From: Dokdonella sp.
GTDB lineage: Bacteria > Pseudomonadota > Gammaproteobacteria > Xanthomonadales > Rhodanobacteraceae
DNA: 64,000 bases
Assembly: GCA_023228465.1 (NCBI GenBank)
Contig: JALOBC010000014.1
Location: 1 to 64,000, forward strand
Direction of reading: 5' to 3'
Of this stretch, positions 1-64,000 are shown piece by piece. The position numbers were made by a program, and so were the translations under genes. The notes under the pieces were generated by a model. The model searched no databases, was not told the DNA's origin, and was given only the letters and a program-made list of their open reading frames with translations. Numbering within the stretch: the first letter of the stretch is position 1; every line of letters starts with the position of its first letter.

Positions 1-1824
1 GCCGGTGAACAGCGAGTTCGGTCCGGAAAAGCCGGTGAACTGGAAGGTCAGGTCGGTCTCCGGCAGCGCCTTGGCAATCTCGTGGGTGGGTGGCAGGTAG
101 CCGGCCACCTGCTGCGGCGAGGCGTTCGGTGCAGCCATCGACATGCCGGCGACGAAGCCCTGATCCTCTTCGGGGGCCAGTTCCGTCCGCGAGCTCATGA
201 ACAGGAACACCGTGCCGCCGAGCAGCAGCAGGCCCATCACCACCGGCACGCTCCAGGTTTCCAGGGTCGAGTGCAGGCGCCGCTCGTAGCCCGCGTGCAG
301 GCGTTCGAACTGGCGGTCGATGAAGCGCACGAACCGGCCCTGCTCCTGGTTCGCCTTGAAGAAGCGCGCGCACATCATCGGTGACAGGGTCAGGGCGATG
401 ACGGCCGACATGGTCACCGCGCCGGCCAGCGTGAAGGCAAACTCGGTGAAGAGCGCGCCGGTGAGGCCGCCCTGGAAGCCGATCGGCACGTACACCGCGA
501 TCAGCACGACGGTCATGGCCAGGATCGGCCCGCCCAGTTCGCGTGCCGCCAGGAGGGACGCCTGCAGGGGTGACTTGCCTTCCTTCATGTGGCGGTCGAC
601 GTTCTCCACCACGATGATGGCGTCATCGACCACCAGGCCGATGGCCAGCACCAGGGCGAGCAGCGTGATGAGGTTGATCGAGTAGCCCATTGCCAGCATC
701 ACGAAGAACGTGCCGATCAGCGACAGCGGCATCGCGATCACCGGCACCAGCACCGCGCGCAGACTGCCAAGGAACAGGAAGATGACCAGGGTGACGATGA
801 GCAGCGCCTCGGTCAGGGTCTTGATCACCTCGTCGATCGAGGTGTTCACATAGTCGGTGGAGTCGTAGGCGATCTTCGCGGTGAGGCCGGTCGGCAGCTG
901 CGCCTGGATGTCCGGAAACGCGTCGCGCACGCTCTGGGCCACGTCCAGCAGGTTGGCATCGGGGGCCACCTTGATGCCGAGGAACACCGACTGCTGGCCA
1001 TCGAAGGCCACCGCCGAGTCATAGTCTTCCGCGCCCAGTACGACGTTGGCGACGTCCTCCAGGCGCACGATCGCACCATCGCGCTGCTTCACCGCCAGCT
1101 GGCGGAACTCGTCCACGCTGTGCAGGTCGGTCGAGGCGGTGAGCGTGGTCGTCACCATCGGACCCTTGGTGGCGCCCACCGCGGCCAGGTAGTTGTTGGC
1201 TGCCAGTGCCGCCGAGACGTCGGCCGCGGTGACTCCATGGGCCGCCATGCGCGCCGGGTCCAGCCAGGCGCGCATGGCGAACTGCCGGGCGCCGATGATC
1301 TCGGCGGTCTGCACCCCCTCGACCGCATCCAGGCGCGGCTTGACCACGCGCAACAGGTAGTCGGTGATGTTGTTGGTCGGCAGGCTGTGGCTGTAGAAGC
1401 CCAGGTACATGGCCGCTGTGCTTTCGCCGACCTGCACCTTGAGCACCGGCTGCTGAGCCTCGGGCGGCAACTGGTTGCGCACCGAGGTGACCTGGGTCTG
1501 GATCTGGGTCAGCGCCTTGTTGGCGTCATAGTTCAGGCGCAGCGTGGCGGTGATGGTCGACACGCCGCTCAGGCTGGTCGAGGACAGGTAGTCGATGCCC
1601 TGCGCCTGGGCGATGGCCGCTTCCAGGGGCTGGGTGATGAAGCCGGCCACGGTCTGTGCATCGGCGCCGAAGTAGGCGGTGGTGATGGTGACCACCGCGT
1701 TCTCGGTTTCGGGGAACTGGCGCACCGTGAGGTCGTTCGCCGAGCGCAGGCCGAGCACGAGGATCAGCAGGCTGACGACGATCGCCAGCACCGGCTTGCG
1801 GATGAAGACGTCGGTGAAGTTCAT
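1..1824 (-). CDS. RND multidrug efflux transporter, inner-membrane pump subunit (C-terminal part outside the window)
   Basis: Reading the minus strand from ATG at 1824 gives 608 codons that run off the window edge, so only the N-terminal ~60% of a normal ~1030-residue pump is present. The product starts with the usual cytoplasmic stub and TM1 (FIRKPVLAIVV). It contains the TM4 proton-relay segment with paired aspartates (LVVDDAIIVVENV) and the porter-domain text typical of MexB/MexF-like pumps. It should use the proton gradient to expel hydrophobic compounds from the inner membrane or periplasm through an adaptor and an outer-membrane channel. It lies 93 bp downstream of its adaptor gene, presumably in one transcript. 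No strong Shine-Dalgarno precedes the ATG. Its substrate cannot be inferred. Confidence 0.93.
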   Translation of the reverse strand, partial: MNFTDVFIRKPVLAIVVSLLILVLGLRSANDLTVRQFPETENAVVTITTAYFGADAQTVAGFITQPLEAAIAQAQGIDYLSSTSLSGVSTITATLRLNYDANKALTQIQTQVTSVRNQLPPEAQQPVLKVQVGESTAAMYLGFYSHSLPTNNITDYLLRVVKPRLDAVEGVQTAEIIGARQFAMRAWLDPARMAAHGVTAADVSAALAANNYLAAVGATKGPMVTTTLTASTDLHSVDEFRQLAVKQRDGAIVRLEDVANVVLGAEDYDSAVAFDGQQSVFLGIKVAPDANLLDVAQSVRDAFPDIQAQLPTGLTAKIAYDSTDYVNTSIDEVIKTLTEALLIVTLVIFLFLGSLRAVLVPVIAMPLSLIGTFFVMLAMGYSINLITLLALVLAIGLVVDDAIIVVENVDRHMKEGKSPLQASLLAARELGGPILAMTVVLIAVYVPIGFQGGLTGALFTEFAFTLAGAVTMSAVIALTLSPMMCARFFKANQEQGRFVRFIDRQFERLHAGYERRLHSTLETWSVPVVMGLLLLGGTVFLFMSSRTELAPEEDQGFVAGMSMAAPNASPQQVAGYLPPTHEIAKALPETDLTFQFTGFSGPNSLFTG

Positions 1825-1917
1825 GCGGAGGATCCGGGTCGTTCGGGTCGCACGCGCTGGCGACTGCCGGGCGGGATGGGGCGCGCTGGCCGGGGCGAGC
1901 GCAGCGGCGGTGGCGGG

Positions 1918-3081
1918 TCAGTGCTCCTGCGGCCGCGGGTCGGGATTGCTGGCCGGTTGCACGCTGTTGTTGACGATGAGCGGCGTGCCGTTCTTGAGCT
2001 TGAGCTGGCCGCTGGTGACCACCTCGGCGCCTTCCTCGATGCCCGTTTCGATGGCGACCTGGTCGCCACGCGTGGCGCCGGTGGTCACGAAGACCTGCTG
2101 CGCGGTCGGTGGCAGCGGCTTGCCCTTGGCATCGTGGCCCGCCGGCGTGACCACGAAGACCGTCTCGCCATAGGGATTGAACGCAATGGCGGTCTGCGGC
2201 AGGGTCAGCCGATCCACCGGCGCGCCCACCTCGACATCCACGCGGGCGAACATGCCGGGGATGAGACGCTGGTCGGGATTGTCCACGCGCGCCTCGAGGC
2301 GCACGTTGCGTGTTTCCGCATCGACCCGCGGGTCGATGGCGGTGAGCGTGCCCGTGAACGTCTGGTCGGGGAAGGCATCCACGTGCAGGTCCACGCGCTG
2401 GCCGATCTCCAGCTGTGCCAGTTCGCGCTGTGGCATCAGGAAGTCCACGAACAGCCAGTCCAGCTGCTGCAGCGTGACCAGCGCGCTGCCCGGGCTGACG
2501 TAGGCGCCCGGGCTGATGGTGACGATGCCGGCGCGGCCGGCGAAGGGCGCGCGCAGCTGCTTCTTGGCGATCACTGCCTGCTGCTGCGCCACCGCGGCGC
2601 GGCGCGCCGTGCGCTCGGCGGCGATGCGGTCGTAGTCGGCCTGGCTGATGGTCTGCCTGGCGATCTGCCGCGCGGCGCGCCCGAAGCTCAGCTCGGCCAG
2701 CGCGGCGGCGGCTTCGAGTTGACGCAGCTGCGCCCGCTCGTCCGCATCGCTGAGCTGCACCAGCAGGTCGCCTGCCGCCACCTGGGCGCCGGAAGTCAGC
2801 TTGACGGCGGTGACCAGGCCGCCCGCCTCGAAGGCCAGTTCAGCGCCGCGCGCCGCGCGCAGGGTGCCTACCGCGCTCAGCAGGGGTTGCCATGCCTGCA
2901 CGCCCACGCGCGTGGTCGAAACCGTCTGCGGCGGTTGCGTCATGTTGGCCATGGCTTCCTTCATGGCCATGCGGCCGCCGACGTTCCAGCCGACCAGGGC
3001 CAGCAACAGCAGGCCGACCAGGATCAGCATGACAAGCATGCGTCGAGCGGTACTTGGGGCTTTGCGGGTAGGCGAGTGCAT
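1918..3081 (-). CDS. RND efflux periplasmic adaptor (membrane fusion protein)
   Basis: This is the MexA/AcrA-type partner of the downstream pump. An N-terminal hydrophobic segment (LVMLILVGLLLLALVGW) anchors or exports it. It is followed by the lipoyl-like half motif (GTLRAARGAELAFEAGG), a coiled-coil hairpin region rich in A, R and Q, the second lipoyl half (LRAPFAGRAGIV), and beta-barrel text ending in QLKLKNGTPLIV. It bridges pump and outer-membrane channel. Three in-frame starts exist: GTG 3108, ATG 3090 and ATG 3081. I chose 3081 because GGATGG lies about 8 nt upstream, but 3090 is also possible. The product is about 387 residues, normal for the family. No outer-membrane factor gene is visible here. 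Confidence 0.9.
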   Translation of the reverse strand: MHSPTRKAPSTARRMLVMLILVGLLLLALVGWNVGGRMAMKEAMANMTQPPQTVSTTRVGVQAWQPLLSAVGTLRAARGAELAFEAGGLVTAVKLTSGAQVAAGDLLVQLSDADERAQLRQLEAAAALAELSFGRAARQIARQTISQADYDRIAAERTARRAAVAQQQAVIAKKQLRAPFAGRAGIVTISPGAYVSPGSALVTLQQLDWLFVDFLMPQRELAQLEIGQRVDLHVDAFPDQTFTGTLTAIDPRVDAETRNVRLEARVDNPDQRLIPGMFARVDVEVGAPVDRLTLPQTAIAFNPYGETVFVVTPAGHDAKGKPLPPTAQQVFVTTGATRGDQVAIETGIEEGAEVVTSGQLKLKNGTPLIVNNSVQPASNPDPRPQEH

Positions 3082-3401
3082 GCTTTGCATCCATCCAACG
3101 GTAACCACGCCAGCCGGGGCGCAGTGTGGGCAGCGCCGGCCAGGCGGAAGCGGTGAAACAAAAGCCGGCGCGGCCCGGGTGGGCGACGTCGGCTCTGACA
3201 GGATGCCGAAAAGTCCGTCCTGGACTCATTCAGCTCGCACGGTCGCGACAAAGCCGCGCCACCTGCTCTGCAAATCAATCACTTGCGTGATTGATCCGCG
3301 AGCGATCCATCCCTGGATCGCACCGGCAGGGCGTTTTTCCGCATCCTGCCAAGTAAACTGCGCAGTACAATAACACGGCCGTCGCCCACGTTGGGGCGCC
3401 T
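3082..3401. other. Intergenic region upstream of the RND operon
   Basis: These 320 bases lie between the stop of zapE and the adaptor start and hold no convincing gene. They contain the palindrome at 3274-3295 described separately. A weak GC hairpin (CGCCC/GGGCG) lies just after the zapE stop on the minus strand but lacks a T-tract, so I do not call it a terminator. The RND promoter must lie here, but I could not single out a good -35/-10 pair. Confidence 0.5.
3274..3295. promoter_or_regulatory. Perfect 9-4-9 inverted repeat, candidate repressor operator for the RND operon
   Basis: The arms ATCAATCAC (3274-3282) and GTGATTGAT (3287-3295) are exact reverse complements around TTGC. An AT-rich palindrome of this size upstream of an RND adaptor-pump pair is the usual form of a TetR-family operator. 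No TetR gene is in the window, so the regulator may be beyond the left edge or elsewhere. The site is about 190 bp upstream of the adaptor start. Confidence 0.6.
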
Positions 3402-4499
3402 TCAGGCGCGGTGTTCGCGCGCGAGGTACGCCTCGCTCTGCATTTCGATCAGCCTGGACTCGGTGCGCGCGAATTCCGCCCGCAGGCGCTCGCCGTCGTA
3501 CAGCTCCACGATGGGCACCGCCACGGACAGGACCAGCTTGACGCTCCGGTCGTAGGCCTCGTCCACCAGTTCGATGAAGCGGCGCGCGGCATCGTCGGTC
3601 AGGGGCGTGAATTGTGGCACGTTGGAAATGATGATGGTGTGGAACATGCGCGCAAGTTCGAGGTAGTCGGCGACGCCGCGCGGCCCCTCGCAGAGCGCCG
3701 TGAACTCGAACCAGATCACCCCGTCGGCCGCGCGCTTCACCGGCACCGTGCGGCCATTCAGGGCCAGCTTGAAGTCCTGTCGCGCCGGACCCTGCACGAA
3801 GCGGTTGAAGATCGACGCCAGACCTCGCTCGGCGTCCGCGCCGACCGGCGTGCAGTACATCGGTGCCTGCCTGAGTGCGCGCAGCCGCCAGTCATGCCCG
3901 GAAGCCAGTTCCACCACGTCGCAATGCGCCTGCAGCAGCGCGATGGCCGGCAGGAAGCGTTCGCGCTGCAGGCCATCGCGGTAGAGATCCGCAGGCGGCG
4001 TGTTGGACGTGGTCACCAGCACCACGTGGCGGGCAAACAGCGCTTCGAGCAGGTTGCCGAGGATCATCGCATCGCCGATGTCGCTGACGAAGAACTCGTC
4101 CAGGCACAGCAGGCGGATCTTGCGCGCAAGATCGGCGGCGACTTCGACCAGCGGATCGCGCTGCCCGTCCCGCTTGCGCAGCGCCGCTTGCACGTCCTGC
4201 ATGAACTGGTGGAAATGCACCCGGCATTTGCGCGGCTCGCTGACCGCGGCGTAGAAGAGATCACACAGGAAGGTCTTGCCGCGTCCCACGCGGCCCCACA
4301 GGTACAGCCCGCGCGGCGCCGCGCGCTGGCGGCGGAAGAACGGCCACGGCGGGTGGCGCCCTGGGGTTTCCAGCTCGCGCCAGACGCGCTCGAGCGCCGC
4401 CAGGCCCACTTCCTGCGCCGGGTCATCCTGCCATTCACCCGCGGCGACGCCGGCCCGGTAGCGCTCGCGCGGCCCGGCAGCCGCGGGTGCCTCAGCCAC
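3402..4499 (-). CDS. zapE: ZapE/AFG1-type ATPase, cell-division associated
   Basis: The 365-residue product has the AFG1-like single-domain ATPase layout. Walker A is GRVGRGKT at residues 69-76, Walker B is LLCLDEFFV around 130-140, and the arginine-rich C-terminal region is typical. In E. coli ZapE (YhcM) acts on the FtsZ ring under stress, and the mitochondrial homologue AFG1/LACE1 has a quality-control role. The start is GTG at 4499, overlapping the stop of the preceding hydrolase gene by 8 nt, which implies translational coupling. Length is normal for the family. Confidence 0.95.
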   Translation of the reverse strand: MAEAPAAAGPRERYRAGVAAGEWQDDPAQEVGLAALERVWRELETPGRHPPWPFFRRQRAAPRGLYLWGRVGRGKTFLCDLFYAAVSEPRKCRVHFHQFMQDVQAALRKRDGQRDPLVEVAADLARKIRLLCLDEFFVSDIGDAMILGNLLEALFARHVVLVTTSNTPPADLYRDGLQRERFLPAIALLQAHCDVVELASGHDWRLRALRQAPMYCTPVGADAERGLASIFNRFVQGPARQDFKLALNGRTVPVKRAADGVIWFEFTALCEGPRGVADYLELARMFHTIIISNVPQFTPLTDDAARRFIELVDEAYDRSVKLVLSVAVPIVELYDGERLRAEFARTESRLIEMQSEAYLAREHRA

Positions 4500-5199
4500 G
4501 CGGGTCGGTTCGCAAGGGCGGCAGGTTGGCGGCCAGCGAATTCTTCAGTAGCCCGCGCAGGTCCATCAGGCGGCGATGGAAGAAGTGCCCGGTTTCGGGC
4601 ATGCGCACCAGGTGCGGCGCCGGCTTGAGTGTTTCCACCCAGGCGTACACCGCCGCCGGATCGACCAGCTCATCCTCCTCGCCCTGCACCACCAGCCAGG
4701 GACAGGTCGGCAGCGCGATGCTGCTGAAGTCCCAGCGTCCGGCCGGTGGCGCGATGAGGATCACCTGGGCCGGTGCCAGCCGCCCCGCGGCGCGCAGGCA
4801 GACATAGCTGCCGAAGGAGAACCCGGCCAGCCACAGCACATCGTCCGGCCGCTCGCGCCTGAGCCAGGCGGCAATGGTGGCCACATCGTCGGCCTCGCCG
4901 ACCCCGTTGTCGTGCACGCCGGCCGATTTGCCGACGCCGCGGAAGTTCAGGCGCACCGTGGTCAGGCCAAGTTCGAGCAGGGAGCGCTCGAGGATCGTGA
5001 CCACCTTGTTGTGCATGGTGCCACCCTGGAGCGGGTGCGGATGGCAGAGGATGGCGCTGCCGGTGCGGGCGATGGCGGCCTCCGGCACGGCGCAGTCGAG
5101 TTCGATCGCGCCCGCCGCACCCGGCAGCAGCAGCGCGCCACCCGCGGCTGGAAACGGCGGCGCCCTGGACAGGAGTTCACTGGCAGTCATGCGGTGCAT
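4492..5199 (-). CDS. Alpha/beta hydrolase of the COG2945 type
   Basis: The 235-residue protein has the alpha/beta-hydrolase nucleophile elbow GFSFGS with Ser128. A likely acid lies in GEEDELVD and a C-terminal histidine in PETGHFF. The segment HPHPLQGGTMHNK (residues 53-65) is characteristic of this small cytoplasmic hydrolase family, whose substrates are not well defined. The start at ATG 5199 is favoured by AAGGA about 9 nt upstream; a second in-frame ATG lies at 5190. It is co-transcribed with zapE through an 8-nt overlap. Confidence 0.88.
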   Translation of the reverse strand: MHRMTASELLSRAPPFPAAGGALLLPGAAGAIELDCAVPEAAIARTGSAILCHPHPLQGGTMHNKVVTILERSLLELGLTTVRLNFRGVGKSAGVHDNGVGEADDVATIAAWLRRERPDDVLWLAGFSFGSYVCLRAAGRLAPAQVILIAPPAGRWDFSSIALPTCPWLVVQGEEDELVDPAAVYAWVETLKPAPHLVRMPETGHFFHRRLMDLRGLLKNSLAANLPPLRTDPRG

Positions 5200-5279
5200 G
5201 ATAGCTTTCCTTGCGTCGGCACGCGCCGACCGCGTGGATTCGTACCACCGTGCGCGCGCGTAGGGACAAGGAGGATCAC

Positions 5280-5972
5280 GTGTCGCAAGCGCTGGTCACA
5301 GGAGCCAATCGGGGCCTGGGCCTGGAGTTCACCCGCCAGCTGCTCGCCCGCGGCGAGCATGTCGTGGCGACCTGCCGGGAACCGGCCGCGGCTGCGGAAC
5401 TGCATGCCCTGGCCGACGTCCACTCCGGCTATCTGCTGGTCCTGCCGCTGCAACTCCCGGATGCGGAATCGATCGGGGCGCTGGTTGCCGAACTGGCCGC
5501 GGTGGAGCTCGAAATCGACCTGCTCATCAACAACGCCGGCGTGCTGCCCGTGGGCGAGCACTTTGGCAGCATCGATGCACATGTGCTGGCAGCCACGTTC
5601 GCCAGCAATGCCAGCGGCCCGCTGCTGCTCACCCAGGCGCTGGCGCCGCGCCTGGCGCCCAGGGCCCGGGTGGTCAACCTGTCGAGCCGCCTGGGCTCGA
5701 TCGCCGGCACGCAGCGCTTCGGCACGCCCAGCTATGCGATCAGCAAGGCGGCCCTCAACATGGCCGGACGGCTGCTTTCCTTCGCCCTCGCCGAACGCGG
5801 CATCAGCGTGGTGGCGCTCAGCCCCGGCTGGGTCCGCACCGACATGGGCGGTGACGATGCAACGCTCACGCCGGTCGAGTCCGTGGCCGCCATGCTGGGC
5901 GTCATCGACCGACTGGGCCCCGGCGACAGCGGCCGCTTCCTCGGAACCGATGGGCAATCGATCGCCTGGTGA
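5280..5972 (+). CDS. Short-chain dehydrogenase/reductase, C-factor/sniffer-like
   Basis: This 230-residue SDR has the nucleotide-binding motif TGANRGLG near the N terminus, the NNAG motif (LLINNAGVLP), and catalytic YAISK with the preceding serine in NLSSRLGS. The text is closest in style to the C-factor/sniffer carbonyl-reductase group, which uses NAD(P)H; the substrate is unknown. A longer reading frame begins at 5211, but I place the start at GTG 5280 because AAGGAGG sits 7 nt upstream and the Rossmann motif follows directly. It is divergent from the hydrolase-zapE pair and overlaps the following acetyltransferase gene. Confidence 0.9.
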   Translation: MSQALVTGANRGLGLEFTRQLLARGEHVVATCREPAAAAELHALADVHSGYLLVLPLQLPDAESIGALVAELAAVELEIDLLINNAGVLPVGEHFGSIDAHVLAATFASNASGPLLLTQALAPRLAPRARVVNLSSRLGSIAGTQRFGTPSYAISKAALNMAGRLLSFALAERGISVVALSPGWVRTDMGGDDATLTPVESVAAMLGVIDRLGPGDSGRFLGTDGQSIAW

Positions 5973-6639
5973 GCCGCCGGCCGCAACGGCTGCTGCGCCG
6001 GTGATCGGGACCGGCCGGTCGCTGCGCATCGAATCGCTGGCGGGCCACGATGTGCCCGCCGCTGCGGCGCTGCTCGCCGCAAGCATGCGCGACAACCCGC
6101 TGCACCGGCGCGTGTTCGGGCACGACGATGCGCGCCTGCAGCCACTGCTTGCGGGTGCCTTCGAGGCACTGCTGCGACTGCGCCGCGACGACGGCCGGGT
6201 GCTCGTGGCGCGCAACGGCGCCGGCATCGTGGGTGTCGTCGCGATGGCGCCGCCCGGACGCTGTCAGCCGGGGCTGCGCTTTCGCCTGCACATGCTCGGC
6301 CTGCTGGCCCGCCACGGTGCGCTTGGTGTCGCGCCACGGATCGCGCGGTGGCTCGCGGTGTGGAAGCGCAACGAGCCGAAGATCCCGCACTGGCACCTCG
6401 GTCCGGCCGCCGTGGAGCGTTCCCGCCAGGGCCAGGGCGTGGGCACGCAACTGATGACCGCGGTCTGCGCCGAACTCGATCGCGTGGGCGGGGCGGGCTA
6501 CCTGGAGACCGACAAGGAAGCCAACGTGCGCCTCTATGCGCGCGGCGGTTTCCGCGTGATCGCCCAGCGCGAGGTGCTGGGCATCCACAACTGGTTCATG
6601 TTGCGCCCGCCGCCCGCGCGCCCGCCCGAGCGTGCATGA
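5950..6639 (+). CDS. GNAT-family N-acetyltransferase
   Basis: The product (about 229 residues from ATG 5950) has the GNAT acetyl-CoA-binding signature: the beta4 segment HLGPAAVE followed by the pyrophosphate-binding loop RQGQGVG. The late motif ETDKEANVRLYARGGF is typical of acetyltransferases acting on small molecules or peptides; the substrate is unknown. ATG 5950 overlaps the SDR gene by 23 nt, suggesting coupling. An in-frame GTG at 6001 would give a shorter protein that still contains the complete domain, so the start is uncertain. Confidence 0.85.
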   Translation: MGNRSPGEPPAATAAAPVIGTGRSLRIESLAGHDVPAAAALLAASMRDNPLHRRVFGHDDARLQPLLAGAFEALLRLRRDDGRVLVARNGAGIVGVVAMAPPGRCQPGLRFRLHMLGLLARHGALGVAPRIARWLAVWKRNEPKIPHWHLGPAAVERSRQGQGVGTQLMTAVCAELDRVGGAGYLETDKEANVRLYARGGFRVIAQREVLGIHNWFMLRPPPARPPERA

Positions 6640-6739
6640 GCGAGCGCCTCTTCGCACGCGCGACCCGGGGCCAGCGACACCGATCTGCGTGTCCGATGAT
6701 CCGCGCCCGACGGCCCGGCCGCCCGCCTGCGGGGAACGC

Positions 6740-8938
6740 CTACCAGTCCAATGCCAGGTCCACGCCGACCCAGCGTCCGGGTTGGGTGTAGAGATCGAGG
6801 TCGCGCGCATCGGGGGCCACCCCGCGCAGGCTGGCCCATTCGTAGTAGCGACGGTCGCCGAGGTTGCCCAGGCGCAGGTTCACGCGTGCCGTGTCATTGG
6901 GCTGCCACCACAGGTTGCCGTCCAGCACCGCGTAGCCACCCGGCGCATACAGCGGGCCGGCGGTCTGGTCCACCCGCGACTTGCGCGCCACTCCGGTCAG
7001 CGCGAAGCGGGCACCCCAGCGCGGGTCGCGCTCGAAGCCCACCGCGAGCGTGGCGCGGGCCGGCTGGATGGAGTTCAGCGGCTGGTGACGCGCCGTGTCG
7101 TCGCCGTGGCTGGCGCTGGCAATGACTTCGCCGAACCAGCCGTGCAGGGTCCCGCGTCCCGGGTCGGCGCGCCAGCGCAGTTCCAGTTCGGCGCCCTGGA
7201 TGTGGGCACGCTCGCGGTTGACCGACTGGAACACCAGGGTGCCGGTGGCCGGATCCACCCCGAGGTTGGCGCGCGATTCGATCAGGTCGCGGAAGCGGTT
7301 GTCGTAGATGGCGAAACTGGCCTGCCACTCGCCGGCCGTGTGCCGCCAGCCCGCTTCCACGCCGAAGCTCGTCTCCGGCTTGAGGTCGGGATTGGGGCGC
7401 ACCTGGTAGTTGAAGGTCGGCAGGTACAGGCCGATGTTGACGTCCGAAAACGGCGGCGCGCGATAGCCGCTCACCGCCTGCAGATAGAAGGTGGTGTCGC
7501 TGTCCGGGCTGTAGCGCAGGCCGAGCTTGGGCGTCCAGCGCGTGCTGGACACGTTGGCGATCGGTGTGTCGGGGTTGTCTGCCAGCCAGATGCCGTCGGC
7601 ATGCGCATCCATGCGGTAGCGCTCGCCACGCACGCCGGGCACGATGGCCCATTGCGGCGTCAGGCGGATCTCGTCCTGCCAGAACAGGCCCGCCTCGCGC
7701 ACGCGTGAATCGGGGAAATCGCGCACCGGGAAGTCCTCGCCGAGCACGACGTTGGTGCTCGCGCCGGTGTCCAGGTTGACCTGGCGCCCGTCACGCAGGC
7801 TCTGGTAATCGTGCCAGGCCAGATCGATGCCGTACACGTGCCAGTGGTCCAGGCCCAGCCACTCGCCGCGCGACTGGGCCACCAGTTCGAGCCCGTGACT
7901 GTCCTGGTCGAGGTCGAAGCGACGCGCGCGCAGGGTCGGATACGGCGTCTGCGCGTCGGCGTCGCGGTATTGATCGGTGAGCTGGGTGGTGGCGGAGCGC
8001 TGGCCATAGAGCAGCAGGTCCAGCGAATCGAGCCAGGCGAAGGGCTGCTGCCACGCGCCGGCCAGGCTCACCCGGTTGCGCTGCCAGCGATCATCGGCAT
8101 CCAGCGCCGTGGTCGTGGCGTAGCGGCCCGGGCCGGCGACCAGTGACTGTACATCGGTCTGTTGCTCGCCCAGGGCATGGTCGAGGGTGAAGGTCCACGT
8201 GCCCGCTGCCTGAGCGTCGTATTCCAGCTTCGCGAGCGCGGTGTCGCGACGCACGTCGGCCGGGTTGGCGGGCATGCCGCCGCTGGCCGGATTGTTTTCG
8301 GTCTCGTGGCCCTGGCGCCGTCCGACCAGCAGCAGGCCGCTCCAGGATCCGTTCGTGGCTGCGAGGTGGCCACCGATGAGGCGGCTGTCATCGCGCCCCG
8401 TGTAGCCGAGCCGGAGGCCGCTGGTGAGCGCGCCGCGGTCCCACAGGAAGTCCTCGGGCGAGCGCGTGGTGTAGGCCACCACGCCGGCCAGGGCCTTGCT
8501 GCCATACAGCGTGGAGGCCGGGCCGCGCAGCACTTCCACGCGCTGGATGGCCTGCATGTCGGCCAGGTCGCGTCCGGCCAGCGCGAACTGGCCGACGCTG
8601 AAGGTATCCGGCAACGGCACGCCATCGATCTCGATGCTGACCCGATTGCCTTCGAGCCCACGCAGGTTGAAGCCCAGGCGGCCGAAACGTGCCGCATCGC
8701 CAGGCACGGCCAGGCCCGGCACCAGACGCGCCAGGTCCGCGATGTCGATGACGCCGGCGCGCTCGAGTTCATCGTGTTCGACGACGCTGACGCTGCCTAC
8801 CACCTGGCGCAGCGGCTCCGGGGCGCGGCTGCCGATGACGACCACCGTATCCAGCTCGGTGGTGTCGGGAGCGGCATCCGGCTGGGCGGCCATGGCGGGC
8901 ACCACGGCCGCCAGCAGCGCCGTGGCAAAAGCGCGCAT
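6740..8938 (-). CDS. TonB-dependent outer-membrane receptor, haem/haem-protein receptor-like
   Basis: The 732-residue product has a signal peptide (residues 1-18, ending AMA), then a TonB-box-like DTVVVIGSR and a plug domain with IEIDGVPLPD and VEVLRGPASTLYGSKALAG. A long beta-barrel follows, ending in an aromatic residue (DLALDW). The plug-barrel text resembles the haemoglobin/transferrin/lactoferrin receptor group, so haem or another iron source is the likeliest ligand. A reading frame extends upstream to 9058, but the signal peptide fixes the start near 8938. No clear Shine-Dalgarno is present. It diverges from nirS across a 362-bp spacer. Confidence 0.92.
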   Translation of the reverse strand: MRAFATALLAAVVPAMAAQPDAAPDTTELDTVVVIGSRAPEPLRQVVGSVSVVEHDELERAGVIDIADLARLVPGLAVPGDAARFGRLGFNLRGLEGNRVSIEIDGVPLPDTFSVGQFALAGRDLADMQAIQRVEVLRGPASTLYGSKALAGVVAYTTRSPEDFLWDRGALTSGLRLGYTGRDDSRLIGGHLAATNGSWSGLLLVGRRQGHETENNPASGGMPANPADVRRDTALAKLEYDAQAAGTWTFTLDHALGEQQTDVQSLVAGPGRYATTTALDADDRWQRNRVSLAGAWQQPFAWLDSLDLLLYGQRSATTQLTDQYRDADAQTPYPTLRARRFDLDQDSHGLELVAQSRGEWLGLDHWHVYGIDLAWHDYQSLRDGRQVNLDTGASTNVVLGEDFPVRDFPDSRVREAGLFWQDEIRLTPQWAIVPGVRGERYRMDAHADGIWLADNPDTPIANVSSTRWTPKLGLRYSPDSDTTFYLQAVSGYRAPPFSDVNIGLYLPTFNYQVRPNPDLKPETSFGVEAGWRHTAGEWQASFAIYDNRFRDLIESRANLGVDPATGTLVFQSVNRERAHIQGAELELRWRADPGRGTLHGWFGEVIASASHGDDTARHQPLNSIQPARATLAVGFERDPRWGARFALTGVARKSRVDQTAGPLYAPGGYAVLDGNLWWQPNDTARVNLRLGNLGDRRYYEWASLRGVAPDARDLDLYTQPGRWVGVDLALDW

Positions 8939-9023
8939 GATCAACGGCCGGCAACGTGGCAAACGGCCGGTTGACGGGGGGGCGAAAACGCCTGAAGCAG
9001 GGGACGAATGGGAGTTGTAATGC

Positions 9024-9042
9024 AAGCGAGAATCGTTCCGCT
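9024..9042. promoter_or_regulatory. Weak Fur-box-like sequence upstream of the TonB receptor
   Basis: The core GAGAATCGTTCCG resembles the Fur core GATAATnATTATC only partially; I count about 10 of 19 matches to the classic 19-mer. Position, about 90 bp before an iron-uptake-type gene, is the main support. Confidence 0.25.
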
Positions 9043-9206
9043 TTACGCCGTGGTGCATTTTCGTATTGATCTTCTTGTTTTCATTCGGAATTCGTGCGCA
9101 TGCTGCGGTGAAGCATATCTGGCGCGCCCATCGGGTGCCAATACGTTCCCTCGTCAGGTGGCATGTTTGTGCAGTGCACTAATCGCGCAAATGCACGAAA
9201 GCCGCA

Positions 9207-9220
9207 TCGACTGTCATCAA
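9207..9220. promoter_or_regulatory. FNR/Dnr-like half-palindrome upstream of nirS
   Basis: TCGAC-TGTC-ATCAA matches the consensus TTGAT-N4-ATCAA with one perfect half and three of five bases in the other. A TTGATA/GATACC stretch at 9247-9254 could be the -10, placing the site near -45. FNR/Dnr control is the rule for nirS in other bacteria, so this is plausible but unproven. Confidence 0.35.
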
Positions 9221-9279
9221 ACCTGGCAGGCACGACGCGCGGGACATTGATACCATGCCCCCGACAGCGGGGCCACTGA

Positions 9280-11400
<2,121 letters not shown>

Positions 11401-11431
11401 CGCAGCGCTTTCAGTCCCGGTACTTCCTGAT

Positions 11432-11468
11432 GGCCACTCCGCGTGATCCTGCGCGGAGTGGCCTTTTT
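11432..11468 (+). terminator. Rho-independent terminator after nirS
   Basis: A perfect 12-bp stem, GGCCACTCCGCG with CGCGGAGTGGCC, and an 8-nt loop are followed by five T residues. It lies 32 bp after the nirS stop, which makes nirS monocistronic. Confidence 0.93.
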
Positions 11469-11589
11469 CGATCCGGCCGCTGATCCGACACCCGAGTCTG
11501 GTCGCCGCCCGTGCGCAGTCGCCTGACGCTTGTCATGTGAACGGCCTGACCGCCGCAACTACCGCCCGAGGGGGCGCGCGCCTATCGTC

Positions 11590-11604
11590 GTTGTCACTGA
11601 CAAC
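11590..11604. promoter_or_regulatory. Perfect 7-1-7 palindrome heading the ABC/two-component operon
   Basis: GTTGTCA-C-TGACAAC lies 13 nt upstream of the first start codon of the five-gene operon. A degenerate second copy beginning TTGTCATGTGA occurs at 11530-11540. The position fits an operator bound by the operon's own NarL/DesR-type response regulator or by a repressor overlapping the ribosome-binding region; which one is an inference. Confidence 0.55.
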
Positions 11605-11617
11605 GCGCGAGGTGCGG

Positions 11618-12529
11618 ATGGATACCCAGGCTATCGAAGTTGCACGCCTGCGAGGTGTGCGCAAGCAGTATGGCAAGGTGCTCGCGCTCGATGGCGTCGA
11701 TCTTGCCTTGCACGCCGGGCAGGTGCTGGCGCTGCTGGGCGCCAACGGCGCCGGCAAGACCACGGCGATCGGCCTGCTGCTCGGCCTGCTGCAAGCCGAC
11801 GCCGGCGAAGCGACGCTGTTCGGGCAGTCGCCCGAACGGCTCGAAGTGCGCCAACGGATCGGCGTGATGCTGCAGGCCACCGCGCTGCAGGACACGCTCG
11901 AGGTGCGCGAGCTGCTCGACCTGACACGCAGCTACTATCCGCGCCCGCGCAGCGTCGCCGAATGCGTGGCCCTGGCCGGGCTCGATGGCCTGCTCGAGCG
12001 GCGCTACGCCAGGCTCTCGGGTGGCCAGCAGCGGCGCGTGCAGTTCGCGCTGGCGCTGTGCGGCAATCCGCGGCTGGTGTTTCTCGACGAGCCCACCACC
12101 GGCCTGGACATTGAGGCGCGACAGACCCTGTGGCACGCCCTGCGCGCGCTGGTCGCCGAGGGTGTGGCCGTACTGCTCACCACGCACTACCTGGAGGAAG
12201 CCGAGGCGCTGGCCGACCAGGTGGCTGTGCTCGCCGGTGGGCGCGTCATCGCCGCAGGCAGCATGGACGCCGTGCGCGCGCGCGTATCGCGCCAACGCAT
12301 CCGCTGTGTCTCCACGCTGGACGCTGGATCGGTGGCGCGCTGGCCGCTGGTGCGCCTGGCGCAACGCGATGGCCCGCGCCTGGAAATCGTCGCTGATGCC
12401 GCCGCAGCGGTGGTCCGGCGCCTGCTCGCCGAGGATGCGCAGCTGCGCGACCTGGAGGTGCAGCGCGCCGGGCTGGCCGATGCCTTCATCGAACTCACCC
12501 GCGAAGACGCCCACAGGGAGGCTGCGTGA
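11618..12529 (+). CDS. ABC transporter ATP-binding protein (YvfR/CcmA-like)
   Basis: The 303-residue ATPase has Walker A GANGAGKT, signature LSGGQQRR, Walker B LVFLDEPTTGLD and a switch histidine in LLTTHYLEEAEAL, so all catalytic elements are intact. The C-terminal extension is typical of ABC-2 exporter ATPases. I place the start at ATG 11618, with GAGGTG upstream, although an open frame extends to 11537. It is the first gene of a compact operon with a permease, amidohydrolase, histidine kinase and response regulator, a layout reminiscent of Bacillus yvfRSTU. The exported substrate is unknown. Confidence 0.93.
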   Translation: MDTQAIEVARLRGVRKQYGKVLALDGVDLALHAGQVLALLGANGAGKTTAIGLLLGLLQADAGEATLFGQSPERLEVRQRIGVMLQATALQDTLEVRELLDLTRSYYPRPRSVAECVALAGLDGLLERRYARLSGGQQRRVQFALALCGNPRLVFLDEPTTGLDIEARQTLWHALRALVAEGVAVLLTTHYLEEAEALADQVAVLAGGRVIAAGSMDAVRARVSRQRIRCVSTLDAGSVARWPLVRLAQRDGPRLEIVADAAAAVVRRLLAEDAQLRDLEVQRAGLADAFIELTREDAHREAA

Positions 12530-13311
12530 TGAACGTTGTCGTCGAACTGCGTACTGCGGATTCACCGCTCGGTCACGCAATGCTGCGCAGCTATTTCCTG
12601 GAGGCAAAGTACGAGTTCCTGCGCCTGCTGCGCACCCCGATGTTCTCACTGCCGACGATCCTGTTCCCGGTGCTGTTCTACCTGCTGTTCGGCGTCGTCA
12701 TCAATTTCGGCAGTCCGCAGGCCGCGCAATACCTGGTTGTTACCTACGGCGTGTTCGGGGTGATGGGAGCGGCGTTGTTCGGCTTCGGAGTCACCGTGGC
12801 GGTCGAGCGCGAGCACGGACTGCTGCAGCTCAAGCGCGCCCTGCCGATGCCGCCGGGGGCCTACCTGCTGGCGAAGATGGCCATGGCGATGTTGTTCTCG
12901 ACGATCGTATCGTTGCTGCTGTTCGCGCTGGCGATCTTCGCGGCCGGCGTGCCGCTGGCGTGGTGGCAATGGGCGCTGCTGTTGGCGATCAACGTGCTGG
13001 GCGCGCTGCCGTTCTGTGCGCTTGGCCTCTATCTCGGCACCCTAGCCGGTGGCAGCGCCGCGCCGGCGGTGGTCAACCTGATCTTCCTGCCGATGGCCCT
13101 GTTGTCCGGCCTGTGGCTGCCGCTGGCCATGCTGCCCGCGGTATTCACGCGCATCGCGCCGTTGTGGCCGCCCTACCACCTCGCGCAGGTGGCGTTGAAG
13201 GTGGTGGGCATGGATGCCGGCCAGCCATTGGCCGTGCATCTGGGCGTGCTCGCGGTGTTCAGCGTCGCCTTCTTCGTCCTGGCCCGAGCGCGGCTGGCAC
13301 GCCATGGTTGA
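12529..13311 (+). CDS. ABC-2 type transporter permease
   Basis: The 260-residue protein has six predicted membrane segments (for example LPTILFPVLFYLLFGVV, AMLFSTIVSLLLFALAIF and LIFLPMALLSGLWLPLAML) and the AVEREHGLLQLKRALPMPP loop typical of ABC-2 permeases. It should form the membrane channel for the ATPase encoded just upstream. ATG 12529 overlaps the ATPase stop (TGATG), and AGGGAGG about 7 nt upstream supports it; an adjacent GTG at 12526 is less likely. Whether the cargo is a peptide, lipid or antibiotic cannot be read from the sequence. Confidence 0.92.
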   Translation: MNVVVELRTADSPLGHAMLRSYFLEAKYEFLRLLRTPMFSLPTILFPVLFYLLFGVVINFGSPQAAQYLVVTYGVFGVMGAALFGFGVTVAVEREHGLLQLKRALPMPPGAYLLAKMAMAMLFSTIVSLLLFALAIFAAGVPLAWWQWALLLAINVLGALPFCALGLYLGTLAGGSAAPAVVNLIFLPMALLSGLWLPLAMLPAVFTRIAPLWPPYHLAQVALKVVGMDAGQPLAVHLGVLAVFSVAFFVLARARLARHG

Positions 13312-15196
13312 CCGGGTGTCCACGCGCCTGCCTGCGCCGTCGCGATCTGCGACGTGGTACGCGAAGCGCTGGCCCGAAACCGTCGCCTTCGCTGCCCTCC
13401 TGGTCGCCGCGCTGGGCGCGCTGCTCGTGCAGCGCGCTCCACCGGCGTCGGCGCCCGCCGCGCAGGCGACCACGGCCAGCGCCTTCGCCATTCGCGGCGC
13501 GCGGGTGTTCGACGGCGAGCGCGTGCTGGCGCAGGCCAACGTCCTGGTTCGCGACGGTCGCATCACCGCGGTCGGCACCGCGGTTGCGATTCCCGAGGGG
13601 ATGCAGGTCATCGACGGCCGCGGCAAGACCCTGCTGCCCGGGTTCATCGATGCCCATGTGCACAGTTGGGGCGACGCCCGTCGCGACGCGCTGCGCCTGG
13701 GCGTCACCACCGAGCTCGACATGTTCGGTGACTATCGGCGCCTCCCGGCGCTGCGCGCGCAGCGCGAATCGCTGGACGCGACCAACGAAGCCGATCTGTG
13801 GAGCGCCGGCAGTACGGTTACCACGCAGGGCGGGCACGCGACCCAGTTCGGCCTGCGCGTGCCGACCCTCGCGCCCGACGGCGACACCGCCGCCTTCGTC
13901 GCCGCGCGCGTGGCCGAAGGCTCGGACTACATCAAGCTGATCGTCGAGGACGGCAGCGCCCTGGGGGCCGGACACCGCCTGCCGACGATCACCCCGACCC
14001 AGGTCACCCAGGCCATCGCTGCCGCTCACGCGCACCAGCGCCTGGCGGTGGTGCACGTCTCGCGGCAGGCGGATGCGCTGCACGCGGTGGCTTCCGGTGC
14101 CGACGGCCTGGTGCACGTGTTTTACGACGAAGTCGCCTCGCCGGACTTCATCGCAGCCGCGAAGCGCACCGGTGCCTTCGTCGTGCCGACCCTGTCGGTG
14201 CTCGCCGGGCTTGCCCGGGATGGCGGCGGCGCGGCGCTCGCAGCCGATGACCGCCTGGCGCCGTGGCTGTCGCCCGAGCAGCGTGTCAGCCTGGCCAGTT
14301 CCTTTCCCGGCGAGCCGCATCGGCAAGCCCTGGCGCGGGCCCTGCGCAGCGTCGCGGCGCTGCATGCGGCCGGCGTGGACGTGCTGGCCGGTACCGACGC
14401 CGGCAATCCGGCGACCGCGCATGGCGCGAGCCTGCACGGCGAGCTGGGGCTGCTGGTGCGTGCCGGCCTCTCGCCACTTGAGGCGCTCGCGGCAGCCACC
14501 TCGGTGCCGGCCCGCCGCTTCGGCCTGGATGATCGCGGCCGCATCGCCGCCGGTCTGCGCGCCGACCTGCTGCTGGTGGATGGCGACCCGACCGCCGATA
14601 TCGGCGCCACGCGCGCCATCGCGGCCGTGTGGAAGAATGGCCATGCTGTGGACCGCGTGCACGGGGAGGCCGCCGTGGATGCGCCGCCGATCGCCGCGGA
14701 CATGTTGATATCCGACTTCGCCGAGACCGGTACGGCGGCGCGCTTCGGCCACGGTTGGGAGATCACCACCGACGCCATGGCCGGCGGCGCCTCCCTGGCT
14801 GGGCAGGCCTGGGTGGCCCAGGGCGCGGACGGTTCACCCGGTGCCTTGCGCGTCCACGGTGAAATCCGCCACGGCTTCGCCTACCCGTGGGCCGGCACGA
14901 TCTTCCACCCCGGCGCGCAGCCGATGCAGGCGGTGGACGCCTCCGCGCGCAGCGAGCTGGTGTTCCAGGCGCGCGGCGATGGCCGCCAATACCAGGTGAT
15001 GCTGTTCTCGGGGCCGGCCATGCAGGCGATGCCAAGCATGCGTGCCTTTGTCGCCGGGCCCGAATGGCGCCAGATCCGCATCCCGCTTGGCGCATTTCCC
15101 GGCGCCGATCCGGCTACCCTGCGCGCGATCGCCATCACCGCCGGCCAGCCGGTGGGTCGGTTCGAGCTTTACATCGACGATGTGCAGCTGCGCTGA
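13304..15196 (+). CDS. Membrane-anchored amidohydrolase fused to a C-terminal CIA30-like domain
   Basis: The 630-residue protein begins with a short basic segment and one hydrophobic anchor (VAFAALLVAALGALLV), placing the rest outside the cytoplasm. An imidazolonepropionase-like amidohydrolase follows with metal-binding HVH (H118, H120), a lysine in YIKLIVED (K211), H251 and H271, and D365 in GTDAGN, so the active site looks complete. From about residue 468 there is a CIA30-type beta-sandwich (LISDFAE, GWEITTD, final FELYIDDVQL). The gene overlaps the permease by 8 nt, inside the exporter/two-component operon. It may process the exported or sensed compound; that is inference. Confidence 0.87.
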   Translation: MVDRVSTRLPAPSRSATWYAKRWPETVAFAALLVAALGALLVQRAPPASAPAAQATTASAFAIRGARVFDGERVLAQANVLVRDGRITAVGTAVAIPEGMQVIDGRGKTLLPGFIDAHVHSWGDARRDALRLGVTTELDMFGDYRRLPALRAQRESLDATNEADLWSAGSTVTTQGGHATQFGLRVPTLAPDGDTAAFVAARVAEGSDYIKLIVEDGSALGAGHRLPTITPTQVTQAIAAAHAHQRLAVVHVSRQADALHAVASGADGLVHVFYDEVASPDFIAAAKRTGAFVVPTLSVLAGLARDGGGAALAADDRLAPWLSPEQRVSLASSFPGEPHRQALARALRSVAALHAAGVDVLAGTDAGNPATAHGASLHGELGLLVRAGLSPLEALAAATSVPARRFGLDDRGRIAAGLRADLLLVDGDPTADIGATRAIAAVWKNGHAVDRVHGEAAVDAPPIAADMLISDFAETGTAARFGHGWEITTDAMAGGASLAGQAWVAQGADGSPGALRVHGEIRHGFAYPWAGTIFHPGAQPMQAVDASARSELVFQARGDGRQYQVMLFSGPAMQAMPSMRAFVAGPEWRQIRIPLGAFPGADPATLRAIAITAGQPVGRFELYIDDVQLR

Positions 15197-15292
15197 ACCG
15201 CTGGCCCTGGCTGAACCGGCGCATCCGCGGGTACCGCGCGCGCGGGCGCGATGCGGCATCATGTTTGCGCTGATTGCTCACGGAGTGCTCCG

Positions 15293-16531
15293 GTGAACCC
15301 GAGGTTCGTTCCTACCTGGCTGCTGCCAGCGCCGGATTCGCTGGTGGGCTGCGCGGTGCGCCAGGGCAAGTCGCCCTGGACCGAGATCGTCCACCTTGCG
15401 TGGACCGCGTGGATCTTCCTCACCCCGATGTTCCTGCCTGGGGGCTACGACCTGCGCTGGGCGCTGCTGACGGCGCTGTCCTACCCGCTGTTCCTGCTGC
15501 TCTACGCCCGCTGCCTGCTGGCACCCCGGCACACGGCGTGGCGCCATGCGCTGGGCATGATCGTGCTGGCCACGGCGCTGCTGCCGGTCTATCCGGCGGG
15601 CCTGAACTATTTCATCTTCGGCTGCGTGATGCTGCACCTCCAGGGTCGGCGCAACCTGATTGCCTATCTCGCGCAGGTGCTGCTGCTCAATGCCGCCTTC
15701 GTGGCCCTGGCGTGGTGGATCGGCTATCCGCCGCAGGCCCTGTTCTGGCTGCCCGTGGTGTCGGTGATCGTCGGCATCATCGTCCACGTCGAGCGCTCGA
15801 ACCAGGAAAGGGATCTCGAACTCAAGCTCTCGCACGAGGAGGTGCGCCGGCTCGCCGCGACCGCCGAACGCGAGCGCATTGGCCGCGACCTGCACGACCT
15901 GCTGGGTCACACGCTGTCACTGATCACCCTCAAGCTGGAGCTGTCGCGCAAGCTGTTCGAGCGTGATCCGGACACCGCTCGGCGCGAGCTCGAGGAAGCC
16001 GAGGGCATCGCCCGACACGCGCTGGCCGAAGTGCGCAGTGCCGTGTCCGGGATCCGCGCGACCGACCTTGCCGCTGAACTCGCATCGGCGCGCGTGCTGC
16101 TGGAATCCTCCAACGTGCACCTGGATTACGCTCCACCGCCGGCCATGCCGCCGGCGACCGAGCGCGCGCTGGCCCTGGTATTGCGCGAGGCGGTGACCAA
16201 CATTTCGCGCCACGCGCAGGCCGCCAGCGCGCGGATCGCATTCACGTGCCGTGGCGACCTGCTGGAGGTGCTGATTGCCGATGATGGTCGTGGCGGCGTC
16301 ACCGCCGACGGCAACGGACTGGCCGGCATGCGTGAGCGCATGGCGAAACTGGGCGGCAGTTTGCTGATCGACTCGCCGCGCGGACAGGGCACGCGCCTGC
16401 GCCTGCGCCTGCCGATGGCCGATGCGTCGTCGGCCCGACCCGCAAGTGCCGTGGCCGGGACGGCGGTGGCTGCCGCGCCGCCAGCCGCGCCGGTGCAGGC
16501 GCGCCACCCGCAGCCGAGCCGCTGCGCATGA
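15293..16531 (+). CDS. DesK-like sensor histidine kinase
   Basis: The 412-residue protein has several N-terminal membrane segments (for example WTAWIFLTPMFLP, LLTALSYPLFLLLYA and LFWLPVVSVIVGIIVHV) and a HisKA_3 dimerisation segment, RIGRDLHDLLGH, with the phospho-acceptor His201. The HATPase domain has LREAVTNISRHA and DDGRGG. A GC-rich, alanine/proline tail follows. I chose GTG 15293 with GGAG 7 nt upstream instead of the longer frame from 15251. It should phosphorylate the response regulator whose ATG overlaps its stop. The stimulus is unknown; DesK-type kinases often sense membrane state or envelope stress. Confidence 0.93.
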   Translation: MNPRFVPTWLLPAPDSLVGCAVRQGKSPWTEIVHLAWTAWIFLTPMFLPGGYDLRWALLTALSYPLFLLLYARCLLAPRHTAWRHALGMIVLATALLPVYPAGLNYFIFGCVMLHLQGRRNLIAYLAQVLLLNAAFVALAWWIGYPPQALFWLPVVSVIVGIIVHVERSNQERDLELKLSHEEVRRLAATAERERIGRDLHDLLGHTLSLITLKLELSRKLFERDPDTARRELEEAEGIARHALAEVRSAVSGIRATDLAAELASARVLLESSNVHLDYAPPPAMPPATERALALVLREAVTNISRHAQAASARIAFTCRGDLLEVLIADDGRGGVTADGNGLAGMRERMAKLGGSLLIDSPRGQGTRLRLRLPMADASSARPASAVAGTAVAAAPPAAPVQARHPQPSRCA

Positions 16532-17130
16532 TCCGCATCCTGCTTGCCGAGGACCAGGCCATGGTGCGTGGGGCACTGTCGGCGCTGCTCGGGCTGGAGC
16601 CGGACATCGAAGTGCTGGGCGCCGCCGCCGATGGCGAAGCCGCGTGGCGCGAACTGCAACGCCTGCAGCCCGACGTGCTGGTGACCGACATCGAAATGCC
16701 GGGCCTGAGCGGCCTGGAGCTCGCCCAGCGGGTGCAGCGCCACGCGTTGGCGACCAAGGTGGTGATCGTCACCACCTTCGCGCGTAGCGGCTTCCTGCGC
16801 CGCGCCCTCGATGCCGGGGTGTGCGGCTACCTGCTCAAGGATGCGCCGGCGGAGCATCTGGCCGAAGCGCTGCGCAAGGTGCATGCGGGCGGGCGCGCGA
16901 TCGATCCGCAACTGGCCATCGATGCCTGGAGCGAGGCCGATCCGCTCAGCGACCGCGAGCGCCAGGTGCTGCGGCTGGCCGGCGAGGGCCGCTCGGCCGG
17001 TGACATCGCGCTGCAACTGCAGCTTTCCTCGGGGACGGTGCGCAATTACCTCTCCGAGGCGATCGGCAAGCTCGGTGTCGCCAATCGCATCGAAGCGTAT
17101 CGCCTGGCGCGGCAGAAGGGCTGGCTCTAG
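16528..17130 (+). CDS. NarL/FixJ-type response regulator, DesR-like
   Basis: The 200-residue protein has a receiver domain with the acidic pair in LAEDQ, phospho-acceptor Asp54 in VTDIEMPG, a switch threonine in VTTFA and Lys in LLKDAP. A LuxR-type helix-turn-helix follows, with LSDRERQVLRLAGEGRS and SSGTVRNYLSEAIGKLG. It shares ATGA with the kinase stop, so the two are coupled. Its probable target is the palindrome at the operon head, giving autoregulation, but no binding data are available. Confidence 0.95.
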   Translation: MIRILLAEDQAMVRGALSALLGLEPDIEVLGAAADGEAAWRELQRLQPDVLVTDIEMPGLSGLELAQRVQRHALATKVVIVTTFARSGFLRRALDAGVCGYLLKDAPAEHLAEALRKVHAGGRAIDPQLAIDAWSEADPLSDRERQVLRLAGEGRSAGDIALQLQLSSGTVRNYLSEAIGKLGVANRIEAYRLARQKGWL

Positions 17131-17296
17131 CGTGGTGGGCCGGGCAAGGCAGGGGCGCCGCCAGGCGTCCGGCGCCGCCGCGCATGCCGGGACGCCGCAG
17201 GGTTCTGGCGGGAAGGCGCGCATGCGCCAGACGTGGATGTTTTGCGTGCCGGCGCGCCGCCGTTTACGCTGCACCTTTTCCCCGCCGAGGCGCTTC

Positions 17297-19423
17297 ATGT
17301 CCAGCTTGTGCCGCACCTTCGCCGTCTTCTTCGCCGCCGCCGCGCTGGCCGCCTGCGATTCCGCTGCGCCGCCGGCAGGGAAGTCCGCCACGCCGCCGCC
17401 GCCCGCCGCCCCGACCTCGACCGCATCGAGCGCACCGGACAAGCCGATCCTCGGCGACTTCGGCTTCGATACCGCCGGCATGGATCGCAGCATCGTGCCG
17501 GGTGACGAGTTCTACGACTACGCCAACGGCAACTGGGTGCGCCACACCGAGATTCCTGCCGACCGTGCCAGCTACACCAGTTTCACCCAGCTTGCCGAGC
17601 AGGCACTCGCGGACACGCGGGCCATCGCCGAGGAAGCCGCCAGCCAGGGCGGTGCCGCCAAGGGCGACACGGCGAAGATCGGCGACTATTACGCCGCCTT
17701 CATGGACGCGCAGGGCATCGAGGCGGCCGGCCTTGCACCGCTGCAGCCGGCGCTCGATGCGATTCCGCTGATCGCCGACAAGGTCGCCCTTGCCCGTGCG
17801 CTGGGCGCGCGCCTGCGCACCGACGTCGATCTTCTCAACGCCACCGACTACTACACGCCGAACCTGTTTGGCATGTGGATTTCGGTGAATCTGCTGCAGC
17901 CCGATGCCTACGTGCCCTACCTGGTGCAGGGCGGGCTGGGCATGCCCGACCGCGACTTCTATCTCCAGGACGGGCGCATGGCCGACCTGCGCGGCCAGTA
18001 CGCCAGCTACATCGCGCGGCTGTTCGAGCTGGCCGGCATCGACGCCGGCGCCGACAAGGCGGCGCGTATCCTGGCCCTGGAAACTGCCATGGCACGCGTG
18101 CATGCGAGCCAGGTGGAAACCAACGACGTGCAGCGCGGTGCCAATCCTTGGCTGCGCGCCGATTTCGCACGCCGCGCCCCGGGACTGGACTGGGATGCCT
18201 TCTTCACTGCAGCCGGGCTGCAGGCCCAGCCCAACTTCATCGTCTGGCAGCCGCAGGCCCTGATCGGACTGGCGGCGCTGGTGGACAGCGAGCCGCTGCA
18301 GACCTGGCGGGACTGGCTGACCTTCCATGCCCTGGATGGCGCCGCGCCCTACCTGCCCAGGGTCTTTGCCGATGCACATTTCGCGTTCCATGGCACCGCG
18401 CTGGCCGGCACCCCCGAACAGCCGGAGCGCTGGAAGCGTGGCCTTGGCGAACTCAACCAGGCGCTCGGCGAGGCGGTCGGCAAGCGCTACGTCGAACGCC
18501 ACTTCTCGCCAGCCATCAAGGCGCGCGCCGATACCATGGTGCAGCACGTGCTCGCCGCCTTCGGCGCGCGCATCGACGCGCTGACCTGGATGAGCGAGCC
18601 GACCAAGGCACACGCCCGCGCCAAGCTGGCCCGGCTTACCGTCGGCATGGGCTATCCGGACCACTGGCGCGACTACACGGCACTGGAGGTGCGCCGCGAC
18701 GACGCGCTCGGCAATGCCCAGCGCGCCAGCCAGTTCGAATACCGCCGCAACCTCGCCAAGCTCGGCCGGCCCATCGATCGCGACGAATGGTTCCTGCTGC
18801 CGCAGGAGGTCAACGCGCTCAACGTGCCGCTGGAGAATCGCCTGATCTTTCCCGCCGCGATCCTGCACGCACCGTTCTTCGACGCGGCCGCCGACGATGC
18901 GGTCAATTACGGGGCCATCGGTGCGGTCATCGGCCACGAGATCAGCCACAGCTTCGACAATACCGGCGCCCTGTTCGATGAGACCGGCAAGCTGGAGAAC
19001 TGGTGGACCCCGCAGGACCTCGAGCACTTCGAAGCCGCCGGCAAGGCACTCGTCGCACAGTACGATACCTACCGGCCCTTCCCCGACCTCGCCGTCAATG
19101 GCGAACTGACCCTGGGCGAAAACATCGCCGACGTGGCCGGCCTGGCGACGGCGCTTGACGCCTACCGGATTGCCCACCCGGGGCCTGGCCAGGCGCTGGA
19201 CGCCTTCAGTCCCGAGCAGCGCTTCTTCCTCGGCTGGGCCCAGGCCTGGCGCAGCAAGATGCGCGAGCCGGCGCTGCGCAACCGCATCCTCACCAACGTG
19301 CACGCACCCGGGCACTACCGCGCGCTCACCGTGCGCAACCTGGATGCCTGGTACCCGGCCTTCGAGGTACAGCAGGAACAGGACCTGTACCTGGTGCCGG
19401 AGCAGCGGGTAAGGATCTGGTAA
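17297..19423 (+). CDS. M13-family zinc metalloendopeptidase, predicted lipoprotein
   Basis: The 708-residue product has a lipobox (LAAC at residues 17-20), so it is probably anchored to a membrane facing the periplasm. The neprilysin/PepO fold is shown by GDEFYDYANGNW near the N terminus, zinc motif HEISH, and the third zinc ligand in GENIADVAG. Two family motifs differ: the substrate-binding NAFY/NAYY site reads NALN, and the C-terminal CxxW box reads VRIW without cysteine. It should cleave oligopeptides. ATG 17297 is supported by GAGG 6 nt upstream. It stands alone between the two-component operon and the ketoreductase gene. Confidence 0.93.
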   Translation: MSSLCRTFAVFFAAAALAACDSAAPPAGKSATPPPPAAPTSTASSAPDKPILGDFGFDTAGMDRSIVPGDEFYDYANGNWVRHTEIPADRASYTSFTQLAEQALADTRAIAEEAASQGGAAKGDTAKIGDYYAAFMDAQGIEAAGLAPLQPALDAIPLIADKVALARALGARLRTDVDLLNATDYYTPNLFGMWISVNLLQPDAYVPYLVQGGLGMPDRDFYLQDGRMADLRGQYASYIARLFELAGIDAGADKAARILALETAMARVHASQVETNDVQRGANPWLRADFARRAPGLDWDAFFTAAGLQAQPNFIVWQPQALIGLAALVDSEPLQTWRDWLTFHALDGAAPYLPRVFADAHFAFHGTALAGTPEQPERWKRGLGELNQALGEAVGKRYVERHFSPAIKARADTMVQHVLAAFGARIDALTWMSEPTKAHARAKLARLTVGMGYPDHWRDYTALEVRRDDALGNAQRASQFEYRRNLAKLGRPIDRDEWFLLPQEVNALNVPLENRLIFPAAILHAPFFDAAADDAVNYGAIGAVIGHEISHSFDNTGALFDETGKLENWWTPQDLEHFEAAGKALVAQYDTYRPFPDLAVNGELTLGENIADVAGLATALDAYRIAHPGPGQALDAFSPEQRFFLGWAQAWRSKMREPALRNRILTNVHAPGHYRALTVRNLDAWYPAFEVQQEQDLYLVPEQRVRIW

Positions 19424-19489
19424 CCACGAAGCCGCAAGCGTTGCCGCGGCTTGCGGCATCATGCAGCCGCGCGGCGCAGGAGACGGGTG

Positions 19490-20218
19490 ATGCAGCAGGC
19501 ACGGCGCGCCCTGGTCACGGGCGGCAGCGGGGACATCGGCGGCGCGATCGCGCGCACGCTGGCGGCGGCAGGTTGCGAAGTGCTGGTGCATGCGCACAGC
19601 CAGCTCGCGCGCGCCGAGGCCGTGGCCGCCGCGATCCAGGCCGCGGGCGGGGCGGCACGCGCCTTCGCCTTCGATCTGGCCGACGGCGCGGCCACGCGCG
19701 CGGCACTGGCGGCGGAACTGCAGGCCGGCCCCATCCACGTGCTGGTACACAACGCCGGCATCCACGACGACGCGCCCCTCGCCGGCATGCGCGAGGATCA
19801 GTGGCGGCGCGTGATCGACGTGTCCGTGCACGGCTTCTTCCACGTCACCCAGCCGCTGCTGCTGGCCATGGCGCGAGCGCGCTTCGGGCGTATCGTCAGC
19901 CTGTCCTCGGTCGCCGCCGTGCTGGGCAACCGCGGCCAGGCGAACTACGCGGCAGCAAAATCCGCCCTGCATGGCGCAACCCGGTCACTGGCCCGCGAGA
20001 TGGCCTCGCGCGGCATCACCGCCAACGTGGTGGCACCCGGCGTGATCGCCGGGCGCATGAGCGAGGCCGCCTTCGATGCCGCCACGGTCAAGGCGCTGGT
20101 ACCGGCCGGCCGGATGGGCACGCCGCAGGAGGTCGCGGCGCTGGTCGCCTTCCTGTGCTCGGACGCTGCCGGCTACATCAACGGCCAGGTCATCGGCATC
20201 AACGGCGGCATGGCCTGA
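19490..20218 (+). CDS. 3-oxoacyl-ACP reductase of FabG type, probably for aryl-polyene synthesis
   Basis: The 242-residue SDR has TGGSGDIG near its N terminus, HNAG, the catalytic serine in SLSSVA, and YAAAK. The sequence fits the FabG-like ketoreductases found in aryl-polyene/xanthomonadin clusters, where they reduce the growing beta-ketoacyl-ACP. ATG 19490 has AGGAGA about 9 nt upstream. It converges exactly on the glycosyltransferase gene: the two stop codons abut in TGATCA. The role is inferred from the adjacent ketosynthase genes; a general fatty-acid FabG is the alternative. Confidence 0.85.
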   Translation: MQQARRALVTGGSGDIGGAIARTLAAAGCEVLVHAHSQLARAEAVAAAIQAAGGAARAFAFDLADGAATRAALAAELQAGPIHVLVHNAGIHDDAPLAGMREDQWRRVIDVSVHGFFHVTQPLLLAMARARFGRIVSLSSVAAVLGNRGQANYAAAKSALHGATRSLAREMASRGITANVVAPGVIAGRMSEAAFDAATVKALVPAGRMGTPQEVAALVAFLCSDAAGYINGQVIGINGGMA

Positions 20219-20983
20219 TCAAGCCGGTGGATCGAACACCAGCGGCGGCGCGGCGTGCGAGCGACGGTAGCTGTCGATCACGTGGCCGTAATGCACCACG
20301 CGCCGGATCGTGTACCAGGTGATGCGGGTCACGTCGCGCACCGGGCGGAAGTGGCTGCCACGGAACTCGCCGTGATAGCGCGAATCGATCGGCACCGAGA
20401 CCACGCCCAGCCCGGCCTCGCGCGTGGCGGCGATCAGCAGCGCGGCCTCGAACACGAAATCGTTCACGCCGGTGGCCGCCAGCGCCAGCTCCAGGGCGGC
20501 CTGCGGGTAATAGCGCTGGCCGCTCTGGGTATCGGCCACCGGGATGCCGCAACCCCAGGAGATGCCCCAGTCGGCCACCGCGTTGGCACGCCGGCGCGCC
20601 GCCGGCTGGTTGTGCCGGTTGCGGATGCGCGCGCCGATGACGATGTGCTGCGGATACGCGCGCGCCGCGGCGAGCAGGCGCGGAATGTCGGCGGCCTGGT
20701 GCTGGCCATCCCCGTCCATGCTGATGACGGCGTCGAAGCCCAGTTCGCGTGCCTTGCGGAAGCCATCGCGCAGCGCCTGCCCCTTGCCCAGCGGACGCGG
20801 GTGGCGGATGAGGGTGAGCGGCAGGCCTTCGAGGCAGGCCAGCGTGCGGTCGCTGGACCCGTCATCGACGACGATCACGTCGGGGCACTCGGCCAACACC
20901 GCTTCGACCACTGCGCGGATCGCGCGCTCCTCGTTCAAGGCCGGAATCACCACCGCCACGCGTGCGCGATCACCGGCGCTCAT
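20219..20983 (-). CDS. Family 2 glycosyltransferase, polyprenol-phosphate sugar transferase-like
   Basis: The 254-residue protein has the GT-A start VAVVIPALNEE, a first acidic pair VIVVDDGSSDRT, and the DxD-like SMDGDGQH, resembling dolichol/polyprenol-phosphate mannosyl- or glucosyltransferases but without the extra membrane domain. GT2 genes of this form lie beside the chain-length-factor gene in many aryl-polyene clusters. Its ATG overlaps the chain-length-factor stop (ATGA), so it belongs to the KS-CLF-GT2 transcription unit. It may decorate the polyene or its lipid carrier; the precise donor and acceptor are unknown. Confidence 0.88.
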   Translation of the reverse strand: MSAGDRARVAVVIPALNEERAIRAVVEAVLAECPDVIVVDDGSSDRTLACLEGLPLTLIRHPRPLGKGQALRDGFRKARELGFDAVISMDGDGQHQAADIPRLLAAARAYPQHIVIGARIRNRHNQPAARRRANAVADWGISWGCGIPVADTQSGQRYYPQAALELALAATGVNDFVFEAALLIAATREAGLGVVSVPIDSRYHGEFRGSHFRPVRDVTRITWYTIRRVVHYGHVIDSYRRSHAAPPLVFDPPA

Positions 20984-21747
20984 GGCGACACCGTCACGTC
21001 GAGCCGCGCGGCTGCGCCGGCTGGCAGGGCGATCTCGCGTGTGACGCCGCAGGCGAGCGCCGCAAGCAGCTGGCGCGGCAGCGCGATCGGTTCGGCCGGT
21101 GCCGGGAGGGCCGCGCCGCTGGCGTGGCGCACGCGCAGCGTCACCCCCGTCGCCGCTGCGCCGGGCGGCACCAGCACCAGCGCCAGGCCATGCGCCATGC
21201 TGGTTGGCAGCACGCGCGCCAGCGCACCCCCGCCGTCGATGTCGCAGGCCACCATCAGCACCGGGCGCTGCTCGGCCAGGCATTCGCTTGCCGCTTCCAG
21301 CAGGCCGCTGGCGAGGCTGCCGTGCCAGGCGCTGAGCGCCGTGGAGGCGGCCTGGCAGCCGGTGGCGATGGTCCAGTAGCCCACGGCGGCATTCAGCACG
21401 GAGTTGTGGAAGCGGGTCGGCGACAGCTCCAGTGGATGGTCCGCCAGCGTGGTGCACAGGTCGTCGGTGATGTCGAGGTCGCCATGCATGGAAGCGTACA
21501 CGCACGGCAGGGCGGCCGGGTCCTGGCCGGCCATGCTGCAGGCCTGCCCGGCCACCTCGCAGGCGATGCGCACCGCCAGCGGCGCGCGGCGGCGTTCATT
21601 GGGCGCCAGGCGCCTGGCTGCCGGCGTGGGCGCTCCGTCCGTGGGCCAGGGCAGGTCGGCGCTCAGCAGGTGCGCCGCGCTGGGCCAGTTCGGTACGCCG
21701 GGCGCCCACCAGCCGATGCCGGCGACCTGGGCGAGGAGGGTTGCCAT
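20980..21747 (-). CDS. Beta-ketoacyl synthase chain-length-factor-like protein
   Basis: The 255-residue protein is similar to the N-terminal half of ketosynthases (VYASMHGD, RFHNSVLNAAVGYW, IATGCQAASTAL) and lacks the C-terminal half with the HGTxT and GHxxGA histidines, so it cannot be a full condensing enzyme. Such half-KS proteins accompany the ketosynthase in aryl-polyene/xanthomonadin clusters and are thought to set chain length or form a heterodimer. The start at ATG 21747 is 2 nt after the ketosynthase stop. An upstream extension to 21786 is open but unlikely. Confidence 0.87.
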   Translation of the reverse strand: MATLLAQVAGIGWWAPGVPNWPSAAHLLSADLPWPTDGAPTPAARRLAPNERRRAPLAVRIACEVAGQACSMAGQDPAALPCVYASMHGDLDITDDLCTTLADHPLELSPTRFHNSVLNAAVGYWTIATGCQAASTALSAWHGSLASGLLEAASECLAEQRPVLMVACDIDGGGALARVLPTSMAHGLALVLVPPGAAATGVTLRVRHASGAALPAPAEPIALPRQLLAALACGVTREIALPAGAAARLDVTVSP

Positions 21748-21749
21748 GG

Positions 21750-22949
21750 TCAGGGGCGGGCTCCGTGTGCGAAGGCGAGGATGCAATTGTTGCCGCCGAA
21801 GCCAAAGGAATGGCTGAGCGCGATACGCAGTGCGCGATCCTCGTTGTCCAGCGCGAACTGTGGCCCACAGGCCGGGTCCAGCGTGCTGGTATTGAGCGTG
21901 CCAGGCACCAGCCCCGCCTGCAGTGCGAGCACGGTCAGGACGGCCTCGAGGATGCCGGCCGCGCCCAGCGTATGGCCGGTCCAGCCCTTGGTGGAACTGA
22001 CCCGCGTCGTGGCCGGGAACAGATCGCCGACCACGGCCGCCTCCACCGCGTCGTTCTTCAGTGTGGCGGTGCCGTGCAGGTTGATGTAATCCACCTGCGA
22101 GGGCGCGAGGCCGCTGCGCGCGAGCGCCTCGTCGAGCGCCAGCCTTGCGCCGGCACCCTGCGGATGCGGCGTGGACATGTGCCAGGCATCGGAGGTCTCG
22201 CCATAGCCGAGCAGGCGCGGCGCGTCCAGATCCTCGCCATCACGTTCGAGCAGGGCGAACCCGGCCGCCTCGCCGATCGAGATGCCGCAGCGCGCCGCAT
22301 CGAAAGGCTGGCAGGGACGCGGCGCGACCAGTTCCAGCGCATTGAAGCCGAACAGCACGCTGCCGCACAGTGAATCGACGCCGGCCAGAATGGCCGCGTC
22401 AACCACGCCGAGGCGGATCAGGCGCTCGGCCTGGGCAAAGATCTTGGCGCTCGACGAGCAGGCCGTGGACACCGTCAGGCACGGGCCGCGCGTGCCGAGC
22501 ACGGCCTGCAGGAACAGGCCGGCCGAGTGCAGCGTATGCAGGTGCGGATGGGCCAGGTGCGCGGGAAAGCGGCCGTCCTCCAGGCACCGGTAGGCTTCTT
22601 CGGTGGCGCCGATGCTGGCCGTGGAGGTGGCGACGATGAGCGCCACGCGCTCCGCGCCGTAGCGGGCGATGGCCGCGTGCGCCGCATCGAGGAAGCCATC
22701 CCCGCCCAGGCCGAGCCAGGCCAGGCGATTGTTGCGGCAATCGAAGGGGCGCCACGGCGCCGGCAGCGGCGCCTCCTCGAGGCCGGCGACGCGGCCGATC
22801 GCGCATTCCAGCGGCACCGCGGTGAAGTCGTTGTGGCGCAGGCCGCTGCGCCGCTGGCGCAGGCCGTCCAGCTGGGCGGCGCAGCCGCGGCCCAGTGCCG
22901 AGGTGGCAGTAAACGCGGTAATGGCGAGGGCGGGAATGCGATGGGGCAC
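21750..22949 (-). CDS. Beta-ketoacyl-ACP synthase, aryl-polyene (ApeO/xanthomonadin) type
   Basis: The 399-residue condensing enzyme has the full Cys-His-His triad: STACSSS (Cys164), LHGTAT and GHTLGA, plus the GFGGNN C-terminal loop. It should extend an acyl-ACP by two carbons with malonyl-ACP. It heads an operon with the chain-length factor and glycosyltransferase. The start is GTG 22949, with no obvious Shine-Dalgarno. It is divergent from hemF, only about 108 bp away. The set lacks an ACP, dehydratase and exporter in this window, so it is a part-cluster. Confidence 0.9.
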   Translation of the reverse strand: MPHRIPALAITAFTATSALGRGCAAQLDGLRQRRSGLRHNDFTAVPLECAIGRVAGLEEAPLPAPWRPFDCRNNRLAWLGLGGDGFLDAAHAAIARYGAERVALIVATSTASIGATEEAYRCLEDGRFPAHLAHPHLHTLHSAGLFLQAVLGTRGPCLTVSTACSSSAKIFAQAERLIRLGVVDAAILAGVDSLCGSVLFGFNALELVAPRPCQPFDAARCGISIGEAAGFALLERDGEDLDAPRLLGYGETSDAWHMSTPHPQGAGARLALDEALARSGLAPSQVDYINLHGTATLKNDAVEAAVVGDLFPATTRVSSTKGWTGHTLGAAGILEAVLTVLALQAGLVPGTLNTSTLDPACGPQFALDNEDRALRIALSHSFGFGGNNCILAFAHGARP

Positions 22950-23027
22950 GGCGGGACGTCAGTGGGCGCGTGCCGGATTATGGCATGGCCTTGCCGCGCG
23001 TCCGCCGGCCAGCCACGCGGCTGCTAG

Positions 23028-24032
<1,005 letters not shown>

Positions 24033-24036
24033 ACGC

Positions 24037-24531
24037 TCATTTCCACTCATAGAGCGTGTAGTACACCGGCGCGATCGGACCCTCGTTGGGGTTGCGCATC
24101 AGGCGCCCGTCCGGGCCGTCGGCGTAGAAGGTCTGCGTGGGGCCGCGCTGCGGATGGATCTTGATCATCCACAGGTGACCGTTCTGGCGGTACTCCTCGA
24201 TGGTGTCCTTGCCCTGGGTGCGCGTGGTGACCTGGCTGGCGGCCACGCGCGCCTGGCTTTCGGCGGCATCGCGCGAGGCCTTGTCGCGCACCAGGCGCGC
24301 ATCCGGCGGCGGCAGGGGCGCCAGCGGATCGGTCGCCGCGTCGGCGGCGGGTTCGCTGGCCGTTGCCGCGGCGGGCGGGTTCACTGGTGCGTTGACGCCC
24401 GGATCGTCCAGTCCCGGCGGCGGCGGGATCTCGGCGCGCGCAGGTCGTGGCGGGTCGGCGGCAATGACACTGGCGCAGCCAAGGCCGGCGACGATGGCAA
24501 GGATCAGCAACAGGCGCGAGGTCGGGTTCAT
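24037..24531 (-). CDS. DUF2782-like exported protein next to polA
   Basis: The 164-residue protein has an N-terminal signal peptide (LLLILAIVAGLGCASVIA), a low-complexity Pro/Ala/Asp stretch at about residues 30-90, and a C-terminal domain with TIEEYRQNGHLWMIKIHP and YTLYEWK that resembles DUF2782. Proteins of this type commonly sit next to polA in gammaproteobacteria, as here, where it diverges from polA. Function is unknown. A cysteine in LGCAS could be a lipobox, though the context is not ideal. Confidence 0.8.
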   Translation of the reverse strand: MNPTSRLLLILAIVAGLGCASVIAADPPRPARAEIPPPPGLDDPGVNAPVNPPAAATASEPAADAATDPLAPLPPPDARLVRDKASRDAAESQARVAASQVTTRTQGKDTIEEYRQNGHLWMIKIHPQRGPTQTFYADGPDGRLMRNPNEGPIAPVYYTLYEWK

Positions 24532-24659
24532 CGTGGCATCTCCGTGACGGCTGCCAGCCTAGCAGAGCGCGCCCCCGGGTGGGCATGTGCGACGGTGCGT
24601 CGTTGCAATGGGCTCAGGCGCGCGCCAAGCTGCCGATTCAGCCCTCCGACCCTGCCGCC

Positions 24660-27383
24660 ATGTCCAGCGCCCGTCCGCAGCTCGTCCTCATCGACGGTTC
24701 TTCCTACCTCTACCGCGCCTTCCACGCCCTGCCGCCGCTCAGCAACGCGGCCGGCGAGCCGACCGGGGCGCTGTTTGGCGTGGTGCAGATGCTGCGCGCG
24801 ATCCTCAAGGAAGCGCCCACCTATGTCGCCTTCGTGCAGGATGCGCCCGGCCCGACCTTCCGCGATGCCCTGTACCCCGACTACAAGGCAACGCGCGCGC
24901 CGATGCCGGAGGACCTGCGCGCGCAGGTCGAGCCGATGCTGGCCATCGTCGCCGCGCTCGGCATTCCGATCCTGCGTGTGCCCGGCGTCGAGGCGGACGA
25001 TGTCATCGGCACCCTGGCCACGCAGGCGGCCGCGGCGGACATCGAGGTGCGCATTTCGACCAGCGACAAGGATTTCGCCCAGCTGGTGCGCCCGGGCATC
25101 ACCCTGGTCAACACCATGACGCACACCACCACCGACGCGGCCGGCGTGATGGAGAAGTTCGGCGTGCACCCGCAGCAGATCGTGGACTACCTCGCGCTCA
25201 TGGGCGACAGCGTGGACAACATCCCCGGCGTGGACAAGTGCGGACCCAAGACCGCGGCCAAGTGGCTGGCGGCCTGGGGTGATCTCGATACGGTCATGGC
25301 CCGGGCCGACGAATTCCCGGGCAAGCTCGGCGAGAACCTGCGCAAGGCCCTGCCGCACCTGCCGCTGTCACGCGAACTGGCCACCATCAGGACCGACGTG
25401 GCGCTGGATCTCGCGCCGACCGACCTCGCCCTGCGCGAGCGCGATACGGAGACGCTGCGCACGCTCTATCGCCGCTACCAGTTCAATGCCGCACTGAAGG
25501 AACTCGACGCCGGCGAGGCGGTGGCGCCGGCACCTGCGGCAGCGGTCGCCACGCCCGCCTCCGCGGGCGAGGCGCCCCGGCCCGGCGAATACGAGCTGGT
25601 CACCACGCCGGCGGCGCTGGAGGCCTGGCTGGCGCGCCTGCGCACGGCGCCGCTCATCGCCTTCGATACCGAAACCACCTCGCTCGACCCGCTGCGCGCC
25701 GAGCTGGTGGGGCTGTCCTTCGCGGTCGAGGCCGAGCGCGCCTGCTACATCCCGGTCGGGCATGCCTATCCGGGTGTGCCGGCGCAGCTGCCGCGGGCCG
25801 ACGTGCTGGCGGCACTGGCACCGATCCTGGAAGACCCCGAGCGTCCCAAGCTTGGCCAGAATGCAAAATACGACCTGCACGTGCTGGCCGGCGCCGGCAT
25901 CCAGGTGCGCGGCATCGCGCACGACACCCTGCTCCAATCCTACGTGCTGCATTCGACCTGGCGGCACGACATGGACAGCCAGGCCAGGCGCATGCTGGGC
26001 TATGACACCCTGCGCTATGAGGAAGTCGCCGGCAAGGGTGCCAAACAGATTCCGTTTGCCGCGGTCGACCTGGCCACCGCCTGCCGCTACGCGGCCGAGG
26101 ACGCCGACATCACCCTGCGCCTGCACCACGCACAATGGCCGGCCTTCACCCACGAGCCCGGCTTGCGCCACGTGTACGAGGCGATCGAGCTGCCGCTGCT
26201 GCCGGTGCTGGCGCGCATGGAGCGGCGTGGCGTGCTGATCGATGCGGCCGCACTCAAGCGCCAGAGCCAGGAGCTGGCCGTGCGCATGCAGGCCCTGACC
26301 GAGCAGGCCCACGACCTGGCCGGCCGCCCGTTCAGCCTGGACTCGCCCCGCCAGCTGGGTGCGCTCCTGTTCGACGAACTCGGCCTGCGGGTGGCGGTGA
26401 AGACGCCGGGCGGCCAGCCTTCGACCAACGAGGAGGCGCTGGAAGCCATTGCCGACGAGCATGCACTGCCGCGGGTCATCCTCGATTACCGCAGCCTGGC
26501 CAAGCTGCGCAGCACCTACACCGAAAAGCTGGCCGACCTGGTCGATGCCCAGGGGCGCGTGCACACCAGCTACGGGCAGGCAATTGCCGCCACCGGGCGA
26601 CTGTCCTCGTCCGATCCCAACCTGCAGAACATTCCGGTGCGCACCGATGAGGGCCGGCGCATCCGCCAGGCCTTCGTGGCGCCTGCGGGCTGGCGCATCG
26701 TGGCCGCCGACTATTCGCAGATCGAGCTGCGCATCATGGCCCACCTGTCGGGCGACCCCGGCCTGCTGGCCGCCTTCCACGGTGGCCAGGACGTGCACCG
26801 CGCCACGGCGGCGGAAGTATTCGACGTGCCGCACGCGCAGGTCGATGCGCACCAGCGGCGCGCCGCCAAGGCGATCAACTTCGGCCTCATGTACGGCATG
26901 AGCGCCTTTGGCCTGGCGCGCCAGATCGGCGTTTCACGCGGCGAAGCGCAGGAATACATCGCGCGCTACTTCAACCGCTATCCGGGCGTGCGCGATTTCA
27001 TGGAGCGCATCCGCGGCCAGGCCCACGCGCAGGGCTACGTCGAAACCCTGTTTGGCCGCCGCCTGTACCTGGATCACATCAATTCGCGCAATGCGGCGCA
27101 GCGCGCCGGCGCCGAGCGGGCCGCCATCAACGCGCCCATGCAGGGCAGCGCCGCGGACATCATCAAGCGCGCCATGATTGCCGTCGATGCATGGCTGGCG
27201 GATCAGGACACGTGCGCCCACATGCTGCTGCAGGTGCACGACGAACTGGTGTTCGAGGTACGTGCCGACGCGGTCGATGCCATCGTCGCCGGCGTGCGCG
27301 AGCGCATGGCCGCCGCCGCCGAACTGCAGGTGCCGCTGGTGGTCGATATCGGTACCGGGGCGAACTGGGACGAGGCGCATTGA
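24660..27383 (+). CDS. polA: DNA polymerase I
   Basis: The 907-residue protein has all three Pol I modules. The 5' nuclease covers about residues 1-290 (LVLIDGSSYLYRAFHA, EADDVIGTLA, GDSVDNIPG). The 3'-5' exonuclease has its catalytic acids intact (IAFDTETTSLD). The polymerase has motif A DYSQIELRI, motif B RRAAKAINFGLMYG and motif C VHDELVFEV. It fills gaps and removes Okazaki primers. The start ATG 24660 follows a pyrimidine-rich leader without a clear Shine-Dalgarno; a frame open to 24579 is divergent-promoter sequence. A likely small RNA lies directly downstream. Confidence 0.97.
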   Translation: MSSARPQLVLIDGSSYLYRAFHALPPLSNAAGEPTGALFGVVQMLRAILKEAPTYVAFVQDAPGPTFRDALYPDYKATRAPMPEDLRAQVEPMLAIVAALGIPILRVPGVEADDVIGTLATQAAAADIEVRISTSDKDFAQLVRPGITLVNTMTHTTTDAAGVMEKFGVHPQQIVDYLALMGDSVDNIPGVDKCGPKTAAKWLAAWGDLDTVMARADEFPGKLGENLRKALPHLPLSRELATIRTDVALDLAPTDLALRERDTETLRTLYRRYQFNAALKELDAGEAVAPAPAAAVATPASAGEAPRPGEYELVTTPAALEAWLARLRTAPLIAFDTETTSLDPLRAELVGLSFAVEAERACYIPVGHAYPGVPAQLPRADVLAALAPILEDPERPKLGQNAKYDLHVLAGAGIQVRGIAHDTLLQSYVLHSTWRHDMDSQARRMLGYDTLRYEEVAGKGAKQIPFAAVDLATACRYAAEDADITLRLHHAQWPAFTHEPGLRHVYEAIELPLLPVLARMERRGVLIDAAALKRQSQELAVRMQALTEQAHDLAGRPFSLDSPRQLGALLFDELGLRVAVKTPGGQPSTNEEALEAIADEHALPRVILDYRSLAKLRSTYTEKLADLVDAQGRVHTSYGQAIAATGRLSSSDPNLQNIPVRTDEGRRIRQAFVAPAGWRIVAADYSQIELRIMAHLSGDPGLLAAFHGGQDVHRATAAEVFDVPHAQVDAHQRRAAKAINFGLMYGMSAFGLARQIGVSRGEAQEYIARYFNRYPGVRDFMERIRGQAHAQGYVETLFGRRLYLDHINSRNAAQRAGAERAAINAPMQGSAADIIKRAMIAVDAWLADQDTCAHMLLQVHDELVFEVRADAVDAIVAGVRERMAAAAELQVPLVVDIGTGANWDEAH

Positions 27384-27499
27384 GGCCCATGATGGCGCGC
27401 GGCGGCGCGCAACCCGGATCGGTGCGGGTCGGTCCGGTGAACGCCAGATAAACAGCGCCGGGAAGCCACTGGAAACTTTCTCGCCCAATCCCGATCTAT

Positions 27500-27626
27500 G
27501 TCGTCGGGCGCACGCAACGGCGCCCCGGTTCACTCACCTCCCTGAGTGCAACCCGCGAAGGCCGGTCCCTCCCCAGACCGGTTTTCCCGCCCCGAGGGCT
27601 CCCCCTGGCCCTCGGGGCATTTTTTT
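27500..27626 (+). ncRNA. sX13/Spot42-position small RNA with C-rich hairpin loops
   Basis: No ORF fits this stretch, but it folds into consecutive perfect hairpins. The first is GGGCGC/GCGCCC (27506-27511 with 27520-27525). The second is CACTCA/TGAGTG with loop CCTCCC (27531-27548). The third is CCGGTC/GACCGG with loop CCTCCCCA (27562-27581). The last is the terminator stem with loop TCCCCCTG. Loops presenting C-runs are the hallmark of sX13, a Xanthomonadaceae sRNA pairing with G-rich ribosome-binding regions, and the polA-downstream position matches Spot 42 in enterics and, as I recall, sX13. A CTATGT at 27495-27500 could be the -10; the 5' end is approximate. Confidence 0.68.
27589..27626 (+). 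terminator. Rho-independent terminator of the polA-downstream sRNA
   Basis: An 11-bp perfect stem, GCCCCGAGGGC with GCCCTCGGGGC, an 8-nt loop TCCCCCTG, then A and seven T residues. It ends the predicted sRNA and would also stop polA read-through. Confidence 0.95.
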
Positions 27627-27860
27627 GTGGGTGATTTTTGCGATCCGTCCGGGATCGCTGGCGTCTGGCGGGCTTGCGGCAAGCAGGCTGGGTGTTGCCT
27701 TCGTTTGAATCCACTCCCGGCCGTCCGTGGCCGGACTGTCAGGGTGAAGCACGGCTTCGGGTGGGGGGCAGCCGGCGGCGGGAAAGCGATTGGGCACGGT
27801 GCTTCCCGGGAACCGCTGCCTTCCGATGCGCATCCACCGTGCCCGGCCGAACCGGCCAGG

Positions 27861-29231
27861 TCATGGCGATCCTGAATGGATGGCCGGAGCAGACAGCGCT
27901 GCGAGCAGGGCGCTGCGGGGCAGCTTGCCGGTGGCGTTGCGCGGCAGGGCCGCGACCGTGCGCAAGGGGCGGGGCAGGAAGGCCGGGTCGATCGCCTCGC
28001 GCAGTTCGGCGAGCAACTCCGCTTCGCTGCGGCCGGGCGCCACCACCAGGGCGGCGATGCGGCGCACGCCGCTGGCGTCGGCGCCCTCGGCCTGGAACAC
28101 CACGGCATCCTCGACGCCGGCCAGGGCGAGCACGCGCCGGGTCAGATCGGCCAGTGAGGCGCGCTTGCCGGCAATCTCGACCAGGTCCACCTGGCGTCCA
28201 CGCAGCCCGAATTGCCCGCCGGGCAGCAGTTCCACCACGTCCGGCAGCAAGACCGGCTGGTCGAACCACGGCGCATCAACGAGCGTGCCATCCGGCTGCG
28301 GGCGCAGCTGCACGCCGGAATAGGGTTGCCAGTGCGCCCCATGCGCGCTGCGGCGCTGGGCAATCACGCAGGTTTCGGTCGAGCCGAACAGCTCGAGCAC
28401 CGGCGCCCCCAGGACACGTTCCGCATCGCGCGCGAGTTCCTCCGCCAAGGGGGCCGTGGCCGACACGATCGCCGCCAGGGCGGGCAGCGGCTGGCCGGAG
28501 CGCAGCAGCGCACGCAGATGCACGGGCGTGGTCACCAGCACGCGCGGTGCCGGCAGTTCGCTCAATGCGGCGGCCACGTCGGCCGGAAACAGCGGATGCC
28601 GGCTGGAGACCGCGAAGGGTCCGAGCAAGGGCAGCAGCACCGACATCTCCAAGCCATACATGTGCTGCGCCGGCACGCTGGCGACGATGTGGCCCTGGGT
28701 GCCCGGCGCCAGGCCCATCGCCGCGGCGATCGCCTGCGCGTTGCGCGCCGTGCAGGCATGCAAAGTGCGCCAGCTCTTCGGATTGGCCTTCGGCTGGCCG
28801 GTGCTGCCCGAGGTGTAGCCCACCACCGCGATCTGCGCCGGCGCCACCCGGGGTGATGCCGGGGGGCCCTCCGCCACGCCGTCGGCGAGCAGGATCCGGT
28901 GCGCCGCGCCGGATCCCTCGCTCAGGGCGTAGCTGGCCGGATTGGCCGCCAGGACCTCGGCAACCGCCCGCGGCATGCGCGAAGGCGGCAGCAGGTTGCC
29001 CTGCCCGCGCGCCAGTGCCGCGCAGAACGCCACCACGAAGGCGTAGCGATCCTCACACAGGTTGATGGCTGCGCGGCCCTCCGGCAGGCTGGCGGCGACC
29101 CCGGCCACGTCGGCCAGGAAGTGCGCGACGTCCACCGGGCGGCCCTGCCGCCAGGCCACCACGCGCGCTGGATCATCACCTGCGAGCAGCGGCAGGCCAC
29201 GTCCGCAAGCAGTCCCCACAGCTGCCGACAT
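27861..29231 (-). CDS. AMP-forming acyl-ACP/acyl-CoA synthetase-like protein, aryl-polyene ligase type
   Basis: The 456-residue adenylate-forming enzyme has the P-loop YTSGSTGQPK (139-148), LFGSTET, the hinge segment GRQVDLVEIAGKR and the catalytic lysine in PRNATGKLPR. It is short for an acyl-CoA synthetase, as are the ligases that load aromatic starters onto ACP in aryl-polyene/xanthomonadin pathways. ATG 29231 has GGAGAGG 4-5 nt upstream; the open frame to 29633 is antisense-like filler. It starts 13 nt after tsaC, so the two are co-transcribed. It lies 5 kb from the ketosynthase operon, so its pathway assignment is inference. Confidence 0.8.
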   Translation of the reverse strand: MSAAVGTACGRGLPLLAGDDPARVVAWRQGRPVDVAHFLADVAGVAASLPEGRAAINLCEDRYAFVVAFCAALARGQGNLLPPSRMPRAVAEVLAANPASYALSEGSGAAHRILLADGVAEGPPASPRVAPAQIAVVGYTSGSTGQPKANPKSWRTLHACTARNAQAIAAAMGLAPGTQGHIVASVPAQHMYGLEMSVLLPLLGPFAVSSRHPLFPADVAAALSELPAPRVLVTTPVHLRALLRSGQPLPALAAIVSATAPLAEELARDAERVLGAPVLELFGSTETCVIAQRRSAHGAHWQPYSGVQLRPQPDGTLVDAPWFDQPVLLPDVVELLPGGQFGLRGRQVDLVEIAGKRASLADLTRRVLALAGVEDAVVFQAEGADASGVRRIAALVVAPGRSEAELLAELREAIDPAFLPRPLRTVAALPRNATGKLPRSALLAALSAPAIHSGSP

Positions 29232-29244
29232 GCACCTCTCCCGG

Positions 29245-29826
29245 TTACTGGCGCAAAAGCTGCCCACTGATAGCGTCGCGGATCGGCGTCGGCCGCTCAA
29301 GCCCCCCGGTCGCGCCGTCCACGATGACGTCCAGCCCGGCGGCGAACATGGCCGCGACGGCCGCCGCGTTGCGCGCCGGCGCTTCGCCATGCCGGTTGGC
29401 GCTGGTTGACACCAGCGCGCCGCCGAACGCGCGGCACAGCGCGGCGGCGACGGGATGCGCCGTGACGCGCAGGGCGATGCCCGCGTGCGCGCCTGCGATC
29501 CAGGCCGGCACGCCCTGCGCACGCGGGAAGATCCAGGTGTGCGGACCGGGCCAGCTCGCCTGCGCCCGTGCCAGCGCCGCAGCCGGCACCGCGGCAAGGT
29601 CGATCCACGGGGCCACCTGATCGAACGCCGCACCGATCAGCAGCACGCCCTGGCTGGGCGGGCGCTGCTTGAGGGCGAACAGCCGGTCGAAGGCCGCCTG
29701 GTTGCGCGGATCGCAGCCCAGGCCGTACACCGCCTCGGTCGGATAGGCCACCACGCCGCCACGCTGCAGGGCCGCGGCGGCGGCGGCAAGGTCGCCGACC
29801 AGCATGGGGGCGAGCGTGGTGGGCAT
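29245..29826 (-). CDS. tsaC: L-threonylcarbamoyladenylate synthase (Sua5/YrdC family)
   Basis: The 193-residue protein makes threonylcarbamoyl-AMP from threonine, bicarbonate and ATP for the t6A37 modification of ANN-decoding tRNAs. Conserved text includes VVAYPTEAVYGLGCDP near the N terminus, the KQRPPSQGVLLI strand, SWPGPHTWIFP and VSTSANRHGE. The start is ATG 29826; the frame is open far upstream but the YrdC fold begins here. Length matches the short TsaC form without the Sua5 C-terminal domain. It is followed within 13 nt by the AMP-ligase gene. Confidence 0.95.
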   Translation of the reverse strand: MPTTLAPMLVGDLAAAAAALQRGGVVAYPTEAVYGLGCDPRNQAAFDRLFALKQRPPSQGVLLIGAAFDQVAPWIDLAAVPAAALARAQASWPGPHTWIFPRAQGVPAWIAGAHAGIALRVTAHPVAAALCRAFGGALVSTSANRHGEAPARNAAAVAAMFAAGLDVIVDGATGGLERPTPIRDAISGQLLRQ

Positions 29827-29897
29827 GGACGAGCCTGTGGCCGGGAGCAAATCCCGATGATCGCGCGCGCGGCGGGGCCCGCGCAATGCCGGGCTGG

Positions 29898-30377
29898 TCA
29901 GCGCGGCGCGTGCGCGGACCCGGCCAGGAAGTGCAGCGCAGCGCCGTTCATGCAGTAGCGCTGCCCGGTGGGTGGCGGGCCGTCGGGGAACACATGACCC
30001 AGGTGCGCGTCGCAACGCGCGCAACGGATCTCGGTGCGCAGCATGCCGTGGCTGGTGTCGCGAATCTCGCGCAGGTGGTCGGGGTCGAAGGGGGTGAAAA
30101 AGCTCGGCCAGCCGGTACCCGACTCGAACCTGGCCTGTGCATGGAACAGCGGCAGGTCGCAGAGGCGGCAGCCGAACGCGCCCTCGCCATGCGCGTCCAG
30201 CAGCCCGCCGCAGAATGGCGGCTCGGTGCCGTGGTCGATCATCACCCGGCGCTGTTCGGGCGTGAGCGCGGCGGCCAGGCGGGCGCGCTCGTCGGCCGCC
30301 AGCGGCGTCAGGTCGTAGCCGGAGGCGGAGCGTCGCTCCGGCGTGTTGCTGTGCGTGGTTGCGGATGGGCTGGGCAT
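29898..30377 (-). CDS. msrB: Peptide methionine-R-sulfoxide reductase
   Basis: The 159-residue protein reduces methionine-R-sulfoxide in proteins using thioredoxin. It has the zinc-binding CxxC pairs at C70/C73 (CRLC) and C119/C122 (CARC), the signature GTGWPSF, and catalytic Cys142 in RYCMN. ATG 30377 was chosen with AGGA upstream; in-frame ATG 30386 would add three residues. It follows msrA on the same strand after about 128 bp. No signal peptide is seen, so it is cytoplasmic. Confidence 0.94.
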
Positions 30378-30505
30378 GTCGAGCATGATCCTGCGGCGAA
30401 AACGGTTGCGCGTCCCTGCGGGCCTCTTCAGTCTGCTGCGCACCGGCGCTGCGAGGGCAGGATGCGGCGCGAGGCATGCGCAGCGGATGCGCACTTCCCT
30501 GGGCC

Positions 30506-31141
30506 TCACGCCTTTTTCAAGAGCGCCCCGAACGCGTGCTGCAGCTTGTCCACCTTGGGGAGCGCCACCTGGGCGATGTAGGCCTGGTCAGGATTCCGCG
30601 CGGCGTAGTCGTGATGGTAGGCCTCGGCGACGTGGAAGGCTTCCAGCGGCACCAGTTCGGTCGCGATCGGGGCCCTGAACACGCCGGCAGCGCTGAGCTG
30701 GTCGATATAGGCACGCGCGACGGCGCGCTGCTGGGGGTCACCGTAGAAGATGGCCGAGCGGTACTGGCGGCCGACGTCACCGCCCTGGCGATCGACCTGG
30801 GTCGGGTCGTGGGCGACGGCGAAGAACACCTTGAGCAGGCGCGCGTAGCTGATGCGCCCCGGGTCGAAGCGGATCTCGATCGCCTCGACGTGGTTGGTGC
30901 CGCCGGCGCAGACCGTTTCGTAGCGGGCGCTGGCGGCCGCGTCGCCGCTGTAGCCGGGGGTCACCTCGAGTACGCCTTCGAGCTGGCGGAACACCGCCTC
31001 GGTGCACCAGAAGCAGCCGCCGGCGAGCACGGCGCGCTGCGACTCGGCGCCGGCCGCCGGCGCGGGATCGAAGGCCGGATCAGGAAAATCGGCGGGCGCC
31101 AGGGTGAGGCTGGCGCCGGGCAGTTCGCAGACGGCAGACAT
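30506..31141 (-). CDS. msrA: Peptide methionine-S-sulfoxide reductase
   Basis: The 211-residue protein has the MsrA active site GGCFWC (C43, C46), the GYSGD motif, [12 protein letters not shown] and a substrate-binding YRSAIFY. It repairs methionine-S-sulfoxide and complements the msrB gene downstream. ATG 31141 is supported by GGAG 8 nt upstream; the frame is open to 31168. The N-terminal ~38 residues before the catalytic domain are longer than the minimal form, without a clear signal peptide. Confidence 0.94.
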
Positions 31142-31397
31142 GCTGGCAACTCCATGCAACCCGCGCAACGCGCGGAACGTGTTCTACATAGGGCCGCCTC
31201 GGGCCGCTGCAAGGCCGGCCCACGCGCGTCCCGGAACTTGGGCCGCGCCGGTTCATCCAAGCCAGCGCGGCGCCACCCTCGGCACACTGTGCATGTAAAG
31301 GCGCGTTTACGCACTGCAAACCGCGCGCCGACGGTGCGCCTGTTAGCCTACCCGGGTGCTGCGGGTGCAGCAATCCCGGATCGCAAGGAACCCCTAC

Positions 31398-32594
31398 ATG
31401 TCGCGCTGGAAACTCGCGCTGATCGTCATCGCGGTGCTGGTCGTTGCCGTTCTCGCCTGGCGCATGTTCGGCCAGGCCGCGCCGACCGGCCCCATGGGCA
31501 TGCGCGGCGGTGGCGCAAATGCACCGGTGCCGGTCACGGTGGTGGCGGTGGAACGCACCGACGTGCCGGTCTATCTGACCGCGCTGGGCACGGTGCAGGC
31601 ACTCAACACGGTGACGGTGAATGCCCAGGTGACCGGCCAGCTCGATGCCATTCATTTCACCGAAGGCCAGGAAGTGCGCAAGGGTGCACTGCTGGCCGAG
31701 ATCGATCCGCGCACCTTTCAGGCGACCCTGGACCAGGCGCTCGCCAAGCAGCAGCAGGACCAGGCCCAGCTGTCGGCCTCGCGCAGCACGCTCAGGCGCT
31801 ACGAGGAATTGATCCGCCGGCACTTCGTATCGGCGCAGGATCTTGAAAACCAGCGCCAGGCGGTGCGCCAGCAGGAAGCCCTGGTCGCGGCGGATGCGGC
31901 GGCCGTTGCCAATGCGCGCACCCAGCTGGGCTATACGAAGATCATCGCGCCGATCACCGGCGTCGCCGGCATCCGCCAGATCGATGTCGGCAACCTGGTG
32001 TCGGCCAACGGTTCGGGCATCGTCTCCCTGACCCAGGTGCATCCGATCAACGTGCTGTTCACCCTGCCGCAGCAGGATCTGGGCGCCGTGCGCGCGGCCT
32101 CCGGGCGCAACCCGCCGGTCACCGCGCTCGACCGCATCGACACCCACGCGCTGGCCGAGGGCGTGCTGACCGTGATCGACAACAATATCGATCCGCAGAC
32201 CGGCACCTTCCGCCTCAAGGCCGAGTTCGCCAACGAGGACACCCAGCTGTGGCCTGGCCAGTTCGTCAACGTGCGCCTGCAGACGCAGGTGGTCGGTGAT
32301 GGCCTGGTGATCCCCGTGCAGGCAGTGCAGCGCGGCCCGGATTCGAACTACGTGTACAAGCTGGCCGACGACGACACGGTGTCCGTGCAGGCGGTCACCA
32401 CCGGCGGCGATGCCGGCGAGGGCCGCGTGCTGGTCACCCACGGGCTGGCCGCCGGAGAGCGCGTGGTCACCGAAGGCCAGTTCCGTCTCAAGCCCGGCGC
32501 CAGGGTGCTGCCGCTCGCCCCCGGTGAAAGCGCCCCGGCGGTCGCCGCGGACGCGGCGACGGCGAAGGCGCCGAACGACGGTCGCCGGCGCTGA
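31398..32594 (+). CDS. RND efflux periplasmic adaptor, MdtA/MuxA type
   Basis: The 398-residue membrane-fusion protein has an N-terminal anchor (LALIVIAVLVVAVLAW), lipoyl halves GTVQALNTVTVNAQVTG and IIAPITGVAGIRQIDVGN, a coiled coil rich in Q between them, and the barrel segment LWPGQFVNVRL. The linked pair of RND genes downstream identifies it as an MdtA/MuxA adaptor. AAGGAA 9 nt upstream supports ATG 31398. It is followed after 57 bp by the first pump subunit. Confidence 0.93.
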   Translation: MSRWKLALIVIAVLVVAVLAWRMFGQAAPTGPMGMRGGGANAPVPVTVVAVERTDVPVYLTALGTVQALNTVTVNAQVTGQLDAIHFTEGQEVRKGALLAEIDPRTFQATLDQALAKQQQDQAQLSASRSTLRRYEELIRRHFVSAQDLENQRQAVRQQEALVAADAAAVANARTQLGYTKIIAPITGVAGIRQIDVGNLVSANGSGIVSLTQVHPINVLFTLPQQDLGAVRAASGRNPPVTALDRIDTHALAEGVLTVIDNNIDPQTGTFRLKAEFANEDTQLWPGQFVNVRLQTQVVGDGLVIPVQAVQRGPDSNYVYKLADDDTVSVQAVTTGGDAGEGRVLVTHGLAAGERVVTEGQFRLKPGARVLPLAPGESAPAVAADAATAKAPNDGRRR

Positions 32595-32651
32595 CCGGAG
32601 GGCAGCGCCGCTCTTCGCCTCCCCTTCCCGCTCCCCCTTTCCGGCTCCCTC

Positions 32652-35600
32652 ATGGGCTTTTCCTCGCTCTTCATCCGACGCCCCATCGCCACCTCCCTGC
32701 TGATGGTGGCGATCCTGCTGGCCGGCATCCTGGGCTATCGCACGCTGCCGGTGTCGGCGCTGCCGGACATCGAAGCCCCCAGCCTGCAGGTCACGACCCG
32801 CTATCCGGGGGCCAGCGCGACCACCATGGCGGTGCTGGTGACCACGCCGCTGGAGCGTCAGTTCGGGCAGATTTCCGGCCTGACGATGATGACCTCGGAT
32901 TCCTCCGCGGGGCTTTCGACGATCAACCTCACCTTCGCCATCGATCGCGATATCGATGCCGCCGCGCAGGACGTGCAGTCGGCCATCAACGCCGCCCGCG
33001 GCACGCTGCCTTCGGGCCTGCCCTATCCGCCGGTCTACAACAAGGTGAATCCGGCGGACGCGCCGATCCTCACCCTGAAACTCACGTCCGACACCTTGCC
33101 GCTGCGCGAGGTCACCAACTACGCCGATTCCATCCTGGCGCAGAAGCTCTCGCAGATCAGCGGCGTCGGTCTGGTGTCGATCGCCGGCAACGTGCGCCCG
33201 GCGGTACGCGTGCAGGTGAACCCGGCGGCGCTGGCCAACCTCGGGCTCACCCTGGAGGACGTGCGCGCGGCGCTGGCCGGCGCCAACGTCAACGCGCCCA
33301 AGGGCCAGATCAACGGCGCCAGCCAGTCGTTCAGCATCGGCGCCAACGACCAGCTCGCCGATGCCGCGGATTACCGTTCGACCATCATCAGCTACGTCAA
33401 TGGCGCACCGGTGCGCCTGGCGGACGTCGCCAGGGTCGTCGACGGCGTGGAGAACGACCAGCTGTCCGCGTGGGCCGACGGCAAACCGGCGGTGCTGCTC
33501 GACGTGCGCCGCCAGCCCGGTGCCAACATCGTGGCCACGGTCGATCGCATCAAGGAGATCCTGCCGGACCTGCGCGCGGTGCTGCCGGCCGACGTGCACC
33601 TGGACGTGTTTTCCGATCGCACCGTGACCATCCGCGCCTCGGTCGCGGACGTGCAGTTCACCCTGGTACTGTCGGTGCTGCTGGTGATCGCGGTGATGTT
33701 CGTCTTCCTGCGCCGCCTGTGGGCCACGCTGATCCCCAGCATCGCCGTGCCGCTGTCGCTGCTCGGCACCTTCGGCCTGATGGCCTTCGCCGGCTTCTCG
33801 CTCGACAACCTGTCGTTGATGGCGCTGGCGGTCGCCACCGGCTTCGTCGTCGATGACGCGATCGTGATGATCGAGAACATCGTGCGCTACCTCGAAGGCG
33901 GTCGCGACGGCCGCGAGGCGGCCGAGATCGGCGCGCGCGAGATCGGTTTCACCGTGCTTTCGCTGACCGTCTCGCTGGTCGCGGTGTTCCTGCCCCTGCT
34001 GCTGATGCCGGGCGTGGTCGGGCGGCTGTTCCACGAATTCGCCTGGGTGCTGACGATCGCGGTATCGATCTCGATGCTGGTGTCGCTGACCCTGACGCCG
34101 ATGATGTGCGCCTACCTGCTCAAGCCCGGCGACGTGGCGGTGGAGGGCGATGAGCGATTCGCACACCGCGAGCAGACGGGATTCAACGCGCGCCTGCTCG
34201 GCGCCTACGACCGGAGCCTGGGCTGGGTGTTCGCCCACCAGCCGCTGATCATCATGATCGCCACCGGGGCCATCGGCCTGACGGTGCTGCTCTACCTGGC
34301 CATCCCCAAGGGTCTGTTGCCCGAGCAGGACACCGGCCTCATCACCGCCGTGGTCCAGGCCGACGAGAACATCGCCTTCGAGGCCATGCGCGCGCGCACC
34401 GAGGGTCTGGCCGCGAAGCTGCGCCAGGATCCGGCGGTGGCCGGCGTGGCGGCCTTCGTCGGTGCCGGCGCGATCAATCCCACGTTGAACCAGGGCCAGC
34501 TCAGCCTGGTGCTCAAGCCGCGCGGTGAACGCGAGTCCCTGGACGTGATCGTGCCGCGCCTGTACCGCGTCGCAGCCGGCACGCCGGGTCTTGCCCTGTA
34601 CCTCAAGCCCGTGCAGGACGTGACCCTGGATACGCGCGTGGCGGCCACCGAATACCAGTACACGCTGGAGAGCGTGGACACGGCGGCGCTGTCCGTCGCG
34701 GCCACGCGCCTGACCCAGGCGCTGCGCGCGCGGCCGGAACTGGCCGACGTGGACAACAATCTTGCCGACACCGGCCTGGAGTACCGGCTCACCATCGACC
34801 GCGACCAGGCCAGCCGGCTCGGCGTGCCGGTACAGGCCATCGACGACATCCTCTACGATGCCTTCGGCCAGCGCCAGATCTCGACCATCTTCACCGAGCT
34901 CAACCAGTATCGGGTGGTGCTGGAAGTGGCGCCGCAGTTCCGCACCGGCGTGGATCTGCTCAACCGGCTGACCGTGCGCGGTTCCGGCAACGGCGCGTTG
35001 ACCGGCAGCAACGCGACGACCTTTGGCCAGCTCACCTCCAGCAATGCAGCCACGCCCAGCGGCATCGGCAGCCAGGGCAACACCGGCGTGCTGGTGGGTG
35101 GCGGCGGCGCCATCCCGCTGGCGTCCGTGGCGAGCGCGACGGTCACCACCGCGCCGCTGGTGGTCAGCCACCAGAACCAGCTGCCCGCGGTGACCATTGC
35201 CTTCAACACCGCGCCGGGCCATTCGCTTTCGCAAGCCGTCGCCGCCATCGATGCAGTCGCGGCCGGCATGGCGATGCCGGCGCAGGTGCGCGGCCAGTTC
35301 GTCGGCAAGGCGGCCGAGTTCTCGACATCCCAGCTCAGCCAGGTACTGCTCATCCTCGCCGCGCTGGTGGTGATCTACATCGTGCTCGGCGTGCTCTACG
35401 AGAGCTACATCCATCCGCTGACCATCCTGTCCACCCTGCCGCCGGCTGGCGTCGGCGCGCTGCTCGCGCTGATGCTGTTCGGCTATGACCTGTCGATCGA
35501 CGGCATCATCGGCATCATCCTGCTGATCGGCATCGTCAAGAAGAACGCGATCATGATGATCGACTTCGCGATCGAGGCGCAGCGCAAGGGCATGGCCGCG

Positions 35601-35882
35601 CACGACGCCATCCACCGCGCCTGCCTGTTGCGCTTTCGCCCCATCATGATGACCACCGCGGCGGCCCTGCTCGGCGCGCTGCCGCTGGCGCTGGGCACCG
35701 GCATCGGCTCGGAGCTGCGTCGCCCGCTCGGCGTCTCCATCGTCGGCGGCCTGCTGCTCTCGCAACTGGTCACGCTCTACACCACGCCGGTGATCTACCT
35801 GTATTTCGAGCGGTTCTCGGACTGGCTCAAGGCGCACGGCGAGCGCCGCCGCCCGGCGCAGGCGCGGGAGGGCATGGCGTGA
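32652..35882 (+). CDS. RND pump subunit, MdtB/MuxB type
   Basis: The 1076-residue inner-membrane protein begins with FIRRPIATSLLMVAILL. It has the duplicated RND layout with twelve membrane segments and porter domains, TM4 proton-relay aspartates in FVVDDAIVMIENI, and GIVKKNAIMMIDFAI in the second half. With the next gene it should form a heterotrimeric pump, as in E. coli MdtBC or Pseudomonas MuxBC. A glycine/asparagine/serine-rich insert lies at about 780-820 (GSGNGALTGSNATT). There is no Shine-Dalgarno: the 41 nt before ATG 32652 contain no A and only four G. Confidence 0.95.
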   Translation: MGFSSLFIRRPIATSLLMVAILLAGILGYRTLPVSALPDIEAPSLQVTTRYPGASATTMAVLVTTPLERQFGQISGLTMMTSDSSAGLSTINLTFAIDRDIDAAAQDVQSAINAARGTLPSGLPYPPVYNKVNPADAPILTLKLTSDTLPLREVTNYADSILAQKLSQISGVGLVSIAGNVRPAVRVQVNPAALANLGLTLEDVRAALAGANVNAPKGQINGASQSFSIGANDQLADAADYRSTIISYVNGAPVRLADVARVVDGVENDQLSAWADGKPAVLLDVRRQPGANIVATVDRIKEILPDLRAVLPADVHLDVFSDRTVTIRASVADVQFTLVLSVLLVIAVMFVFLRRLWATLIPSIAVPLSLLGTFGLMAFAGFSLDNLSLMALAVATGFVVDDAIVMIENIVRYLEGGRDGREAAEIGAREIGFTVLSLTVSLVAVFLPLLLMPGVVGRLFHEFAWVLTIAVSISMLVSLTLTPMMCAYLLKPGDVAVEGDERFAHREQTGFNARLLGAYDRSLGWVFAHQPLIIMIATGAIGLTVLLYLAIPKGLLPEQDTGLITAVVQADENIAFEAMRARTEGLAAKLRQDPAVAGVAAFVGAGAINPTLNQGQLSLVLKPRGERESLDVIVPRLYRVAAGTPGLALYLKPVQDVTLDTRVAATEYQYTLESVDTAALSVAATRLTQALRARPELADVDNNLADTGLEYRLTIDRDQASRLGVPVQAIDDILYDAFGQRQISTIFTELNQYRVVLEVAPQFRTGVDLLNRLTVRGSGNGALTGSNATTFGQLTSSNAATPSGIGSQGNTGVLVGGGGAIPLASVASATVTTAPLVVSHQNQLPAVTIAFNTAPGHSLSQAVAAIDAVAAGMAMPAQVRGQFVGKAAEFSTSQLSQVLLILAALVVIYIVLGVLYESYIHPLTILSTLPPAGVGALLALMLFGYDLSIDGIIGIILLIGIVKKNAIMMIDFAIEAQRKGMAAHDAIHRACLLRFRPIMMTTAAALLGALPLALGTGIGSELRRPLGVSIVGGLLLSQLVTLYTTPVIYLYFERFSDWLKAHGERRRPAQAREGMA

Positions 35883-35958
35883 ACGCAGCCATTCGCCCCG
35901 CCGGCGCAGCCCCGCCCCGTTGGGCCAGCAGTTCGCCGCGGCGCCCGGCGCCTGGACG

Positions 35959-38900
35959 ATGAACATCTCCGGCCCGTTCATCCGTCGTCCGATCGGCACC
36001 TCGCTGCTGGCGCTGGGCCTGCTGGTGGGCGGCATACTGGCCTATTTCCAGCTTGGCGTGGCGCCGCTGCCGAACCTGGAGTTCCCCGCCATCTTCGTGT
36101 CGGCCAGCCAGCCGGGTGCCGACGCGCGCACCATGGCCTCGACGGTAGCCGCACCGCTGGAACGCCACCTTGGCCAGATCGCCGGCATCGACGAGCTGAA
36201 CTCGCGCAGCAACGAGGGCTCCAGCATCGTCATCATGCTGTTCAACCCCGGCGTCGACGTGGATGACGCCGCGCGCGACGTGCAGGCAGCCATCAACGCC
36301 GCGGCGCCGGACCTGCCCTCCGGCCTGCGGACGGCGCCGACCTACCGCAAGGCCAACCCGAACAATGCGCCGGTGCTGCTGCTGGCACTGACCTCGAAGG
36401 ACCGCTCGCTGGCCGAACTGTATGACATGGCCGATTCGCTGCTGCTGCCGCGCATCGCCCAGCAGCCGGGTGTGGCCTCGGTGGACCTGGCCGGCGGCGC
36501 CACGCCGGCGGTGCGCGTGGATGTGAACCTGCGCGCCCTGTCTGCGCTGGGCCTGTCCGCGGACCAGCTGCGCAATGCCCTGGTCGCGGCCAATGTCACC
36601 TCGCCGCAGGGCTTTCTGTCCGACGGTCGCACCACCATGGCGATCGCGGCCAATGACGCCCTGCATACGGCCGAGGACTTCGCCAACCTCGTCATCGCCG
36701 TGCGCCATGGTGTGGCGGTCCGCCTCAAGGACGTCGCCCACGTCTATTCCGGTCAGGAAGATTCCTACCAGGGCGCCTGGTTCAACGGCGAGCGCGCCAT
36801 CCTGATGGTGGTCAGCAAGCGCGCCGACGCCAATGTCATCGGCACGGTCGATGCCATCCACGCCCAGCTCGACGACATGCGCGCCTCGGTGCCGCCGGAT
36901 GTCCAGATCACGCCATTCTCGGATCGCACGCCGACCATTCGCGCCTCGGTCAACGAGGTGCAGATCAGCCTGATGGTGAGCATCGCCATGGTCATCGCGA
37001 CCATGCTGTTCTTCCTGCGCCGCGCCGCGCCGACCCTGATCGCCGGCCTGGCCGTGCCGCTGTCGCTGGCCGGCGCCTTCGCCACCATGTACGTGCTCGA
37101 CTTCACTCTCAACAACCTGTCGCTGATGGCGCTGGTGATCGCCATCGGCTTCGTGGTCGACGATGCCATCGTGGTGATCGAGAACATCGTGCGCCACATC
37201 GACCAGGGCCAGCCGCGCCTGCAGGCGACGCTGGCCGGAGCCAGGGAAATCGGCTTCACCATCGTCTCGATCACCGCTTCGCTGCTTGCCGTGTTCGCCC
37301 CCCTGGTCTTCATGGGCGGCTTCCTCGGCATGATCTTCCGCGAATTCGCCATCACCCTCGGCGCCGCGGTCGCCATCTCGATGGTGGTGTCGCTGACCAT
37401 CACGCCGGCGCTGTGCGGGCGTTTCCTCAGTGGGCATGCGGATGCCCGGTCGCCTTCGCGGCTGGGCCGGCGCATCGACGCCTTCCATGCCGGCATGCGC
37501 GAGACCTATCGCCACGCGCTGGACTTCTCGCTGCGCCACCCGCGCCTGCTGGCGCTGACGCCGCTGCTGCTCATCGGCCTGACCGTGGTCCTGACCGGCC
37601 AGGTGCAGAAGGGCTTCTTCCCACGCCAGGACACCGGCCAGCTGCAGGGCTCCACGCGCGCCAACCCGGACGTTTCCTACGCGGCGATGTCCGAACGCCA
37701 CCAGGAAGTCGCACGCGTGGTGCGTGCCGACCCCGCGGTCGAGAGCGTCGGTTCGCGCATCGGCGGCGGCGGTTGGCGCAGCGGCAATTCGGGTTCGCTC
37801 TACATCAACCTGAAGCCGCTCGGGCGCGGCCGCGATGTATCCACCTTCGAAGTGATGAACCGCCTCAACAGGAAGGCCGCCGGTATCCCCGGCATCCAGC
37901 TGCGCCTGCGCCCGGTACAGGACATCGGCGGCGGCGGCGGGAGCGGCAGCGGCGCGCAGTACACCTATGCGCTGAAGGGAGACAATCTCGATACCCTGCA
38001 GGAATGGGCGCCGAAGCTGGTGGCGGCCCTGCGCCAGCAGCCGCAGCTCACCGATGTCGATCTGGACACCTCGGATGCGGGCCTGCGGGAAAACCTGGTC
38101 ATCGACCGCGATGCCGCAGCGCGCCTGGGCATCAGCATCGGCGCCATCGACAGCGCACTCTACGACGCCTTCGGCCAGCGCCAGGTCTCCACCATCTACT
38201 CGGACATCAACCAGTACAAGGTGGTGGTCAACGCCATGCCCGCGCAGGCCGCCTCCGCGCAGGCGCTCGAGCGCCTGTACGTGCGCGCGACCAGCGGCAA
38301 GGTGGTACCGCTGGCCGCGGTAGCGCGCATCGAGCCCGGGCAGTCGCCGATTTCGGTTGAACACGAGGGCCAGTTCGCCGTCACCAACATCAGTTTCAAC
38401 CTGGCGCCGGGCGTGTCCATGGGCGAGGCCACCACGGTCCTGCAGCGCACCCTCGAGGGCCTGCGCCCGCCGGCTGGGGTACGCGGCGAGTTCGGTGGCG
38501 ATTTCCGCCGCTTCCGTGAATCGCAGGGCGGCCAGGGCATGCTGATCCTGGCCGCCATCCTTGCCGTGTACATCGTGCTCGGCATGCTCTACGAGAGCCT
38601 GATCCACCCGGTGACCATCCTCTCCACGCTGCCCTCGGCCGGCGTGGGCGCCCTGCTGGCGATGTTGCTGACCGGCATCGAGCTGTCCATCGTGTCGGTG
38701 ATTGCCATCGTGCTCCTGATCGGCATCGTCAAGAAGAACGCGATCATGATGGTCGATTTCGCCCTGGCGGCCGAGCGCGAACGTGGCTGCAGCCCGCTCG
38801 AGGCCATCCGCGAGGCCTGCCTGGTACGCTTCCGGCCGATCATCATGACCTCGATGGTGGCCATCGTCGGCGCCCTGCCGCTGGCCATCGGTTTCGGCGC

Positions 38901-39087
38901 CGGTGCGGAAATGCGCCGCCCGCTCGGCATCGCCATGATCGGCGGCCTGCTGGTCTCGCAGAGCGTGACCCTGATGTCCACGCCGGCGATCTACCTGATC
39001 TTTGCGCGCTGGAGCGCACGCCGGCGCGCGCGCCGCGCGGCGCGACGGCGGGCGAGTCGCGACGAGCGCTCGATGACCGCGCGCTGA
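35959..39087 (+). CDS. RND pump subunit, MdtC/MuxC type
   Basis: The 1042-residue protein starts FIRRPIGTSLLALGLLVGG and has the same two-fold RND layout, with FVVDDAIVVIENI in TM4 and GIVKKNAIMMVDFAL in the second half. Its best reading is the partner of the preceding subunit. Start ATG 35959 lies 76 bp after the preceding stop with no obvious Shine-Dalgarno; a TTG at 35920 is in frame but would add residues before the conserved N terminus. No outer-membrane channel gene follows, unlike muxABC-opmB operons. Confidence 0.94.
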   Translation: MNISGPFIRRPIGTSLLALGLLVGGILAYFQLGVAPLPNLEFPAIFVSASQPGADARTMASTVAAPLERHLGQIAGIDELNSRSNEGSSIVIMLFNPGVDVDDAARDVQAAINAAAPDLPSGLRTAPTYRKANPNNAPVLLLALTSKDRSLAELYDMADSLLLPRIAQQPGVASVDLAGGATPAVRVDVNLRALSALGLSADQLRNALVAANVTSPQGFLSDGRTTMAIAANDALHTAEDFANLVIAVRHGVAVRLKDVAHVYSGQEDSYQGAWFNGERAILMVVSKRADANVIGTVDAIHAQLDDMRASVPPDVQITPFSDRTPTIRASVNEVQISLMVSIAMVIATMLFFLRRAAPTLIAGLAVPLSLAGAFATMYVLDFTLNNLSLMALVIAIGFVVDDAIVVIENIVRHIDQGQPRLQATLAGAREIGFTIVSITASLLAVFAPLVFMGGFLGMIFREFAITLGAAVAISMVVSLTITPALCGRFLSGHADARSPSRLGRRIDAFHAGMRETYRHALDFSLRHPRLLALTPLLLIGLTVVLTGQVQKGFFPRQDTGQLQGSTRANPDVSYAAMSERHQEVARVVRADPAVESVGSRIGGGGWRSGNSGSLYINLKPLGRGRDVSTFEVMNRLNRKAAGIPGIQLRLRPVQDIGGGGGSGSGAQYTYALKGDNLDTLQEWAPKLVAALRQQPQLTDVDLDTSDAGLRENLVIDRDAAARLGISIGAIDSALYDAFGQRQVSTIYSDINQYKVVVNAMPAQAASAQALERLYVRATSGKVVPLAAVARIEPGQSPISVEHEGQFAVTNISFNLAPGVSMGEATTVLQRTLEGLRPPAGVRGEFGGDFRRFRESQGGQGMLILAAILAVYIVLGMLYESLIHPVTILSTLPSAGVGALLAMLLTGIELSIVSVIAIVLLIGIVKKNAIMMVDFALAAERERGCSPLEAIREACLVRFRPIIMTSMVAIVGALPLAIGFGAGAEMRRPLGIAMIGGLLVSQSVTLMSTPAIYLIFARWSARRRARRAARRRASRDERSMTAR

Positions 39088-39192
39088 GGCGCGTTTCGCT
39101 CGACATCGTCGCCAGGCGGCCGATCCGTGCAAAGAAGGGGTATCTGATCGAACGACGCAGTGACCCTGCCCGCACAGGCAAGAGAAAGTGAC

Positions 39193-39214
39193 CCGCTCGC
39201 ATGGATGCGAGCGG
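39193..39214. repeat. Perfect hairpin in the spacer after the RND operon
   Basis: CCGCTCGCAT and ATGCGAGCGG form a 10-bp stem with a 2-nt loop. No T-tract follows on either strand. It lies 105 bp past the pump stop and could be a transcript-stabilising or terminating structure. Confidence 0.45.
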
Positions 39215-39373
39215 AACGCGGCAAGGAGGCCGCGCCCGCCAGGCTGGTCATCCGCTGACCCGATCAACCGCCACTGAAAAGGAGTTCACGCTGGGCCCGC
39301 CATACGTCAAGGGCGAGGCGACCCCGCAAGTCGTAAAATGAAACCCTGATCCGATGACCACTTCGAGATTCCG

Positions 39374-40162
39374 ATGATGCAACCCGGCGAACCCGCCGCG
39401 GGTATCTATCCCCGTGCCGAAACCGTGGACGATTTCCGCCACAACCTGGCCGCGCTGCGCGCGCGCATCGCGGCGGCGTGCGTGCGCGTTGGGCGCGATC
39501 CGGCCGGGGTGCGCCTGCTGCCGGTCAGCAAGACGGTGGACGAGGCGCGCATGCGCAACGCCTACGCCGCCGGCTGCCACGAGTTCGGCGAGAACAAGGT
39601 GCAGGAAGCGCAGCGCAAGGCGGAGGCGATGGCCGATCTCACGGATCTGCGCTGGTCGGTGATCGGCCACCTGCAGACCAACAAGGCGCGTCACGTGGCC
39701 AGGTTTGCGGCCGAGTTCCAGGCGCTGCACAGCCTGCGCGTGGCGAGCGAACTCGATCGGCGCCTGCAGGCCGAGGGACGCGCGCTGGACGTGCTGGTGC
39801 AGGTCAACACCTCGGCCGAGGAAAGCAAGTATGGCCTCGCGCCCGAGGAGGTCGGTGCCTTCGTGCACGAGCTGCCGGCGTTTGCCTCGCTGCGCGTGCG
39901 CGGTCTGATGACGCTGGCCATGCCGGGGCCGGACATGGCGCCGGTGCGCGCCTGCTTCGTGCGCCTGCGTGAGCTGCGCGACCGCCTGCGCCAGGCGGCG
40001 CCGGCCGGCATCGACATGCAGGAACTGTCGATGGGCATGTCCGGGGACTTCGAGCTGGCGGTCGAGGAAGGCGCCACCGTGGTGCGCGTGGGGCAGGCCA
40101 TCTTCGGCGCCCGCGCCCTGCCCGACAGCTACTACTGGCCGTCCGGCAAGACGCCGGCATGA
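39374..40162 (+). CDS. yggS: YggS/PLPBP family pyridoxal-phosphate homeostasis protein
   Basis: The 262-residue single-domain TIM-barrel protein binds PLP through Lys53 in LLPVSKTV and has the family motifs [48 protein letters not shown] and VRVGQAIFG. The family buffers free PLP and affects amino-acid metabolism without known catalysis. A TAAAAT at 39334-39339 is a possible -10. Its stop overlaps the start of a pyridoxal kinase gene (ATGA), an informative functional pair. Confidence 0.95.
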
Positions 40163-41001
40163 ACGCAGATACCCGGCTGCGGCCATTGGCGCTGGACGTG
40201 GTGTCGGTGCAGTCGCAGGTGGTCTATGGGCGCGTCGGCAATTCACTCGCCGTGCCGGTACTGCAGGCCGCCGGGCTGCGCGTGGCCGGCGTGCCGAGCG
40301 TGCTGCTCAGCAATACGCCGCACTATCCCAGCCTGCATGGCGGAGCGGTCGATGCAAGCTGGTTCGCCGGCTGGCTGGCCGACCTGGATGCGCGCGGGGC
40401 CACGGCGCAGCTGCGCCAGATCCTGGTCGGCTACCTCGGCAGCCCGGCACAGGCGGCGCATCTGGCGCGCTGGATCGCGGCGCAACTGGCGGCCCGGCCG
40501 GCGTTGGCCGTCCAGGTCGATCCGGTGATCGGCGACCACGACAGCGGCATCTACGTGGCTCCCGGCCTGGTTGAAGGCTGGCGTACCCTGCTGCCGCTGG
40601 CCGAAGGTCTGACGCCGAACGGCTTCGAACTCGCCCATCTCACCGGTGCCGCGCTCGATGGCATGGACACGGTGATCGCGGCGGCGCGTCGCCTGCTCGG
40701 CGGCCGCACGCGCTGGGTGGTGGTGACCAGCGCCGCGCCCGAGCACTGGCGGGCCGGGCACATGCTGGTCGCGGTCGTGACGCGCGATACGGCCGAGGTC
40801 ATCGAGCATGCGCGCATCGACGCCGTGCCCAAGGGGACCGGCGACCTGTTCGCCGCCAGCCTGGCGGCCGGCCTGCTGGGCGGCCAGGCGCTGCATGCGG
40901 CAGCGCGGGCGGCCGCCGGGCGGGTGGTCGATTCGCTCGTCCTCACCCGCGAGGCGTGTTCGGCGGAACTGCTGGTGGCCGGGATTCCCGCCCTCGGCTG
41001 A
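40159..41001 (+). CDS. pdxY: Pyridoxal kinase
   Basis: The 280-residue ribokinase-superfamily protein has [11 protein letters not shown] near its N terminus, [14 protein letters not shown] and the catalytic anion-hole motif [10 protein letters not shown], which fit PdxY/PdxK. It phosphorylates pyridoxal with ATP in the PLP salvage pathway. ATG 40159 overlaps the yggS stop by 4 nt, so a PLP-making and a PLP-binding protein are translated together. PdxK is the alternative name; the two are hard to separate from sequence alone. Confidence 0.9.
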
Positions 41002-41020
41002 GCGCGGTGCGCCGGCCGGG

Positions 41021-42916
41021 CTAGCGGTCCAGCACGCTGGCTGCAGGCGTGGCGAGCCGCATGGCCGTCGGCACGCCGCCATCGCGCGGCAGGGTCAGCG
41101 AGAGCGGCGCCTCGCCGGCCTGGCGCAGCAGGGCCTCCACCTGGGCGGTACCCATCGGGCGGCCGAAACGATAGCCCTGTCCTTCCGCGCAACTGTTCTG
41201 GATCAGCCAGTGGTGCTGGCTCTCGGTTTCCACGCCCTCGGCCACGGTCTTGATGCCGAGGTCGCGGGCCAGCCCGATCACCGCGCGCACGATCGCGGTC
41301 GAATCGGCATCCACGTCCAGATCGCTGACGAAGGACATGTCGATCTTGAGTGTATCGAACGGGAACCAGCGCAGCGCCGCCAGTGAGGAAAAGCCGGTAC
41401 CGAAGTCGTCCAGCGACAGGCGGACGCCGAAGTCGTGCAGGTCGTGCAGGGTGGTGCGGGTGGCCAGGTCGCGGGCGAGCAGGGCGCTCTCGGTGATCTC
41501 CAGGTCCAGCCGGTGCGGGTCCAGGCGCGCGTGCTGCAGCGCGCCGACCACGTCCAGCGCGAAACGGGCCTTGCCGACCTGCAGCGGGGACAGGTTCACG
41601 CCCACGCGGATGGCCTTGGGCCACCCTGCCGCCGTGCGGCAGGCTTCGTGCAGCACCCAGTCGCCCAGCGCACCGATCAGGCCGATCTCCTCGGCGACCG
41701 GGATGAAGGTGGCCGGTGACACCAGCCCGCGTTCGGGGTGCGACCAGCGCAGCAGGGCTTCGAAGGCCACCACGCGGTTGTTGGCGAGGGCGACGATGGG
41801 CTGGTAGGCGAGGGCGAATTCGCCACGATCCATGGCGTTGCGGATGTCCTGCTTGAAACAGCGACGCAGGCGCGCGGCGGCGGCCAGTTCCGGCGCGTAC
41901 ACGCGGCAGTTGCGCCGCCCGGCACTTTTTGCGTCGTACAGCGCCAGGTCGGCACGGTGGCTGAGCTCGGCCAGGGTCAGGTTGCTCGAGAGCGCGTGGG
42001 CGATGCCGATGCAGGCGCCGATGGCGACCTTCTGGCCGCGACTCTCGAAGGGCTCGTCCAGCGCACGGCTGATCTGCCGCGACAGCTCCAGCGCCACGTC
42101 CGGCGCATCATCACCGCTGCGGATCGCGGCAAAGGTATCGCCGCCAACGCGCGCGAAGAAGGCCTGCTCGCCGATGACCTGGGCCAGGCGTGCGCCCACT
42201 TCCTTCAGCAACCGGTCGCCGGCGCGACGGCCCAGCGATTCATTGACATCCTTGAAGTCGTCGAGGTCGATCATCAGCAGCGTGGCACCCTGGCCGGGCT
42301 GCAGTGCGTCGATCAGGCCGCGCGCATGTTCGCGGAAACGGCTGCGGTTGGGCAGGCCGGTCAGGCTGTCCTGGAAGGCCAGCCGCTGCACCTGTGATTG
42401 CGCCGCGTCGCGCTCCAGCGCGATCGCGCACAACTGCACGCAGGTGCGGGCGACCAGGCGCTCGAGTTCCCCGGGACCGCGCGCGCTGGGGTAGTAGAAG
42501 GTGAAGCGGCCGATCGTCGCGCCATCGCTGGCCACGATGGGTACCGACCAGCAGGCGCGGAAACCGCACTCCGCCGCAACTTCACGCAGATTGCCGCGCG
42601 CCGCCTCGGTAGCGAAATCTTCGTGCTCGCCCTGGCTGGCGCCGGCCGCGGCGGCACAGCAATGCGCCTCGGCACGGGCGGGCAGGCCGTCGAGCGCGCG
42701 CAACAGGCGTTCCGGCAGGTCGGGCGCGGCCAGCGGACGCAGCAGGCCGCTGTCCGCATCGGCGTGCAGCACCACACAGCGGGCCTCGGGCACGAGCGTG
42801 CAGATCTCGCGCGCCAGGCGCTCGATGACCACCGGCAGGGGCGTGCCGCCGGCGATGGCCTCCAGGGTCGCGTTCTGGATGGCTTGCAGCGCTTCGCTGG
42901 GCGTGGCTAAGGTCAT
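41021..42916 (-). CDS. GAF-GGDEF-EAL protein, probable c-di-GMP phosphodiesterase
   Basis: The 631-residue cytoplasmic protein has a GAF-like sensor at about 15-165, a GGDEF domain at about 175-340 and an EAL domain at about 365-610. The cyclase signature reads GGDTF (258-262), losing the catalytic Glu, so cyclase activity is unlikely. The EAL site looks complete: E386 in FEALLRW, VNLSP, LEITES, DDFGTGFSS, LKIDMSF and EGVET. It should hydrolyse c-di-GMP, perhaps controlled by the GAF domain or GTP bound to the degenerate GGDEF. ATG 42916 is the start; the much longer open frame upstream is antisense to the S10 peptidase. Confidence 0.93.
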   Translation of the reverse strand: MTLATPSEALQAIQNATLEAIAGGTPLPVVIERLAREICTLVPEARCVVLHADADSGLLRPLAAPDLPERLLRALDGLPARAEAHCCAAAAGASQGEHEDFATEAARGNLREVAAECGFRACWSVPIVASDGATIGRFTFYYPSARGPGELERLVARTCVQLCAIALERDAAQSQVQRLAFQDSLTGLPNRSRFREHARGLIDALQPGQGATLLMIDLDDFKDVNESLGRRAGDRLLKEVGARLAQVIGEQAFFARVGGDTFAAIRSGDDAPDVALELSRQISRALDEPFESRGQKVAIGACIGIAHALSSNLTLAELSHRADLALYDAKSAGRRNCRVYAPELAAAARLRRCFKQDIRNAMDRGEFALAYQPIVALANNRVVAFEALLRWSHPERGLVSPATFIPVAEEIGLIGALGDWVLHEACRTAAGWPKAIRVGVNLSPLQVGKARFALDVVGALQHARLDPHRLDLEITESALLARDLATRTTLHDLHDFGVRLSLDDFGTGFSSLAALRWFPFDTLKIDMSFVSDLDVDADSTAIVRAVIGLARDLGIKTVAEGVETESQHHWLIQNSCAEGQGYRFGRPMGTAQVEALLRQAGEAPLSLTLPRDGGVPTAMRLATPAASVLDR

Positions 42917-43051
42917 TGCGGTGTCGTGAATCCCGGTCCCCGGGCGGATCGTAGCACTCCATGGCGCCAACTGCTGCCCGGACTTTCGGCACATCGCAGG
43001 TCGCCTCCAGCCCGCTAGGCTGGCGTCTTTCTGGCCATCCGGAATGCCGCC

Positions 43052-44551
43052 ATGTCGATCCGCCTGTCTGCCGCGCTCCTGTCCCTGGGCCTGCTCCTGG
43101 GCCTTGCGCCGGCACATGCGGCGCCGGCCGCTGCCGGCAAGCAGGCGGCCGCGCCGGAGGCGCCGGAAACGCTGGACCTGCCGCCCTTCCCCGCCGACCG
43201 GAGCATCCGCCAGTCGATCCAACTCGATGGGCGCAAGCTCGCCTACACCGCGACGGTCGGTTCGCTGCCGGTGCGTGGCGACAAGGGCGAAGTGATCGCC
43301 GACGTCATGTACATCGCCTATACGGTGCCCGGCAAGGATCGTCCGGTCACCTTTGCCCTCAACGGCGGTCCGGGCGCTTCGTCGGTGTACCTGAACCTGG
43401 GGGCGCTCGGGCCGCGCCGCGTGCAGTTCGGCGCGGAAGGCGACAGCCCTTCGGATCCGGCCATCGCGCACGACAACGCCGGCACCTGGCTGGATTTCAC
43501 CGACCTGGTGTTCATCGATCCGGTGGGTACCGGCTTCAGCCGCGCACGCATTCCCGAGGACGCGGCGAAGAAGAAGTTCTACGCCACCGAACCCGACATC
43601 GAATACCTCTCGCGCATCGTCTATGACTGGCTGGTGAAGAATGACCGCCTGCTCTCGCGCAAGTACCTGGTCGGCGAGAGCTACGGTGGCTTCCGCGCCC
43701 CGCGCATTACCCACTACCTGCAGACGCGGCTGGGCGTGGCGATGAATGGCGTGGTGCTGGTCTCGCCCTACCTCGACCCGGCGGCTTCGGACAACGGCGA
43801 TGTCTCGCCACTGCCCTGGATGCTGACCCTGCCGAGCATTGCCGCGGCCAACCTGGAACGCCATGGCCAGCTCAGCGACGCGGCGATGCAGCGGGTCATC
43901 GACTACACGCGCGGCGAATACGCCACCGATCTCCTCAAGGGACGCTCCGACCCGGGTGCCACCCAGCGTATCGTCAAGCGCGTGGTCGAACTGACCGGGC
44001 TCGATCCGGTGTTCGTGCGCCAGTCCGGTGGCCGGCTGGAAACCCAGGCCTACCTGCGCGAAGTGTTCCGCGACCAGGGCAAGCTCGGCAGCCGTTACGA
44101 TTCCAATGTCACCGCCTGGGATCCGTTCCCGTTCTCGCCCTACCAGCGCACCAACGACCCCATCCTCGATGGCATCATCGCGCCGACCACCACCGCCATC
44201 GTCGATTTCATCACCCGCCAGGTCGGCTGGGACTACGACGGGCGCTACCACGCGCTGAGCTACGAGGTGAACCGTGCCTGGGACCGCAAGGACGGCCGCA
44301 AGGGCTCGGTGACCGAACTGCGCCAGGCGGTGGCGATCGATCCCAAGCTGCAGGTGCTGATCGTGCATGGCTGGGCGGACCTGTCCTGCCCGTTCATGGC
44401 CTCGCTCCTGATCGTCGACCAGATGCCGCTGATGGGCGACCCGGCCCGCGTGCAGGTCAGGAGCTATCCCGGCGGCCACATGTTCTACAGCCGCGGCAGC
44501 AGCCAGGCCGACCTGCGTGCCGACGCGCGGGCCATGTACGCACGCCATTGA
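43052..44551 (+). CDS. S10-family serine carboxypeptidase
   Basis: The 499-residue protein has a signal peptide (LLSLGLLLGLAPAHA) and a carboxypeptidase-Y-like domain with oxyanion segment LNGGPGASSVYL, nucleophile Ser210 in VGESYGGFRAP, an aspartate in HGWADLSCP and catalytic His in YPGGHMFY. It should remove C-terminal residues from peptides in the periplasm or medium, at acidic pH in known relatives. It stands alone, divergent from the EAL gene across 135 bp. Confidence 0.93.
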   Translation: MSIRLSAALLSLGLLLGLAPAHAAPAAAGKQAAAPEAPETLDLPPFPADRSIRQSIQLDGRKLAYTATVGSLPVRGDKGEVIADVMYIAYTVPGKDRPVTFALNGGPGASSVYLNLGALGPRRVQFGAEGDSPSDPAIAHDNAGTWLDFTDLVFIDPVGTGFSRARIPEDAAKKKFYATEPDIEYLSRIVYDWLVKNDRLLSRKYLVGESYGGFRAPRITHYLQTRLGVAMNGVVLVSPYLDPAASDNGDVSPLPWMLTLPSIAAANLERHGQLSDAAMQRVIDYTRGEYATDLLKGRSDPGATQRIVKRVVELTGLDPVFVRQSGGRLETQAYLREVFRDQGKLGSRYDSNVTAWDPFPFSPYQRTNDPILDGIIAPTTTAIVDFITRQVGWDYDGRYHALSYEVNRAWDRKDGRKGSVTELRQAVAIDPKLQVLIVHGWADLSCPFMASLLIVDQMPLMGDPARVQVRSYPGGHMFYSRGSSQADLRADARAMYARH

Positions 44552-44698
44552 TGCGCTGCGGTCGGCGCCTGGCTGGCGCGTGCGCCGCCATCCCCTGCAT
44601 CGCGCCCTGCGCGGCGTGACCCGCGGCGCAGAAAGCGGATGGCGGGACGCCGCCCGGCGCGCGAAGATGTCATCCTCGCAGGCCGTGGAGGAAGATCG

Positions 44699-45574
44699 AT
44701 GAAGCAGCCCAGGACGCACGGGCACAGTCGTGACGCAGCCGAAGCCCGCTGGCTTGGCCAGTTGTGCCGCCAGATCGAGGCCGACGAACCCCTGCCGGCG
44801 GTCGCCGCGCTTGCCGCCCGCGCCGGCTGCGACGCGTTCCGGCTCAATCGCCTGTTCCACAAGCATCTCGGTGTGGCGCCGGGCGCCTATATCGAAGGCC
44901 TGCGGCGCGCACGCATCACCCGCGCCCTGCGCCAGGCGCCGTCGGTCACGGATGCGGTTTACGCGGCGGGGCTGGGCTCCAGTCGCGCCCTTTACGAGCG
45001 CGCGCCAGCCGCGCTCGGCATGACGCCTGGCCAGTACCGCGCCGGCGGCGCCGGCCTCGACATCGCCTTCGCCTGCGGATCGACCCGGCTCGGCCAGGTC
45101 GGCATCGGCGCCACCGCGCGTGGCATCTGCTTCCTGCAGTTCGCGGATTCGCCGCACGCCTTGCAGGCAGCCCTGGCGGCCGAGTTTCCGCGTGCACGCC
45201 TGCGCCCGATGCCGCCCGCGGGGCAACCGGACTTCGATGCCTGGATGCGCGCGCTGAATGCGCATCTGGCCGGCAAGCCGGTGCATCCGGACTTGCCGCT
45301 GGACCTGCAGGGAACCGCCTTCCAGCTGCGCGTCTGGCAGTACCTGCGCACGCTTCCGGCGGGCCGGGTGGTGAGCTATGCGCAGGCGGCCGCGGCCATC
45401 GGTGCGCCGCGCGCGGCCCGCGCGGTGGCCAGCGCCTGCGCGCGCAACCGCGTCGCCGTGCTGGTGCCTTGCCATCGCGTGATCCGCGGCGACGGCAGCC
45501 TGGGCGGTTATCGCTGGGGCGTGGCGCGCAAGCGCGCCCTGCTCGATGCCGAAGCGCCCGCGCCGGTGTCCTAG
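44699..45574 (+). CDS. Ada-like protein: AraC helix-turn-helix fused to O6-alkylguanine-DNA methyltransferase
   Basis: The 291-residue protein begins directly with an AraC-type DNA-binding domain (about 20-115, with GVAPGAYIEGLRRARI and GMTPGQYR). It continues with a methyltransferase domain whose acceptor Cys258 lies in VLVPCHRVI. The N-terminal zinc/phosphotriester domain that activates E. coli Ada is missing, so regulation by methyl transfer to that domain is not possible. It repairs O6-methylguanine and may still bind promoters. GGAGGAA upstream supports ATG 44699. Confidence 0.92.
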   Translation: MKQPRTHGHSRDAAEARWLGQLCRQIEADEPLPAVAALAARAGCDAFRLNRLFHKHLGVAPGAYIEGLRRARITRALRQAPSVTDAVYAAGLGSSRALYERAPAALGMTPGQYRAGGAGLDIAFACGSTRLGQVGIGATARGICFLQFADSPHALQAALAAEFPRARLRPMPPAGQPDFDAWMRALNAHLAGKPVHPDLPLDLQGTAFQLRVWQYLRTLPAGRVVSYAQAAAAIGAPRAARAVASACARNRVAVLVPCHRVIRGDGSLGGYRWGVARKRALLDAEAPAPVS

Positions 45575-45642
45575 CATGCTCGCGTGGTTTGGCTGCCTGC
45601 CCGTGCAGGGCCGCGCCGCCGCGTTTCCGCACGCGGCCCGCG

Positions 45643-46755
45643 ATGCACACGATGAACGCCTCGGCGCCTGATCCGAACCGCCCCGCTGTGCCCGCGCGCG
45701 TGAAGGGTCGCGGCGCGGCGTCCAACCGCGAGGGGCGTTTCGAGACGCGCACGACGACGCCGGAGGACGATGGCTGGACGCGCGAGGCGACGCCTGCTGC
45801 GCGCCCGCCGACCCAGGTCAGCGAAGAGCGGACGCGTTCGATCATCAGCCGCAACGATTCGCCCGACATTCCCTTCACGCAATCGATCAACCCCTATCGT
45901 GGCTGTGAGCATGGGTGCGTGTACTGCTACGCGCGTCCTTCGCATGGCTACCTGAACCTTTCCGCCGGGCTGGACTTCGAGACCCGCCTGTTCGCCAAGA
46001 CCAACGCGGCCGAACGCCTGCGCGCCGAGCTCGGCCGCAAGGGCTACCGCTGCACGCCGATCAACCTGGGAGCCAATACCGATCCCTACCAGCCGATCGA
46101 GCGTCGCTACCGGCTCACCCGCCAGGTGCTCGAGGTGCTGGCCGAATGCGGCCATCCCTGCACCATCGTCACCAAGAACGCCCTGATCGAACGCGACCTC
46201 GACCTGCTCGTGCCCATGGCGCAGGCGCGGCTGGTGCATGCGTTCGTATCCGTCACCTCGCTCGACAATCGCCTGGCCAGCGCGCTGGAGCCGCGCGCCA
46301 GCGCGCCGCAACGGCGCCTCGAGGCGGTTTCGAGGCTGAACGCCGCCGGTGTGCCCTGCGGTGTGCTGGTGGCGCCGATCATCCCCATGGTCACCGACCG
46401 CTGGCTGGAAGCCATCCTCGCCCAGGCTGCGCAAGCCGGGGCGACCTGCGCCGGCTACACCCTCTTGCGCCTGCCCTGGGAGATCAAGGATCTGTTTCGC
46501 GAATGGCTGGATCTCAACCTGCCCGAGCGGGCCGGGCACGTGATGAGCCTGGTGCAGCAGATGCGCGGCGGCAAGGACAACGATCCGCGCTTTGGTACGC
46601 GCATGCGTGGCGAGGGTCCGCTTGCCGACCTGATCGGTCAGCGCTTCGCCGTGGCCTGTCGCCGGCATGGCCTGTCGCGCACGCGCCAGGTCGATCTCGA
46701 TTGCACGCGGTTCCAGCCGCCGCGCGTGGCCGGTGCACAGGGCGAGCTGTTCTGA
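45643..46755 (+). CDS. PA0069-family radical SAM protein (SplB-like)
   Basis: The 370-residue protein has the radical SAM cluster motif CEHGCVYC (C88, C92, C95) after NPYRG, and GANTDPYQPIERRYRLTR, the text of the Rv2578c/PA0069 group distantly related to spore photoproduct lyase. The reaction is unknown. Two starts are possible, ATG 45643 or 45652, neither with a good Shine-Dalgarno. The first 65 residues are low-complexity, charged and probably flexible. It follows the alkyl-DNA repair gene by 68 bp, but shared function is only a guess. Confidence 0.9.
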   Translation: MHTMNASAPDPNRPAVPARVKGRGAASNREGRFETRTTTPEDDGWTREATPAARPPTQVSEERTRSIISRNDSPDIPFTQSINPYRGCEHGCVYCYARPSHGYLNLSAGLDFETRLFAKTNAAERLRAELGRKGYRCTPINLGANTDPYQPIERRYRLTRQVLEVLAECGHPCTIVTKNALIERDLDLLVPMAQARLVHAFVSVTSLDNRLASALEPRASAPQRRLEAVSRLNAAGVPCGVLVAPIIPMVTDRWLEAILAQAAQAGATCAGYTLLRLPWEIKDLFREWLDLNLPERAGHVMSLVQQMRGGKDNDPRFGTRMRGEGPLADLIGQRFAVACRRHGLSRTRQVDLDCTRFQPPRVAGAQGELF

Positions 46756-46830
46756 GCGGCATGCCCCGTGCCTGGGCCGGGGCGCCTTGCTGGCGTCGCG
46801 CCGAGCCAGGCAAGGCCGGGCGCCGCTCGC

Positions 46831-47574
46831 TCAACGCGCGGAAATGTACTTCTCGCGGCGCACGCGGGAGATGTGCAGGCCGGCCGTCTTCAACATGGCA
46901 AACGTTTCATCCACCATGTCCGGGTTGCCGCACAGGTAGGCGATGTCCTGCTCGGCATTGGGCGCCAGCTCGCCCACGGCCACCTGCACGCGGCCGCTGC
47001 GGTCGTGCGGGCGCGGCACCGCGCGTGGCACGCGGCTGAAGCAGGGGTGGAAGCTGAAGCCCGGCACTTCACGCGCGAACGCCTCGAACTCCTCGCCGTA
47101 AAGCAGTTCGGCTTCATTGCGTGCGCCATAGGCGAGCGCGAACGTGCAGCCGCGACTTTGCGTGAGTGTGCGGATCAGCGGCAGCATGGCGCGATAGGGA
47201 GTGACGCCGGTGCCGGTCGCCACCAGCAGGTAGCGCCGGTTGTCGTCGCCAGGCTGCAGGCAGAAGCGCCCGTAGGGACCGCTGGCATCGATGATGCCCC
47301 CCTCGTCCAGCGTGGAAAGCAGCGCCGTGGCGGCGCCGCCTTCGACGTAGGACACGGCGATTTCGAGCTGGCGTACCGGGCTGCTGCCATCGCCCACGGT
47401 GCCCACCGAATAGCTGCGCTTGGTCGGCCTGCCGTCGGCGTAATGGAAATGCACCTGGATGAACTGCCCGGGCACGAATGCAAACGACTGCCCATCGGCA
47501 CGCTCGAACACCATGTGGCGCACGGCGGGAGCGAGCATGTGGCTGGCGACGAGGCGGAGCTGGAAATGTTCCAT
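46831..47574 (-). CDS. fpr: Ferredoxin/flavodoxin-NADP+ reductase
   Basis: The 247-residue flavoprotein has FAD-binding RSYSVG, the NADP-binding GTGVTPYRAML and CGNPDMVDE near the C terminus, matching bacterial plant-type FNRs (Fpr). It moves electrons between NADPH and ferredoxin or flavodoxin in the cytoplasm. ATG 47574 begins at the beta-barrel domain; the frame is open to 47703 without conserved residues. No iron-sulfur or globin domain is attached. It is divergent from yadG across 91 bp. Confidence 0.92.
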   Translation of the reverse strand: MEHFQLRLVASHMLAPAVRHMVFERADGQSFAFVPGQFIQVHFHYADGRPTKRSYSVGTVGDGSSPVRQLEIAVSYVEGGAATALLSTLDEGGIIDASGPYGRFCLQPGDDNRRYLLVATGTGVTPYRAMLPLIRTLTQSRGCTFALAYGARNEAELLYGEEFEAFAREVPGFSFHPCFSRVPRAVPRPHDRSGRVQVAVGELAPNAEQDIAYLCGNPDMVDETFAMLKTAGLHISRVRREKYISAR

Positions 47575-47610
47575 TGCAGGTGCGGCATCGGAGCGATCGG
47601 GACAGCCGGT

Positions 47611-47616
47611 TATACT
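47611..47616 (+). promoter_or_regulatory. Candidate -10 element for yadG
   Basis: TATACT differs from TATAAT at one position and lies about 50 bp upstream of the yadG start in the short fpr-yadG spacer. No good -35 hexamer is seen at 16-18 bp. Confidence 0.4.
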
Positions 47617-47665
47617 ATCAGGCCGCCACCCGCGGCCCCGCCTTCCGGCCTTTCCCGCGCACCCG

Positions 47666-48598
47666 ATGATGAATGTGCCCGCGCTCGACGTGATCGAGCT
47701 CAAGAAGACCTATGCCAATGGCGTGGAAGCGCTGAAGGGGATTTCCCTGACTGTCGCGCAAGGCGATTTCTTCGCCCTGCTCGGGCCCAACGGCGCCGGC
47801 AAGTCCACCCTGATCGGCATCCTCTCCTCGCTGGTCAATGCGAGCAGCGGCGATGCGCGCATTTTCGGCGTTTCCATCCGCAGCCAGCGCAGCACCGCCA
47901 TGCGGCTGATCGGCCTGGTGCCGCAGGAACTCAACTTCAACCAGTTCGAAAAGCCTTTCGACATCTGCGTCAACCAGGCCGGCTTCTACGGCATCCCGCG
48001 TGCCGAGGCGGCACGCCGGGCCGAGAAATACCTGAAGCAACTGGTGCTCTGGGACAAGGCGCACGACTCGGCGCGGGCGCTTTCCGGTGGCATGAAGCGG
48101 CGCCTGATGATTGCCCGCGCGATGATGAGCGAGCCGCGCCTGCTCATCCTCGATGAACCCACCGCCGGCGTGGACATCGAGATCCGCCGCTCGATGTGGA
48201 AGTTCATCAGTGCCATCAACGCCGCCGGCACCACGGTCATCCTGACGACGCACTATCTGGAGGAAGCCGAGCAATTGTGCCGCAACATCGCCATCATCGA
48301 CCATGGGCGGATCATCGAGAACACCTCCATGCGCCGGCTGCTCGCCAAGCTCGACGTGGAAACCTTCGTGCTCGACCTCGCCGACCCGGTAGGCGCACTG
48401 CCGGAGCTCCCCAGCGTGCAGCTCAGATGCATCGACGAGCTGACGCTGGAAGCGGAAATGGCACGCGGCCACGACCTCAATTCCCTGTTCGCCGCGCTCT
48501 CGGCAGCCGGCATCACGGTGCGTTCGATGCGCAACAAGGCCAACCGCCTGGAAGAACTGTTCGTGCGCCTGATCGAACGTGACGAGGCCGCCGCATGA
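47666..48598 (+). CDS. yadG: ABC transporter ATP-binding protein, YadG type
   Basis: The 310-residue ATPase has Walker A GPNGAGKST, signature ALSGGMKRRLMIARAMM, Walker B LLILDEPTAGVD and a switch histidine in TTHYLEEAEQL. The sequence and the pairing with a YadH-like permease match E. coli yadGH, whose substrate is not established. Two ATG codons lie in tandem at 47666 and 47669; neither has a clear Shine-Dalgarno. Its stop overlaps the permease start (ATGA). Confidence 0.93.
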   Translation: MMNVPALDVIELKKTYANGVEALKGISLTVAQGDFFALLGPNGAGKSTLIGILSSLVNASSGDARIFGVSIRSQRSTAMRLIGLVPQELNFNQFEKPFDICVNQAGFYGIPRAEAARRAEKYLKQLVLWDKAHDSARALSGGMKRRLMIARAMMSEPRLLILDEPTAGVDIEIRRSMWKFISAINAAGTTVILTTHYLEEAEQLCRNIAIIDHGRIIENTSMRRLLAKLDVETFVLDLADPVGALPELPSVQLRCIDELTLEAEMARGHDLNSLFAALSAAGITVRSMRNKANRLEELFVRLIERDEAAA

Positions 48599-49365
48599 GC
48601 GCCAACCTGATTGCCCTGGGCACCGTCACGCGCCGCGAGGTGGCGCGCATCCTGCGCATCTGGACCCAGACCCTGCTGCCGTCGGCGATCACGATGACGC
48701 TGTACTTCGTCATCTTCGGCACCATGGTCGGCAGTCGCATCGGCGAGATGGCGCCGGGCGTGGGCTACATCGACTACATCGTGCCCGGCCTGATCATGAT
48801 GGCCGTCATCACCAATTGCTACGGCAACATTTCCTCGTCGTTCTTCGGCGCCAAGTTCGGCCACTACGTGGAAGAAATGCTCGCCTCGCCGATGCCAGGC
48901 TGGGTGATCCTTTCCGGTTACGTCGCCGGCGCGGTACTGCGCGGCGTGATGGTGTCGATCATCGTCCTCATCATCTCGCTGTTCTTCACCGACATCCACC
49001 TGCACCATCCGCTGATCACGCTCGTCACGGTGCTGCTCACCGCCGTCGTGTTCTCGCTGGCCGGCTTCGTGAACGCGGTCTTCGCCAGGAAGTTCGACGA
49101 CATCGCGCTGGTGCCAACCTTCGTGCTGGCCCCGCTGACTTACCTGGGTGGCGTGTTCTACTCGGTCAACGCGCTCGGTACGCCCTGGCGCGAGATCAGC
49201 TATGCCAACCCGGTGCTCTACATGGTCAATGCCTTCCGCTACGGCCTGCTCGATCTCACCGATGTCTCGCTGAGCGTCGCCTTTGCCGTGATGGCGGGTT
49301 TGGCCGTGGTGCTGGCTGCGGTCAGCCTGTACATCCTCGAGCGCGGTATCGGCCTGCGGGCGTGA
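48595..49365 (+). CDS. yadH: ABC-2 permease, YadH type
   Basis: The 256-residue permease has six predicted membrane segments and long stretches characteristic of YadH: RIWTQTLLPSAITMTLYFV, YIDYIVPGLIMMAVITN, SSFFGAKFG, KFDDIALVPTFVLAPLTY and YLGGVFYSVN. Length equals the E. coli protein. It forms the transporter with the ATPase encoded just upstream. The bidirectional hairpin at 49435-49463 separates it from the convergent ribosomal-protein genes. Confidence 0.95.
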   Translation: MSANLIALGTVTRREVARILRIWTQTLLPSAITMTLYFVIFGTMVGSRIGEMAPGVGYIDYIVPGLIMMAVITNCYGNISSSFFGAKFGHYVEEMLASPMPGWVILSGYVAGAVLRGVMVSIIVLIISLFFTDIHLHHPLITLVTVLLTAVVFSLAGFVNAVFARKFDDIALVPTFVLAPLTYLGGVFYSVNALGTPWREISYANPVLYMVNAFRYGLLDLTDVSLSVAFAVMAGLAVVLAAVSLYILERGIGLRA

Positions 49366-49434
49366 TGCCCGCGGGCCACGCGCGGCCTGAGCGTCGGCGG
49401 CGCAAGCGCCGGCCCGGATCGCCTGGGCGGACAT

Positions 49435-49463
49435 GAAGAACCCGCCACGTGGGCGGGTTCTTC
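49435..49463. terminator. Bidirectional terminator-like hairpin between yadH and rpmG
   Basis: A 12-bp perfect stem, GAAGAACCCGCC with GGCGGGTTCTTC, and a 5-nt loop lie between convergent genes. The stem ends supply short A/T-rich tracts; there is no long extra T-run. Confidence 0.75.
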
Positions 49464-49526
49464 AAAGGCGCTGGATCCGGTGTCACCCTGCAGCCGCGGA
49501 CGGCGCGGGGTGCCCGCATCCTGCGC

Positions 49527-49691
49527 TTACTTGATCTTGCCTTCCTTGTAGATCACGTGCTTGCGGACGACGGGGTCATACTTCCTTACCTCCATCTTGT
49601 TCGGCGTGTTCTTCTTGTTCTTGTCGGTGGTGTAGAAGTGGCCGGTGCCGGCCGAGGAAATGAGGCGGATCTTGTCGCGCTTGCTTGCCAT
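49527..49691 (-). CDS. rpmG: 50S ribosomal protein L33
   Basis: Minus-strand reading from ATG 49691 gives 54 residues beginning [20 protein letters not shown] and ending VIYKEGKIK, a standard L33 of the zinc-free type (no CxxC pairs). It sits 13 bp downstream of rpmB, the usual rpmBG operon. GAGGAGTAAC precedes the start. It is a structural component near the E site of the 50S subunit. Confidence 0.97.
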
Positions 49692-49704
49692 GTTTCGTTA
49701 CTCC

Positions 49705-49941
49705 TCAGATCTTCTCGCCGCGCTTGCGCAGCTCCGCGACGACGACCTCGATGCCCTTCTTGTCGATCGTGCGCAGTCCGTGGCTGGAAACCCGCAGGCT
49801 GATCCAGCGGTTCTCGCTCGGCACCCAGAAGCGGCGCTCGTGCAGGTTCGGCAGCCAGCGGCGGCGCGTCTTGTTGCGGGCGTGTGAACGGCTGTTGCCG
49901 GATTGAACGGCTTTGCCTGTAACCTGACAGACCTTGGCCAT
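49705..49941 (-). CDS. rpmB: 50S ribosomal protein L28
   Basis: The 78-residue protein begins [15 protein letters not shown] and contains [20 protein letters not shown], diagnostic of L28. GAGG about 7 nt upstream supports ATG 49941. It is the first gene of rpmBG, with a good promoter at 50104-50132. Confidence 0.98.
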
Positions 49942-50103
49942 GTCGAACCTCTCTGATCATGAAGACCACCCTTGGCCAGGATGGCGGCGGCCCAGCGGCG
50001 ACGGTGCGTCGTGCGGTGCTGGAATCCCCGGGCATCCGGCGCGGGCGGACCGCACGACCGGTTCCGCGGGCCAGTAGGCCATGGATGCTTCAGGGAGCCG
50101 CGC

Positions 50104-50132
50104 TTTATAACCGAGTTTCATCGACATGGCAA
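50104..50132 (-). promoter_or_regulatory. Sigma70-type promoter of rpmBG
   Basis: On the minus strand TTGCCA (50132-50127) and TATAAA (50109-50104) are separated by exactly 17 bp; each differs from consensus at one base. Transcription would start near 50097, giving a ~155-nt leader before rpmB. Confidence 0.75.
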
Positions 50133-50197
50133 GCCGCGCGTATCAGCGCCGCGCGCCCCCGCGTGCGCGGGTCGCGCGGCGCGGTCGCTTCAGGTGT

Positions 50198-50890
50198 TCA
50201 ATCGTAATCCCACAGCACGCGCACCTTTTGCAGGCGCACGCTGCTGCCCTCACAGGCGCTGAACGTGGCCCGCACCATGTAGCTGCACCGCGTGCTGTGC
50301 ACCCAGCGGTTCGGACCCACGTGGGTGTTGCCCCACAGCGGGCCGGGCGCATTGGCGACACCGGTGTCCACAACGCCCAGCTGCACGACCGTGCGCAGCG
50401 AAGAGTCGGGGTCGTTGACGCGCTGGCAGATTTCCCACAGGGTCGTCTCCACTCCGGCCGTGGCCGAATCGTCGATCGCCCACACGTCCATCCAGGTGAT
50501 GCGGTGGTCGTTGGGGAACTCGATTGCCGCGTCGGCCGTCCTGACCGGCGAGCCCGGCTGGCATGACACGCTGTATGAGCTGTTGAACGTCGTCAAGGCG
50601 TTCTGGCCACGGAATTGGAAGTCCGGCCCGGCGACCGAGGTCCAGATCGGATCCACCAGCGGGTCGAGTGTCTGCGGGCTCGCCCCGTCGCGGGCGATCC
50701 GGGCGGCGAGCAGCTCGTCGTGATCGAACGTCGGCGCCCGCCACACCTCGTCGGTCACCGGGTTGAATCCCAGCGCGGTGATCTCGGCCGGGTCCATGAT
50801 GCGCGTGTCGCCGGGCAGCGGATCGGCCGGGGCGGTGCCTGCCAGGCCCAGTCCGAACAGGGTGGTCGCGACGGCAAGTCGTAGTTTCAT
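50198..50890 (-). CDS. Secreted four-cysteine protein, family A, downstream copy
   Basis: I do not recognise this 230-residue protein. It has a Sec signal peptide (1-22, ending APA) and an N-terminal motif DPAEITALGFNPVTDEVWRAP. A core follows with Cys110, Cys155, Cys202 and Cys213. Motifs include SCQPGSPVRTADAAIEFP, a Trp/Asp stretch WMDVWAIDDS, TLWEICQ and the closing CSYMVRATFSAC followed by VRLQKVRVLW. The pattern suggests a disulfide-bonded beta-rich periplasmic or extracellular protein. ATG 50890 has GGAGAG 6 nt upstream. It is the last gene of the downstream operon and pairs with the copy at 52520-53203. Confidence 0.85.
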   Translation of the reverse strand: MKLRLAVATTLFGLGLAGTAPADPLPGDTRIMDPAEITALGFNPVTDEVWRAPTFDHDELLAARIARDGASPQTLDPLVDPIWTSVAGPDFQFRGQNALTTFNSSYSVSCQPGSPVRTADAAIEFPNDHRITWMDVWAIDDSATAGVETTLWEICQRVNDPDSSLRTVVQLGVVDTGVANAPGPLWGNTHVGPNRWVHSTRCSYMVRATFSACEGSSVRLQKVRVLWDYD

Positions 50891-50904
50891 TGCGTTCTCT
50901 CCGC

Positions 50905-51495
50905 TCATGGCAGATCGTAATCCACGTTGGTGTTGAACATGCCGCGGAAGATGCGGTCGGGGATGTCTGCCTCGATGAAGACCTTCTGCACTTCGGAGGT
51001 GCCGGTGGTGCAGGGAATCGTGCTGATGTCGAAGCGCGCTTCGGCCCAGTACCTGCAATCCAGGTTTTGGGGCGTGTCGAAGATCGACATGCTGGTGATG
51101 AAGTAGCCATTCGCATTCGGACTGGGGGTTGCCGTAGCCAGTTCGGTGGTGGTCGGATTGACCTCGTCCTGGCTCATGCAGGTCTTCATCAGGCGGGTCG
51201 TCATCGGAGGCGCACCGGCGGTGTTGCGCCCGTACATGTTCACGAAGGCGACCTGGTGGCTGTCGGGCAGGGTGAACGGGAAGCGCACGACGTGCGCGGA
51301 CGCCCGCGTCGTGGAATTCGTGCACCGGTAGCTGCCATTGGCGTGGGTAAAGGTATCGGCTGTCCGCGCCGGCTGCCCGGCCGCGCCGGTGATCTGCCGG
51401 TACTCGCGGTTGTGGAACGTTGGCGGGTCGTTGGCCAGCGCGCTGGAGGCGAGCAGGCAGCCGGCGAGTGCGGTCATGGAAATTGCGTTGCGCAT
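50905..51495 (-). CDS. Secreted four-cysteine protein, family B, downstream copy
   Basis: This 196-residue protein of unknown function has a signal peptide (1-21, ending ALA) and conserved text ITGAAGQPARTADTFTHANG, FPFTLPD, APPM, CRYWAEARFDISTIPC and a C-terminal signature DRIFRGMFNTN. Cysteines are at 58, 106, 147 and 162. ATG 51495 is chosen over 51501 because AGGAG is 8 nt upstream. It sits between family C (14-nt gap) and family A (14-nt gap). The DRIFRGMFNTN tail is identical in its paralogue, implying a constrained functional or interaction surface. Confidence 0.85.
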   Translation of the reverse strand: MRNAISMTALAGCLLASSALANDPPTFHNREYRQITGAAGQPARTADTFTHANGSYRCTNSTTRASAHVVRFPFTLPDSHQVAFVNMYGRNTAGAPPMTTRLMKTCMSQDEVNPTTTELATATPSPNANGYFITSMSIFDTPQNLDCRYWAEARFDISTIPCTTGTSEVQKVFIEADIPDRIFRGMFNTNVDYDLP

Positions 51496-51509
51496 GTTCA
51501 TGCTCCTGC

Positions 51510-52133
51510 TCAGCGTTGGTGCTGCACGCGGATCTTGCGGACGGTCGAGGTACTGCAACTGGTGAACTCGACGTAGGCCCAGTAGGTGCAAAGATGGGCG
51601 TTGGCGACCGGCGATCCGGCCACCGCTGTCGTCACCGTGAAGCTGCCGGCATCGGTCTCACTCTTGATATCGGCGAGATTCGTGTTGACCGGTGCCGAGG
51701 CCGGCCCGAGGTCGGGCAGGCACGATTCGCGCAGGACCGCGCGGATGTCATCCGTGGCGGAAGAATCCTGGCCCCACATGCGGAAGTACGTCATCTTGCG
51801 CCCGTGCGGGATGTCCAGGCGCGCGTAGGCCCAGAGATTGGTTGCCGGTTCCTGGCAGAAGAAGCTGCCGGTGGTCGGGTGCGTGGCGTACGACAACAGG
51901 TTTCCGTTGGAGCGAAAGTCCACGCCCAAGGCATTGGTCCAGGTCACGCCGGGCAACATTTCGGCGGGCAGCAATTCGGCCTCGGTGATGCCGGCATCGG
52001 CATCGAAGGTCCAGGGTGCGGCGTCCGCGGTCATGGATACGACGGCGCCGGGCACCTGTTCATCCAGCGGCAGGGCCGCACCGGCGGTGCCCATGGCAAG
52101 CGCCAGGGCGACGGTCAGGCATGTTCGTTGCAT
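51510..52133 (-). CDS. Secreted four-cysteine protein, family C, downstream copy
   Basis: This 207-residue protein has a signal peptide (about 1-20) and cysteines at 93, 138, 182 and 193. The segments WTNALGVDFRS, WAYARLDIPHGRK, YFRMWGQDSS, CLPD and CTYWAYVEFTSC are conserved with the copy at 53814-54392. ATG 52133 has GGAGAG about 9 nt upstream; an open frame to 52316 lacks conservation. It is the first gene of the downstream operon. No known family or enzymatic motif was recognised. Confidence 0.85.
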   Translation of the reverse strand: MQRTCLTVALALAMGTAGAALPLDEQVPGAVVSMTADAAPWTFDADAGITEAELLPAEMLPGVTWTNALGVDFRSNGNLLSYATHPTTGSFFCQEPATNLWAYARLDIPHGRKMTYFRMWGQDSSATDDIRAVLRESCLPDLGPASAPVNTNLADIKSETDAGSFTVTTAVAGSPVANAHLCTYWAYVEFTSCSTSTVRKIRVQHQR

Positions 52134-52284
52134 GATCCTCAGCTCTCCAGTTCGAACCCAGGCAAGCCGCGTGGCGCGGGGTCCGGTTCGCCACGCGTGG
52201 ATGTAGCAGCGCCATGGGGCGCCGCGACGCACCTTCACCCATGGCGCACGCCGCGCCCGGGCGAATTCCTTCCAACAAGGCTGA

Positions 52285-52292
52285 CAATAGCG
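52285..52292 (-). promoter_or_regulatory. Shared upstream motif of the downstream operon
   Basis: CGCTATTG on the minus strand lies 152 bp before the family C start. The same octamer lies 151 bp before the paralogous start at 54392. TATTGT could be a -10; no clear -35 is visible. Confidence 0.4.
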
Positions 52293-52416
52293 GAATCTCG
52301 CGCACAGACTTGACATCTGCCGTGCCGGCGGCCTGCGCCGCAGCGAAGTCGCAGGCCGGGACGGCGCCCCATGGCTCGCTCACATCCACCGCTCCGCATG
52401 CGATGGCGGACGGTGG

Positions 52417-52445
52417 GCGCCGGCCCCGGCAGCCGGGGCCGGCGC
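52417..52445. terminator. GC-rich 13-bp hairpin after the upstream operon
   Basis: GCGCCGGCCCCGG pairs perfectly with CCGGGGCCGGCGC around CAG, 75 bp past the family A stop. It lacks a T-tract on either strand, so it may be a pause or stability element instead of a classical terminator. Confidence 0.5.
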
Positions 52446-52519
52446 GTGCCCTCGGGCTCTACCGCGTTGCCAGGGCGTCGTGATGAACGCCCCTCACCCG
52501 CAGGGGCCGGCGCCTGAGC

Positions 52520-53203
52520 TCACCGGCCCCACAACACGCGCGCCTTCTGCACGCGTACGTCGGAATTCGCGCAGGCGCTGAAGGTGGCGCGCACGAAATA
52601 GGTGCAGATCGAGCTGCGCACCCAGCGTTCGCCCGGGATGGCCTGCGATGCATAGCCCGCGCCTGGCGCGCTGGCCGTGCCGGTCGTGACGGCGCCCAGC
52701 GAGACGACCGTGCGATAATCGGGGTTCGCCGAAAGCTCACTTTGGCACACCTCCCACAGCGTCACATCGACGCCGGCGCTGGTCGAGTTGTCGACGGTCC
52801 AGGCCTGGAAATGGGTCAACTTGCGATCGCCGGGGAACTGGATCGCCGCATCGGCGGTGCGCACCGGCGAGCCGGGCTTGCAGGACACGCTCATGTCCGG
52901 GCCTGCGTGGAACTGCGCGCCCTGGCCACGGAAATGGAAGTCGGTACCCGAGACGGAAGCCCACCATGGGTCGTCCAGTGCACTGGGCGTTTCCGGCGCC
53001 TCGGTTTTGGCGGCCTGATCGTCGGTGACCTGCTCGACCGGCGGCGCCCGCCAGACCTCATCGTGCAGCGGGTCGAAGCCAAGCTCGAGGATCTCGGCAG
53101 GATCGGTGACGCGGATATCGCCAGGTTGCGGACCGGCGGCGAGGGCGGTGCCTGCCAGCAGCAGGCCCGACAGGGCGCAGGCACGCGCGCGTGATGCGTT
53201 CAT
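52520..53203 (-). CDS. Secreted four-cysteine protein, family A, upstream copy
   Basis: This 227-residue paralogue of the protein at 50198-50890 has a signal peptide (1-22, ending ALA), the same DPAEILELGFDPLHDEVWRAP opening and SCKPGSPVRTADAAIQFP. It also shares TLWEVCQ and CTYFVRATFSAC followed by VRVQKARVLW. Cysteines at 108, 153, 200 and 211 repeat the 45-47-11 spacing. Between residues about 55 and 78 the two copies differ and this one is acidic. ATG 53203 fits the GGGAGAG site better than the tandem ATG 53206. It is the last gene of the upstream operon. Confidence 0.85.
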   Translation of the reverse strand: MNASRARACALSGLLLAGTALAAGPQPGDIRVTDPAEILELGFDPLHDEVWRAPPVEQVTDDQAAKTEAPETPSALDDPWWASVSGTDFHFRGQGAQFHAGPDMSVSCKPGSPVRTADAAIQFPGDRKLTHFQAWTVDNSTSAGVDVTLWEVCQSELSANPDYRTVVSLGAVTTGTASAPGAGYASQAIPGERWVRSSICTYFVRATFSACANSDVRVQKARVLWGR

Positions 53204-53217
53204 CATGCTCTCCCTCT

Positions 53218-53817
53218 TCATGGCGTGGTCGGTGCGTTGGTGTTGAACATGCCGCGGAAGATGCGGTCCCTCAGCGTGTGCTCGAGGCGGATCTTCTGGA
53301 TGTAGCTGATGCCGGTCGTGCACGGGATCGCGCTGATGTCGATACGCGCTTCGACCCAATAGCGGCAGTTGTAGGTGTCCGGCGTATCATGAACGCCGAG
53401 CGGCACCGAGAAATATCCTTCGCCGGGCGGCAGCTGCACGGGCCAGGCGACGAGCTCGGTGGTCACCGGCGGCTCCGTGCTGTGCCAGGCGAGGCAGGTC
53501 TTCAATACCGCCAGCTCCATCGGCGGCGCGTCGCTGGTGTGGCGGGCATGGACCGTGACCCAGTTGAGGTAATTCGTGTCGGGAATGGTGAACGGGTAGC
53601 GCACGACATGTGGCACCGGTCGTGTCGCCGCATTCGTGCATTGATACCCGCCGTTGGAGTGCGTGTACTGGTCATCCGTCTGCGCGGGCTGCCCGGCCGT
53701 GCCGCTGATGCCCCACAGCTCGTACTGATGATCCTTGCGGCTGTCGTTGGCCTGCGCGGCGGTAATGGACAGGCAGGCCGCGACGAGGAGGGGAACACAG
53801 GTCCTGGAGATGTTCAT
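53218..53817 (-). CDS. Secreted four-cysteine protein, family B, upstream copy
   Basis: This 199-residue paralogue of 50905-51495 has a signal peptide (about 1-23, ending AQA) and conserved GTAGQPAQTDDQYTHSNGG, YPFTIPD, CRYWVEARIDISAIPC and DRIFRGMFNTN. Cysteines lie at 60, 108, 151 and 166, again 48 and 15 apart for the outer pairs. The start overlaps the family C stop by ATGA, unlike the 14-nt gap in the other copy. Function unknown. Confidence 0.85.
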   Translation of the reverse strand: MNISRTCVPLLVAACLSITAAQANDSRKDHQYELWGISGTAGQPAQTDDQYTHSNGGYQCTNAATRPVPHVVRYPFTIPDTNYLNWVTVHARHTSDAPPMELAVLKTCLAWHSTEPPVTTELVAWPVQLPPGEGYFSVPLGVHDTPDTYNCRYWVEARIDISAIPCTTGISYIQKIRLEHTLRDRIFRGMFNTNAPTTP

Positions 53818-54392
53818 TCGGTGTGCTCCACGAAGACCTTGCGAACCGACAGGTTGGTGCAACCGGGCATGTAGACGTAGGCCCAGTAGGTGCATTGCCC
53901 ACTGTCGACCTCGACCGGGGGATCGATCGTCGCGTTGACCGTGAAACCGCCGGGGCTGCCGCTGCTGCTCACCGTCGCCAGCGTCGTCTGCACCGGATTG
54001 GCGGCGGCAGCCGTATCGGGCAGGCACACGCGGCGCAGATCGGCGCTCACGTTCTTGGTAGACGAGAAATCCTGGCCCCACAGCCGGAAGTAGCGGATCT
54101 TGCGGAATTTGGGGATGTCCAGGCGCGCATACGCGTACTCGAGGCTCGAGGGCGCCACGCACCAGAACGTGCCAAGGGTCGGGTTGGATGCCAGCGTCTG
54201 GCCGTCGCTGACGCGGCGGAAATCGTAGCCGAGCGCGGTCGTCCAGGCCGTCCCGGCCGGGGGAGCGGCAGGTTCGGTCTCGGCTGCACGTGCGCTGTCC
54301 AGCAGCGGACCGCCGTCGGCCGCGGTTTGCGCCATCGCCGACATTGGCCAGGCGGCCGCCGCGAGGGCCATGATCAGGATCTTTCGTTGCAT
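53814..54392 (-). CDS. Secreted four-cysteine protein, family C, upstream copy
   Basis: This 192-residue paralogue of 51510-52133 has a signal peptide (1-21, ending AMA), a short variable Ala/Pro-rich stretch, then WTTALGYDFRR, YAYARLDIPKFRK, YFRLWGQDFSS, CLPD and CTYWAYVYMPGC followed by VRKVFVEH. Cysteines are at 78, 123, 167 and 178. Three ATG codons are close together; 54392 is chosen because GGAGAG lies 7 nt upstream. It is the first gene of the upstream operon. Confidence 0.85.
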   Translation of the reverse strand: MQRKILIMALAAAAWPMSAMAQTAADGGPLLDSARAAETEPAAPPAGTAWTTALGYDFRRVSDGQTLASNPTLGTFWCVAPSSLEYAYARLDIPKFRKIRYFRLWGQDFSSTKNVSADLRRVCLPDTAAAANPVQTTLATVSSSGSPGGFTVNATIDPPVEVDSGQCTYWAYVYMPGCTNLSVRKVFVEHTE

Positions 54393-54715
54393 CAGCATGC
54401 TCTCCATTGGAAACGCCAAAGCAGATTCGCGCGGGCTGGCGGTTTCCACGCGCGCTTGCACACGTCCCCCGCGGGGTCAGAACATGCGTGCCGACGATCG
54501 CCTGCAAGGGACAGGCCGCGCTCATTGGCGCCTGGCAATACCCAATAGCGCAGTTGAGCGAGAGAACCAGACACGCCGATCGATGCAGGGTCCGGACGCA
54601 CTGGCGCCAGGCGCAATGTCTCCAGGTGACGAACCGCGGCGCGGTCGTCGCCTTTCACCACCAGAGGGGGTCGCCGCGGCATTGCGCAGCGGCAGCAGCA
54701 TGTGCGGCGCCGCGT
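54393..54715. other. Leader region of the upstream duplicated operon
   Basis: No gene is supported in these 323 bases. The region contains CGCTATTG at 54543-54550 and, just downstream of it, GGTATTG, either of which could be a -10. It separates the operon from the oxygenase gene that ends at 54716 on the same strand. Confidence 0.5.
54543..54550 (-). promoter_or_regulatory. Shared upstream motif of the upstream operon
   Basis: CGCTATTG on the minus strand, 151 bp before the family C start, the counterpart of the motif at 52285-52292. Confidence 0.4.
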
Positions 54716-55321
54716 TCAGCCAGCCGAACCAAAGAACATCAGATACACCAGCCGCCCATTGGCCAGCGTATCGCCGAAGCCCTCACCGGCGGTGTGCCAC
54801 AGCCAGGGTCGCAGCAACAGCAGGCGGTTGAAGCGCATCGGTACGCGCAGGGTCAGTTCCCAGGCGCTCTCGTCGTTGCTGTCGCGCTCGATGATGTCGC
54901 GATGCATGTCCTGCATGGAGGCGTAGCCCATGGCATGCAGTTCCTCCGCGTTGAGCGGTCCGCGCTCGGTGCCGGTGCGCCTGTGGCGGAAGAACTCGGT
55001 GCCACCCGCGCAATGTTCGGGCAGGCTGAGATAGAGGATTCCCGACCAGTGCGACTGGTCCACGTGCACCCTGGCACGGCCGCGGTCGGCGGCCAGGGTG
55101 ATGCGGCACTTGGCGTGTGACTGCGGCGGATCGAGCAGGCGCAAGGGCTCGCCGAGGATGCGCGAGACCTGCGGCACGAGGCCGTCGAGCTGCACGCGTT
55201 GCCGCGAATTGCGGCCCGGAAAGGCCCCGTCCTGTGGCGGATATTCGAGCTCGAGCGCCTTCTCGCGCAGGGCCTGCGGGTTGCCGAGGAAGTCGTCGAC
55301 GATGACGATGGAGGTGGGCAT
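54716..55321 (-). CDS. DUF6445-like putative 2-oxoglutarate/Fe(II) oxygenase
   Basis: The 201-residue protein begins SIVIVDDFLGNPQALREKAL, an opening common in DUF6445-like and prolyl-4-hydroxylase-type proteins. It carries an HxD iron motif in RVHVDQSHWSGILYLS, a later histidine in WLWHTAGEGFGD, and an arginine in NGRLVYLMFFG that could bind 2-oxoglutarate. The substrate is unknown. Its ATG shares one base with the stop of the glycosyltransferase gene upstream (TGATG), so the two are coupled. It ends before the leader of the duplicated operon. Confidence 0.75.
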   Translation of the reverse strand: MPTSIVIVDDFLGNPQALREKALELEYPPQDGAFPGRNSRQRVQLDGLVPQVSRILGEPLRLLDPPQSHAKCRITLAADRGRARVHVDQSHWSGILYLSLPEHCAGGTEFFRHRRTGTERGPLNAEELHAMGYASMQDMHRDIIERDSNDESAWELTLRVPMRFNRLLLLRPWLWHTAGEGFGDTLANGRLVYLMFFGSAG

Positions 55322-56037
55322 CAGAGTTCTTCGGTGGTGGTCCGGCGGGCGCGGCGGATCAGCCAGGCAACGCCGCGCAGGTCGGCGATGCCGACCAGCG
55401 CGCGACCCAGGTTGTTGTACTTCGATTGGCCGGTGGTGCGCGGGCGATGGTTCACCGGCACCGACACCACCTGCCAGCCGGCGCGTTGCATCAGCGCCGG
55501 AAGGTAGCGATGCATGTGGTCGAACCAGGGCAGCTCGAGGAACGCCTCGCGCTCGAACAGCTTGAGACCGCAGCCGGTATCGGGCGTGGCATCGTGCAAG
55601 ATGCGTGCGCGAATGGCGTTGGCCCAGCGCGAGGCCCAGCGCTTGCTGCCAGAATCGCGCCGCGCCACCCGCCAGCCGGCAAACAGCTTGATGGTGGCCG
55701 GCGACGCATCGCGCAAGGCGAGCAGTTTCGGAATGTCGGCCGGGTCGTTCTGTCCGTCGCCATCGAGTGTGGCGATCCACGCCGCGCGCGCCGCCTTGAC
55801 GCCATTGCGGATCGCCGTGCTCTGGCCACTCTGCGCATGGTGGCGGATCACGCGCAATTCGGGAAACGTGGCCTTGGCCTGCTGCAGCATCGCCAGCGTG
55901 TCATCGCGGCTGGCGTCATCCACGTACACGACCTCGAAGCCGACGCGCCCGCGCAGCGCCGCGGCGATCTCGCCCAGCAGTGGCAGGATGTTGTCCCGCT
56001 CGTTGAACACGGGCACGACGACGGACAGTTCGGGCAT
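55321..56037 (-). CDS. Family 2 glycosyltransferase (polyprenol-phosphate mannose synthase-like)
   Basis: The 238-residue protein has the GT-A start LSVVVPVFNERDNI, VVYVDDASRDDT, the metal-binding ATLDGDGQNDP and the closing HRPRTTGQSKYNN typical of DPM1/ArnC-type transferases, followed by a short C-terminal membrane-proximal helix instead of two full membrane segments. It probably moves a sugar from a nucleotide to polyprenol phosphate for envelope glycans. It is coupled to the following oxygenase gene. Confidence 0.9.
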   Translation of the reverse strand: MPELSVVVPVFNERDNILPLLGEIAAALRGRVGFEVVYVDDASRDDTLAMLQQAKATFPELRVIRHHAQSGQSTAIRNGVKAARAAWIATLDGDGQNDPADIPKLLALRDASPATIKLFAGWRVARRDSGSKRWASRWANAIRARILHDATPDTGCGLKLFEREAFLELPWFDHMHRYLPALMQRAGWQVVSVPVNHRPRTTGQSKYNNLGRALVGIADLRGVAWLIRRARRTTTEEL

Positions 56038-56236
56038 CGGGCAGGCAATCCACGCACAAGCGTCGCATTATCGCCGATCGGTGCCGGTGACTGCATTGCC
56101 ACGCTCGCCTCGCAGCAGGGGTTGAAGCGCGCCGGCCGCGTTGCCGACGCCGAGCCGCCTGCCGCGGGCTTTCGCTGCGCGAGTCCTGCTGGCATGCTCT
56201 GGCTGCGCTCAACCCCCCAATCAGCGGAGACTGCTT

Positions 56237-56815
56237 ATGACCCTGATGCTGCTCGGTCTGGTGCTGTTCCTAGGCGCCCACTCCACGCAGATGATCGCGC
56301 CGGGCTGGCGGGCGCAGCGGGTGGCGCGGATGGGACTGCTGCCCTGGAAGGCGCTGTACGCGGTGGTGTCGATCGCCGGATTCGTGCTCATCATCGTCGG
56401 CTTCGGCCAGGCGCGGCAGGCGCCGCTGCTGGCGTGGTCGCCGCCGTTGGGCCTGCAGCACGTGAACCACCTGCTCACGCTTGCCGCCTTCATCCTGATC
56501 GTCGCCGCCTATGTGCCGCGCAATCACTTCAAGGCCTGGCTCGGCCATCCGATGCTCGCCGGGGTGGCGCTGTGGGCGTTCGGACACCTGCTGGTCACGC
56601 GCTTCCAGCACGACCTGGTGCTGTTCGGTGCGTTCCTGGCGTGGGCACTGGTGGACTTCGTGATTTCCCGTCGCCGCGACCGGCGCGCCGGCGTGCAATA
56701 CCCGCCAGGCACGCTGGCCGGGGATGCCATCGTGGTGGTCGTGGGGGTGCTTGCCTGGGCGGTCTTTGCCTTCTGGCTGCATCTGGCCCTGATCGGCGTC
56801 AAGCCGGTGGGTTGA
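56237..56815 (+). CDS. NnrU-family integral membrane protein
   Basis: The 192-residue protein has five to six membrane segments and conserved HSTQMIAPGWR, LHH-like QHVNHLLTLAAFIL and the HPMLAGVALWAFGHLL region of NnrU/Z-ISO-like proteins. NnrU was linked to nitrite/nitric-oxide metabolism in Rhodobacter, and its plant relative Z-ISO is a haem b carotenoid isomerase, so the present function is open. GGAGA 7 nt upstream supports ATG 56237. It stands alone, 45 kb from nirS. Confidence 0.85.
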   Translation: MTLMLLGLVLFLGAHSTQMIAPGWRAQRVARMGLLPWKALYAVVSIAGFVLIIVGFGQARQAPLLAWSPPLGLQHVNHLLTLAAFILIVAAYVPRNHFKAWLGHPMLAGVALWAFGHLLVTRFQHDLVLFGAFLAWALVDFVISRRRDRRAGVQYPPGTLAGDAIVVVVGVLAWAVFAFWLHLALIGVKPVG

Positions 56816-56910
56816 GCGGCGGCGTTGCCGCGCTGGATGCCGTCGCCGCGCAGCCGGTGCCAGCCGTTCTGCGCCATGCGGCATGGGCAGCAAGCGTCTG
56901 GACGCGCGGC

Positions 56911-59088
56911 TCAGGGCCTGCTGGCCGCCTCGCCGAATTGCCACAGCAGGAAGGCATAGATGTCCGCCAGCTTGTGGTTCTCCTGCCCGGCGGTGCTGCC
57001 CAGGCCGTGGCCAGCCTGCCCGTCCAGGCGCAGGAGGATGGGCTTGCCGCTGGTGCTGGCTGCCTGCAGGCGCGCGGCAGCCTTGGCACTGTGCCACACG
57101 TCCACCCGCGGATCGTTCATCCCGTGGATGAAGAGGACCGCCGGGTAGGCCGTGCGGTCGGTGATGTGGTGGTACGTGCTCATCTGCCGCAGCGCCTTGA
57201 ACCCGGCTTCGTCCTTCACGCTGCCGAACTCGCTGACGTTGGTGATGCCGTTCGCCGATTCCTCGAAGCGGAGCATGTCCATGATGCCGACCTCGAATAC
57301 CGCGGCGGCGAAGAGCTGCGGCGCCTCGGTCACTGCACGGCCGACGAAGATGCCGCCCGCGGAAGTCCCCCAGATGCCCAGGGTGGCCGGCGTGGCGTAG
57401 CCCTTGTCGATCAGGTACTTGGCGCTGGCGATGCCATCCTTCCAGGTGTTGGGCTTGGTGGCCTTGAAGCCGGCGCGGTGCCAGTCGTCACCGAAGGCAC
57501 CGCTGCCGCGGACGTTGGCGTAGGCCAGCACACCGCCGCGCTCCAGCCACGCCATGCTGCGCGGGTCGAAGTAGGCAGCGAACGAGTGGCCGTAGGCACC
57601 ATAGCCTTCCAGCAGCGTGGGATGTGGCGCGTCGCGCTTGAGGTCGGCGCGGTGGATGATGGCGAGCGGCACCTGCACACCGTCGTGGCTTGGCACCGTC
57701 ACCTCGCTCACCGTAAGGGGCGGGGTGCCAGGCGGCACCTTGAGTTGCAGCAGGCCGGTGTCGACGGCAGGCTGGGTAGGGCCAATGGTGCGCAGGACCT
57801 TGAAAGGCTCCGTCCAACTGCTGCTCACGATCCAGAGATCGTCATGGCTGTGCAGCGGGTCCCCGATGCTGAAGGTGCTGCCCTTGATTGCCGGGGCCAT
57901 GTCGATCGGCGCCTTCCCGGCGCTGCCAACGCGCAGGGTGCGCGTGGTGAACCCCTCGGAGACCTCGACGTACAGCGCACCGTGGCCACCCACGCGCAGG
58001 GTATCGAGCACGCCGCGTCCGGGCGCGTCCATCACCACCCGGGCGGTTTCGATGCCGCCCCCGGCGGCCAGATCCAGCGCCAGCCAGCGCCCGCGCGGGG
58101 CACCTTTGGTGGTGCGCAGGTACAAGGTGTCATGCGCCAGCACCATGTCCGTGATCCGGTCCGCAAAGGCCGACACCTGACGCCATGCGATCGTCGCCTT
58201 GGTCAGCTCGCTCAGCGGAGCGACGAAGAGCTTGCCCTCGGGCACCGTCGTGTCCGTGGTGCGCGCCACCATGAAGCGGCTGGTCGGATGGAAATACACC
58301 TCGCCCACGTCCAGGCGCTCCAGTCGAAGATCCTTGTCGACCAGCGGCCCGAACAACGCTCGCGCGCTGCGTTCGGGCATGCCCACGCGCAGCAGGAACA
58401 CCGTGCTGTCCAGGTAGGCCTCCGTGGGCGCAGTGCCGGGCGGCAGCGCGCGCACCTGGTTGTAGCTCAGGCTGCGGCTGTCGGAGGTCCAGTGCACGCG
58501 GCGGTCGTGCACGCGCGATATGGGCTCGCCCAGGGTCTTGCCGCTGGCCACGTCCATCACATAGAGCGAGGCGTCCTCGGAGCCGCCGGCCGACAGGCCA
58601 TACGCCACGTACTTGCCGTCCCAGGACGGCATGAAATAGTCGATCGTGTATGGCACACCCCCGGCGCGCCCGGTCATTTCATCGGGATCGACCAGGGTAC
58701 GCTCCGGCGCGGTCAGGCTGCTGCGCGCGACAAGTTTGAACTGGGCATGCCCGGGCGCGCGTTTGAGGTAGAAGAGTTGCTCGCCCGCCCCGCGCACCAC
58801 CCTGCCCACGAGGTCGCCTGTCGAGCGCGACAGGGCCTCGACGCGATCGGTCAGGGCCTGCCGCTCGGGCATGTTCGCCAGAACGCTCTCGGCGTAAGCA
58901 CCCTGCGTCTTCAGCCATGCTTGCGTGGACGGGGACTTGAGATCCTCGAAGTCGCGGTAGGGATCGTGCACCGTGACGCCATGCAGCATCTGGGGCACGT
59001 CACGCACCGGCGCGACCGGCGGGCCGGCGAAAGCGGCGAGGCTCATGGCCAGCAACGCGCCGGCCAGCGAAATTGCCCGAAGCGTCAT
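56911..59088 (-). CDS. Prolyl oligopeptidase family serine peptidase (S9A)
   Basis: The 725-residue protein has a signal peptide (1-21, ending AFA), an N-terminal VHDPYRDFEDL typical of prolyl oligopeptidase, a beta-propeller, then the hydrolase domain with YGAYGHSF. Ser576 lies in WGTSAGG, the Asp in HGMNDPRVDV and the His in GQAGHGLG. It should cleave short proline-containing peptides outside the cytoplasm. Length is normal. It is a single gene; the 367 bp upstream hold nothing clear. Confidence 0.95.
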   Translation of the reverse strand: MTLRAISLAGALLAMSLAAFAGPPVAPVRDVPQMLHGVTVHDPYRDFEDLKSPSTQAWLKTQGAYAESVLANMPERQALTDRVEALSRSTGDLVGRVVRGAGEQLFYLKRAPGHAQFKLVARSSLTAPERTLVDPDEMTGRAGGVPYTIDYFMPSWDGKYVAYGLSAGGSEDASLYVMDVASGKTLGEPISRVHDRRVHWTSDSRSLSYNQVRALPPGTAPTEAYLDSTVFLLRVGMPERSARALFGPLVDKDLRLERLDVGEVYFHPTSRFMVARTTDTTVPEGKLFVAPLSELTKATIAWRQVSAFADRITDMVLAHDTLYLRTTKGAPRGRWLALDLAAGGGIETARVVMDAPGRGVLDTLRVGGHGALYVEVSEGFTTRTLRVGSAGKAPIDMAPAIKGSTFSIGDPLHSHDDLWIVSSSWTEPFKVLRTIGPTQPAVDTGLLQLKVPPGTPPLTVSEVTVPSHDGVQVPLAIIHRADLKRDAPHPTLLEGYGAYGHSFAAYFDPRSMAWLERGGVLAYANVRGSGAFGDDWHRAGFKATKPNTWKDGIASAKYLIDKGYATPATLGIWGTSAGGIFVGRAVTEAPQLFAAAVFEVGIMDMLRFEESANGITNVSEFGSVKDEAGFKALRQMSTYHHITDRTAYPAVLFIHGMNDPRVDVWHSAKAAARLQAASTSGKPILLRLDGQAGHGLGSTAGQENHKLADIYAFLLWQFGEAASRP

Positions 59089-59456
59089 GGCGGTCTCCCC
59101 GCGGCCCGGTGCTGGATATTACATCTGCGGAGGGTCTGCAGCACAGCAGGCAACTGCACCACAGCCGCCCCGCCCTTCAGCCCCGCGGCGACTCCATTTC
59201 CTGGCGGTCGCCCGAATCGAACGGCAAGTCATGCGTCACCCGAGTCGCCCCAGTGGGCGGCAACGCAGCCGACGACCGACGCCGTCAGTGCCATGCACCG
59301 AATCCCCGTGGAATGCGCGAGCGGCCCTCAAATGCGCGCCGCAACCGCGGCCTCGCGTCCGCGCCGTGCGCTCGGCACGCTCACCCGGTGCACGCAAGCT
59401 GCAGTCCTTGCGGGGAACCTTGCGCCGCGAGTCAACCCCCGATCTTGCGCCAACCC
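59089..59456. other. Gene-free spacer between parB and the S9 peptidase
   Basis: In these 368 bases I see no supported gene, no strong terminator after parB and no parS palindrome. It should contain the S9 peptidase promoter, which I could not identify. Confidence 0.4.
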
Positions 59457-60323
59457 TCAGCGGATCCTTGCCAGGATCCCGTCCAGCTCGTCCAGGCTGT
59501 GGTAGTGGATGACCAGCTTGCCCTTGCCGCCGCGCGCGTGGGCGAGTTGCACGCGGGTGGCGAGCTTTTCGGCCAGGTCGCGCTCCAGTGCCTCGATGTT
59601 CGGATCGGGTCGCGCCCTGGGCTTGTTGCCGGCGGCGTCCGGCAGCGTGGTCGCGCGGCGCACCGCCTCCTCGAGCTCGCGCACCGACCAGCCGCGACGG
59701 GCGGCTTCCCGGGCAAGCGCGATGGCGCGCGCCTCGGGGAGTGAACCGAGCGCCCGCGCGTGACCCATGTCGAGCTTGCGTTCGTCGAGCAGGCGCTTGA
59801 TCTCGGCCGGCAGTTCCAGCAGGCGCAGCAGGTTCGACACCGCCGCGCGCGAGCGGCCGACCGCATCGGCGGCCTGCTGGTGGGTGAGGCCGAACTCCTC
59901 GATGAGCCGCGCCAGCGCCTGGGCTTCCTCCAGGGCGGAAAGGTCCTCACGCTGGATGTTCTCGATCAGCGCCATGGCCACCACGGCCTGGTCGGGCACC
60001 GTCTTGACCAGGGCCGGGATTTCCTCGAGCCCGGCCTTCTGCGCCGCGCGCCAGCGCCGTTCGCCGGCAATCAGCTCGTAGCGTCCCGGGGCGATCGCGC
60101 GCACCACGACCGGCTGGATCAGGCCCTGGGCCTTGATCGAGGCGGCCAGCTCTTCCAGCGGCTCGGCGTCGATGCGCTGGCGCGGCTGGTACTGGCCGGG
60201 CTGGATGACGGTCACTGCCAGGCTGCGCAGTTCGCCTTCACCCTGTGCGGCGATCGCCGTGTCGGAATCGGCCCCGAGCAGGGCATCGAGGCCACGACCG
60301 AGCCCACGCTTCCTGGTCGCCAT
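59457..60323 (-). CDS. parB: Chromosome partitioning protein ParB
   Basis: The 288-residue protein starts with the ParB opening KRGLGRGLDALLG, has the CTP-binding ParB/Srx boxes QYQPRQRID and LIAGERRWRAAQKAGL, a helix-turn-helix (LTHQQAADAVGRSRAAVSNL) and a C-terminal dimerisation segment. It loads at parS and spreads as a clamp for chromosome segregation. Its ATG shares one base with the parA stop (TGATG). Downstream of parA and rsmG, this is the standard chromosomal order. Confidence 0.97.
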   Translation of the reverse strand: MATRKRGLGRGLDALLGADSDTAIAAQGEGELRSLAVTVIQPGQYQPRQRIDAEPLEELAASIKAQGLIQPVVVRAIAPGRYELIAGERRWRAAQKAGLEEIPALVKTVPDQAVVAMALIENIQREDLSALEEAQALARLIEEFGLTHQQAADAVGRSRAAVSNLLRLLELPAEIKRLLDERKLDMGHARALGSLPEARAIALAREAARRGWSVRELEEAVRRATTLPDAAGNKPRARPDPNIEALERDLAEKLATRVQLAHARGGKGKLVIHYHSLDELDGILARIR

Positions 60324-61117
60324 CACGCCTGCCCCGGGCGCGCCGCCGCCGCGGCGGCGCCTTCGCGGCGCAGCATCTCGCCGGCCAGGCCCAGATAGGC
60401 GATGGCGCCGCGCGATTCGCGGTCGTACAGATTGATCGGCTTGCCGTGGCTGGGGGCCTCGGCCAGGCGCACGTTGCGCGGGATGATGGAGCGGAACACC
60501 TTGTCTCCGAAATGCTTGGCCAGTTGCAGCGACACCTCGTTGCCGAGGTTGTTGCGCATGTCGTACATGGTGCGCAGCAGGCCCTCGACCTCGAGCTGCG
60601 GGTTGAGTCGCAGGCGCACCGCCTTGATCGTGTCGAGCAGGCTCGACAGGCCTTCCAGCGCGAAATACTCGCACTGCACCGGAATCAGCACGCCATGGGC
60701 GGCGGTGAGCGCATTGATGGTCAGCAGGTGCAGGGTCGGCGGGCAATCGATCAGGATGGTGTGGTAATGCTCGCCCAACTGGGCGAGGTATTCCTTCAGG
60801 CGCGACTCGCGCGCCAGCTCGTCCATCAGCTTGAGTTCGGCCGCGGTGAGGTCGGCGCCACCGGGCAACAGGTCGAAGCCGCCCTCGGTCGGCACGATGG
60901 CCGCGGTGATGGCCGCCTCGCCGAGCAGCACCTCGCAGCCGCCCGGCTTGGCCGTGCGCTTGTCCACGCCGGCCGCCATGGTGGCGTTGCCCTGCGGGTC
61001 GAAGTCGATCAGCAGCACCTTGCGCCGCGTTTCCGCCAGCGCCGCGGCGAGGTTGACGGCGGTGGTGGTCTTGCCGACCCCGCCCTTCTGGTTGGCGATG
61101 GCGATGATGCGCGTCAT
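60323..61117 (-). CDS. parA: Chromosome partitioning ATPase ParA (Soj)
   Basis: The 264-residue deviant-Walker ATPase has KGGVGKTT (11-18) with the signature lysine, [11 protein letters not shown] and ILIDCPPTL, and lacks the N-terminal DNA-binding domain of plasmid ParA, so it is the chromosomal (Soj) type. With ParB it drives origin segregation. It overlaps rsmG by 4 nt (ATGA) and is coupled to parB. An alanine-rich tail ends the protein. Confidence 0.97.
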
Positions 61118-61785
61118 GGTTCGGGGACTGTTCGAGGAGGCGGAGTCGCCCCCGCAGCATGCCTGATTATCACGACATGGCGGGCCGCGTCCAAACCGGG
61201 TACTGCGAGCGGCGTCACCGCATCGACCACGAACCCCTCCGGCAGGGCCGCCAACTCGGCATCCGGACGCCGCCCCTTGAGGGCCAGCCAGGTGCCGTGC
61301 GCCGCGAGCAGGTGGCCGCCCCACGCGAGCATGTCGGCCAGGCTGGCAAAGGCGCGCGCGGTGATGCAATCGAACCGGCCTTGCAGGTCCTGCACCCGGC
61401 ATTCGGCCACGCGCACGTTGGGCAGGCCAAGCTCGCGCACCGCCGCGCGCAGGAAGCGCGCCTTCTTGCCGTTGGAATCGACCAGGGTGACCGCGCGCTC
61501 CGGCGCGATGATGGCCAGGGGCAGCCCCGGCAGGCCGGCGCCGGCGCCCAGGTCGGCCAGGGTCGCGCCACTGACCAGGCGCGCGATGGCCAGCGAATCG
61601 AGCAGGTGGCGGGTGACCATCTCGGCCGGATCGCGCACCGCGCTCAGGTTGAAGGCGGCGTTCCAGCGGGCCAGCAGGGCGATGTAGTCGAGCAGCTGCG
61701 CGACGCCGCCGGAGGGCACATCGAGGTCGAGCGCGGCAAGCCCGGCGAGCAGGCGCTGCCGCAGCGGGTCGCGGTCGGGCATCAT
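61114..61785 (-). CDS. rsmG: 16S rRNA (guanine527-N7)-methyltransferase
   Basis: The 223-residue protein (222 if the second of two tandem ATG codons is used) has [24 protein letters not shown], the SAM-binding [17 protein letters not shown] and ITARAFASL, all diagnostic of RsmG/GidB. It methylates G527 of 16S rRNA, and loss gives low-level streptomycin resistance in other bacteria. It is the first of the rsmG-parA-parB unit; the usual mnmG neighbour is absent here. Confidence 0.96.
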
Positions 61786-61846
61786 GGTCGCACCGGTACG
61801 GGCCGCGCAGTATCGGGGCGCGGCGGGCGAAAAGCCACCCGGTGGG

Positions 61847-62284
61847 TCAGTCGCGGGCTTCCAGATCCACGCGCACGATGCGCAGGCCGCGCGCACCGAA
61901 GGTGTCCTGCAGCGCCTGCTTCAGCGCCACGCGGCTGGTCGGGCCCGGGTTCTCGTCCAGCAGACGACGCGCCTGGGCACGCACGCGGCTGCCCGATTCG
62001 CCAATGGCGCTGCCCATGCGGGCCGGGTCGATCACCTGGAAGTAGATCGTGGCGCGCCGCGCGGCGTCGGCCGATTCGACGGTGATCTGCGAGCCCCCCA
62101 GGCTGATCTTGTGCGCGACGCGCTCGATCAGCGGCAGGGTGAAATGCGTGCCCGCGCCCAGCAGGCGGGTGTGGCCGCCGAGGCGGCGCAGCGCATAGAC
62201 CTGCCCCTCCGGGATCCTCCGGATCGACGCAACCGCCAGCACGAGCAGGGTGGCGACAAGGGTGAGGAGGAACGGGGGCAGCAT
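61847..62284 (-). CDS. Short SPFH/band-7 domain membrane protein
   Basis: The 145-residue protein has one N-terminal membrane segment (FLLTLVATLLVLAVA) followed by the start of an SPFH domain (IPEGQVYALRRLGG, AGTHFTLPLIERVAHKISLGG, DAARRATIYFQVIDPAR). It lacks the long coiled-coil tail of normal prohibitin/stomatin proteins. ATG 62284 puts the membrane helix at the N terminus; the frame is open to ATG 62356. It ends 61 bp before the rsmG start on the same strand. Function unknown; it could be a reduced band-7 protein. Confidence 0.72.
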   Translation of the reverse strand: MLPPFLLTLVATLLVLAVASIRRIPEGQVYALRRLGGHTRLLGAGTHFTLPLIERVAHKISLGGSQITVESADAARRATIYFQVIDPARMGSAIGESGSRVRAQARRLLDENPGPTSRVALKQALQDTFGARGLRIVRVDLEARD

Positions 62285-62502
62285 GGTCGGTATCTGTTCT
62301 TGAACTTGTGAAACAGCGGGATAGAGCGACTTTAGCAGGTTACTCGCAAAAGTCATAACATTCGCTTAACGGTCGATGTGGTTGCGTTTCGCGGCTTGTC
62401 GATCCCGCGTGCCGCGCCGTGCCAAGGGCGCGCCTGGGCGGGCGGGCGCACTCGCCTGGGCGGCGTCGGCCGCCTGCCCGCGTGGCGCGCGGCGTACAAT
62501 GA

Positions 62503-63540
<1,038 letters not shown>

Positions 63541-63621
63541 GTTGGCACGCGCGTCGGCCTTCCCGGCGCGCCGGCTGGATGCGGAGGGCGTGCCGGTGCC
63601 GTCGATCGCGCGCGGCAAGCC

Positions 63622-64000
63622 GTGAGCGCGCAGGTCCCGGCAGACGCCGGCCGCGACACCCCACGCTACGCCGTCTTCGGGCGGCCGGTCGCGCATTCCC
63701 TGTCGCCGCGCATCCACGCCGCGTTCGGCGCGCAGCTCGGCATCGCCATGGATTACCGCGCGATCGAGGCCGATTGCGCGGCCTTGCCGGCAGCCCTGGC
63801 GGCGTTCGCCGCCGCCGGCGGCCGGGGCGCCAACCTCACCCTGCCGCTCAAGCAGGCGGGCCTGGCGCTGTGCCGGCAGCTCGCGCCCCGCGCCAGGCGC
63901 GCCGGCAGTGTCAATACCCTGATCCGCCAGGGCGATGCGTGGCTGGGCGACAGTACCGACGGCGCGGGCCTGCTGCGTGACCTGCGCGAACGCCAGGCCT
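63622..64000 (+). CDS. aroE: Shikimate dehydrogenase (N-terminal part, runs off the window)
   Basis: GTG 63622 opens 126 codons to the window end. The visible text has [20 protein letters not shown] (substrate-binding serines), [10 protein letters not shown] with the catalytic lysine, and GSVNTLI, as in AroE. It reduces 3-dehydroshikimate with NADPH in the aromatic pathway. The NADPH-binding domain lies outside. It follows hemB by 81 bp on the same strand; no clear Shine-Dalgarno, so the start is approximate. Confidence 0.9.

What the first reader, a model, noticed from the sequence alone, without database searches (positions are those of the whole stretch)
50198..54392. Tandem-duplicated operon of six unknown secreted cysteine proteins
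Seen: two successive three-gene sets on one strand, in the same order C-B-A, with every gene having a signal peptide and a clear paralogue in the other set. Family-specific signatures are conserved between copies (DRIFRGMFNTN in B, GSPVRTADAAI in A, YARLDIP and CTYWAYV in C). I recognise none of the three families. Keeping all three genes in both copies implies the products work together, for example as a three-subunit extracellular or periplasmic assembly with two alternative versions. That role is inference.
Basis: partly seen in the sequence, partly recalled or inferred. Interest (0 to 1): 0.88.

Follow-up and report, generated by a model that had tools for sequence, protein, structure and literature searches.

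The report
Secreted paralogous protein triads, one tagged
This bacterium carries operons that each encode three related, disulfide-bonded, secreted beta-sandwich proteins, only one of which bears a short tail that looks like an undescribed protein-sorting tag, so the three probably travel and work together as one surface or extracellular binding complex.

Summary
In detail: two C-B-A sets of signal-peptide proteins lie at 50198-54398, minus strand. Pfam and NCBIfam gave no match.

The genome holds four such sets. All 19 complete sets found, in 8 genomes, keep the order C-B-A; two further genomes showed C-B with no A in the stretch held. AlphaFold predicts a confident beta jelly-roll core. The same domain tips seven long fibre-like ORFs in the order. 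Cysteine co-loss implies disulfides 93-193 and 138-182.

Only B ends in [IL]Fxxx[FM] (B 23 of 23, A 0 of 20, C 0 of 22). That tail resembles IFx[ND]GF[DE], found 25 times in this genome against 0 for the control, mostly near C-termini, frequent in many genomes of the order and near background outside it.

Best reading: a secreted hetero-oligomeric ligand-binding complex, perhaps a heterotrimer, sorted through B's tag. Oligomer, ligand and tag function are inferred, not shown.

The parts
53814..54398 (-). C1: secreted 4-Cys jelly-roll protein, 194 aa, set 1
   Evidence: ORF; aligned; superfamily match E 3.1e-76
53218..53817 (-). B1: secreted 4-Cys jelly-roll protein, 199 aa, with C-terminal tag-like tail IFRGMF; overlaps C1 by 4 bp
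   Evidence: ORF; aligned; tail count
52520..53206 (-). A1: secreted 4-Cys jelly-roll protein, 228 aa
   Evidence: ORF; aligned
52417..52445 (.). GC-rich inverted repeat between the two sets (RNA hairpin, MFE -39 kcal/mol for the 61-nt stretch 52400-52460, z -2.6); possible transcript end, not listed by the terminator scan (no T run)
51510..52133 (-). C2: secreted 4-Cys jelly-roll protein, 207 aa, set 2; AlphaFold model mean pLDDT 76, core blocks from residue 61 on 78-97
   Evidence: ORF
50905..51495 (-). B2: secreted 4-Cys jelly-roll protein, 196 aa (an ATG at 51501 is also possible), C-terminal tail IFRGMF; AlphaFold mean pLDDT 82
   Evidence: ORF
50198..50890 (-). A2: secreted 4-Cys jelly-roll protein, 230 aa, with N-terminal DPAEIxxLGFxP segment
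   Evidence: ORF
50905..50965 (-). tail of B2 (about the last 19 residues, DRIFRGMFNTN...), outside the predicted domain core; pLDDT about 52-53
53218..53278 (-). tail of B1 (DRIFRGMFNTN...)

Best explanation
Each C-B-A operon encodes one unit: three paralogous Sec-exported proteins, each a beta jelly-roll sandwich held by two disulfides, that fold and associate in the periplasm and act as one secreted or surface-displayed ligand-binding complex, most simply a heterotrimer derived from a homotrimeric fibre-tip domain (two-gene versions would be mixed trimers). Only B carries a short C-terminal signal, a relaxed form of a lineage-specific IFxxGFE tag that I propose is a protein-sorting or secretion signal; A and C would reach the same destination by riding with B. 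Several divergent sets per genome would give several binding specificities. Shown here: common ancestry of A, B and C; conserved order; joint descent of the sets; predicted fold; cysteine pairing by co-loss; restriction of the tail to B; genome-wide abundance and C-terminal bias of the IFxxGFE motif. Inferred: oligomerisation, stoichiometry, ligand (glycan most likely), the tag's function, and co-export.
For: Paralogy: six window proteins share four Cys; profile comparisons 99.6/99.9/99.8%, reversed and shuffled controls far lower. One unit: 19 of 19 complete sets in order C-B-A in 8 genomes; A/B/C distance matrices correlate 0.89-0.95. Fold: confident jelly-roll cores; Foldseek neighbours are carbohydrate-binding modules, Eph ligand-binding domains and, for C2, TNF/CD40L/BAFF/FasL; viral neighbours of C2 include collagen-repeat, C1q and tail-fibre entries. 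Fibre link: the same domain lies at the C-terminus of seven long ORFs with an N-terminal conserved domain and a repetitive stalk; profile match 98.8% C, 98.0% A, 95.3% B (controls). Disulfides: of 65 triad-type proteins Cys93 and Cys193 are both present in 57, both absent in 8, never one alone; Cys138 and Cys182 are present in 65. Tag: B 23 of 23, A 0 of 20, C 0 of 22; in the second branch exactly one member, always the second gene, in 14 of 14 operons. Motif in the genome: 25 vs 0 control, 17 of 25 within 40 aa of the stop.
Against: No complex could be predicted or measured. Foldseek similarity is weak and the best TM-scores are to monomer-type carbohydrate-binding modules (B2: CBM86 0.64; C2: 0.55-0.60), higher than to TNF-type trimers (C2: 0.35-0.44; none among B2's top 50), which does not favour a TNF-like trimer. 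G163 and G153 show C-B without A, and 11 of 14 second-branch operons are pairs, so a fixed three-part rule fails across the superfamily. The fibre relatives were not shown to be trimers: a PDB search with one gave nothing. B tails of this branch rarely have the full IFxxGFE form (only LFRHGF, IFRDGF and IFRNGF keep the GF). G150, which has a B with IFHDRF, has only 2 genome matches to the strict motif. No machinery for the tag was identified.
Confidence: 0.4

Rival explanations
1. Independent secreted carbohydrate-binding (lectin-like) proteins: A, B and C are monomeric CBM-like modules made from one operon, each binding its own glycan, without forming a complex.
For: Best TM-scores are to CBMs (B2 to CBM86 TMt 0.64, also CBM29, CBM6, CBM35, CBM22, CBM27; C2 to 4d3l 0.60 and CBM86 0.55-0.57).
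Against: Strict retention of all three in order (19 of 19 complete sets), joint descent, and only one member per operon bearing the tail are harder to explain for independent proteins.
Confidence: 0.3
2. Subunits or tips of a larger surface fibre or pilus encoded elsewhere: the triad is a detached version of the fibre-tip domain that docks on a separate stalk protein.
For: Same domain at the C-terminus of seven long fibre-like ORFs. B's tail lies outside the domain core and could be the docking peptide.
Against: No stalk gene recurs beside the sets: apart from orthologous loci the only shared neighbours were rlmE-ftsH-folP in some. No tip-domain fibre was among the own-genome matches.
Confidence: 0.15
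3. B's tail is only a family-specific C-terminal extension and its likeness to IFxxGFE is coincidental; the tail has a structural role inside the complex.
For: Most B tails in this branch keep IF[RK]xxF but not GFE; the tail is conserved over longer stretches such as DRIFRGMFNTN.
Against: G384's B ends DPDVIFRNGFAP and G058_C13's B has IFRDGF; second-branch partners carry full motifs in the same gene position (14 of 14 operons).
Confidence: 0.25

Closest known systems
C-terminal TNF/C1q-like tips of Bdellovibrio mosaic adhesive trimer (MAT) fibres, e.g. Bd2439 and Bd2734 (PMC10769870; passages and section 10 seen)
   Same: Secreted jelly-roll ligand-binding domain; here relatives of the triad domain sit at the C-terminus of long ORFs with signal peptide, conserved N-terminal domain and repetitive stalk. 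Bd2734 tip (8okw) appears among Foldseek hits of C2.
   Different: Triad proteins have no stalk or MAT N-terminal domain, come as three different paralogues with two disulfides each, and the Foldseek match to 8okw is weak (TMt 0.32). No sequence match to a MAT protein was shown.
C1q A/B/C chains (recalled analogy)
   Same: Three paralogous jelly-roll chains encoded together that would form one heterotrimeric head.
   Different: No collagen stalk, no C1q/TNF sequence match in Pfam; trimer not shown.
Carbohydrate-binding modules of the beta-sandwich type (CBM86, CBM29, CBM6/35)
   Same: Best structural neighbours of B2 and C2.
   Different: Those in the list are modules of enzymes; here stand-alone secreted proteins in obligate sets. 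No sequence match.
C-terminal sorting signals such as GlyGly-CTERM/rhombosortase (PMC6219818, PMC3237569; search listings and starts of abstracts seen)
   Same: Short C-terminal element shared by many otherwise unrelated secreted-type proteins of one genome; in L123 it directly follows an NCBIfam 'choice-of-anchor Q' domain.
   Different: IFxxGFE has no hydrophobic helix or basic tail, often ends the protein exactly, and sometimes sits inside a protein or just after a signal peptide. No processing enzyme identified.

Membership tests
TNF/C1q-like superfamily | jelly-roll beta-sandwich fold | tested here: inconclusive
   Predicted jelly-roll-like beta sandwich; TNF members among C2's Foldseek top 50 with TMt 0.35-0.44, none in B2's top 50.
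TNF/C1q-like superfamily | match to a TNF or C1q sequence profile | tested here: not met
   0 Pfam families for all six proteins at E up to 10.
TNF/C1q-like superfamily | trimeric assembly | not testable with these tools
   No complex prediction available; homology to fibre-tip domains is only indirect.
MAT fibres (Bdellovibrio) | beta-rich domain of about 130 aa directly after the signal peptide (PMC10769870 section 10) | tested here: not met
   Triad proteins consist of signal peptide, short variable segment and one jelly-roll domain. The fibre relatives have a conserved N-terminal domain after the signal peptide, but its identity with the MAT domain was not tested.
MAT fibres (Bdellovibrio) | fibre stalk and C-terminal tip or S74 chaperone | tested here: not met
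   No stalk in A, B or C. Seven related ORFs carry the domain as a C-terminal tip after a repetitive stalk.
Carbohydrate-binding modules | profile match to a CBM family | tested here: not met
   No Pfam or NCBIfam match.
Carbohydrate-binding modules | carbohydrate binding | not testable with these tools
   No assay; only fold similarity.
GlyGly-CTERM type C-terminal sorting signal (B tail) | Gly/Ser motif, hydrophobic region and positive charges (abstract of PMC6219818) | tested here: not met
   B tails and IFxxGFE tails have no hydrophobic helix.
IFxxGFE tag class described here | I/L-F-x-x-x-F element near the C-terminus, one member per operon | tested here: met
   B 23 of 23, A 0 of 20, C 0 of 22; 14 of 14 second-branch operons, second gene each time. 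The strict GF[DE] form is met by few triad B proteins.

The most novel reading that the evidence does not exclude
A previously undescribed protein-sorting tag, IFx[ND]GF[DE], serves many secreted proteins of the order Lysobacterales (Xanthomonadales), and the triads are its most elaborate cargo: a heterotrimer of paralogous jelly-roll subunits in which one subunit alone carries the tag and takes the whole assembled, disulfide-bonded complex to the cell surface, with several divergent triads per genome giving several binding specificities.
Probability: 0.3. Interest if true: 0.82.

Novelty: new variant of a known kind. Interest (0 to 1): 0.64.

Why it matters
If the reading holds, it adds a protein superfamily that had no Pfam or NCBIfam match and a compact system in which three paralogues appear to act as one unit, a bacterial counterpart of heterotrimeric C1q-type heads. 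The link to a tag used by many secreted proteins of one bacterial order makes a large set of 'hypothetical' proteins testable at once: where IFxxGFE takes a protein, and which machine reads it. The searches for the tag in print (six spellings; 18 papers held one, the five listed are unrelated to bacterial protein sorting) and for the organism with C1q found nothing relevant.

Tried and rejected
Phage or plasmid origin: A2 against phage records and C2 against plasmid records, no match (only those two proteins, one collection each); A-family alignment against viral contigs, 49 pattern matches but no relative. RNA elements: none at Rfam gathering scores in 49000-56000, no tRNA in the window. Beta-prism or cytolysin relation: four weak PDB sequence hits, E 0.25-1, not pursued. 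PHROGs: two unnamed weak hits (E 0.039 and 0.16, one member each), not pursued. Defence link: not searched (padloc not used). A fixed genomic neighbourhood: rejected; apart from orthologous loci the shared neighbours were rlmE-ftsH-folP for the C34-type sets. A strict three-gene rule for the whole superfamily: rejected (pairs). Rhombosortase-type anchoring of B: rejected on sequence (no hydrophobic helix). Sigma-70 promoters: none found by the consensus scan. Wider spread: C-type profile matched 1 of 369 genomes of the class, this one; tip profile matched 2 of 274, this one and G485. These searches score a limited number of candidates per genome (7-8), so counts are lower bounds.
Full report
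What is there. The window (contig C83 of a 3.42-Mb, 99-contig genome) holds two three-gene sets on the minus strand, order C-B-A twice. C1 and B1 overlap by 4 bp, the other gaps inside the sets are 11-14 bp, and 386 bp with a strong GC hairpin separate the sets. A genome of the same genus in the search tool (G005) holds a triad identical to that of a record titled Dokdonella sp., so the window is probably from Dokdonella or a close neighbour (inference). Next to the sets lie, as I recognise them by eye, a 2-oxoglutarate-type oxygenase gene upstream and ribosomal protein genes rpmB and rpmG downstream.

One superfamily, not three. The six proteins align with four shared cysteines. Family alignments of 18 members each match each other with hhalign probabilities 99.6% (A-B), 99.9% (A-C) and 99.8% (B-C); reversed profiles reach at most 16.3% and the best of 20 column shuffles per pair scores at most 18.8 against 55-240 for the real pairs. 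Pfam, NCBIfam and PDB sequence searches gave no significant match.

Repertoire and conservation. The genome has four sets: two here, one on C37, one on C34. Among 61 relatives, 8 had matches, one of them (G013) only to the second branch described below. Reading the loci gave 18 complete C-B-A sets in seven genomes; the B of one (G058 C13) was below the first threshold and found by reading the DNA. A 19th, in G384, came from 398 genomes of the order, of which 27 had any match. The order C-B-A held in 19 of 19. Incomplete ones: G150 shows B-A at a contig end, G149 shows C and B pieces at contig ends, and G163 and G153 show C-B with no A in the stretch held. Distances among A, B and C across the 18 sets correlate at 0.914, 0.885 and 0.946; shuffling sets within genomes reached this in 1, 1 and 0 of 5000 trials, so sets descend as units. 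The tandem pair is not young: set 2 is closer to the G004 and G005 triads (C 47/46%, B 51/49%, A 59/61%) than to set 1 (45, 47, 52%), and a coding stretch beside the G004 triad matches the window stretch downstream of set 2 (70% over 94 aa), so G004 has a single set at what looks like the same site. Nine orthologue pairs gave dN/dS 0.22-0.52: real but fast-evolving genes.

Fold and disulfides. AlphaFold with 18 sequences gave confident cores for C2 (mean pLDDT 76; most 10-residue blocks from residue 61 on are 85-97) and B2 (mean 82). Foldseek finds generic jelly-roll sandwiches: for B2 carbohydrate-binding modules (CBM86, TMt 0.64) and Eph ligand-binding domains; for C2 a mixture including TNF-type proteins (TMt 0.35-0.44), the Bdellovibrio Bd2734 tip (0.32) and CBMs (up to 0.60). 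Viral models similar to C2 include collagen-repeat, C1q and tail-fibre entries. In an alignment of 90 sequences, the 65 triad-type proteins keep Cys138 and Cys182 in 65; Cys93 and Cys193 are both present in 57 and both absent in 8, never one alone. The 18 second-branch proteins have Cys93 with a cysteine at the column of residue 199 instead. Hence disulfides 93-193 and 138-182 (C2 numbering, inference from co-loss).

Wider superfamily. Two more branches share the domain. Second branch: secreted proteins in pairs or triples (14 operons examined: 11 pairs, 3 triples); profile match to the C family 98.2%. Third: seven long ORFs in which the domain is the C-terminal tip after a conserved N-terminal domain and a repetitive stalk; profile match 98.8% with C, 98.0% with A, 95.3% with B. 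This resembles the architecture of Bdellovibrio MAT fibres, whose tips include TNF-like lectin domains (PMC10769870: passages and section 10 read), but no sequence link to MAT proteins was shown (one such ORF, no PDB match). A trimeric fibre tip is the main reason for proposing a heterotrimer; the better TM-scores to monomer-type CBMs argue for caution.

The tail and the tag. B, and only B, ends with [IL]Fxxx[FM]: 23 of 23, against 0 of 20 A and 0 of 22 C; elsewhere in the proteins the pattern occurs once in A and once in B. In the second branch exactly one member per operon, always the second gene, carries a fuller form such as IFKNGFD, in 14 of 14 operons: at the C-terminus in 10, and in 4 inserted 23-26 residues from the end, before the last conserved strand. 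The DNA pattern for IFx[ND]GF[DE] occurs 25 times in this genome, 0 times for the backward control. Of the 25, 15 end within 15 residues after the motif and 17 within 40; the others sit inside long ORFs, once just after a signal peptide. Two further genomes: G139, 30 of its 66 sites examined, 28 within 15 residues after removing two duplicates from the script's 29 of 32; G038, 30 of 40 sites examined, 22 within 15. Ten of the 25 proteins were scanned: they include two subtilases, an M28 peptidase, a sulfatase and a DUF1501 protein; in L123 the motif follows an NCBIfam 'choice-of-anchor Q' domain, a name that, as I recall, marks domains met with different surface-anchoring signals in different bacteria. 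No NCBIfam match covered the tail in these ten. Across 151 genomes of the order 86 have the motif and, by my hand count, 57 have five or more, up to 80; controls are 0-1 per genome. Outside the order no genome exceeds 3 (274 searched, three of them of the order; controls 0-2). This is the pattern of a lineage-specific sorting tag. A caution: G150, with a B ending IFHDRF, has only 2 strict matches; G002, G004, G005 and G384 were not in the draw.

Mechanism proposed. Sec export by signal peptide; disulfide formation and folding in the periplasm; association of C, B and A; delivery of the complex outwards through B's tag; ligand, probably glycan, binding by the jelly-roll heads; several diverged sets for several ligands. 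The tag being confined to one subunit is the argument for travel as a complex. I put 0.4 on this account as a whole, more on the parts that are shown.

Genomic setting. No gene other than the triad recurs at non-orthologous sites, save that the C34-type sets lie beside rlmE-ftsH(-folP): in Dokdonella-type genomes (L016, L043) between ftsH and folP on the opposite strand, in G038 and G049 upstream of rlmE on the same strand (gene names from the protein sequences by eye). The triad profile was not found outside the order in 369 genomes drawn from the class.

Noticed in passing
whole genome G000; examples L111-L135: IFx[ND]GF[DE] is a lineage-wide, mostly C-terminal motif of secreted-type proteins: 25 copies here, up to 80 per genome in the order, near background outside it; candidate new protein-sorting tag.
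   Followed up: partly
L129 and L223: The same motif sits near the N-terminus instead, in L129 just after a predicted signal peptide and before a sulfatase domain, so it may be position-independent.
   Followed up: no
L176 (G139); G126 C3, C33, C44, C55: Some sites carry two IFxxGFE motifs 27-36 nt apart in tandem.
   Followed up: no
L099, L102-L107: Seven long fibre-like ORFs with a conserved N-terminal domain, repetitive stalk and the triad domain as C-terminal tip; possible relatives of MAT-type adhesive fibres.
   Followed up: partly
L016 and L043 versus L048 and L050: Triads lie beside rlmE-ftsH(-folP) in two different families, but on different sides and in different orientation.
   Followed up: partly
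L149-L152 (C85 pair of this genome and relatives in G004, G012, G005): In these second-branch pairs the tag is inserted 23-26 residues from the end, before the last conserved strand, instead of at the terminus.
   Followed up: partly
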